From Clostridia bacterium DTU030 (lineage in GTDB: Bacteria > Bacillota > DTU030), in NCBI GenBank assembly GCA_001513125.1, contig LFSN01000006.1, positions 842 to 34,245 on the forward strand: a stretch of DNA of 33,404 nt, written 5' to 3'. The notes under the pieces are model-generated. The model worked only from the letters and a program-made list of their open reading frames with translations. It did not search any database and had not been told where the DNA came from. Shown piece after piece: positions 1-33,404 of the stretch. Position 1 is the stretch's first letter. Each line of letters opens with the position of its first letter. A program made the position numbers and the translations under genes.

Positions 1-720
1 AAAGTCAAGAATACTGGCCTCGTCGAGGTTCCCATGGGTATTTCCATGCGGGAAATAATCTTCCAGATCGGCGGCGGTATTCTCGGTGACAAAAAGTTCA
101 AGGCCGTGCAGATTGGCGGTCCCTCCGGCGGCTGCCTGCCGGAAGACAAGCTGGATCTTTCCGTTGACTATGAATCCCTGACCAGTGCAGGAGCCATCAT
201 GGGTTCCGGCGGTCTGGTAGTCATGGATGAAAGCACCTGCATGGTGGACGTGGCCAAATTCTTCTTAGACTTCACCAGGGCCGAATCCTGTGGAAAGTGT
301 ACCCCCTGTCGTGAGGGCACCCAGCGGATGCGGGAAATGCTGCAAAACTTTTGTGATGGGAAGGGCACCCTGGAAGATCTGGAAAAACTGGAGATCCTGG
401 CCCAGACCATTAAGGATACAGCCCTCTGTGGCCTCGGCCAGACAGCTCCCAACCCGGTCCTGACAACTCTCCGCTACTTCCGGGACGAGTATGAGGCCCA
501 CATTGTAGACAAGAAATGCCCGGCCGGGGTTTGCCAGGCCCTCTTGACCTACTACATTGATCCAGATCTCTGCCGGGGCTGCACTGCCTGTGCCCGGGTG
601 TGTCCTGCCGGGGCTATCAGCGGAGAGGTGAAAAAGGCCCATACCATTAATCCCGACAAGTGCATCAAGTGTGGCGCCTGTAAGGACACCTGTCGTTTTA
701 ATGCCATTATCTTGAAATAG
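1..720 (+). CDS. NuoF/HydB-like diaphorase subunit of formate dehydrogenase (5' truncated by window edge)
   Basis: The reading frame is open from base 1, so the N-terminal FMN/NADH-binding part lies outside the window. The visible 239 residues hold the end of the SLBB region, then the NuoF iron-sulfur motif [10 protein letters not shown] (about fragment residue 98) with the distal Cys in ALCGLG, and a C-terminal extension with two ferredoxin-type 4Fe-4S motifs, [12 protein letters not shown] and [11 protein letters not shown]. NuoF proteins with this extra ferredoxin tail are typical of HydB of electron-bifurcating hydrogenases and of the partner subunits of NAD(P)-linked formate dehydrogenases. 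The gene ends 49 bases before fdhA and is probably cotranscribed with it, so it most likely passes electrons between FdhA and NAD(P)H, perhaps with ferredoxin. Cofactor specificity and bifurcation cannot be judged from this fragment. Confidence 0.9.
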
Positions 721-769
721 GGGCCTTTGGTAAATAAATTTCTGGCTTTTATGTTAGGAGGAAGGTTAA

Positions 770-3466
770 TTGAAAATGGTCAGTTTGACCATCGACGGTC
801 GCCCCGTGGAGGTACCCCAGGGCACAACGGTGCTGGAGGCGGCCCGGCAGGTGGGAATTGAAATCCCCACCCTCTGCCACCATGTGGACCTGAGCATTGC
901 CGGTGCCTGCCGGATGTGTGTAGTCGAGGTGGAAGGGAATAAGAAAAATCTTCCGGCCGCCTGTGCCCAACCGGCTATGGAGGGTATGGTGGTCCATACC
1001 AACAGCCCCAGGGTCAGGGAGGCAAGGAAGGTTGTCCTCGAGCTGATGGTGGCCAACCACCCCCTGGACTGCTTGACCTGTGAAGCCAACGGCAATTGCA
1101 AGCTCCAGCAGTACTGCTATGAGTATGGGGTGAAAGAAGCTACTTTTACCGGTGAGCGGCGCCGTTATACCGTCGATGAGGGTAACCCCTTTATCGAGCG
1201 GGACATGGAAAAATGCATCCTCTGCGGCAAGTGCGTCCGGGTTTGTCACGAGGTCCAGGGCGTAGGAGCCATTGACTACACGGAACGTGGTTTCGACACT
1301 AAAGTGACAACCTTTATGGACAATGGCCTGGCCGAATCCCCCTGTGTTTCCTGCGGCCAGTGCATCTATATGTGTCCCGTCGGAGCCCTGACTGCTAAAC
1401 CCAGCAAGGGGAAAGGGCGGGATTATGAGGTCGAAAAGGTGGTTACCACCTGCGGCTACTGCGGAGTTGGCTGTCAGCTTGCCTTTAATGTAAAGGATGA
1501 TCATATCGTTGGTGTTACTAATGTGCCCGACAGCCACAACCAGGGTTACCTCTGTGTTAAAGGCCGGTTTGGCTACGAGTTTGTTGACAGCCCTGACCGC
1601 CTGACTACTCCCTTGATTAAGGAGAACGGGGAGTTTCGAGAGGCCTCCTGGGAGGAAGCCCTGGATCTGGTAGCCCAAAAACTGGGTGAGGTAAAGGCCC
1701 AATATGGACCCGATGCCCTTGCCGGCCTTTCCTCTGCCCGGGTTACCAATGAGGAGAACTACCTCTTCCAAAAATTCTTCCGCGCAGTTATCGGCACCAA
1801 CAATGTCGATCACTGCGCCCGATTGTGACACGCTCCCACTGTAGCCGGTCTGGCTACTGCCTTTGGAAGCGGTGCAATGACTAACAGCATTGAAGAGATT
1901 GAACAAGCCAATGTAATCCTGGCGGCGGGAACCAATACCACCGAAGCCCATCCCGTAATTGCCACCCGGGTTCACAAGGCCATAACCCGGCATGGGGCCA
2001 AGCTGATCGTAATAGATCCCCGGAAGACGGAAATGGCCTCCTGGGCCCATATCTGGCTGCGGCCTTACCCGGGGACCAACGTGGCAGTCTTCAACGGCCT
2101 GCTCAACGTGATTATTGCCGAAGGCCTTGCTGACGATGAATTTATTGCCCAGCGGACAGAAAACTTTGCCGCCGTCAAGGAAGCCGTTGCTTCCTATACA
2201 CCGGAAGTGGTGGAGAAAATCAGCGGCGTACCCGCAGCTGATCTGGTAGCAGCGGCCCGCCTTTATGGCCAGGCAGAGCGGGGGTCCATCCTCTATACCA
2301 TGGGGGTAACCCAGCATACAACGGGTACCGAAGGAGTCCTGGCCATTGCCAACCTGGCCCTGGCCACCGGCAACCTGGGCAAGGAAGGGACGGGAGTCAA
2401 TCCCCTCCGGGGTCAGAATAACGTTCAGGGTGCCTGTGACATGGGAGCCCTGCCCAATGTTTTCACCGGCTACCAGAAGGTGACGGATCCTGCCGTCCGG
2501 GAGAAATTTGCCCGGGCTTGGGGAGTGGCGGAATTGCCGGCTGAAGTTGGTCTAACCATTGGCCAGATCATCGATGGTGCCGGGGAAGGAAAGATCCGGG
2601 CCCTGTATATAATGGGGGAAAACCCCATGCTCAGTGATCCCGATATCAACCATGTGGAAACCTCCCTCAAGAACCTGGACTTCCTGGTGGTGCAGGATAT
2701 CTTCCTGACGGAAACGGCCCGCCTGGCCGATGTGGTTCTCCCGGCAGTTTCCTTTGCTGAGAAGGAAGGCACCTTTACCAATACCGAGCGCCGGGTTTCC
2801 CGGGTGCGCCGGGCGGTGAGCCCCAGGGGCCAGGCAAAGGCCGACTGGGAGATTATAGCTGCCCTGGCGGCGAGGATGGGCTATGAAATGAACTACGAGG
2901 GACCTGAAGCCATCATGGAAGAAATTGCTGCCCTTACTCCCAGCTATGCCGGTATCACCTATGGGCGCCTGGAAAAGGGCGGGATCCAGTGGCCTTGCCC
3001 CGATAAGGAACATCCGGGTACTAAGTACTTGCACAAGGAGAAATTTGCCCGGGGCCTCGGCCTCTTCAACCCGGTTAGCTACAAGCCTTCAGCCGAGCTT
3101 CCCGATGACGAATATCCCTTGTATCTAACTACCGGACGGATTCTCTATCACTATCACACCGGGACTATGAGCAGGCGGGTGGAGGGGCTCAATGCCATCG
3201 CGCCCACTGGCCTTTTGGAAATCAATCCGGCCGACGCCTGTGAATTGGGCATAGAGGACGGAGAAGTGGTACGGGTGGTTTCCCGGCGGGGCAGCATTAC
3301 CCCGCAAGTGGAGATTACCGACCGGGTCGCCCCCGGGGTGGTATTCATGAACTTCCACTACCGGGAAGCAGCGGCCAATATCTTGACCAATGCCGTCTAT
3401 GACCCGATATCTGGAATTCCGGAGTTTAAAGTGAGTGCAGTAAGGATAGAAAGAATAGAAGGGTAG
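770..3466 (+). CDS. fdhA: Selenocysteine-containing formate dehydrogenase catalytic subunit, NAD(P)-linked type
   Basis: This is one 898-residue protein interrupted by an in-frame TGA at 1826-1828, which should be read as selenocysteine (residue 353). The frame continues without shift after it. Domain order: an N-terminal NuoG-like 2Fe-2S domain (Cys at CHH, CRMC and AAC, about residues 36-65), a His-Cys3 cluster region (HPLDCLTC...C), two 4Fe-4S motifs (CILCGKCVRVCH and CVSCGQCIYMCP), the CGYCGVGC cluster of the bis-MGD oxidoreductase fold, the active-site DHCARL-U-H, and a C-terminal molybdopterin-dinucleotide binding domain. It oxidises formate or reduces CO2 at a Mo or W bis-MGD centre. 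The start is TTG 770, eight bases after AGGAGG (756-761); ATG 776 is the alternative. It pairs with the upstream NuoF-like subunit. A naive call would split it into 770-1828 and 1877-3466. Confidence 0.96.
1826..1859 (+). promoter_or_regulatory. Selenocysteine UGA codon and bacterial SECIS hairpin of fdhA
   Basis: The UGA at 1826-1828 is followed by a hairpin with stem GTAGCC (1841-1846) / GGCTAC (1852-1857) and loop GGTCT (1847-1851). A further C1839-G1859 pair closes beyond a T-T mismatch. The GGUCU loop begins 18 bases after the UGA. From memory, the E. coli fdhF SECIS recognised by SelB has the same GGUCU loop core at the same distance. Confidence 0.9.
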
Positions 3467-3481
3467 GTTGGACTTGTAAAA

Positions 3482-3510
3482 AAAGCAGGGGGCGGCCTTC
3501 CCCCTGCTTT
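3482..3510 (+). terminator. Intrinsic terminator after the fdh operon
   Basis: A perfect 11-bp stem (3482-3492 with 3500-3510, core GCAGGGGG/CCCCCTGC) with a 7-base loop lies 15 bases after the fdhA stop. It has an A-rich flank on the left and a short T-rich flank on the right, so it may act in both directions. Confidence 0.8.
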
Positions 3511-3514
3511 AATC

Positions 3515-3543
3515 TTGCATTATTTACAACTCTTATTTATTAT
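3515..3543 (+). promoter_or_regulatory. Candidate sigma-A promoter for mobA-fdhD
   Basis: TTGCAT (3515-3520), a 17-base spacer and TATTAT (3538-3543, five of six consensus bases) lie just after the fdh terminator and about 105 bases before mobA. The -35 is weak. Confidence 0.4.
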
Positions 3544-3559
3544 TAGCCTATAGGACAAC

Positions 3560-3586
3560 GGGTCAGGGCAGGGGAAGGGGCAGGGG
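3560..3586 (+). other. G-quadruplex-forming motif in the mobA 5' region
   Basis: Five runs of three or four G (3560-3562, 3566-3568, 3571-3574, 3577-3580, 3583-3586) are separated by loops of two or three bases on the coding strand. This satisfies the G3+N1-7 quadruplex rule. It lies between the candidate promoter and mobA, so it would be in the mRNA leader. The run then continues into CCCGGGG. Confidence 0.5.
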
Positions 3587-3648
3587 CCCGGGGATTTTTC
3601 CCTGGCTGCCCTGGGAAGCTCTAACCCGGGGGAAAAGGGGTGGTGGTA

Positions 3649-4269
3649 ATGGCCGGTATCATCCTGGCCGGGGGAAAGGGAAAACGCTTCGGAGGAAGCA
3701 ATAAAGCCTTCAGGGAATTAGCCGGAAAGCCCCTCCTTGAGTGGGTCAGGGAAAGATTGGCACCCTTGTTCCCGGAAATAATCTTGGTGACCAACACCCC
3801 CGAACTGTATTCCTCTTTTCCCGGGCGGGTTGTCACCGACCTTCATCCCCACCGGGGCCCCCTGGGGGGGATTGAGGCCGGGCTTCTGGCGGCGGGGGAT
3901 CCGGTCAGCTTTGTCACCGGGTGTGACATGCCCTTTTTATGCCAGAGCTTGATCAGGAAGATGCAGGACTACACCAGGGATTACGATGTGGTGGTTCCCC
4001 GCCTTGGTTCCTATATAGAACCCCTCCACGCCTTCTACAGCCGCCAGACCCTGCCCCTGATCCAGCAGCTCCTCCGGGAAGGGAACTATAAAATGAGCAG
4101 CTTGCTGGCGGCACCTTTGAAGGTGTATTATGTGAATGAGGCAGAGATCAAAGCCCTAGATCCCGAAGGTTTAAGTTTTTTTAATGTCAATACGCCGGCA
4201 GATCTGGCCAGAGCCCTGAAAATAATAGAGAAGGAAGCTGGTGGCAGTGAATCCTGTCGATACTCTTGA
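3649..4269 (+). CDS. mobA: Molybdenum cofactor guanylyltransferase
   Basis: This 206-residue protein transfers GMP from GTP to molybdopterin, making the guanine dinucleotide form of the cofactor that bis-MGD enzymes such as FdhA need. The nucleotidyltransferase signature LAGGKGKRFGG with the following Lys (NKAF) is at residues 6-19, the HRGPLGGIEAGL loop is near residue 70, and the metal-binding region is TGCDMPF. The length is normal for MobA. ATG 3649 is chosen because it lies eight bases after AGGGG (3636-3640); GTG 3640 would have no room for a ribosome site. It overlaps fdhD by 29 bases, so the two are probably translationally coupled, and the location next to fdhA fits a role in maturing that enzyme. 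Confidence 0.9.
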   Translation: MAGIILAGGKGKRFGGSNKAFRELAGKPLLEWVRERLAPLFPEIILVTNTPELYSSFPGRVVTDLHPHRGPLGGIEAGLLAAGDPVSFVTGCDMPFLCQSLIRKMQDYTRDYDVVVPRLGSYIEPLHAFYSRQTLPLIQQLLREGNYKMSSLLAAPLKVYYVNEAEIKALDPEGLSFFNVNTPADLARALKIIEKEAGGSESCRYS

Positions 4270-5035
4270 TATCCTAAGATACAGGGACGGGGAGTGGGTG
4301 GCCCAGGAAGACCAAATCATCAGGGAGGTACCCGTGACCATCTATGTCAATGGCCAGGAGCTGGTTACCATGCTGGCCACTCCCAGGGAACTCGACGAAC
4401 TGGCCCTTGGGTATCTGTACGCCGAGGGTTTTCTGGCGGGTACCCATCAGATGGAAAGGCTGGTCGTGGATCCGGAGAAGAACTTGGTCCAGGTTTCCCT
4501 TCGAACCGACATTGACCGGGGATTGAAATTGTACGGCCGGCGGATGCTGACCAGCGGCTGTGGCAGGGGCTCGGTTTTTTACCAGTCCCTGGATGCCCTG
4601 GAGGTCAGGGCCATCTCTTCTTCCTTTTCTGTGTCCCCGGAACGGGTCACAGGCCTGGTCCGGCAACTTCAGGACAGCTCCCTCCTCTTTCGCCAGACCG
4701 GTGGGGTACATGGGGCCGCTCTGGCGGATAAGGAGGAAATAATACTCTTTCGTGAGGATATCGGGCGACACAATGCGGTGGATAAAATTGCCGGGCGCTG
4801 CCTCCTGGACGGCCTGGAGAGAGGAGATAAGCTCCTTCTCACCAGTGGACGGGTATCCTCAGAGATAGTGCTGAAGGCGGCAAAGCTGGGGGTTCCTCTA
4901 CTGGTCTCGCCATCGGCCCCAACGGAGCTGGCAGTGCAGATGGCCAGACGCCTGCAGCTGACCTTGGTGGGCTTTGCCCGGGGAAAAAGATTTAATGTAT
5001 ACAGTGGTGCTTGGCGGTTAGGGTATGGGCTATAA
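4241..5035 (+). CDS. fdhD: FdhD sulfurtransferase for formate dehydrogenase maturation
   Basis: FdhD carries sulfur from a cysteine desulfurase to the molybdenum or tungsten bis-MGD cofactor before it is inserted into formate dehydrogenase. The 264-residue protein shows the family landmarks: PVTIYVNG, the ELALGYLYAEGF segment (about residues 53-64), TSGCGRGS (Cys107), TGGVHGAAL, the EDIGRHNAVDKIAG motif and the LLTSGRVSSE segment. In E. coli the loop has two Cys (CxxC); here only the first is kept, since the position three further on is Gly. GTG 4241 follows AAGGA by five bases; GTG 4247 is also possible. The start lies inside the end of mobA, which indicates an operon. Confidence 0.93.
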   Translation: MAVNPVDTLDILRYRDGEWVAQEDQIIREVPVTIYVNGQELVTMLATPRELDELALGYLYAEGFLAGTHQMERLVVDPEKNLVQVSLRTDIDRGLKLYGRRMLTSGCGRGSVFYQSLDALEVRAISSSFSVSPERVTGLVRQLQDSSLLFRQTGGVHGAALADKEEIILFREDIGRHNAVDKIAGRCLLDGLERGDKLLLTSGRVSSEIVLKAAKLGVPLLVSPSAPTELAVQMARRLQLTLVGFARGKRFNVYSGAWRLGYGL

Positions 5036-5064
5036 AAACCCATAGCAATAGGAGACTTTATTGT

Positions 5065-5103
5065 AAAAGGAATGTTGCCAGGCCTGGTACCATTCCCTTT
5101 TTA
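5065..5103 (+). terminator. Intrinsic terminator after fdhD
   Basis: The stem GGAATG (5069-5074) / CATTCC (5091-5096) encloses an inner CCAGGCCTGG palindrome. It is flanked by AAAA on the left and CTTTTTA on the right. It separates mobA-fdhD from the rnf operon. Confidence 0.7.
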
Positions 5104-5257
5104 TAGGTATACTAGAGAAAGGTGATTATAGGGGCTCAGGGCAAAACTAGTGGTATTCGTCCTGCCAACGCAGCGTTGTTTAAAAAGAGGATTTTGCTGA
5201 AGAAATCCCGAATATACGATTGTTTGTAGTGAATCCATCATCAAAGGGGTGAATAGA

Positions 5258-6580
5258 GTGGGTAGACTTACATTTCAAGGGGGAGTACACCCGAACTACC
5301 GTAAGGAAATCACCAGTGACCGGCCTATTACTCCACTTGCTGCTCCGGCCCAGGTGATTATACCCTTGCACCAAAATATCGGCGCTCCCCCCGAACCACT
5401 GGTAGCTGTAGGAGATCTGGTCAAGGTGGGCCAGAAGATCGCTGATACAGAAGCCTTTGTCTCGGCACCGGTCCATGCCAGTGTTTCCGGCAAGGTGGTT
5501 GCCATTGAAAACCGTCCCTCCTGCATCGGTAAGGAGGTGCTGGCGGTTGTAATTGAATCCGATGGTCAAGATACGCCCTGGGAGGGATTGCAGCCCTATC
5601 CAGCCCTGGAAGAGATGAGCCCCGACGATCTGCGTCAGGCCCTGCGGGAAGGAGGGCTGGTCGGCATGGGTGGAGCCATGTTCCCTACCCATGTCAAGGT
5701 TACGCCCCCTGAGGGTAAGAAATTTGATCTGGTGATCATAAACGGCTCCGAATGTGAAGGATACCTGACCTGTGACCACCGGATTATGTTAGAGTGGACC
5801 GAGGATGTCATTTATGGCACAAAGGCCTTCATGAAGGTGACCGGAGTCGATAAAGCCATTATTGGCGTGGAAGCCAATAAGCCCGATGCCATTGAACTAC
5901 TTCGGGAAAAATTGGCAGCAGAAGAGGGGATTGAGGTCAAATCCCTGGAGGTGAAGTACCCCCAGGGGGCAGAGAAACAATTGATCAAAGCCCTGACCGG
6001 ACGGGAAGTTCCCTCGGGAGGCCTGCCTGTCGATGTGGGATGTCTGGTGCAGAATGTGGGGACCGCTGCTGCCTTTGCCCAGTATTTGAAGACGGGCATG
6101 CCCCTGGTAGAGAGGGTTGTGACGGTAAGCGGGTCTTCCGTTGAGAATCCTGGGAACTTCCTGGTCAAGATCGGCACCCCCTTTGGTTATATTTTAGAAC
6201 ACTGTGGGGTTGTCGGTGAACCTAAGAAGCTGATTGCTGGCGGGCCTATGATGGGAGTAGCCCAGATTACTGCCGAAGTGCCGGTGGTAAAGGGAACGTC
6301 GGGGATTCTCCTCTTCGATAAGAAGGATGTCCCCGCAGGCGATGCAAGGCCGTGTGTCCGGTGTGCAAAATGTGTCGATGTCTGTCCAGTACAACTCCTT
6401 CCCCTCTTTTTAATGGATTACTCCCTGAAGGGTATGTTACACCGGGCGGAAGAGTATCATATTCTTGATTGTATCGAATGCGGCTGCTGCAGCTATACCT
6501 GTCCGAGCCGGCGTCCTTTGGTGCAGACTATTCGCATGGGGAAGGCAGATGTCCTAGCCCGGCGCAGGAAAAGGCAATAA
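5258..6580 (+). CDS. rnfC: Rnf complex subunit C, NADH-binding
   Basis: RnfC is the peripheral cytoplasmic subunit of the ion-translocating ferredoxin:NAD oxidoreductase. It binds NADH and FMN and carries two 4Fe-4S clusters. The 440-residue protein begins with the characteristic GRLTFQGGVHPNYRKE segment and a lipoyl/biotin-like domain. It continues through the GGAMFPTHVK and NGSECEGYLTCD regions of the NuoF-like fold, and ends with cluster motifs CVRCAKCVDVCP and CIECGCCSYTCPS. GTG 5258 is preferred because AAAGGGG (5243-5249) lies eight bases before it; GTG 5249 overlaps that site. It is the first gene of the operon, and the leader from 5104 shows no convincing promoter. Confidence 0.95.
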   Translation: MGRLTFQGGVHPNYRKEITSDRPITPLAAPAQVIIPLHQNIGAPPEPLVAVGDLVKVGQKIADTEAFVSAPVHASVSGKVVAIENRPSCIGKEVLAVVIESDGQDTPWEGLQPYPALEEMSPDDLRQALREGGLVGMGGAMFPTHVKVTPPEGKKFDLVIINGSECEGYLTCDHRIMLEWTEDVIYGTKAFMKVTGVDKAIIGVEANKPDAIELLREKLAAEEGIEVKSLEVKYPQGAEKQLIKALTGREVPSGGLPVDVGCLVQNVGTAAAFAQYLKTGMPLVERVVTVSGSSVENPGNFLVKIGTPFGYILEHCGVVGEPKKLIAGGPMMGVAQITAEVPVVKGTSGILLFDKKDVPAGDARPCVRCAKCVDVCPVQLLPLFLMDYSLKGMLHRAEEYHILDCIECGCCSYTCPSRRPLVQTIRMGKADVLARRRKRQ

Positions 6581-6601
6581 TAGATTGGAGGTTCGGATAG
6601 A

Positions 6602-7570
6602 ATGGTGAAGCTGGATAATCTTGTTGTATCCTCCTCGCCCCACCTTCGCTCCGGTGAAGATGTAGAAAAAATGATGTGGCATGTCAACCTGGCCCTCCTG
6701 CCAGCAGTAGTGCTGAGTGTCTATTATTTCGGTTTTCGGGCCCTGGCCATCATCGTCTTTTCTATCGCCGCGGCGGTGGCGACCGAGGCAATTATTCAGA
6801 AGGCAACTGGTAAAGATATTTATATTGCCGACGGCAGCGCAGTAGTTACAGGGCTCCTGTTGGGCATGAACATGCCTGTCCATGTGCCCTTGTGGCTGCC
6901 CGTGGTCGGTTCGGTATTTGCCATTGCAGTGGTGAAGGAAGCCTTCGGCGGTCTGGGCAGTAACTTTATCAATCCCGCCCTGGCAGCCCGGGCTGTGCTC
7001 CTGGCAGCCTGGCCGGTTCATATGACTTCCTATGCCGTTCCCTTTGTCGACGGCGCAACCCATGCGACCCCCCTGTCCATCCTTTCGGGGGCGGCCCAGG
7101 GTGAACTGCCCTCTTATCTGGACTTGTTCCTTGGCAATGTGGGCGGGGTCATTGGTGAAACTTCGGCCCTGGCCCTCCTGGTCGGTGGGATTTACCTGTT
7201 GGTGAAGGGTGTAATCGATTGGCGAACCCCCGTCGGTTTTTTGGGGACTGTCTTCGTCCTCAGCTGGATCTTCGGCGGAAATGCCGGTCTTTTCACCGGG
7301 GATCCCCTCTATCACCTGCTGGCCGGTGGCTTGATGCTGGGTGCCTTCTTCATGGCCACCGACTATGTCACTTCACCGGTAACAAAAACGGGTCGGTTGC
7401 TGATGGGTATCGGTGCAGGTGCCATTACTGTTATGATCCGCCTCTGGGGAGGGTATCCGGAAGGAGTATCCTACGCAATCTTGTTGATGAATGTGGCTAC
7501 CCCCCTCATTGACCGGTACACGGTCCCGCGGGTTTACGGTACAGCACGAAAACAACTGGCTCGGAGGTGA
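6602..7570 (+). CDS. rnfD: Rnf complex subunit D, membrane flavoprotein
   Basis: RnfD is an integral membrane subunit that normally carries covalently bound FMN and is thought to take part in ion translocation. The 322-residue protein has about eight to ten hydrophobic segments and the family motif GGLGSNFINPALAARA (residues 116-131). The flavinylation site is read as D150-G-A-T-H-A-T156: Thr156 is the expected FMN attachment residue, but His stands where Gly or Ser is usual in the (S/T)GAT-type motif. GGAGG (6585-6589) precedes the ATG by about 12 bases. The next gene begins five bases after its stop and is rnfE, not rnfG as in the usual C-D-G-E-A-B order. Confidence 0.95.
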   Translation: MVKLDNLVVSSSPHLRSGEDVEKMMWHVNLALLPAVVLSVYYFGFRALAIIVFSIAAAVATEAIIQKATGKDIYIADGSAVVTGLLLGMNMPVHVPLWLPVVGSVFAIAVVKEAFGGLGSNFINPALAARAVLLAAWPVHMTSYAVPFVDGATHATPLSILSGAAQGELPSYLDLFLGNVGGVIGETSALALLVGGIYLLVKGVIDWRTPVGFLGTVFVLSWIFGGNAGLFTGDPLYHLLAGGLMLGAFFMATDYVTSPVTKTGRLLMGIGAGAITVMIRLWGGYPEGVSYAILLMNVATPLIDRYTVPRVYGTARKQLARR

Positions 7571-7575
7571 GATTC

Positions 7576-8178
7576 ATGCGTATGTGGCAAGTTTTCAAGA
7601 ACGGAGTTCTCGATGAAAACCCAACCTTTAAATTGGTTCTGGGCATGTGCCCCACCCTGGCAGTGACAACGGCGGCGGCCAACGGGGTCTGGATGGGCTT
7701 GGCGGTGATCTTTGTCCTGACCATGTCCAATTTGGTGGTATCATTGATCAGAGATTTTATCCCCGACAAAATCCGGATCCCCTGCTATGTAGTGGTTATC
7801 GCCTCCTTTGTAACAATTGTTGACCTGCTCCTCAAGGCTTATCAGCCCGAGATGCACGCCAAACTGGGTATCTTTATCCCCCTTATCGTTGTCAACTGTA
7901 TTATCCTGGCCCGGGCCGAGGCCTTTGCCTCGAAAAATCCTGTTCTACCTTCCATTGTTGACGGCCTGGGCATGGGGGTTGGTTTCACCGTCGCCCTGAC
8001 CCTGCTCGGATGCATCCGGGAACTCCTTGGTGCAGGCACAGTCTTTGGCATCCAGGTACTGCCTGCTGCCTTTGAACCGGCCATAATTATGATTTTGCCC
8101 CCCGGGGCCTTCCTAACCCTGGGCTTTCTGCTGGGCTTCTTTAACTGGGCCGGGAAGCGGGCGAAACAGTTATCCTGA
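7576..8178 (+). CDS. rnfE: Rnf complex subunit E
   Basis: RnfE is a six-helix membrane subunit that pairs with RnfA around a central 2Fe-2S cluster. The 200-residue protein keeps the expected cysteines, C25 in LGMCPTLAV and C108 in VVNCIILARAEAFAS. This, together with the DENPTFKLVLG and FGIQVLP-like regions, identifies it as RnfE rather than RnfA. GGAGG (7563-7567) lies eight bases before ATG 7576 and overlaps the rnfD stop; the in-frame GTG at 7567 overlaps the ribosome site and is rejected. Translation is probably coupled to rnfD. Confidence 0.95.
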   Translation: MRMWQVFKNGVLDENPTFKLVLGMCPTLAVTTAAANGVWMGLAVIFVLTMSNLVVSLIRDFIPDKIRIPCYVVVIASFVTIVDLLLKAYQPEMHAKLGIFIPLIVVNCIILARAEAFASKNPVLPSIVDGLGMGVGFTVALTLLGCIRELLGAGTVFGIQVLPAAFEPAIIMILPPGAFLTLGFLLGFFNWAGKRAKQLS

Positions 8179-8208
8179 TCTAACGGGAAATAAAGGAGGG
8201 ATGGGCCT

Positions 8209-8796
8209 ATGGAGTATGTGGCAATTATCCTCACCAATATACTGATCAACAACTTTATCGTGTCACGGTTTTTGGGAATTTGCCCCTTTCTCGGTGTGTC
8301 CAAACAGATAGAGACGGCCACGGGAATGGGCATAGCGGTAACCTTCGTCATGACCGTAGCCTCGGCGGTAACCTGGGCAACGGAACGTTTTGTCCTTGCA
8401 ACAATGGGTCTGGAGTACCTCCAAACGGTAATCTTTATTCTGGTCATTGCTGCCCTGGTTCAGTTTGTGGAGATGGTCATTTTGAAAACCAGCCCCACCC
8501 TATACCAGGCCCTGGGCGTCTATTTGCCCCTTATCACCACAAACTGTGCTATTTTGGGCGTGGCTGTGATCAACGTGCAGGAATTCTATAACTTTGGCCA
8601 GAGTATCGTCAGCGGCTTTTCGGCAGGGCTTGGGTTTACCCTTGCCATCATCCTCTTTGCCGGGATTAGGGAACGGCTGGAACTGGCCGATATTCCCGAA
8701 AGCCTGGAGGGTTTTCCCATTGCCTTGATTTCCGCCGGTCTCATGTCTGTGGCCTTCTTCGGTTTCCAGGGGCTCTTTTCTGCATTCTTGTCGTAG
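8209..8796 (+). CDS. rnfA: Rnf complex subunit A
   Basis: RnfA is the inverted-topology partner of RnfE in the membrane core. The 195-residue protein opens with EYVAIILTNILINNFIVSRFLGICPFLGVSK, shown here only as a family-typical N-terminus. It has the cluster cysteines C25 (GICPF) and C113 (TTNCAILG) and six hydrophobic segments. It follows rnfE by 30 bases with an AAAGGAGGG ribosome site, and precedes rnfB by 12 bases. Nothing is missing or unusual in this subunit. Confidence 0.96.
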   Translation: MEYVAIILTNILINNFIVSRFLGICPFLGVSKQIETATGMGIAVTFVMTVASAVTWATERFVLATMGLEYLQTVIFILVIAALVQFVEMVILKTSPTLYQALGVYLPLITTNCAILGVAVINVQEFYNFGQSIVSGFSAGLGFTLAIILFAGIRERLELADIPESLEGFPIALISAGLMSVAFFGFQGLFSAFLS

Positions 8797-8808
8797 GAGG
8801 TATAGGCG

Positions 8809-9606
8809 GTGTTACAAGCGATTTTAAGTATGGGTGTCTTTGGTCTCGTTCTAGGTGGGCTCCTGGGCTATGCGGCCAAGATCTTTGCCGTTGAAACCGA
8901 TACCAGGGCTGAGGCTATAGGTGAAGTTTTACCAGGAGCCAATTGCGGTGCCTGCGGTTTTCCAGGCTGTAACGCCCTGGCAGAAGCCATTGCCAAGGGG
9001 GAGGCAGCTCACGATGCCTGCCCGGTGGGGGGAGCAGCTGTGGCCCAAAAGGTAGCCGAGATTATGGGTGTAGATATGGAAGCGGCGGCTGAACTTGCTC
9101 CTCCAAAGGCCAAGCTGATCTGCCGGGGAGGCAAGGAAGAATGCCGCCAGCTGGCCGAATACGATGGCCTGCCCGACTGCCGGGCAGCCAATATGTACGC
9201 TTCGGCGGGTCGGGCCTGTACCTATGCCTGCCTGGGCTTTGGCAACTGTGCCCGGATTTGTCCCTTTGGGGCCATTACCATGAATGAAAACAGGCTGCCG
9301 GAAATTGATCCCGAGAAGTGCACGGCCTGCGGCAAGTGTATCGAGGCCTGTCCCAAAGGTGTTTTGACCCTGATCCCGGAGACGGCCCGGATCTATGTGG
9401 CCTGCAGTTCCAACGATCCTGCCCGCAAGGTAAACAAGGTCTGCAGTGTGGGCTGTATTGCCTGCCGGATCTGTGAAAAGGTTTGCCCGGCCGATGCCAT
9501 ACATGTAGAAAATAACGTGGCTGTCATCGATTATGAAAAGTGTACCCTCTGCGGCCTCTGTGTGGAGAAATGTCCTCGCAAGATTATCATGGATGAGAGG
9601 GACTGA
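8809..9606 (+). CDS. rnfB: Rnf complex subunit B, ferredoxin-type electron input
   Basis: RnfB is the membrane-anchored iron-sulfur subunit that accepts electrons from reduced ferredoxin. The 265-residue protein has one N-terminal transmembrane helix (about residues 3-24), then the four-Cys cluster motif NCGACGFPGCNALAEAI with a further Cys (DACPVGG). Several 4Fe-4S motifs follow: CLGFGNCARICP, CTACGKCIEACP, CIACRICEKVCP and CTLCGLCVEKCP. GTG 8809 lies eight bases after AGGAGG (8795-8800). It is the last gene of the operon, and transcription should stop at the terminator near 9692. Confidence 0.96.
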   Translation: MLQAILSMGVFGLVLGGLLGYAAKIFAVETDTRAEAIGEVLPGANCGACGFPGCNALAEAIAKGEAAHDACPVGGAAVAQKVAEIMGVDMEAAAELAPPKAKLICRGGKEECRQLAEYDGLPDCRAANMYASAGRACTYACLGFGNCARICPFGAITMNENRLPEIDPEKCTACGKCIEACPKGVLTLIPETARIYVACSSNDPARKVNKVCSVGCIACRICEKVCPADAIHVENNVAVIDYEKCTLCGLCVEKCPRKIIMDERD

Positions 9607-9635
9607 CCGGGCTTAGAATTACCACCCATTGGCTT

Positions 9636-9669
9636 GGGCCATCTGCTCCCCGTGGGGAGCAGGAGGCCC
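9636..9669 (+). repeat. GC-rich nested hairpin after rnfB
   Basis: An outer GGGCC (9636-9640) / GGCCC (9665-9669) pair encloses CTGCTCCC / GGGAGCAG (9643-9662). No T-tract follows, so it may protect the 3' end or assist termination at the hairpin just downstream. Confidence 0.5.
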
Positions 9670-9691
9670 GGCCAGGGTAAACTTACTTGTT

Positions 9692-9715
9692 GCCGGGGCC
9701 CCCGGCTGTTTTTTT
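9692..9715 (+). terminator. Intrinsic terminator of the rnf operon
   Basis: The stem GCCGGGG / CCCCGGC (9692-9706), with a very tight loop, is followed directly by TGTTTTTTT (9707-9715). This is a canonical strong terminator. Confidence 0.88.
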
Positions 9716-9898
9716 ACCCCTTGCGGAAGGGACGAGAAAAATGTTAAACTATTAACGAGCATAGTAATATCCGGCCCCACTCTGCCGGGTTTGTTTTCGT
9801 TATTTTGGAGGGAAGGGAAAGGATTTTTTATCTTTCTCGTTGTCTATCCCACCAGTTCTGGGGTATAAAGAAGGAGAAGGTGAGGGGGTCTTGAGCAG

Positions 9899-10285
9899 GT
9901 GCTGACACGCTATGACAAAATACTGGCAATAGTAGTAATCCTTGCTGCCATATCGGGCATTATTTTCTATTCGTTCATTGGTAGGAATACTGTAGAAGAG
10001 CAGGATCGGATCGTGATCGAGGCCATGGGAGAGGTGATCCAGGAGATCCCCATTGATGAGTTGGAGCCGGGTAAGGAGATCCCCATCAGGGGCTACCTGG
10101 GGGATAGTGTATTGGAGATGGGGGAAGATAGGGTCAGGCTGGTGCACTCACCCTGTCCCGATCATCTCTGTGTCTACATGGGCTGGATCAGCCGCCCAGG
10201 GGAAATAATTGTGTGTCTGCCCAATATGGTAATGGTCAGAGTCGAAGGAAAGCTGGAACCCGAGAGGGACGGCATAACCAGATGA
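9899..10285 (+). CDS. NusG domain II-containing membrane-anchored protein
   Basis: This 128-residue protein has an N-terminal transmembrane helix (about residues 9-27) preceded by positive charge, which puts the remainder outside the membrane. The soluble part matches the NusG_II family, including the conserved three-cysteine pattern SPCPDHLCVYMGWI...GEIIVCLPN near the C-terminus. The biochemical role of this family is not established. It is commonly found beside the Gx transporter family gene that follows here after four bases, and the pair is often near flavin-transfer or Rnf genes in Clostridia. GTG 9899 follows a GAGGGGG tract by about ten bases. The three cysteines could bind a metal or form a redox site, but this is inference. 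Confidence 0.75.
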   Translation: MLTRYDKILAIVVILAAISGIIFYSFIGRNTVEEQDRIVIEAMGEVIQEIPIDELEPGKEIPIRGYLGDSVLEMGEDRVRLVHSPCPDHLCVYMGWISRPGEIIVCLPNMVMVRVEGKLEPERDGITR

Positions 10286-10289
10286 GAGG

Positions 10290-10853
10290 ATGAAGAAGCA
10301 GATGTCGAAAACAAAAAAAATGGTGCAGCTTTCCCTTCTGGTGGCCGTGGGCATTGCCCTGCATGTTTTTGAAGCCATGCTGCCGGTTAATGTTTTGCCA
10401 GTCCCGGGGGCCAAGTTGGGCTTAGCCAATATTGTCACCCTGCTGACTCTGGTCCTGCTGGGTTACCGGGAAGCCCTGGGAGTTGTTTTGCTGCGCTCCC
10501 TGCTGGCGTCCCTTATCGCCGGGACCTTTTTGACAACCACCTTTTACCTCAGCTTTGCTGGTGCCCTGGGCAGTGGCCTTATCATGGGTTTATTGTACCA
10601 CTTAAGCAGGGGCCGGCTAAGCCTGGTGGGAATAAGCATCTCTGGTGCCGTTGTCCACAATGTTTCCCAGCTTTTGGTGGCGGCACAGCTGATCCAACAG
10701 GCCGGGATTTTCATGTATCTGCCCTACCTCTTGCTCTTTGCCCTGCCCACGGGGTATTTTAATGGGTTGGTAGTAAGTTACCTGCTCCGCTATTCCAACG
10801 CGGGTTTTAATTCCGTGACCCAAGGAGCCTCATATAATAGGTCTGCGCACTGA
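10290..10853 (+). CDS. Gx transporter family protein (heptaprenyl diphosphate synthase component I-like)
   Basis: This is a 187-residue integral membrane protein with about five to six hydrophobic segments and the glycine-rich Gx pattern of the family (for example PVPGAKLGLANIVTLLTL, residues 36-53). Older annotation calls it heptaprenyl diphosphate synthase subunit I, but the fold is that of small ECF-type substrate-binding membrane components; the substrate is unknown. ATG 10290 lies four bases after the stop of the NusG_II gene, so the two form an operon. It ends before an AT-rich gap that precedes the cell-shape cluster. Confidence 0.8.
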   Translation: MKKQMSKTKKMVQLSLLVAVGIALHVFEAMLPVNVLPVPGAKLGLANIVTLLTLVLLGYREALGVVLLRSLLASLIAGTFLTTTFYLSFAGALGSGLIMGLLYHLSRGRLSLVGISISGAVVHNVSQLLVAAQLIQQAGIFMYLPYLLLFALPTGYFNGLVVSYLLRYSNAGFNSVTQGASYNRSAH

Positions 10854-11000
10854 GGGAATGGCTTTGCCCTTAATCTGCCCTTTCCTGATTTTACCAGAGG
10901 GGTGGTGGGGGCAAAATTTTTTTCTAAACAGGATTTGCCTTTTTCGTGTGGAATGTAAGAGGGGATATCTTTTATAATACAGGGGGAGGTACAGGGAGTT

Positions 11001-11246
11001 ATGAGGAGGACCCGGAGCACGATTTTACTGCTGATTCTACTCCTGACCGGTGCTGCCATTGGCGGAATACTGGGGGACATTCTGGCCGATTATCTGCCAT
11101 TTTTGGTTGTAGATAAGTCCTTTGGCTTCAGTCCGATAACCGTTGATCTGGGGATTTTAAATTTTACCCTGGGTTTTGTTTTTCGCCTCAATTTGGCCGG
11201 AGTTGTCGGTCTTTTCCTGGGTTACCTGTTGTACCGCCAGCTTTAG
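11001..11246 (+). CDS. DUF4321 family small membrane protein
   Basis: This 81-residue protein has two hydrophobic segments, residues 7-30 and about 54-78, joined by a short loop with the SPITVDLGILNFTLGF motif. This small family is usually encoded immediately upstream of maf in Clostridia, as here, but its function is unknown. GGGGGAGG about 14 bases before, and GGGAG nearer, can serve as ribosome site. A TATAAT at 10973-10978 could be a -10 box but has no good -35. Confidence 0.75.
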   Translation: MRRTRSTILLLILLLTGAAIGGILGDILADYLPFLVVDKSFGFSPITVDLGILNFTLGFVFRLNLAGVVGLFLGYLLYRQL

Positions 11247-11326
11247 CAGAGCCGGGACCGTTGTTGGGATATTGAGAACAGGCTTCTTTATTACTTTTGA
11301 AAGACAACCCACGGAGGAGTGTTATA

Positions 11327-11950
11327 GTGATCCCATTGATACTGGCTTCCAATTCACCGCGCCGGCGCCAGCTTTTGGAACAGATTGGCCTCAGCTTTCG
11401 CGTAATCACGGCTGAGGTTGCCGAGGATCTTCCTGCCGGTTGTGATCTGGCTGCAGGGGTAAGGGAGGTAGCCCGCCGAAAGGCGGAGGCTGTTGCCAGC
11501 CGGGTAAAGGAAGGACTGGTCCTGGGAGCCGATACCCTCGTCGTCTTGAATGGAGAAGCCCTGGGCAAGCCGGCGGGACCCCAGGAGGCCTTCAACATGT
11601 TAACAAGGCTCCAGGGCAGGGAGCATCAGGTGATAACTGGTGTGGCCCTAGTAGATGCCGCTTCCGGTGCCTGCCTCCTGGAGCATGAGCTTACCAGGGT
11701 CTGGATGCGGGATCTTACACCCCGGGAAATCTGGCAGTACGTGGCCACCGGGGAGCCCCTGGACAAGGCAGGAGCTTACGGCATCCAGGGAAAAGGTGCC
11801 ATGCTGGTGGAGCGCATTGCTGGCTGTTATTTCAATGTGGTCGGCTTGCCCCTGGTCAAGGTAGCGGGCATGCTGAAACAATTTGGTCTGGATCCTTGGG
11901 AGGTTGGCAATGGGAAAGGAAATGGTGCCCGAGTATCATTTGACCATTAA
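11327..11950 (+). CDS. maf: Maf-family nucleoside triphosphate pyrophosphatase (dTTP/UTP type)
   Basis: Maf proteins hydrolyse non-canonical or surplus nucleoside triphosphates to monophosphates and influence septum formation. The 207-residue protein starts with the signature LILASNSPRRRQLLEQ, and has GADTLVVLNGEALGKP with the catalytic Asp, and DKAGAYGIQGKGAMLVERI, the YhdE-type segment associated with dTTP/UTP pyrophosphatase activity. GTG 11327 lies seven bases after GGAGGAG (11313-11319), making an upstream TTG start (11297) unnecessary. It overlaps radC by 41 bases and opens the classic maf-radC-mre cluster. Confidence 0.92.
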   Translation: MIPLILASNSPRRRQLLEQIGLSFRVITAEVAEDLPAGCDLAAGVREVARRKAEAVASRVKEGLVLGADTLVVLNGEALGKPAGPQEAFNMLTRLQGREHQVITGVALVDAASGACLLEHELTRVWMRDLTPREIWQYVATGEPLDKAGAYGIQGKGAMLVERIAGCYFNVVGLPLVKVAGMLKQFGLDPWEVGNGKGNGARVSFDH

Positions 11951-12635
11951 AGATTTACCCCTGGAAAGCCGCCCCCGGGAGCGTCTCGTTAAGCTGGGGG
12001 CTCAGGCTCTGTCAACCAGCGAATTGATAGCCCTGCTTCTTGGTACCGGTTCCCGGACCGAAACCGCCCTGCAGCTGGCCCAGCGCCTTTTAGCCGGGAA
12101 CTGCCCAGGTTTGCATGGCAGTGGACTGCGCGCCCTCCAGGACGCCAGTGTGGAAGAACTCAGCAAGATCCATGGCATAGGGCTGGCCAAGGCCACCCGC
12201 ATCAAGGCGGCCCTGGAACTGGGCCGGCGTCTGGTTGCCGAAAGCCAGGACGCGCGGCCGGTGATCAAGACGCCGCAAGAGGCAGCGGCCCTGGTCATGG
12301 AAGAAATGCGCTATCTGGACCGGGAGCATTTTCGCGTCCTGCTCCTTTCTACCAAGAACCATCTCATTGCCATCGAAACTGGCTTTGTCGGCAGCCTCAA
12401 CTCTTCCCTGGTTCATCCCCGGGAACTCTTTCGCACCTGCATCAGGCGGAGTGCGGCGGCAATTATCTTGCTCCACAATCATCCCAGTGGAGATCCGACA
12501 CCGAGCCAGGAAGATATCCAACTGACCCACCGCCTGTGTGAGTGTGGCGCCCTTTTGGGCATTGACGTCCTGGATCACATAATAATTGGCGATGGTGTTT
12601 ATGTTAGTATGAAGGAAGAGGGCATAATAGTTTAA
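11910..12635 (+). CDS. radC: RadC family JAB-domain protein
   Basis: This 241-residue protein of the UPF0758/RadC family has an N-terminal helix-hairpin-helix region (LSKIHGIGLAKATRIKAALELGRR). A C-terminal JAB/MPN metalloprotease-like domain holds the JAMM motif HNHPSGDPTPSQED. The historical link to DNA repair is doubtful and the true substrate is unknown. ATG 11910 lies six bases after GGGAGG (11898-11903); the upstream TTG 11883 lacks a site. The start lies inside maf. A terminator-like hairpin follows before mreB. Confidence 0.93.
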   Translation: MGKEMVPEYHLTIKDLPLESRPRERLVKLGAQALSTSELIALLLGTGSRTETALQLAQRLLAGNCPGLHGSGLRALQDASVEELSKIHGIGLAKATRIKAALELGRRLVAESQDARPVIKTPQEAAALVMEEMRYLDREHFRVLLLSTKNHLIAIETGFVGSLNSSLVHPRELFRTCIRRSAAAIILLHNHPSGDPTPSQEDIQLTHRLCECGALLGIDVLDHIIIGDGVYVSMKEEGIIV

Positions 12636-12680
12636 GGAGTATTATTAGAAACACTGGAACCGGAGGATTAGGGGCAGCCC

Positions 12681-12706
12681 AGTTTGCCTGCTGGCAAACT
12701 TCTTTT
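12681..12706 (+). terminator. Terminator-like hairpin between radC and mreB
   Basis: AGTTTGCC (12681-12688), loop TGCT and GGCAAACT (12693-12700) form an 8-bp perfect stem followed by TCTTTT. The T-tract is short, so termination may be partial and allow read-through into mreB. Confidence 0.6.
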
Positions 12707-12753
12707 GGACTAATAATGGCATTTGACCCGGAACAGGAAAAGGGGGATGGGAT

Positions 12754-13803
12754 ATGGTTTTCGGTTTTATCATAAACCAGTTTTCCCGGGATATGGGAAT
12801 TGACCTTGGCACCGCCAATACCCTGGTTACCGTCAAGGGTAGGGGTGTGGTGCTGCAAGAACCCTCGGTGGTGGCTATACAACGGGATACGGGGACTATC
12901 ATGGCTGTCGGTGAGGAAGCAAAGCGGATGATAGGCCGGACGCCGGGAAATATTGTGGCCATCCGACCTATGAAGGACGGGGTTATTGCTGACTTTGATG
13001 TCACCCAGGCCATGCTCCGCTACTTCATAAGCAAGGCAGGCCGGCGCAGTTTGATCAAACCCCGGGTCATCGTCAGCATTCCTTCGGGGGTTACAGAGGT
13101 GGAAAAGAGGGCGGTCCTTGACGCCATCTTGCAGGCCGGGGGCCGGGAGGCCCACCTGTTGGAAGAACCCATGGCCGCTGCCATTGGCGCGGGGCTACCC
13201 GTATATGAACCGACGGGCAATATGATCGTTGATATCGGTGGTGGGACGACGGAGGTGGCGGTAATCTCCCTCGGCGGTATTGTAACCAGCCGCTCCATCC
13301 GGATCGGCGGCGACGAGATGGATGAAGCCATTGTAAACCATATCAAACGGGCTTACAATCTTATGATTGGGGAAAGGACGGCGGAAGAAATAAAAATCAA
13401 TTTGGGTTCGGCCTACAATCCCAGTCAGGAGGAAGATGAGGAAACCTATGAGGTCCGGGGCCGGGATCTGGTCACCGGCCTGCCCAAAACCTTGTCTATA
13501 ACGGGCCAGGAGGTAAGGGAAGCCCTGGCCGAACCTGTGGCCAACATTGTGGAGGCAGTTAAAGTTACCCTGGAAAGGACGCCGCCCGAATTGGCCGCCG
13601 ATATTATGGACCGGGGCATTGTCATGGCCGGCGGGGGTTCCTTGCTAAAGAATTTTGATCTTCTATTAGCAAAGGAGACGGGGATGCCCGTTTACTTGGC
13701 TGAAGAACCTCTGACCTGTGTGGTAATGGGGACGGGGAAGGCCCTGGAGGAAATTGACAGCTTGAAGCGGGCCCTCATTTCGTCACGGAAAAAGCTAGTC
13801 TGA
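12754..13803 (+). CDS. mreB: Rod shape-determining actin homolog MreB
   Basis: MreB forms membrane-bound filaments that guide lateral wall synthesis. The 349-residue protein has the actin-fold nucleotide motifs: phosphate 1 in [11 protein letters not shown] (residues 11-21), phosphate 2 in [19 protein letters not shown], and the adenosine motif [24 protein letters not shown] lies in the core. Length and motif order are normal. The ATG has AGGGGGA just upstream. It begins the mreBCD-mrdA-min run. Confidence 0.97.
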
Positions 13804-13811
13804 GGTTTTGC

Positions 13812-14711
13812 TTGGGGATTTGGGAGAGGGTGGTGCCCTTGGGCTGGTGGTGGCAAAGATATCGCAAGTTTTTCCAACTTGCCCTGGCTGTGATCCTGTT
13901 GATCACGGCCATAAGTTTGTTCAATAGGGAGAAGGATAGGCTCTTCCTTCCGGAAACGGCCTTGCGAAGCGCCCTGGCGCCGGTGCAGGGTTTTGTGCAG
14001 GGTGTTTCCGATCGCTTTAAGGGGATGCTGGCGGGAATTGTGGAATTGCAGGAACTCCGGGAGGAAAATCAGCGTCTCAGGGAAGAGCTGGAGCGGAGGG
14101 AATTCGTCTACAGCCTCTTACTGGAGGTGAGGGCTGAGAACACCCGCCTGCTCAAGCTCATAAACTTTAAGGAAACCATACCCCAGTACGACACCCTGGC
14201 AGCCAGGATAATTGCCAGGGAACCGGGCAATTGGTATAATACTGTTACCATCAATAAGGGCACCCGGGACGGTGTCCAGGTAAACATGCCGGTAATTACC
14301 CACGGGGGTCTGGTGGGGCGGGTTAGTTCTGTCACCAGCAGACAGGCCGAGGTTCTCCTCCTTCTGGATCAGCGCAGTGCTGTGGGAGGTATGCTGCAGA
14401 GGACCCGGGAAACGGGTATTGTCAGGGGTTTTGCCGGAGAAGAAGAGACCCTGCGCATGATTTACCTGCCCCGGGATGCCGAGGTACAGATCGGAGATAA
14501 TGTGGTTACCTCAGGATTGGGAGGTATTTTTCCCAAGGGCCTGCTCATCGGCACCGTGGCCGAGGTGAAAACGGAAGAATATGGCCTGGCCCAGTATGCG
14601 GTTATTGAAGCTGCTGCTGATTTTGAACACCTGGAGGAAGTGCTGGTTATTCTATCCAGCCAGGATGAGGGAGCTGCAGGGGGAGAGGCAGGGGAGGAAC
14701 CGGAAGAATGA
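13812..14711 (+). CDS. mreC: Rod shape-determining protein MreC
   Basis: MreC is a membrane-anchored extracytoplasmic scaffold linking MreB to the elongation machinery. The 299-residue protein has one N-terminal transmembrane helix (about residues 20-38) and a coiled-coil stretch rich in Leu and Glu (about residues 75-115). The beta-barrel region begins near AARIIAREPGNWYNTVTINKG. The tail is acidic and Gly-rich. TTG 13812 is taken as start since GAGG (13802-13805) lies six bases before it; GTG 13830 or 13833 would also keep the helix. The stop overlaps the ATG of mreD. Confidence 0.93.
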   Translation: MGIWERVVPLGWWWQRYRKFFQLALAVILLITAISLFNREKDRLFLPETALRSALAPVQGFVQGVSDRFKGMLAGIVELQELREENQRLREELERREFVYSLLLEVRAENTRLLKLINFKETIPQYDTLAARIIAREPGNWYNTVTINKGTRDGVQVNMPVITHGGLVGRVSSVTSRQAEVLLLLDQRSAVGGMLQRTRETGIVRGFAGEEETLRMIYLPRDAEVQIGDNVVTSGLGGIFPKGLLIGTVAEVKTEEYGLAQYAVIEAAADFEHLEEVLVILSSQDEGAAGGEAGEEPEE

Positions 14712-15229
14712 AGAGAGTTGATTACCTGATCTTGTTTTTGCTGGTTCTTTCCTGCCTCGTTCTCCAATCGACCTTCCTGGCTTCCTTTGCCCCCTACGGC
14801 CTGATACCAGACCTGATCCTGATCATGGTAGTCTCCATCGCCCTGATCCGGGGCTCCTGGGAAGGGGCTGTGTGGGGTTTTTTGGCCGGCTTGGGTTTAG
14901 ATATGATAAGCAGTAGTTATCTTGGTTTCCACGCCCTGACCAAAATGGTGGTGGGTTTTTTCTTTGGCCTTGTAGAGGAAAAGGTCTTTAAGGAAAACTT
15001 GTTGTTGCCGGCTGTGGTCCTCTTTATGGCCAGCATTGTCCATGAGCTGCTGTTTCTTGCCCTGGCTGTCTTTTACAGGCAGATGGAGATCAATTTTTTC
15101 TCGGCCCTGCGCGGCATTATTCTACCCCTATCCCTGTATAACGCCCTCCTGGCTCCCTTTGTTTACGTTCGGCTGTTGGGATGGTACCGGAGTCGGTCCC
15201 GGTATCCCGGGGAAAGGAAAGGGATATGA
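14708..15229 (+). CDS. mreD: Rod shape-determining protein MreD
   Basis: MreD is a small polytopic membrane protein of the elongasome. The 173-residue protein has five to six hydrophobic segments and the family pattern GLIPDLILIMVVSIALIRG followed by GAVWGFLAGLGLDM. The start ATGA overlaps the mreC stop, and its last codons overlap the mrdA start, which argues for translational coupling through the operon. Confidence 0.93.
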   Translation: MKRVDYLILFLLVLSCLVLQSTFLASFAPYGLIPDLILIMVVSIALIRGSWEGAVWGFLAGLGLDMISSSYLGFHALTKMVVGFFFGLVEEKVFKENLLLPAVVLFMASIVHELLFLALAVFYRQMEINFFSALRGIILPLSLYNALLAPFVYVRLLGWYRSRSRYPGERKGI

Positions 15230-17106
15230 TGCGGGAGAAAAAAACGGGACAAAAGCTCGAAAAACGCCTTCAGTTCTTTACCATCGGCATTTTTCTTATC
15301 TTTGCCCTACTGGTGGTCCGGCTGGGTTACCTCCAATTGGTCCAGGGTGAGGAGTATGAAAAGCTGGCGGCTGGGAACCGGATCCGGCTCCTGCCCCTGG
15401 AAGCGCCCCGGGGTGAATTCCTCGATCGCAATGGCAGGGTCCTGGTGGCCAACCGCCTGGCTCCCACCATCAGTGTTGTGCCCATGGACCTGGAGGAGCA
15501 GGAGGATCCCCAGGCAGTTTTAGAACGCCTGGGAGAACTCTTGGGTTACGATGTTGTCCAATCCTACTATGACACAATAGCCAAAAAAAAGGCCCGGCAG
15601 GAGTTTCGCCTTTATGAACCGATTCGGGTGGCTACCGATGTGGACATTGAAGTCCTGACAGTAATCGAAGAGCACCTGATGGAGTTGCCCGGGGTGGTGA
15701 TCGAAGAGCAACCGGTACGGGAATATGTGCTGGGTGATATAGGATCCCATATCTTTGGCTATGTCCGGGAGATCAGCAGGGAAGAGCTGGATGCCTGGCG
15801 GGATCTGGGGTACCGGATGGGAGACCTGGTGGGCAAGACCGGTTTAGAACGGGTCTTCGATCAGACCCTCAGGGGAGAGAAGGGCAACCGGCGGGTGGAA
15901 GTAGACGCAGTGGGCCACCCCATCAGGGACCAGGGGAAGAAGGCCCCTGTCCAGGGAAACAGCCTGCAGCTGACCATTGACAGCAGGATCCAACTGGCGG
16001 CAACCCAGGCCCTGCGAAAATCCATGGAAGAATTGCGCACCAGGGCCCATAACCCCATGCCAAACGCTAAAGCCGGGGCGGCGGTAGTGCTGGATGTCAA
16101 CAGTGGGGCGGTCCTGGCCATGGTCAGCGAACCGGGTTTTGACCCCAATATTTTTGTGAAGGAAAACATCTCGGAGGAAGAATGGCAGGAATTGAATGAT
16201 CCGGTTTTAAAGCCCCAGCTCAACCGTGTCCTCCGGGGTGAATACCCTTCCGGTTCTACCTTCAAGATGATCACTGCCATTGCCGGCCTGGAAAAGGGTG
16301 TCATCAAGCCCGAAGACACCATCCGGTGCACAGGTTTCTACTGGCGGGTAGAGCCCAAACGCTGCTGGAACTGGAACAGGGGTGGGCATGGACCGGTGAG
16401 TTTAAAACGGGCCATTGCCCAATCCTGCAACGTTTATTTCTACGACCTGGGCTACCGGACGGGAATTGATACCCTTACTGAATATGCCGCCATGTTTGGC
16501 CTGGGCAAGCCTACGGGCATTGAACTCCATCCCGGAGAAAAGGGCGGTTTTCTGGCCACCTCCCAGTGGCGGCTGGAACACTTTGGCGAACCCTGGCAGC
16601 CGGGGGAAACCTTAAGTGCCGCCATCGGCCAGGGCTTTTCCACCTATACCCCCCTGCAAATGGCCAATTATGTGGCCATGATTGCCAACGGTGGTATCCG
16701 CTACCGGCCCTATCTGGTCCAGAAGATCATATCTCCCAGCGGGGAAGTCCTTGAGGTTATTGAGCCGGAAATAATGGGACGGGCCAATGTTTCCCCAGAA
16801 ACCTTTGCCGCCGTCCGGGAAGGGATGCGGGCTGTCACCGAGCCCGGCGGCACCGCCTACAGCCACTTTGCCGATTTCCCCATCCCGGTAGCCGGCAAGA
16901 CTGGTACGGCGGAGAATCCCCAGGGTGAAGATCACGGCTGGTTTGTTGGCTTTGCGCCGGCAGATGACCCCCAGGTCGCCCTGGCCGTCCTCGTCGAGCA
17001 GGGGGGAGGAGGGAGCGGCGCAGCAGCCCCGGTTGCCCGGGAAATCTTTGCGGCCATCTTCCTGGCTCCGGGAGAAGACCCTGTCTCCACCGAAGCAGGA
17101 GAATAG
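15226..17106 (+). CDS. mrdA: Penicillin-binding protein 2, elongation transpeptidase
   Basis: This 626-residue class B PBP cross-links peptidoglycan during elongation in partnership with RodA. A short cytoplasmic tail and one transmembrane helix (about residues 17-36) precede the dimerisation domain. The transpeptidase motifs are S344-T-F-K347, S400-C-N402 and K558-T-G-T. ATG 15226 (or 15229) is chosen over 15181 because GGAAAGG lies about eight bases before it and the start then abuts the mreD stop. The C-terminal tail after the catalytic domain is short and acidic. Confidence 0.95.
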   Translation: MMREKKTGQKLEKRLQFFTIGIFLIFALLVVRLGYLQLVQGEEYEKLAAGNRIRLLPLEAPRGEFLDRNGRVLVANRLAPTISVVPMDLEEQEDPQAVLERLGELLGYDVVQSYYDTIAKKKARQEFRLYEPIRVATDVDIEVLTVIEEHLMELPGVVIEEQPVREYVLGDIGSHIFGYVREISREELDAWRDLGYRMGDLVGKTGLERVFDQTLRGEKGNRRVEVDAVGHPIRDQGKKAPVQGNSLQLTIDSRIQLAATQALRKSMEELRTRAHNPMPNAKAGAAVVLDVNSGAVLAMVSEPGFDPNIFVKENISEEEWQELNDPVLKPQLNRVLRGEYPSGSTFKMITAIAGLEKGVIKPEDTIRCTGFYWRVEPKRCWNWNRGGHGPVSLKRAIAQSCNVYFYDLGYRTGIDTLTEYAAMFGLGKPTGIELHPGEKGGFLATSQWRLEHFGEPWQPGETLSAAIGQGFSTYTPLQMANYVAMIANGGIRYRPYLVQKIISPSGEVLEVIEPEIMGRANVSPETFAAVREGMRAVTEPGGTAYSHFADFPIPVAGKTGTAENPQGEDHGWFVGFAPADDPQVALAVLVEQGGGGSGAAAPVAREIFAAIFLAPGEDPVSTEAGE

Positions 17107-17247
17107 TCCCTGACCGTGAGCATGGGCTGTCGGCAAAATGGGCGGGGTTCAGGGCTGAAATTTTCAACAGAATTCAACCTACTTTGCCCCTCGCCCGGAG
17201 GTGGGGAAGACGGGGTATGGGGAAGGATGTCGCAGGAACGCTAAATT

Positions 17248-17273
17248 GGGCGGGTTTTTACCGCCCTTTTTTT
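17248..17273 (+). terminator. Intrinsic terminator after mrdA
   Basis: The stem GGGCGG (17248-17253) / CCGCCC (17261-17266) with a 7-base T-rich loop is followed by seven T (17267-17273). It ends the mre-mrdA unit, so minCDE needs its own promoter. TTGAGT at 17318 is a possible -35 but no good -10 follows. Confidence 0.88.
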
Positions 17274-17368
17274 GTTTGCTAAAGGCAGGATTTAGCCCCT
17301 CGGTCACGAAATAGTAGTTGAGTCACAGGAATAATCTTACAGAAATATTGGAATGAAGAGGGGAACTC

Positions 17369-18187
17369 ATGGTGAAGCCTGCTGTAGTATTTAAAGGAAC
17401 CCGGGATGGCTTAGTCATTGTCCTGGATGATGAAAGTGATTTTTCCCGGATCTTAGGTTGCCTTGAGGAACGGTTGGACACCGCCAGGGATTTTTTACAG
17501 GGAGGCAGGGTAACTGTAGAGTTGGGGAAAAGAAAACTTACCCTCGTGGAAGCGAAAAAATTGGTCCGGGTACTCCGCAACAGGAGGGGTCTTCAGGTGA
17601 TTGGCTTTCAGAGGGATAAGCAGAGGGTGAAAATATTGAACGGTGTTATCGAGCCCAAAAGTTTCCTGGCTGGAAACCGGGAGAAAAACAATACACCCGG
17701 GCAAGAAAACGGGGACAGGGCGAAGGAGGCTTCCCCTCCTGCGGCCAGCAGCCAGAAAGGCCAGCAGAATACCGAGAGGGAAGGTAATACCCTCTTTGTC
17801 CGGCGCACCCTGCGCTCGGGGCAATCGGTAAGCTACCACGGGCATGTGGTTGTTATCGGTGATGTCAATCCCGGCGCAGAAGTAGTGGCTGGGGGCGATA
17901 TCATCGTGCTGGGTGCCCTGCGGGGCATAGCCCATGCCGGAGGTGCCGGTGATGATACGGCTATAATTGCCGCCCTGCGCCTTCAGCCCACCCAGCTCCG
18001 GATAGCAGATGTCTTTACCCGTCCCCCCGATGACGATGACCAATCCTTACCAGCGGTTCCAGAGGTCGCTTTTTTGCGGGACGGCACCATTGTAATAGAC
18101 CACTATTTGACCCTGGGTGAAAGATTGCGTTCCGGTACAGGGGACCCGATTGAAGAAGAGAAGGAGGAATGGAGATGGGCCAAGTAA
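17369..18187 (+). CDS. minC: Septum site-determining protein MinC
   Basis: MinC inhibits FtsZ assembly away from midcell. The 272-residue protein has an N-terminal domain (about residues 1-100), a charged, low-complexity linker (about residues 110-140), and the C-terminal beta-helix domain with the MinC signature VSYHGHVVVIGDVNPGAEV, then GGDIIVLGALRGIAHAG. Length is somewhat above the usual 220-240 because of the linker and tail. The end overlaps minD by 13 bases. Confidence 0.95.
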   Translation: MVKPAVVFKGTRDGLVIVLDDESDFSRILGCLEERLDTARDFLQGGRVTVELGKRKLTLVEAKKLVRVLRNRRGLQVIGFQRDKQRVKILNGVIEPKSFLAGNREKNNTPGQENGDRAKEASPPAASSQKGQQNTEREGNTLFVRRTLRSGQSVSYHGHVVVIGDVNPGAEVVAGGDIIVLGALRGIAHAGGAGDDTAIIAALRLQPTQLRIADVFTRPPDDDDQSLPAVPEVAFLRDGTIVIDHYLTLGERLRSGTGDPIEEEKEEWRWAK

Positions 18188-18975
18188 TTGTAATAACTTC
18201 CGGCAAAGGGGGGGTAGGGAAGACCACGACCTGCGCAAACTTGGGAACCGCTTTGGCCCTGTTAGGAAATAAAGTTGTATTGATCGACGCCGATATTGGA
18301 CTGCGCAACCTGGATGTGGTTATGGGTTTGGAAAACCGCATCGTCTACGACCTGGTCGATGTAACCAGCGGCATCTGCCGGTTAAAGCAGGCCTTGATCA
18401 AGGACAAACGCTTTAACGACACCCTATTTCTGCTGCCTGCCGCCCAAACCAAGGATAAAACGGCCGTATCACCGGAACAAATGGCAGACCTGTGCCAGCG
18501 TTTGAAGGAGCAGTTTGATTATGTCTTGATTGATTCCCCGGCGGGAATTGAACAGGGCTTTCAGAATGCCATAGCCGGTGCCGACCGGGCCCTGATTGTG
18601 ACAACTCCGGAGATTTCCGCCGTGCGGGATGCAGACCGGATCATTGGTTTGCTGGAGGCGGCGGAAAAGAACAGCCCCGAATTGATTATTAACAGGCTCC
18701 GTTCCAGCATGGTACGGAAGGGCGACATGATGGATATAGATGATATGATCGATATCCTGGCCATCCAGCTCCTGGGCGTGGTTCCCGAGGATGACCAGAT
18801 CGTTGTCTCCAGCAATAAGGGGGAGCCGGTGGTGTTAAACCCCGACTCCAAGGCGGGTGTAGCCTACCGAAATATTGCCGGCAGAATCATGGGGGAAGAC
18901 ATTCCCCTCATGTCCCTGGAGGAAGAAAACGGCCTTTTCCAGAGGCTGAAAAGATTTTTTGGCTGGGCCCAGTGA
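18175..18975 (+). CDS. minD: Septum site-determining ATPase MinD
   Basis: MinD is a membrane-binding deviant Walker A ATPase that recruits MinC. The 266-residue protein has the motif GKGGVGKTT (residues 10-18), the IDADIGLRNLD switch I region, and DSPAGIE (Walker B region). The C-terminus ends in LFQRLKRFFGWAQ, an amphipathic membrane-targeting helix. ATG 18175 lies seven bases after AAGGAGG (18161-18167); the ATG at 18169 is too close to it. It overlaps minC, which indicates coupled translation. Confidence 0.96.
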   Translation: MGQVIVITSGKGGVGKTTTCANLGTALALLGNKVVLIDADIGLRNLDVVMGLENRIVYDLVDVTSGICRLKQALIKDKRFNDTLFLLPAAQTKDKTAVSPEQMADLCQRLKEQFDYVLIDSPAGIEQGFQNAIAGADRALIVTTPEISAVRDADRIIGLLEAAEKNSPELIINRLRSSMVRKGDMMDIDDMIDILAIQLLGVVPEDDQIVVSSNKGEPVVLNPDSKAGVAYRNIAGRIMGEDIPLMSLEEENGLFQRLKRFFGWAQ

Positions 18976-18983
18976 AGGGGTAG

Positions 18984-18999
18984 GGCTGCCCTGGCAGCC
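18984..18999 (+). repeat. Hairpin between minD and minE
   Basis: GGCTGCC (18984-18990) and GGCAGCC (18993-18999) are inverted, forming a tight hairpin with no T-tract in the 68-base minD-minE gap. It may modulate the ratio of MinE to MinD; this is inference. Confidence 0.45.
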
Positions 19000-19043
19000 G
19001 TGAGTTTCCGGGGCCTATTTATTAATGTGAGGAGGGAGGAATT

Positions 19044-19322
19044 ATGCTGGAGGTTTTAAGCAGGGTTTTCGGCAAGGAAAACGCTGCCAGCAAAGAGATT
19101 GCCAAGGAAAGATTGCGTTTGGTGCTGGTCCATGATCGGGCCACCGTTTCTCCCCGCTTTCTGGAATTGATTAAAGAGGAAATCGTCGAGGTGATAGCCA
19201 ATTACATGGAGATCGATGAAGAACGGATGGAGGTCTCCTTAAATAACATGGATGACGCTGTGGCTCTGGTTGCCAGTATACCGGTTAGGAAGGTCAAGAG
19301 GGTCGCCCGTCCAACGGGTTAA
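19044..19322 (+). CDS. minE: Cell division topological specificity factor MinE
   Basis: MinE drives oscillation of MinCD by stimulating the MinD ATPase. The 92-residue protein has the anti-MinCD region with KERLRLVLVHDRATVSP (residues 24-40) and the topological specificity domain (LELIKEEIVEVIANYMEIDEE onward). Length is normal. GGAGGGAGG lies just before the ATG. It is the last min gene; having MinE rather than DivIVA alone points to an oscillating system. Confidence 0.94.
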   Translation: MLEVLSRVFGKENAASKEIAKERLRLVLVHDRATVSPRFLELIKEEIVEVIANYMEIDEERMEVSLNNMDDAVALVASIPVRKVKRVARPTG

Positions 19323-19427
19323 GGGGTAGACCCTTTTCCATATCTCGGCCATGCCGGTTTTGTAGAAGGATTAAACCCTTCTTGTCTGTCCTACAGAGCT
19401 TTCAGTGGGAAGGGAGTAGCAGGATAT

Positions 19428-20579
19428 ATGAGGATAATAATCGCCCCTGATTCCTTTAAAGGCAGTTTGACGGCGGCGGAGGTTGCCGCAAGCATAGAAA
19501 GGGGTGTGAAAAGAGTCCTACCCCAGGCAGAAACCATCCCTGTTCCCCTGGCCGACGGCGGTGAAGGCACTGTGGACGCCCTGGTTTCTGCCACGGGGGG
19601 CAGGCTTGTCACAAAGGAGGTGACGGGCCCCCTGGGGGAAAGGGTAAAGGCCTCCTATGGCCTCCTGGGAGATGGGGAAACTGCCGTCATCGAGATGGCC
19701 GCAGCTTCGGGCCTACCCCTTGTGCCGCTAGAAAAACGCAACCCCATGTTGACAACTACTTATGGGACGGGAGAGCTGATCCTGGCGGCCCTGGATGAGG
19801 GCTGCCGGCGGATCATTATTGGCATTGGCGGCAGTGCTACCAATGATGGGGGAGCAGGAATGGCCCAGGCCTTGGGAGTTAAGCTCTTGGATGAGGAGGG
19901 ACTGGACATTCCCTACGGGGCTGCAGGTCTGGCCAGGCTGGACCGGATCGATATCTCCTCCCTGGACAGGCGCCTTGCTCAAGTAGAGGTCCTGGTTGCC
20001 TGTGACGTGGACAACCCCCTCACCGGCCCCAGGGGGGCAGCCCGGGTCTATGGCCCCCAGAAAGGGGCCGATCCCCAAATGGTGGAGGAGCTGGATCAAA
20101 TTCTGGAACGGTTTGCCGCCATTATCCTCCGGGATTTGGGTAAGGATGTGAAGGACATTCCCGGCGCCGGTGCCGCCGGCGGCCTGGGGGCCGGCTTGAT
20201 GGCTTTCCTTAACGGCAGGCTGGCTCCCGGGGTTGAGCTGGTCCTTGCTGCCGTAAAGCTGGAAGAAAGGATCCAGAAGGGTGCCGACCTGGTTATAACG
20301 GGAGAAGGGGCCATTAACGAGCAGACTGTGTATGGAAAGACACCCATCGGGGTGGCAAAACTGGCAAAAAGGTACCATTTGCCCGTCATTGCCATTGCCG
20401 GGAGCATCGAGCCGGGAGCCGAGGCGGTCTTTGGGGCAGGCATCGATGCCGTGGTGGCCATTCCTCCCGGGCCCATGACCCTGGCGGAGGCCATGGAAGG
20501 GGCCGGGAAACTGGTAGCAGACTGCGCCGAAGGGGTAATGCGGCTGCTATTGGTGGGAGGGAAAATATCCTCCAGATAG
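19428..20579 (+). CDS. glxK: Glycerate 2-kinase (GlxK family)
   Basis: This enzyme phosphorylates D-glycerate to 2-phosphoglycerate, feeding lower glycolysis. The 383-residue protein has family landmarks: IIAPDSFKGSLTAAE (residues 4-18), PLADGGEGTVDAL, GIGGSATNDGGAGMAQALG, and DLVITGEGAINEQT near residue 290. It is full length. Its position between minE and rodA is unusual for this cluster. A 105-base gap separates it from minE, and a terminator follows it, so it is probably its own transcription unit. Confidence 0.93.
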   Translation: MRIIIAPDSFKGSLTAAEVAASIERGVKRVLPQAETIPVPLADGGEGTVDALVSATGGRLVTKEVTGPLGERVKASYGLLGDGETAVIEMAAASGLPLVPLEKRNPMLTTTYGTGELILAALDEGCRRIIIGIGGSATNDGGAGMAQALGVKLLDEEGLDIPYGAAGLARLDRIDISSLDRRLAQVEVLVACDVDNPLTGPRGAARVYGPQKGADPQMVEELDQILERFAAIILRDLGKDVKDIPGAGAAGGLGAGLMAFLNGRLAPGVELVLAAVKLEERIQKGADLVITGEGAINEQTVYGKTPIGVAKLAKRYHLPVIAIAGSIEPGAEAVFGAGIDAVVAIPPGPMTLAEAMEGAGKLVADCAEGVMRLLLVGGKISSR

Positions 20580-20609
20580 TAATCCACCCAGAGAAGGTGG
20601 GGACCTTTC

Positions 20610-20625
20610 CCGGACTTATGTCCGG
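20610..20625 (+). repeat. Short hairpin after glxK
   Basis: CCGGAC (20610-20615), loop TTAT, GTCCGG (20620-20625). There is no T-tract. It lies 31 bases after the glxK stop. Confidence 0.4.
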
Positions 20626-20670
20626 CCTGCATTATTGCACTGACAGATTAGCGACAGGAAGCGTTACATT

Positions 20671-20705
20671 CCCATCCCAGCCAAGGGATGGGTTTGGTAT
20701 TTTTC
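20671..20705 (+). terminator. Intrinsic terminator after glxK
   Basis: CCCATCCC (20671-20678), loop AGCCAA and GGGATGGG (20685-20692) are followed by TTTGGTATTTTT. It separates glxK from rodA. Confidence 0.7.
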
Positions 20706-20722
20706 CCCTTCCGGTAGGGGAA

Positions 20723-20751
20723 TGGACGAGCATCTGGGAATGGGATATAAT
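20723..20751 (+). promoter_or_regulatory. Candidate sigma-A promoter of rodA
   Basis: TGGACG (20723-20728, four of six), a 17-base spacer and a perfect TATAAT (20746-20751) predict a start of transcription near 20758, 38 bases before the rodA start codon. Confidence 0.6.
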
Positions 20752-20795
20752 GATGGGGAAGTAATCCAACTTCCGGTGATGGGAGGCAGCCTTTC

Positions 20796-21905
20796 GTGAT
20801 TGAACGCCGGATGCTCAAAAACCTGGATTTCATTTTGATCTTGACGGTGGCAATAATTATGGTCATGAGCCTGGTGGTAATTGCCAGTGCTACCCAGGCC
20901 AATATCGGTGAGGGTGCAGACCCCTATTATTATGTAAAACGCCAGGGATTGGTCATTTGTGCCGGCTTAGTTGCCCTGGTGGTGTTCCTGGCCCTCGATT
21001 ATCACACCCTGGTCCAGTATGCCAACTACATCTATGCCGCCAATCTCGGTCTCCTGCTGGCTGTTTTGGCCCTGGCCAAGGATGTGAAAGGGGCAGGACG
21101 CTGGATTGACCTTGGCTTTTTTCGCCTGCAGCCTTCGGAGTTTGCCAAAATATTCCTCATCATTACCCTGGCCAATTATCTGGCCAACACAGCAGGGGAG
21201 ATGGAGAAGCTCTCGGATCTCTTTCCCCTCTTGCTCCATGTGGCCGTCCCGATGCTCCTCATCATGCTCCAGCCGGACCTGGGTACGGCCCTGGTTTTGC
21301 TGGCCATCCTCATGGGCATGATGTTTGTTGCCGGGATCAAAATACAGCATCTCCTAACCCTGGTTTTAGCCGGGGTAGCGGCCCTTCCCTTTTTGTGGAA
21401 TTTCCTGAAGGACTACCAAAAGATCCGCCTCCTGGTTTTTCTCGACCCCAGTATAGATCCAACGGGTTCCGGCTACCACGTTATCCAGTCTATGATTGCC
21501 ATTGGGTCGGGGCGCCTGACAGGCCAGGGTCTTTTTGCCGGTCCCCAGAACCAGCTCAATTTTCTCCCAGAGCAGCATACCGACTTTATTTTTTCTGTGG
21601 TCGGTGAAGAAATGGGCTTTGTGGGCGCAAGCCTCCTCCTGCTGCTCTACTTTATCCTCATCTACCGGGGCATTCATATCGCCCTCCATGCCCGGGACTT
21701 GCTGGGGACCCTTCTGGCGGTGGGGGTTGTCAGTATGTTGGTTTTCCAGATCTTGGTCAATGTGGGGATGACCATAGGCATTATGCCCGTTACCGGCATA
21801 CCCCTTCCCCTTTTCAGCTACGGGGGCAGCTCCCTCCTCTCGACCCTGCTGGGAATTGGCCTCCTCCTCAATGTAGGAATGCGCAGGCAAAAGATACTGT
21901 TTTAA
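20796..21905 (+). CDS. rodA: RodA SEDS-family peptidoglycan glycosyltransferase
   Basis: RodA polymerises lipid II during elongation together with PBP2. The 369-residue polytopic protein has about ten membrane segments and the SEDS motifs: KGAGRWIDLGFFRLQPSEFAK, QPDLGTALVLLAI, EQHTDFIFSVVGEEMGF and TGIPLPLFSYGGSSL. GTG 20796 lies nine bases after GGGAGG. Although it belongs functionally with mrdA, it appears to have its own promoter. It is followed after 15 bases by the DUF89 gene. Confidence 0.95.
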   Translation: MIERRMLKNLDFILILTVAIIMVMSLVVIASATQANIGEGADPYYYVKRQGLVICAGLVALVVFLALDYHTLVQYANYIYAANLGLLLAVLALAKDVKGAGRWIDLGFFRLQPSEFAKIFLIITLANYLANTAGEMEKLSDLFPLLLHVAVPMLLIMLQPDLGTALVLLAILMGMMFVAGIKIQHLLTLVLAGVAALPFLWNFLKDYQKIRLLVFLDPSIDPTGSGYHVIQSMIAIGSGRLTGQGLFAGPQNQLNFLPEQHTDFIFSVVGEEMGFVGASLLLLLYFILIYRGIHIALHARDLLGTLLAVGVVSMLVFQILVNVGMTIGIMPVTGIPLPLFSYGGSSLLSTLLGIGLLLNVGMRRQKILF

Positions 21906-21920
21906 AGGGGTGTTTAAGAG

Positions 21921-22778
21921 ATGAGAGTGACCATGGACTGTGTTTCCTGTATGATGCGGCAGACTGTCGACGCAGCCCGGCGGGCAAAGGCCGATGAAGG
22001 GGCCCAGAAGCGTATCCTGATCGGGGCCTGTGAAATACTGGCCCGGGGATTTAACAATGACGAGATGACTGTCACCATCTCCCGGGATCTGACTCAGCTG
22101 GTGGTGGAGGAGACCTCGGTTGAGGACCCCTACCTGGAGGTAAAGGAACGCCATATCAAGGAGGCCCTGGCCCTGTATCCGCGGCTCAAGGAAAGGGTGG
22201 CCAAGGCCCCCGACCGCCTTCTGGCCGCCCTGAAGACGGCGGCAGCCGGGAATGTTCTCGATATCTTCATCGATGTAGATGTCCAGGCGGAAGATGTGGA
22301 AGAGATCTTGAATCAGGATTTTGCCCTCAGCTGCCTGGAGGAATTCCGGCAGCAGCTGGCCCGGAGCAAAGATGTTCTGATCCTGGCCGACAATGCCGGG
22401 GAGACGGTATTCGACCGGATTTTGATTGAAGAGTTGGGGGACAAAAATGTTATTTACGCCGTCAAAGACAGCCCTATTGCCAATGATGCAACCCTAAAGG
22501 ATGCCAGGGATTCGGGGCTGGAGGAGGTGGCCACCCTGATTTCAGCCGGCTGCAGTACGGCGGGCACCTTCTTGGACGACTGTACCGAGGAATTTCGCCG
22601 CCTCTTTTTCGAGGCCGATCTTGTAATTTCCAAGGGTATGGGGAACTACGAAGCCATTTCCGAATCCCCCCGGCCTGTTTTCTTCCTCCTCAAGGCCAAA
22701 TGCCAGCCGGTGGCCGATGACATTGGGGTTCCCCTGGGGGAGCTGATCTTTGCCCGCCAGGAGGATATAAGGAAGTAA
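21921..22778 (+). CDS. DUF89/ARMT1-like damage-control phosphatase family protein
   Basis: DUF89 proteins are metal-dependent phosphatases thought to remove damaged or surplus phosphometabolites. This 285-residue protein is like the small archaeal and bacterial subgroup that has an N-terminal CxxC (C7, C10 in MDCVSCMMRQ). The metal and phosphate site is seen as LADNAGETVFDRIL (about residue 154), then VKDSPIANDAT and the KGMGNYEA segment near the C-terminus. The actual substrate is unknown. It may be cotranscribed with rodA and ends at a long bidirectional terminator. Confidence 0.87.
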   Translation: MRVTMDCVSCMMRQTVDAARRAKADEGAQKRILIGACEILARGFNNDEMTVTISRDLTQLVVEETSVEDPYLEVKERHIKEALALYPRLKERVAKAPDRLLAALKTAAAGNVLDIFIDVDVQAEDVEEILNQDFALSCLEEFRQQLARSKDVLILADNAGETVFDRILIEELGDKNVIYAVKDSPIANDATLKDARDSGLEEVATLISAGCSTAGTFLDDCTEEFRRLFFEADLVISKGMGNYEAISESPRPVFFLLKAKCQPVADDIGVPLGELIFARQEDIRK

Positions 22779-22780
22779 AA

Positions 22781-22824
22781 AAGAAGGGATGTTTCGCCAG
22801 GTGGGCGGCGAGACGTCCCTTCTT
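22781..22824. terminator. Bidirectional terminator between DUF89 gene and ABC operon
   Basis: An 18-bp stem (22781-22798 with 22807-22824, two G-U pairs) with an 8-base loop lies exactly between the converging stop codons. T-rich flanks occur on both strands (TTTTA to the right; six T on the minus strand). Confidence 0.9.
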
Positions 22825-24693
22825 TTATCCTGCCTGGGTGGTACTGAACTGGCTTTTGTAGATTTCAGCATAGAGTCCGCCTTGGGCCAGGAGTTCGGTA
22901 TGGGTGCCCTGTTCCACAACCTCGCCCTTGTTCATGACCACAATTAGGTCGGCAGCCCGGATGGTGGATAGGCGGTGGGCTATGACAAAGCTGGTACGTC
23001 CCTGCATCAATCGGGCCGTAGCCCTCTGGATGAGGATTTCTGTCCTGGTATCCACGTTGCTGGTGGCTTCATCGAGGATCAGGATGGGGGGATCGGCTAG
23101 GATGGCCCGGGCAATGGTTATCAGCTGTTTCTGTCCCTGGGAGAGATTGGAGGCGTCCTGGTTTATCACCGTGTCATAACCCTGGGGCAGGGTACGGATA
23201 AAATGATCCACCTGGGCGGCTTCGGCGGCCCGGATAATCTCCCCGGTGGTGGCATTTTCCCGGCCGTAGGCGATGTTGTCCTTGATGGTGCCGTTGAAGA
23301 GCCAGGTATCCTGCAGCACCATTCCAAAGCACTTCCGCAGGGCATCCCGCTTGATTTCCCTGATATCGACGCCGTCTATGGTAATGCGTCCCCCCTTGAC
23401 ATCATAGAAGCGCAGGAGCAGGTTAACCAGGGTGGTTTTTCCCGCTCCCGTGGGACCGACGATGGCCACCGTCTGGCCGGCACGGATATTGAGATTCAGG
23501 TCCTTGATGAGGATATTGTCATCGCTGTAGCCGAAGTAGACCCCTTCAAAGGCCACATCACCCCGGGGGGCAAAGTCAGCCAGGGCACCTTTGGTGTCGG
23601 CAACTTCTTCCCCTTCGTCCAGCAGTTCAAAGACCCGTTCCGCTGCTGCAATAGTGGATTGGAGGATGTTGGCAATATTGGCCGTCTGGACAATGGGGTG
23701 GGAAAACTGCCGGGAATACTGAAAGAAGGCCTGGACATCGCCGAGGGCAATCCTGCCCTGGGTGACGAAGATACTGCCGACTATGGCAATTAAGACATAC
23801 CCGATATTGCTGATAAAACCCAGGAGGGGCATGATGATGCCCGACATAAACTGGGCCTTCCAGCCTGCTTCATAGAGGCGCTGGTTTATTGCTTTGAAAC
23901 GGTTCAGGGACTGTTTTTCATAATTAAAGGCCTTGACAATTAAATGGCCGCCGTACATCTCTTCTACATGGCCGTTGAGGGCACCCAGTTCCCTTTGCTG
24001 GGCGGCAAACTGTTTTTGGGAGTGGCGGGCGATCAGGGTCGTGACAAAAAAGGAAAGGGGCAGGGTCACCAGGGTAATCAGGGTCAGCCAGCCGTTGATG
24101 GTCAGCATCATGATCAGGATACCGATAATGGTGACCAGGGCCTCTGTTATTTGAATCACGCTGTGCTGCAAGCTGCTGCTGATGAGGTCCATATCATTGG
24201 TCACCCGGCTAAGGATATCGCCGTGGGGCCGGGAGTCGTAATACTTGAGGGGGAGGCGGGTGAGCTTTGCCCGGACCCTGTTACGCAGCTCAGAGACAAT
24301 CCTCTGGGAAACCCTGGCCATGACAAAGAACTCCAGGTAGCGGAAAAGGGAACTTGCCAGATAAAGGGCTACCAGGAGAAGAAGGATTTTCCCAATGCGG
24401 GGAAAATCGATGCCGGCCCCGGGGACCTGCTTCATTTTTTCCACCACGCCAGTGAAAATAATGGTGGTCACCTGGCCGATGAGCCTGGGACTCAAAATGG
24501 TAAAGACGGTACCAAGGATGGCGGCGCAGAATACCAAGGCCAGGGCGGGCAGGTGGGGCCTGAGGTGTTGCAGGAGCCGGGCAAAGGAGCCTTTAAAATC
24601 CCGGGCTTTTTCCACAGGGAGGGCCAGGTGAGGTCCACCGCCCCGCCTGGGGCCCAAATCTGGGGTTTTCCGTTCCTTATATCTGCTGCTCAT
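22825..24693 (-). CDS. ABC exporter half-transporter with canonical ATPase site residues
   Basis: This 622-residue fusion has six membrane helices (about residues 45-330) and a C-terminal ATPase domain. It has Walker A GPTGAGKTT, signature LSQGQKQL, Walker B LILDEATSNVD with the catalytic Glu, and H-loop His in VIAHRLSTIR. The N-terminal 30 residues are basic and cytoplasmic. It starts at an ATG overlapping the stop of the upstream half-transporter (ATGA), with GAGGAGG seven bases before. The two together match TM287/TM288 or BmrCD-type heterodimeric multidrug or lipid exporters; the substrate is unknown. Confidence 0.93.
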   Translation of the reverse strand: MSSRYKERKTPDLGPRRGGGPHLALPVEKARDFKGSFARLLQHLRPHLPALALVFCAAILGTVFTILSPRLIGQVTTIIFTGVVEKMKQVPGAGIDFPRIGKILLLLVALYLASSLFRYLEFFVMARVSQRIVSELRNRVRAKLTRLPLKYYDSRPHGDILSRVTNDMDLISSSLQHSVIQITEALVTIIGILIMMLTINGWLTLITLVTLPLSFFVTTLIARHSQKQFAAQQRELGALNGHVEEMYGGHLIVKAFNYEKQSLNRFKAINQRLYEAGWKAQFMSGIIMPLLGFISNIGYVLIAIVGSIFVTQGRIALGDVQAFFQYSRQFSHPIVQTANIANILQSTIAAAERVFELLDEGEEVADTKGALADFAPRGDVAFEGVYFGYSDDNILIKDLNLNIRAGQTVAIVGPTGAGKTTLVNLLLRFYDVKGGRITIDGVDIREIKRDALRKCFGMVLQDTWLFNGTIKDNIAYGRENATTGEIIRAAEAAQVDHFIRTLPQGYDTVINQDASNLSQGQKQLITIARAILADPPILILDEATSNVDTRTEILIQRATARLMQGRTSFVIAHRLSTIRAADLIVVMNKGEVVEQGTHTELLAQGGLYAEIYKSQFSTTQAG

Positions 24694-26423
24694 GCAATTT
24701 CCTCCTCGGTCAGCTGGGAAGAGACTATTTCCCTGTATATGTTGTTGGTGGCCAAGAGCTCTCCGTGGGTGCCGATACCGGCGATCCGGCCCTTTTCCAG
24801 GACAATAATTTGGTCGGCATCCTTTATTGTGCTCACCCTTTGGGCGATAATAATTACGGTGGCATTGGCCGTTTCTTCCTTCAGGGCAGCCCGGAGTTTG
24901 GCATCGGTTTTAAAGTCCAGGGCGGAAAAGCATTCATCGAAGATATAAATTTTGGGCTTGTGGACGAGGGCCCGGGCGATGGCCAGCCTTTGTTTTTGGC
25001 CGCCGGAGATGTTTTTGCCCCCCTGGGCAATATCTGCGGCGAAACCGGCAGGTGTTTTCCTAATAAACTCTGTGGCCTGGGCAATCTCAGCCGCCTTTGC
25101 CACTTCTGCTTCCCCCTTGTCTTTGCCAAAGAGGATATTGTCCCGGATGGAACCACTAAAGAGGATGGCCTGCTGGGGAACATAGCCGATCTTTGCCCGC
25201 AGGTCTGCCTGGCCTATGGAGCGTATATCGATGCCATCTACCATGATGCTGCCCCTGTCGATATCATAGAAACGGAGGAGCAAACGGGACAGGGTAGACT
25301 TGCCGGAACCGGTGCCGCCAATTATGGCGGTGACCTGGCCGGGACGGGCAGTAAAGGAGATGTCACAGAGGGCCGGGCGTTCGGCGCCCGGGTAACTGAA
25401 GGTGACCCCTTTAAATTCTACCACGCCCCGCATATCGGCGACGGGCACCGGTTTTTCTGGGTCACGGATTGTGGGCAGGGTATCTAATACTTCGCCAATT
25501 CTTTGGGCAGAGGCCAGGGCCCGGGGAAGTTGCACGAACATAAAGGATATGGCCACCAGGGAAAACATAATGTGCATGCCGTATTGGATAAAGGCCATTA
25601 GGTCCCCCACCTGCATAAAACCCCTGTCAATGCGCAGGCCGCCGAACCAGATGATGCCCACGATGGTTAGATTCATTACCAGCATCATAGCCGGCATCAC
25701 CAGGGACATTACCTGGTGGACCTTGATGGCGGTGTTGGTGTAATCTTCATTGGCCCTTTGGAAGCGCTCCCTTTCGTACTCCTCACGGTTAAAGGCCCGG
25801 ACAACCCGGATACCAGTTAGGCTCTCCCGGAGAATCAGGTTCAGGTTATCGAGCTTGACCTGCATCTTTTGGAAGAGGGGAATGCCCCGGCGCCCGATGA
25901 TGGTGATGAGGGCAAAGAGGAAGGGCAGGAGGGCGACAAAAATTAAGGACAGAGTCGGATCCAGGGAAACGGCCATTATTATCCCCCCGATACTCATAAG
26001 GGGTGCCATGGCCATCATGCGCAGGCCCATGAGCAGGGCCATTTGCAGCTGGTTGATATCGTTTATGGTCCGGGTGATGAGGGAAGCGGTGCCAAATTTG
26101 TCGAACTCGTGGAGGGAGAAGTCTTCCACCCGGGAAAAGACTTCTTCCCGGAGGTCCCTTGCGAAGGCGGCAGAAACCCTGGCCGATTGGTGGTTGGCCG
26201 CTATGGATGCTATCCCTCCCAGGGCCGCCACCAACAGCATGCGGCTGCCGACAGCGACAATGTAGCCAGTGTCACCCCTGACTATGCCCTCATTGACAAT
26301 GGCGGCAGTCAGGGTAGGCAGATAGAGTTCAGTAAGGACCCTGACCATAACCAGACTCAGGGCAGCGGCGATGGACAGGCGCAGGGGTTTTAAGTGACGA
26401 AGGATTTTCCCCATTTTAGCCAT
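24690..26423 (-). CDS. ABC exporter half-transporter with degenerate ATPase site residue
   Basis: This 577-residue protein has six membrane helices, then Walker A GGTGSGKST, signature SGGQKQR, Walker B IYIFDECFSALD and an H-loop IIIAQRVSTI, where Gln replaces the switch His. That replacement is seen in the degenerate half of TM287/288-like heterodimers. The start is taken as ATG 26423 (26426 is equally near), just after CAAGGAGG (26435-26428). The longer start at 26510 would fall almost on the predicted transcription start. It is the first gene of a two-gene operon with the 22825-24693 product. Confidence 0.92.
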   Translation of the reverse strand: MAKMGKILRHLKPLRLSIAAALSLVMVRVLTELYLPTLTAAIVNEGIVRGDTGYIVAVGSRMLLVAALGGIASIAANHQSARVSAAFARDLREEVFSRVEDFSLHEFDKFGTASLITRTINDINQLQMALLMGLRMMAMAPLMSIGGIIMAVSLDPTLSLIFVALLPFLFALITIIGRRGIPLFQKMQVKLDNLNLILRESLTGIRVVRAFNREEYERERFQRANEDYTNTAIKVHQVMSLVMPAMMLVMNLTIVGIIWFGGLRIDRGFMQVGDLMAFIQYGMHIMFSLVAISFMFVQLPRALASAQRIGEVLDTLPTIRDPEKPVPVADMRGVVEFKGVTFSYPGAERPALCDISFTARPGQVTAIIGGTGSGKSTLSRLLLRFYDIDRGSIMVDGIDIRSIGQADLRAKIGYVPQQAILFSGSIRDNILFGKDKGEAEVAKAAEIAQATEFIRKTPAGFAADIAQGGKNISGGQKQRLAIARALVHKPKIYIFDECFSALDFKTDAKLRAALKEETANATVIIIAQRVSTIKDADQIIVLEKGRIAGIGTHGELLATNNIYREIVSSQLTEEEIA

Positions 26424-26489
26424 CATTCCTCCTTGTAAAAGAGCATCACGGTGACAGCAGAAGCTGCCGACTTTTCTTGCCGACACCAG

Positions 26490-26560
26490 CGAAGGTGCAG
26501 CAAGGAACATGCAAATTAAGTATATGTTATCTTTTGGGGGCTTTCAATGCTGCACCCTCG
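26490..26560. repeat. Long-arm inverted repeat flanking the ABC operon promoter
   Basis: The arms at 26490-26502 (CGAAGGTGCAGCA) and 26548-26560 (TGCTGCACCCTCG) match as inverted repeats at 12 of 13 positions, with 45 bases between. A smaller AACAT/ATGTT pair is nested inside. The promoter -35 and -10 boxes lie between the arms. Confidence 0.65.
26519..26547 (-). promoter_or_regulatory. Sigma-A promoter of the ABC exporter operon
   Basis: On the minus strand TTGAAA (26547-26542, five of six), a 17-base spacer and TATACT (26524-26519, five of six) predict a transcript starting near 26512 with a leader of about 90 bases. Confidence 0.75.
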
Positions 26561-26587
26561 GGCAGCTCGATGTCCCCCTATTCCCAA

Positions 26588-26617
26588 TTGACAGCAAGGA
26601 AAAAATTATCGGAAAAT
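26588..26617 (+). promoter_or_regulatory. Candidate promoter for the histidine kinase transcript
   Basis: A perfect TTGACA (26588-26593), an 18-base spacer and GAAAAT (26612-26617, four of six) lie upstream of the leader hairpin at 26625-26649. Confidence 0.45.
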
Positions 26618-26624
26618 TTACCCA

Positions 26625-26649
26625 GCCGGTAGGAGAATGGCCTGCCGGC
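26625..26649 (+). repeat. Leader hairpin upstream of the kinase mini-ORF
   Basis: GCCGGTAGG (26625-26633) pairs with CCTGCCGGC (26641-26649), nine pairs including one G-U, with loop AGAATGG. There is no T-tract. It lies 24 bases before the mini-ORF start. Confidence 0.55.
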
Positions 26650-26673
26650 AGCGAAGAAAAGGGAGGAAGAGTT

Positions 26674-26697
26674 ATGAAAAAATACAGGGGTAGGTAA
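26674..26697 (+). CDS. Seven-codon leader ORF before the histidine kinase
   Basis: ATG 26674 follows a strong GGGAGGAAGA ribosome site and encodes MKKYRGR before TAA. The kinase ATG comes two bases after this stop and has no good site of its own, so the mini-ORF probably feeds ribosomes to the kinase by reinitiation. The peptide is basic, and whether it has any function beyond coupling is unknown. A longer in-frame ORF reaching back to 26509 exists but has no ribosome site. Confidence 0.45.
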   Translation: MKKYRGR

Positions 26698-26699
26698 GG

Positions 26700-27995
26700 A
26701 TGAAAAACTACCAGCGGGAAAGGGAAAGGCAGGTGGAAAAGGTGGTCCCGGTAGTTGGGGCCTTTACCCTCTTTATTATGTGTATTGTTTTGTTCAACTC
26801 ATCCCTTGCTTCTCCCGCTCCCTGTCTGGTCATCAGCATCCTTTCCATCCTTATCTACCTGCTAGTCCTGGGGCTGGGGAGGAGCTGGCAGGGGTTTTTA
26901 TCTGCTGCCGGGGGAACCAGCACTAAACAGGGCTGGTATAATTATGTAATACTGCTGACCGGCATTGGCCTGGTTGCCCTGGTGGTCTATATGACCGGTG
27001 GGGCCTACAGCAGCTACAAAAACCTCTTCCTGCCGGTAATCCTGGTCTTTTCCCTGCGGCACGGTTTGACCTGGGGAATGGTGGCCTGCAGCCTGGCCGG
27101 CGCTGCCATTTTCTCCTTTGCCTGGCTGGCCGAGCCCGGCTGGTTACAAAATCCTTACCTGGAAGCCGATCTGGTCACCACTGGTATATTCTTCCTCGCC
27201 ACCTGGTTGGTGGCCAAAACCTACCTGGAGTTGATGCGTAGCTTTGCGATTAGGGAACGCTCGGTAAGGTTGGCTGCCCTGGGGAAAATGGTCGCCAACA
27301 CTGCCCATGAGATCAGGAATCCCCTTACCACCCTGCGGGGCTGCCTGCAGATTATGCAGTATTCCCTCCGGAACAGGGATCCCGCCTGGTACAGTGGGCA
27401 GGCGGAAACCTTTCGGATCATGCTGGCCGAGATTGACCGGATGAATACTATTATTTCCGATCTGCTTCTCTTTGCCCGTCCCCTTCCCCCCCGCAAGCAG
27501 CTGGTAAACCTCAATCAGATAGCCAGGGAGATGGGTTTGCTCCTGGACTGCCGGGCTCGGCTTCATGGCATAGAAATCCAGGTACGCCAGTGTCGTAACG
27601 GCCGGCCGGTGGAAGTAGACCCGGATCAGCTCAAGCAGGTGATCCACAACATTGTGGGGAACGCCCTGGAGGTCATGTCCTCCGGGGGCGTGGTCCAGAT
27701 AGCTGTGCAGGAAAAGGGTGGGCAGATGCAGCTGGAGATCAGGGACAATGGCCCAGGCATTCCTCCGGAAGAATTGCCCCACATCTTTGAACCCTTCTAT
27801 ACCAGCGGTAAAAAGGGTGGGGCAGGCCTGGGCCTGGCCATCTCCCACCGGCTGGTAGAGGAGAATGGGGGCAGGCTGTCTGTCGGCAGTGAGCTGGGCC
27901 GGGGAACGGTCTTTACCGTCCAATTCCCCATCGCTGAAGCCGGGGCGGGCAAGGAAGGGGCTAACAGCTTGAAGGAACCCTTAACCATGGTATAA
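26700..27995 (+). CDS. Membrane sensor histidine kinase
   Basis: This 431-residue kinase has an N-terminal sensor made of about five to six membrane helices (residues 14-175) with little extracytoplasmic sequence. It has the H-box TAHEIRNPLTTLRG (phospho-acceptor His203), an N-box HNIVGNALEVM, a G1 box DNGPGIPPEE and a G2 box GGAGLGLAIS. The layout resembles KinB-type sporulation kinases, which sense signals within the membrane. No response regulator is adjacent, so it is an orphan and could feed a phosphorelay; this is inference. Translation appears to depend on the seven-codon ORF just upstream. Confidence 0.92.
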   Translation: MKNYQRERERQVEKVVPVVGAFTLFIMCIVLFNSSLASPAPCLVISILSILIYLLVLGLGRSWQGFLSAAGGTSTKQGWYNYVILLTGIGLVALVVYMTGGAYSSYKNLFLPVILVFSLRHGLTWGMVACSLAGAAIFSFAWLAEPGWLQNPYLEADLVTTGIFFLATWLVAKTYLELMRSFAIRERSVRLAALGKMVANTAHEIRNPLTTLRGCLQIMQYSLRNRDPAWYSGQAETFRIMLAEIDRMNTIISDLLLFARPLPPRKQLVNLNQIAREMGLLLDCRARLHGIEIQVRQCRNGRPVEVDPDQLKQVIHNIVGNALEVMSSGGVVQIAVQEKGGQMQLEIRDNGPGIPPEELPHIFEPFYTSGKKGGAGLGLAISHRLVEENGGRLSVGSELGRGTVFTVQFPIAEAGAGKEGANSLKEPLTMV

Positions 27996-28010
27996 CAAGC
28001 TTTTTAATGG

Positions 28011-28040
28011 GAAGGGACCGGCCCCGGCGCCGGTCCCTTC
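28011..28040. repeat. Perfect GC-rich hairpin between kinase and HesB-like gene
   Basis: GAAGGGACCGG (28011-28021) and CCGGTCCCTTC (28030-28040) form an 11-bp stem with an 8-base loop between convergent genes. Neither strand has a proper T-tract after the stem, so a terminator role is plausible but not canonical. Confidence 0.55.
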
Positions 28041-28110
28041 AAGTATAATATTCCTTAAGGTGTCCCTCCCCTGCTCCAGCCATGGCAGCCGGGGGAGGAT
28101 AAGGCTGGAG

Positions 28111-28404
28111 TCAGCAGCAGGAATTACCACTGCTGATGTGGAAGCCACTGCCCAGCCAACTTTTGCGGTAGTCGATGATGCTGCCGCTCAGGTACTGTTT
28201 AAGATCCCCTTCCACAACAAAGTTGAGACCCTCCACTTGGAAGACAGTGTCTTCTTCGCGAGCTGACTCATCCAGAGTCAGGCCAAACCTGGGGCCTCCT
28301 CAGCCAAAACCCTGGAAATATATGCGGATAAAGGGATTGGCTGCCTCCTTTTCAGCCAGGAGTTCCTGGAGCTTTTCTTTGGCCCGGGGAGTTATATTGA
28401 GCAA
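28111..28404 (-). CDS. HesB/IscA-like selenoprotein
   Basis: This 97-residue protein is read from TTG 28404 to the TGA at 28111-28113, through an in-frame UGA at 28302-28300 that should encode selenocysteine (residue 35). The sequence around it, QGFG-U-GGPRFGLTLDE, matches the GxGCGGP-x-x-GLxLDE region of the HesB/IscA-like family, with Sec in place of the conserved Cys. The C-terminal half (NFVVEGDLKQYL, IIDY) is also family-like, and the protein ends in Cys-Cys. HesB-like selenoproteins are a known bacterial group; the exact role (iron-sulfur carrier or redox) is not settled. AAAGGAGTG (28419-28411) lies eight bases before the TTG. ATG 28422 is in frame but has no ribosome site. Because of the UGA, neither half is long enough to be called normally. 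Confidence 0.88.
28263..28302 (-). promoter_or_regulatory. Selenocysteine UGA and candidate SECIS hairpin of the HesB-like gene
   Basis: Read on the minus strand, the UGA (28302-28300) is followed by a perfect 7-bp hairpin, CTGACTC / GAGTCAG (28281-28263), with loop TGGAT. The loop begins 26 bases after the UGA and has G as its second base. As I recall them, bacterial SECIS rules want a loop about 16-37 bases from the UGA with G in the first two loop positions. Confidence 0.75.
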
Positions 28405-28432
28405 CGGTAACACTCCTTTCATTATTTCGAAT

Positions 28433-28476
28433 AATACCCCTATGGGTATTTTGACACAGAGAGTTAGAATTGTCAA
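28433..28476 (-). promoter_or_regulatory. Promoter of the HesB-like gene overlapped by a CsoR-type palindrome
   Basis: On the minus strand a perfect -35 TTGACA (28476-28471), a 17-base spacer and CAAAAT (28453-28448, four of six) form a promoter. An inverted repeat, AATACCC-ATAG-GGGTATT (28450-28433), overlaps the -10 and start point. The palindrome resembles operators of the CsoR/CstR family of copper- or persulfide-sensing repressors (A/T-flanked ACCC...GGGT). No regulator of that family is encoded in the window. Confidence 0.65.
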
Positions 28477-28519
28477 CAATAATAGCGGGGAAAGGGAAAA
28501 TAATAAGTAGGTGGCATTG

Positions 28520-29182
28520 ATGGGGCATAATTTAGATAAGCAGCTGGTGGAAAGATATAAAGATCCCCATTTGGGAGAAATGGTCCTCAGAAGGTGCGGG
28601 GAGCATTATGAGATCATTTTCAATGGGATCTTCCTGATGGCTACCTATGGTGGCAGGTCGGAGCGGGAAATGGTAAGATTAACCCTGGAGGAAATTGGCC
28701 GGGCAGGCCGCTCCTCGGGGCTCCAGATACTCATTGGTGGTTTGGGAGTAGGGTACAGCCTGCAGGAAGCCCTCCGGTGCCGGGCAGTGGAGCGGGTGGT
28801 TGTAGTTGAGGTGGCACCCCCCATTGTCGAGTGGAATCGGCGTTATTTTGCCCCCTTTAATGGCCATGCCCTGGCCGATGGGCGCACGGAACTGGTTATT
28901 GATGACCTGTACCTGTACATTGAGGGGGCAAGGCCGGCAAGCTATGACGGCATTATTCTGGACATCGATAACGGCCCCGATTGGCTGGTGCTGGCTAGGA
29001 ACCAAAGGCTGTATACCGGGGCCGGCTTAAGGCGAATACGGGATCTATTGCGGCCGGGGGGCTGTGTTTCCCTCTGGTCCCTGACCCATAATGCCGCCTT
29101 TACAGCAGAATTGATCCAGCTTTTTTCCACTGTTCGGGAGGAGAAGGTAGATGATGCCTATCTCTACCTGGCCCAAAAATAA
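28520..29182 (+). CDS. Spermidine synthase-like (spermine/spermidine synthase fold) protein
   Basis: This 220-residue protein has the Rossmann-type fold of spermidine synthases and related methyltransferases. The glycine-rich loop LIGGLGVGYSLQEAL, an acidic strand end VVVVEVAPPIVEWNRR and DGIILDIDNGPDWLV are visible. The N-terminal half has the short beta-strand start of the family. It is shorter than classical SpeE (about 280 residues), and the aminopropyl-transfer residues cannot be confirmed, so the substrate is uncertain. ATG 28520 lies five bases after AGGTGG (28509-28514); GTG 28511 is within that site. It starts divergently from the HesB-like gene. Confidence 0.75.
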   Translation: MGHNLDKQLVERYKDPHLGEMVLRRCGEHYEIIFNGIFLMATYGGRSEREMVRLTLEEIGRAGRSSGLQILIGGLGVGYSLQEALRCRAVERVVVVEVAPPIVEWNRRYFAPFNGHALADGRTELVIDDLYLYIEGARPASYDGIILDIDNGPDWLVLARNQRLYTGAGLRRIRDLLRPGGCVSLWSLTHNAAFTAELIQLFSTVREEKVDDAYLYLAQK

Positions 29183-29209
29183 ATATAGTAGAAAAGGGGT
29201 GGTGGAGCC

Positions 29210-29905
29210 ATGGCTCTCTTTGCCCTGGGAGACTTGCATTTATCCCATGCTGTAGACAAACCCATGGACATCTTTGGGCCGGTATGGGAAAAGCACGAGG
29301 AAAAGATTGCCGGGAACTGGCGCCGAATTGTCGGACCCGATGATCTGGTCATTATTCCTGGAGATATATCCTGGGCCCTGAAACTTGCTGAGGCCATTCC
29401 CGATCTTGACTGGCTGGGCCGGCTGCCCGGGAAAAAGCTCCTGGTGCGGGGCAATCACGATTACTGGTGGGTCGGGATCGGAAAAGTCCGGCGGGTGCTC
29501 CCGCGGGGCGTCTACGCCCTGCAGAATGATTATTTTCCCTGGGGGGAATGGGCTATCTGTGGCAGCCGGGGTTGGATTTGCCCGGGCCAGGAGGGATTCG
29601 ATCCGGTACGGGATGAGAAGATTTACCAGCGGGAGCTGGGACGCCTCCAGCTCTCCCTGGAGAGGGCCCACAAAGACGGCTTTGATCAAATTGTGGTTGC
29701 CCTCCATTACCCCCCCACCAATGGCCGCCATGAGCCGTCGGGCTTTACCGAACTACTCCACCAATATTCGGTAAAAATTTGTGTTTACGGGCATCTCCAC
29801 GGCGAGGCCCAGGCTTCAGCCCTGACAGGAGAGTGGGAGGGAACTGAATACAGGCTGGTGGCAGCCGATGCCGTCAATTTTAGCCCTGTCTTAATCCTGG
29901 ACTGA
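29210..29905 (+). CDS. Calcineurin-like metallophosphoesterase
   Basis: This 231-residue protein carries all five dimetal motifs: GDLHLS (residue 7 on), GDISW, GNHDYWW, a His in ALHYPP and GHLHGE near the end. It could hydrolyse phosphomonoesters or cyclic nucleotides; the substrate is unknown. The ATG follows GGGGTGGTGGAG, 27 bases after the preceding gene, so it is likely cotranscribed with the spermidine synthase-like gene. Its 3' end overlaps the reading frame of the converging DUF2892 gene by about 120 bases. Confidence 0.92.
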   Translation: MALFALGDLHLSHAVDKPMDIFGPVWEKHEEKIAGNWRRIVGPDDLVIIPGDISWALKLAEAIPDLDWLGRLPGKKLLVRGNHDYWWVGIGKVRRVLPRGVYALQNDYFPWGEWAICGSRGWICPGQEGFDPVRDEKIYQRELGRLQLSLERAHKDGFDQIVVALHYPPTNGRHEPSGFTELLHQYSVKICVYGHLHGEAQASALTGEWEGTEYRLVAADAVNFSPVLILD

Positions 29906-30141
29906 GCCTGTGGTCCCAATGCTGGTTCCCTGTTTTGTCCTATTTTGGTCTTTGGTTGAAATTCCAGAAGGTCATAACCGATGCAGTAGCCTGCCAGGCC
30001 TTCGACAAGAAAACCGAGGCCCAGGAGGGACAGGAGCAGGCCCCGCCGCCTCTGCAGCAGCCGGAGGATGCCCAGGAAGGCCAGGAGCAAGCCCCCCATA
30101 ATCCGCACCGTCCGGTCGAAGGGTCCAGTGTTTTGCCGCAT
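29785..30141 (-). CDS. DUF2892-family small membrane protein with C-terminal extension
   Basis: The first 66 or so residues match the DUF2892 (inner membrane YgaP-like) pattern: QNTGPFDRTVRIMGGLLLAFLG, a basic loop QRRRG, a second hydrophobic segment and GLAGYCIGYDLLEF. The family is normally only about 60-75 residues long. Here the frame stays open for some 52 further residues that run antisense through the end of the metallophosphoesterase gene and have no recognisable features. The ATG at 30141 follows GAGGTG by six bases, which supports translation. Function is unknown; relatives are often linked to rhodanese domains or sulfur metabolism. Confidence 0.7.
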   Translation of the reverse strand: MRQNTGPFDRTVRIMGGLLLAFLGILRLLQRRRGLLLSLLGLGFLVEGLAGYCIGYDLLEFQPKTKIGQNREPALGPQAQSRIKTGLKLTASAATSLYSVPSHSPVRAEAWASPWRCP

Positions 30142-30462
30142 AGTTTTCACCTCGAGTTTAGTTTACCCTCTAGTATCGGCTTTTAGCATGGTGGTGATAG
30201 CCTCTTTTGTCCATCTTATTGCACAAATTGGTAATACTGTTGGCAGGATACGTGTACTAGGGGAATAATGTGGCCATATGGTTGCCTATACAGCCCTCGC
30301 TACCTCCAGCAATACAGCCGGCAGCATTAAAAGGGGTAGAAAGTTTTCGCCACCTCGGTTATACTGAGTTTTTTTGTGGCCTTGGTACTTGACAATGTAG
30401 GTCTATCCCGATAAACTGGAGCCAGGCAGGTTTATCATAATAAACCATTCGGGAGGGTGGAC
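30142..30462. other. 321-base intergenic region between DUF2892 and blaI genes
   Basis: The region holds the leader of the minus-strand DUF2892 gene, a weak hairpin CTCGG/CTGAG followed by seven T on the plus strand (30354-30375), and the blaI promoter. I see no coding potential in it on either strand. Confidence 0.6.
30389..30417 (+). promoter_or_regulatory. Promoter and candidate BlaI operator of the blaI-blaR1 pair
   Basis: A perfect TTGACA (30389-30394), 17-base spacer and TAAACT (30412-30417) form a sigma-A type promoter. The -35 overlaps the dyad GACAATGTA (30391-30399), which resembles the ACA...TGT core of BlaI/MecI operators, consistent with autorepression. Confidence 0.55.
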
Positions 30463-30822
30463 ATGACTGACTTGAAACTCTTTGCCGCAGAACGCAAGTT
30501 TATGGATATCATCTGGGAACATGAACCAATAAACTCTACGCAACTTACGAAAATTTGTTTACAGAAGTTGGGATGGAAGAAATCTACTACCTACACAATG
30601 ATCAGGAAACTGGTCAATCGTGGCCTTCTGAAGAATGAGAATGCGACGGTGACCGCTCTGGTAAAAAGGGAGCAGGTGCAAAAATATGAAAGCGAGACCC
30701 TTTTAGAGCAAAGCTTCGACGGTTCATTACCTGTTTTCTTAGCGACATTCCTTCAGGATAAAGCCTTGTCAAAGGAAGAAGCCGAGGAGCTCCAGAGGAT
30801 GATTCAGGAGGCGACAAAATGA
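30463..30822 (+). CDS. blaI: BlaI/MecI/CopY family transcriptional repressor
   Basis: This 119-residue winged-helix repressor shows the family motif of an N-terminal AAERKFMDIIWEHEPINS and recognition region WKKSTTYTMIRKLVNRGLL. A C-terminal dimerisation helix contains the FLQDKALSKEEAEELQRMI segment. Such repressors are removed when a membrane M56 peptidase signals; here that peptidase is encoded next with overlapping start (30819). ATG 30463 lies five bases after GGGAGGG; GTG 30457 falls in that site. No beta-lactamase or PBP2a-like gene is present in the window, so the regulated target is not evident. Confidence 0.9.
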   Translation: MTDLKLFAAERKFMDIIWEHEPINSTQLTKICLQKLGWKKSTTYTMIRKLVNRGLLKNENATVTALVKREQVQKYESETLLEQSFDGSLPVFLATFLQDKALSKEEAEELQRMIQEATK

Positions 30823-32654
30823 AGAGTCTGTTTCTTACTGTCTTGAACATGAGCTTAACGGCAAGCTATACTGTTGTGGCTGTTATGGTTGTCCGGTTGC
30901 TGTTGAGGAAAGCTCCCAAGGTTTTTTCCTATGCCCTGTGGGGGATAGTATTTTTTCGTCTCCTTTGTCCCTTCTCCCTTGAATCCCCTCTGAGCCTGGT
31001 ACCGGAACAAACCATTATTCCTCAGGAGATTGTTTTTTTCCAGAATCCCGGCATAGAAACCGGCATCGTAAGCGTAGATAGTCCCGTAAATCATTCTATC
31101 CGGACTTCCTTACCGCCTGAATATCCAGCGCCCAGTACAAACTCAATGACTGTTATTACAGAAATCGGGGCCGTGATCTGGGTGGTCGGTATTGTCCTCC
31201 TTTTCTTATCCAGTATTGTGTCTTACTGTAGGCTAAAGCAGAGGCTTTCTACGGCCACCCTTGTTAAGGGTAATAATGTCTTTGAAACCGATCAGATTCA
31301 AACTCCCTTTGTCTTGGGCTTTTTTCAACCGAAGATCTACCTTCCGCCGGGTCTAGATCCAAAGGAAATGGATTATATCTTATGGCACGAAAAAAACCAT
31401 ATCAAGCGCGGAGATCACATCATTAAACTTGTGGCTTTTGCTGCGACTGTTCTTCATTGGTTTAATCCGCTGATCTGGCTTTCTTACTTTCTCATGTCCA
31501 AGGACATGGAAATGTCCTGCGATGAAATGGTGTTGGGGCAAGCAGGTGGTGATATACGGGCACATTATTCCCACTCCTTGCTCTCCCTTGCGGCAAAACA
31601 AAGTGGTCTGTTAATTCCCCCGGCTTTTGGCGAGAGCAATGTGAAGTCACGCATTATGAATGTATTGAAGTATAGAAAACCTTCCACGTGGATTATGGTT
31701 ACGGCTATAACTGTAGTGATGATCCTGGCAGTGGTGCTAATGGTCGACCCGATAGAATCTAAGCCTCCATCGGTTGTCGAAGAATTTCTCCAATACAAAA
31801 CAAAGTATGTCGGTGATGCAACTGCTGTTGGCAGCATCATCTATCTCTTAGATTACCCTGAAGGCATAGATTATGATCATTTTGAACTTCACACCGTCAG
31901 CCCCTCCTATGGCGTGACAGTATATTTGCAAACAGATACAGAGATAGGTGACTATTACACGGCAAAGGAGGCAGCGGGGCAAGCATCCTTTACCAGGAAT
32001 GCCATTATCATGTTTTCCTTGATCGAAAATGTCGATTATATTAATTTTAATCTGAACGATGGCCAAAATGATTTTCTGCTGCGGTATTCGAGGGATGAAG
32101 CAGACGCTACTATGGGTAAAGATGTGCGGGAGTTTGCTCAAGGGAAGGAGGAGTTTGCCAGGCTGCTGGCAATACTCGATGCTCTTGAGGAAAGCAGCTC
32201 TGTCGGCTATGTTGGCGGTGTCGAGAGGGCATCCATAGCATACATCAACGGCAATTACCTACCAAAACAGTACAGGAAGCAATTCTCAGACTATATGATT
32301 GACCGCTTTACCAGCGAATACAGCAAATATTATCAAATCAAGGGTTTCGAAGTATCAAATCTTGAATATACCGTTAGTGATACCGATATTGAGATTACAT
32401 TTTTCTTTAAGATGATCTTTCAGAATTACTATAAAGATCCCGATACTATCCCCTATATTAGAGAAGCAAAGGAGAATGACTCCCCTTATTATGAACAGAT
32501 GCGTAATGAGTATAATCAACCGAAGGAGGGAAATTATGATCTGATGTTTAGGGCAAAAATTAATGCTGGGACAATTGTTGAAAACAGCATTGAACTCTTT
32601 ATTAATCAAGCTCCCAAAGGGGTTGATTATGTACCTCTTAAGGAGCTGGTATGA
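30819..32654 (+). CDS. BlaR1-type M56 membrane peptidase with DUF4825-like C-terminal domain
   Basis: This 611-residue protein has N-terminal membrane helices and an M56 zinc metalloprotease domain, with HEKNH (His190-His194) and the downstream acidic ligand in SCDEMVL (about residue 236). A further helix near residue 290-310 leads to an extracytoplasmic region that resembles DUF4825 (residues about 315-430) rather than the penicillin-sensor domain of BlaR1. It probably cleaves or triggers cleavage of the BlaI-like repressor when an external signal is sensed; the ligand is unknown. It starts in the last codons of blaI. DNA of the 3' half is notably AT-rich compared with the rest of the window. 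Confidence 0.88.
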   Translation: MKSLFLTVLNMSLTASYTVVAVMVVRLLLRKAPKVFSYALWGIVFFRLLCPFSLESPLSLVPEQTIIPQEIVFFQNPGIETGIVSVDSPVNHSIRTSLPPEYPAPSTNSMTVITEIGAVIWVVGIVLLFLSSIVSYCRLKQRLSTATLVKGNNVFETDQIQTPFVLGFFQPKIYLPPGLDPKEMDYILWHEKNHIKRGDHIIKLVAFAATVLHWFNPLIWLSYFLMSKDMEMSCDEMVLGQAGGDIRAHYSHSLLSLAAKQSGLLIPPAFGESNVKSRIMNVLKYRKPSTWIMVTAITVVMILAVVLMVDPIESKPPSVVEEFLQYKTKYVGDATAVGSIIYLLDYPEGIDYDHFELHTVSPSYGVTVYLQTDTEIGDYYTAKEAAGQASFTRNAIIMFSLIENVDYINFNLNDGQNDFLLRYSRDEADATMGKDVREFAQGKEEFARLLAILDALEESSSVGYVGGVERASIAYINGNYLPKQYRKQFSDYMIDRFTSEYSKYYQIKGFEVSNLEYTVSDTDIEITFFFKMIFQNYYKDPDTIPYIREAKENDSPYYEQMRNEYNQPKEGNYDLMFRAKINAGTIVENSIELFINQAPKGVDYVPLKELV

Positions 32655-32719
32655 TGTTATGACTATTACTCTGAAAAAACTATTTCAAGAGCCAGCCTAA
32701 TTTGTCGCCGGCTCCGAAA

Positions 32720-32796
32720 CGTGGCCGCCCTCTGAATAAACACTGAAAATAGGTTGGGCGGCCATGCTGTAGTCAGCTTTGAAAATTACCAACCTA
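32720..32796 (+). repeat. Overlapping inverted repeats upstream of the small membrane protein gene
   Basis: CGTGGCCGCCC (32720-32730) pairs with GGGCGGCCATG (32756-32766, one G-U), and TAGGTTGG (32750-32757) pairs perfectly with CCAACCTA (32789-32796). The two stems share two bases, so they compete at that edge. No T-tract follows, and I do not recognise a riboswitch class. Confidence 0.5.
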
Positions 32797-32862
32797 GGGG
32801 CAGGATACCTGACCTGTTCCGGCGAAATAGCAAAATAATTGAAACAAAAGGGTGGGAGCAAG

Positions 32863-33132
32863 ATGACTACAAAGGGGCAGTTGAGTAAAGGGGAGCTTTT
32901 TTTCTCTTTGCCCGTCAGCTTCATCCTCATCGGCGTTGCCCTCTGGAACTGGAGCCACGGCTTTTCCCATTTTGTCAATTGGATCTGGCTCCTCATCGGC
33001 CTGAACCGTTTACTGACTTTAGGTAGGAAGGCCTTCCCCCGCTGGCGCGGCCTTCTCAACAGTCTTGCCCTGGCATCTTCCTTTGTCCTCATACTCCTTG
33101 TGGTCTATATAGCCTTTCGCTATTTCCTCTAG
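32863..33132 (+). CDS. Small hypothetical membrane protein
   Basis: This 89-residue protein has three hydrophobic segments, about residues 11-26, 33-46 and 68-86, separated by short basic loops (LTLGRKAFPRWRG). I do not recognise the family. ATG 32863 follows GGTGGGAG by four bases; an ATG at 32839 lacks a site. It stands alone between the M56 peptidase and a terminator. Confidence 0.6.
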   Translation: MTTKGQLSKGELFFSLPVSFILIGVALWNWSHGFSHFVNWIWLLIGLNRLLTLGRKAFPRWRGLLNSLALASSFVLILLVVYIAFRYFL

Positions 33133-33172
33133 GAATTACTTGGAGGAATAAAAGGGAAAAAATTACAATTAC

Positions 33173-33192
33173 AAGGGGCGCCGGCCCTTTTT
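33173..33192. terminator. Terminator after the small membrane protein gene
   Basis: AAGGG (33173-33177) and CCCTT (33185-33189) with a GC-rich loop are followed by TTTTT. On the minus strand the stem is followed, after a short gap, by a run of six T, so it may serve both converging genes. Confidence 0.6.
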
Positions 33193-33320
33193 CCTTTGTG
33201 CCGCCCCGGGATTAGTTGCAGCAAAATTATGTAATCATTGGCAGGAATCATGAAACATATGTTGTATATTAACAGTTAAGTCACTATAATATAAATATTT
33301 ACATTATCAACCATAGGCCG

Positions 33321-33404
33321 TTAGCCTAATTTACTAAAGCTGTTCTTGGGAATAGTTGAGGCCTCTGCCTGTAGCAGCAATGGGCCCCAGACCAGGTTGC
33401 CATC
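33321..33404 (-). CDS. C-terminal fragment of an unidentified protein (cut by window edge)
   Basis: The minus strand is open from the window edge to TAA at 33323-33321 and encodes 27 residues containing VWGPLLLQAEAS and IPKNSFSKLG. The composition looks like a real C-terminus and the stop sits in a small TAGGC/GCCTA hairpin, but the fragment is too short to assign a family. A TATAAT at 33285 with TTGTAT 17 bases upstream points the other way and would run antisense to it. Confidence 0.4.
   Translation of the reverse strand, partial: DGNLVWGPLLLQAEASTIPKNSFSKLG

Follow-up and report, generated by a model that had tools for sequence, protein, structure and literature searches.

The window analysed here, a 33,404-nucleotide stretch of a contig from Clostridia bacterium DTU030, carries on its minus strand a short hesB/iscA-like gene with an in-frame UGA at codon 35. 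A sequence-only reading of the window had proposed this gene, adding that ordinary gene calling would overlook it. Re-reading of the start, UGA and stop positions found the proposed coordinates and frame to be exact (Table 1). Translation of the minus strand from 28404 to 28111 gives LLNITPRAKEKLQELLAEKEAANPFIRIYFQGFG-U-GGPRFGLTLDESAREEDTVFQVEGLNFVVEGDLKQYLSGSIIDYRKSWLGSGFHISSGNSCC-stop, where the TTG start codon occupies 28404-28402 and the terminal Cys-Cys-UGA ends at 28111. Since the list of open reading frames for the window contains no minus-strand frame of at least 60 amino acids over 28111-28404, it is fair to describe the stretch as empty to normal gene calling. Homologues begin with ATG or GTG at the same residue as the TTG of the window, with a similar ribosome-binding site ahead, and two close relatives (L024 and L026) have an identical AAAGGAG at the equivalent place.

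Table 1. Coordinates of the hesB-like locus and of a second selenoprotein gene in the window
Feature	Position	Strand	Basis and remarks
hesB/iscA-like selenoprotein gene	28111..28404	(-)	97 aa, TTG start, UGA stop; translation, and PF01521/TIGR00049 above cut-off
UGA at codon 35, decoded as Sec within GFG-U-GGP	28300..28302	(-)	UGA in 48 distinct genes, Cys in 23 related
bSECIS stem-loop CUGACUC-UGGAU-GAGUCAG	28263..28281	(-)	Rule fit, predicted fold, two-sided changes, synonymous-site constraint
Ribosome-binding site AAAGGAG	28413..28419	(-)	8 nt upstream of TTG; read directly
Candidate promoter TTGACA-17-CAAAAT, extended -10 TG	28448..28476	(-)	Consensus scan alone
Formate dehydrogenase alpha subunit, second selenoprotein of the window	776..3466	(+)	Sec at UGA 1826-1828, CARL-U-HAPT

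The gene ends in a further UGA at codon 98, directly behind the two Cys residues. Were this codon also to encode selenocysteine, the product would be a longer protein with two Sec residues and a Cys-Cys-Sec tail, and some relatives do share a UGA after the last Cys. However, a relative at 77% identity (L024) has TAA in this place, most homologues end in TAA or TAG, and the readthrough extensions of the window gene and L025 show no similarity to one another. We consider a second Sec very improbable and reject it; on the strength of the TAA in L024 and the unrelated readthrough tails, the gene is taken to use UGA once as Sec and once as a stop.

The hesB-like gene stands alone, with a convergent sensor histidine kinase gene on one side and a divergent spermidine-synthase-like gene on the other, beyond which lies a gene that reads as a metallophosphatase. 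This arrangement of kinase, spermidine-synthase-like and metallophosphatase neighbours recurs in relatives from the same genus and family, and the hesB-like gene shows no linkage to isc genes. Between the convergent hesB-like and kinase genes there is a perfect 11-bp inverted repeat (GAAGGGACCGG/CCGGTCCCTTC, window positions 28011-28040), which has no clear T-run on either strand. Elsewhere in the window, positions 5249-9606 of the plus strand hold a cluster that looks like Rnf, with the gene order C, D, E, A, B. D and E overlap at 7567-7570, which leaves rnfG no space between them; no apbE adjoins the cluster, and genes for FMN_bind and ApbE proteins lie on other contigs.

Family assignment and conservation of the UGA codon

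Scored with Cys substituted at position 35, the window protein matches PF01521 over residues 2-94 (44.4 bits, cut-off 26.3) and TIGR00049 from end to end (62-63 bits, cut-off 58.8), and so passes the score thresholds of the A-type Fe-S carrier superfamily. The PF01521 match found at this locus in the organism's own genome carries one internal TGA and its frame runs across that codon, so that homology lies on both sides of the UGA, as the original proposal had it, and not on one side alone. Solved relatives are A-type proteins, namely HI1723 (2apn), AQ_1857 (1nwb), IscA and SufA, and the first two align with the window protein over residues 3-95. Canonical IscA, ErpA and SufA possess three conserved Cys ligands, one of them central and the other two forming a C-x-C at the C-terminus. 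The window protein departs from this pattern: the central Cys is replaced by Sec and the tail reads Ser-Cys-Cys.

Two hallmarks of the HesB-like selenoproteins are present, namely a Sec-UGA at the first conserved Cys within the motif UxGP (here GFGUGGP; motif as given in PMC13188914) and a bSECIS downstream of it. The dedicated profile models are nevertheless not reached: the best NCBIfam model, NF038090 (IscA_HesB_Se), gives 68.1 bits against a cut-off of 85, and TIGR01911 (HesB_rel_seleno) gives 50.1 bits against 66.35. Because both scores fall under their cut-offs, the window protein is, judged by its sequence, a divergent HesB-like selenoprotein that is not filed under either model. Indeed, none of the eight proteins that were scored individually (seven UGA types and one Cys type, the window protein among them) reaches the cut-off of NF038090 or TIGR01911.

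Relatives were counted by whole-genome searches across the phylum, using a sample of 399 Bacillota genomes; a contig scan with a single query sequence had returned two loci only. A relative is present in 102 of the 399 genomes (about a quarter), with one in-frame TGA in most of the best matches, and none was found in the viral contigs searched. Within the same order, four other genomes were sampled and three have a relative. These three all belong to the same taxonomic family, are 63-77% identical to the window protein with one TGA each, and each keeps at least one of the window's neighbouring genes. Base-by-base reading of 71 loci besides the window revealed TGA at exactly this column in 48 and Cys in the remaining 23. 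L024 and L053 among the 48 are identical in sequence, which leaves 47; the window gene brings the number of distinct UGA genes back to 48. Such conservation far exceeds chance, and the placement of UGA 35 at the family's conserved Cys, on which the sequence-only reading was built, is thereby upheld.

An in-frame UGA might instead be a real stop, arising from decay of the gene or from a sequencing error in a TGC or TGT codon. Nothing speaks for this beyond the UGA itself. Against it, 48 genes from different genomes, including three from the organism's own taxonomic family, have UGA in this position; homology continues past the codon, which is followed by a SECIS and by constraint at synonymous sites (see below). 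Sequencing error and pseudogene are ruled out by the 48 distinct UGA genes together with the synonymous constraint, leaving a real stop with a probability close to nil.

In a tree based on few columns and containing many weak forks, two changes suffice to account for the Sec and Cys states. The canonical Cys proteins of the GGCSGF type lie on one side, and a second Cys group (L042, L074 and L075) is nested within the Sec rows on well supported branches, such that its Cys state looks like a loss of Sec to Cys. The members of this group are HesB-like proteins of one family (f5). In L042 a fragment of SECIS-like sequence (CTCTGGATGATTCG) persists, as would be expected had Sec given way to Cys recently. 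A HesB-like protein of Desulfitobacterium has been published as a Sec-to-Cys case (PMC1794560).

The downstream hairpin and selenocysteine decoding

Bacterial SECIS elements follow a rule that calls for a loop of 3-9 nt that has a G at position 1 or 2, a stem of at least 4 bp and a distance of 16-37 nt from UGA to loop (PMC13188914). The window hairpin has a 7-bp stem and a UGGAU loop beginning 25 nt after the UGA; it fits these rules (p = 0.003 against synonymous recodings), in agreement with what had been noticed at first sight, and appears in the predicted fold of the region. Taken by itself, the folding energy of this region is uninformative (z 0.03), and the weight lies with the comparative evidence. 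No Rfam family lies within the window; we know of no Rfam model for the bacterial SECIS.

A further 25 UGA loci (24 distinct) were tested, and every one has a rule-fitting hairpin at 25-26 nt, the weakest being that of L040; the close Cys homologue L042 has no bSECIS hairpin by the same test. When 27 distinct UGA genes are compared, pairing holds in 96.3% of stem cells, and four of the seven pairs have changed on both sides. Sliding the stem partner lowers the pairing to 20-44%; shuffle figures for the same comparison are inflated by kinship of the genes. Two codons within the stem are informative in addition. The third base of a Thr/Ala codon in the left arm is T in 48/48 UGA genes (background 29%) and that of a Glu/Lys codon in the right arm is G in 48/48 (background 34%), while the Cys genes are mixed at the Thr/Ala site (T 7, C 11, G 3, A 1). 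Both sites are synonymous and hence outside protein-level selection, and their bias is absent from the Cys homologues.

The genome contains all of selA, selB, selC and selD, which the sequence-only reading had named as genes to look for. Contig C79 carries selA (620 bits), selB (374 bits across its frame) and a tRNA-Sec with anticodon UCA together, and the product of selD, which lies on C48, contains Sec in turn (RSAGUAAK). The window also encodes a second selenoprotein, the alpha subunit of formate dehydrogenase (TIGR01591, 912.5 bits, cut-off 666.25); the loop of a SECIS-like hairpin starts 18 nt beyond its UGA. Given this machinery, the Sec form of selD and the formate dehydrogenase, decoding of UGA as Sec in this genome is established as far as sequence can show. 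The formate dehydrogenase subunit has a NuoG-like N-terminus, its gene is split by standard ORF calling into 770-1828 and 1877-3466, and frames reading as mobA-like and fdhD come after it.

We conclude that the hesB-like gene very probably encodes a genuine Sec-containing protein. Ribosomes arriving at UGA 35 of the hesB-like mRNA would encounter SelB, carrying Sec-tRNA(UCA) and bound to the hairpin just downstream, and Sec would be inserted, as the presence of the machinery and the conserved SECIS suggest.

Iron-sulphur assembly genes and a possible role

PF01521 has a single match in the whole genome, a 95% complete draft, and this is the hesB-like selenoprotein. One IscU is encoded, adjacent to IscS, in an iscS-iscU-mnmA cluster at G000:C20 (L055), where iscS and mnmA were named by inspecting frames. 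The stretch read there contains no iscA, hscA/hscB or fdx beside these genes, and no SufB/D was found in the 95% complete genome. No A-type protein besides the selenoprotein was found in this genome, which has IscS-IscU and no SufB/D, although at this completeness gaps could account both for the selenoprotein's solitary status and for the lack of SufB/D.

Because it is the sole PF01521 protein, and because the iscS-iscU-mnmA cluster comes without iscA in a genome with no SufB/D, the simplest role we can infer would be that of the A-type carrier in Fe-S assembly, Sec serving as the first ligand. The Sec would stand where IscA/ErpA have their first cluster-ligand Cys; it and the Cys tail at the C-terminus would most likely bind an Fe-S cluster or iron, which could then be handed to client enzymes; the protein would do so as the only A-type protein found where IscS-IscU builds clusters. 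The selenium-based redox or metal chemistry suggested by the sequence-only reading may hold for this protein, and we lean, with some reserve, towards a function as an Fe-S or iron carrier.

The C-terminal tail gives cause for that reserve. Roughly half of the UGA homologues read carry only a single Cys there and one carries none, so the three-thiol set of canonical IscA is not kept, and a Sec-Cys redox centre has to be taken seriously as a rival. The Sec would then form a selenenylsulfide with the C-terminal Cys and reduce peroxide, disulfides or metal(loid)s, with no part in Fe-S carriage. Nearly all homologues have at least one Cys, and often just one, close to the end of the chain, which would suit a Sec-Cys pair, and most prokaryotic selenoproteins are thought to act in redox reactions (PMC9312934). 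On the other hand, the families and solved structures nearest to the window protein are Fe-S carriers, it contains neither CxxU nor UxxC, and the genes next to the hesB-like gene include no redox partner. We regard a purely redox function as possible but rather unlikely.

Returning to carriage of Fe-S clusters or iron, we are more doubtful still of its strongest form, in which a minimal IscS-IscU system in this lineage would have the selenoprotein as its sole A-type carrier and Sec would be a natural ligand of a transferable Fe-S cluster. If true, this would amount to a selenium-dependent step in Fe-S biogenesis. Genomes of this sort, in which no other A-type protein is found, are a good place to ask whether selenium joins Fe-S cluster handling.

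Comparison with known A-type proteins

HesB-like selenoproteins have been catalogued in PMC1794560 (2006; 11 members), PMC9312934 and PMC13188914. The group has thus been known for about 20 years (since at least 2006), and the window gene is a new divergent member of it. A passage of PMC11097638 cites the identification of the Methanococcus maripaludis HesB-like selenoprotein through mutagenesis and 75Se labelling; disruption of this homologue left nitrogen fixation unimpaired and its function is termed unclear (PMC11097638). What the present analysis corrects is a gap in annotation: many of the relatives in the 102 of 399 genomes are UGA genes lost by standard calling, and the UGA relatives scored here also fall below the curated selenoprotein models.

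The window protein resembles the carriers ErpA, IscA and SufA in that homology extends over its whole length. It differs from them in having Sec for the first Cys, with GxGUGGP where the carriers have GGCSGFSY, and in being without the C-terminal C-x-C pair, and it scores far under all three equivalog cut-offs. With the HesB-like selenoproteins represented by TIGR01911 and NF038090 it has in common the A-type fold, the Sec in UxGP at the first conserved Cys and the downstream bSECIS, but it lies below both curated cut-offs and has a short tail ending in Ser-Cys-Cys.
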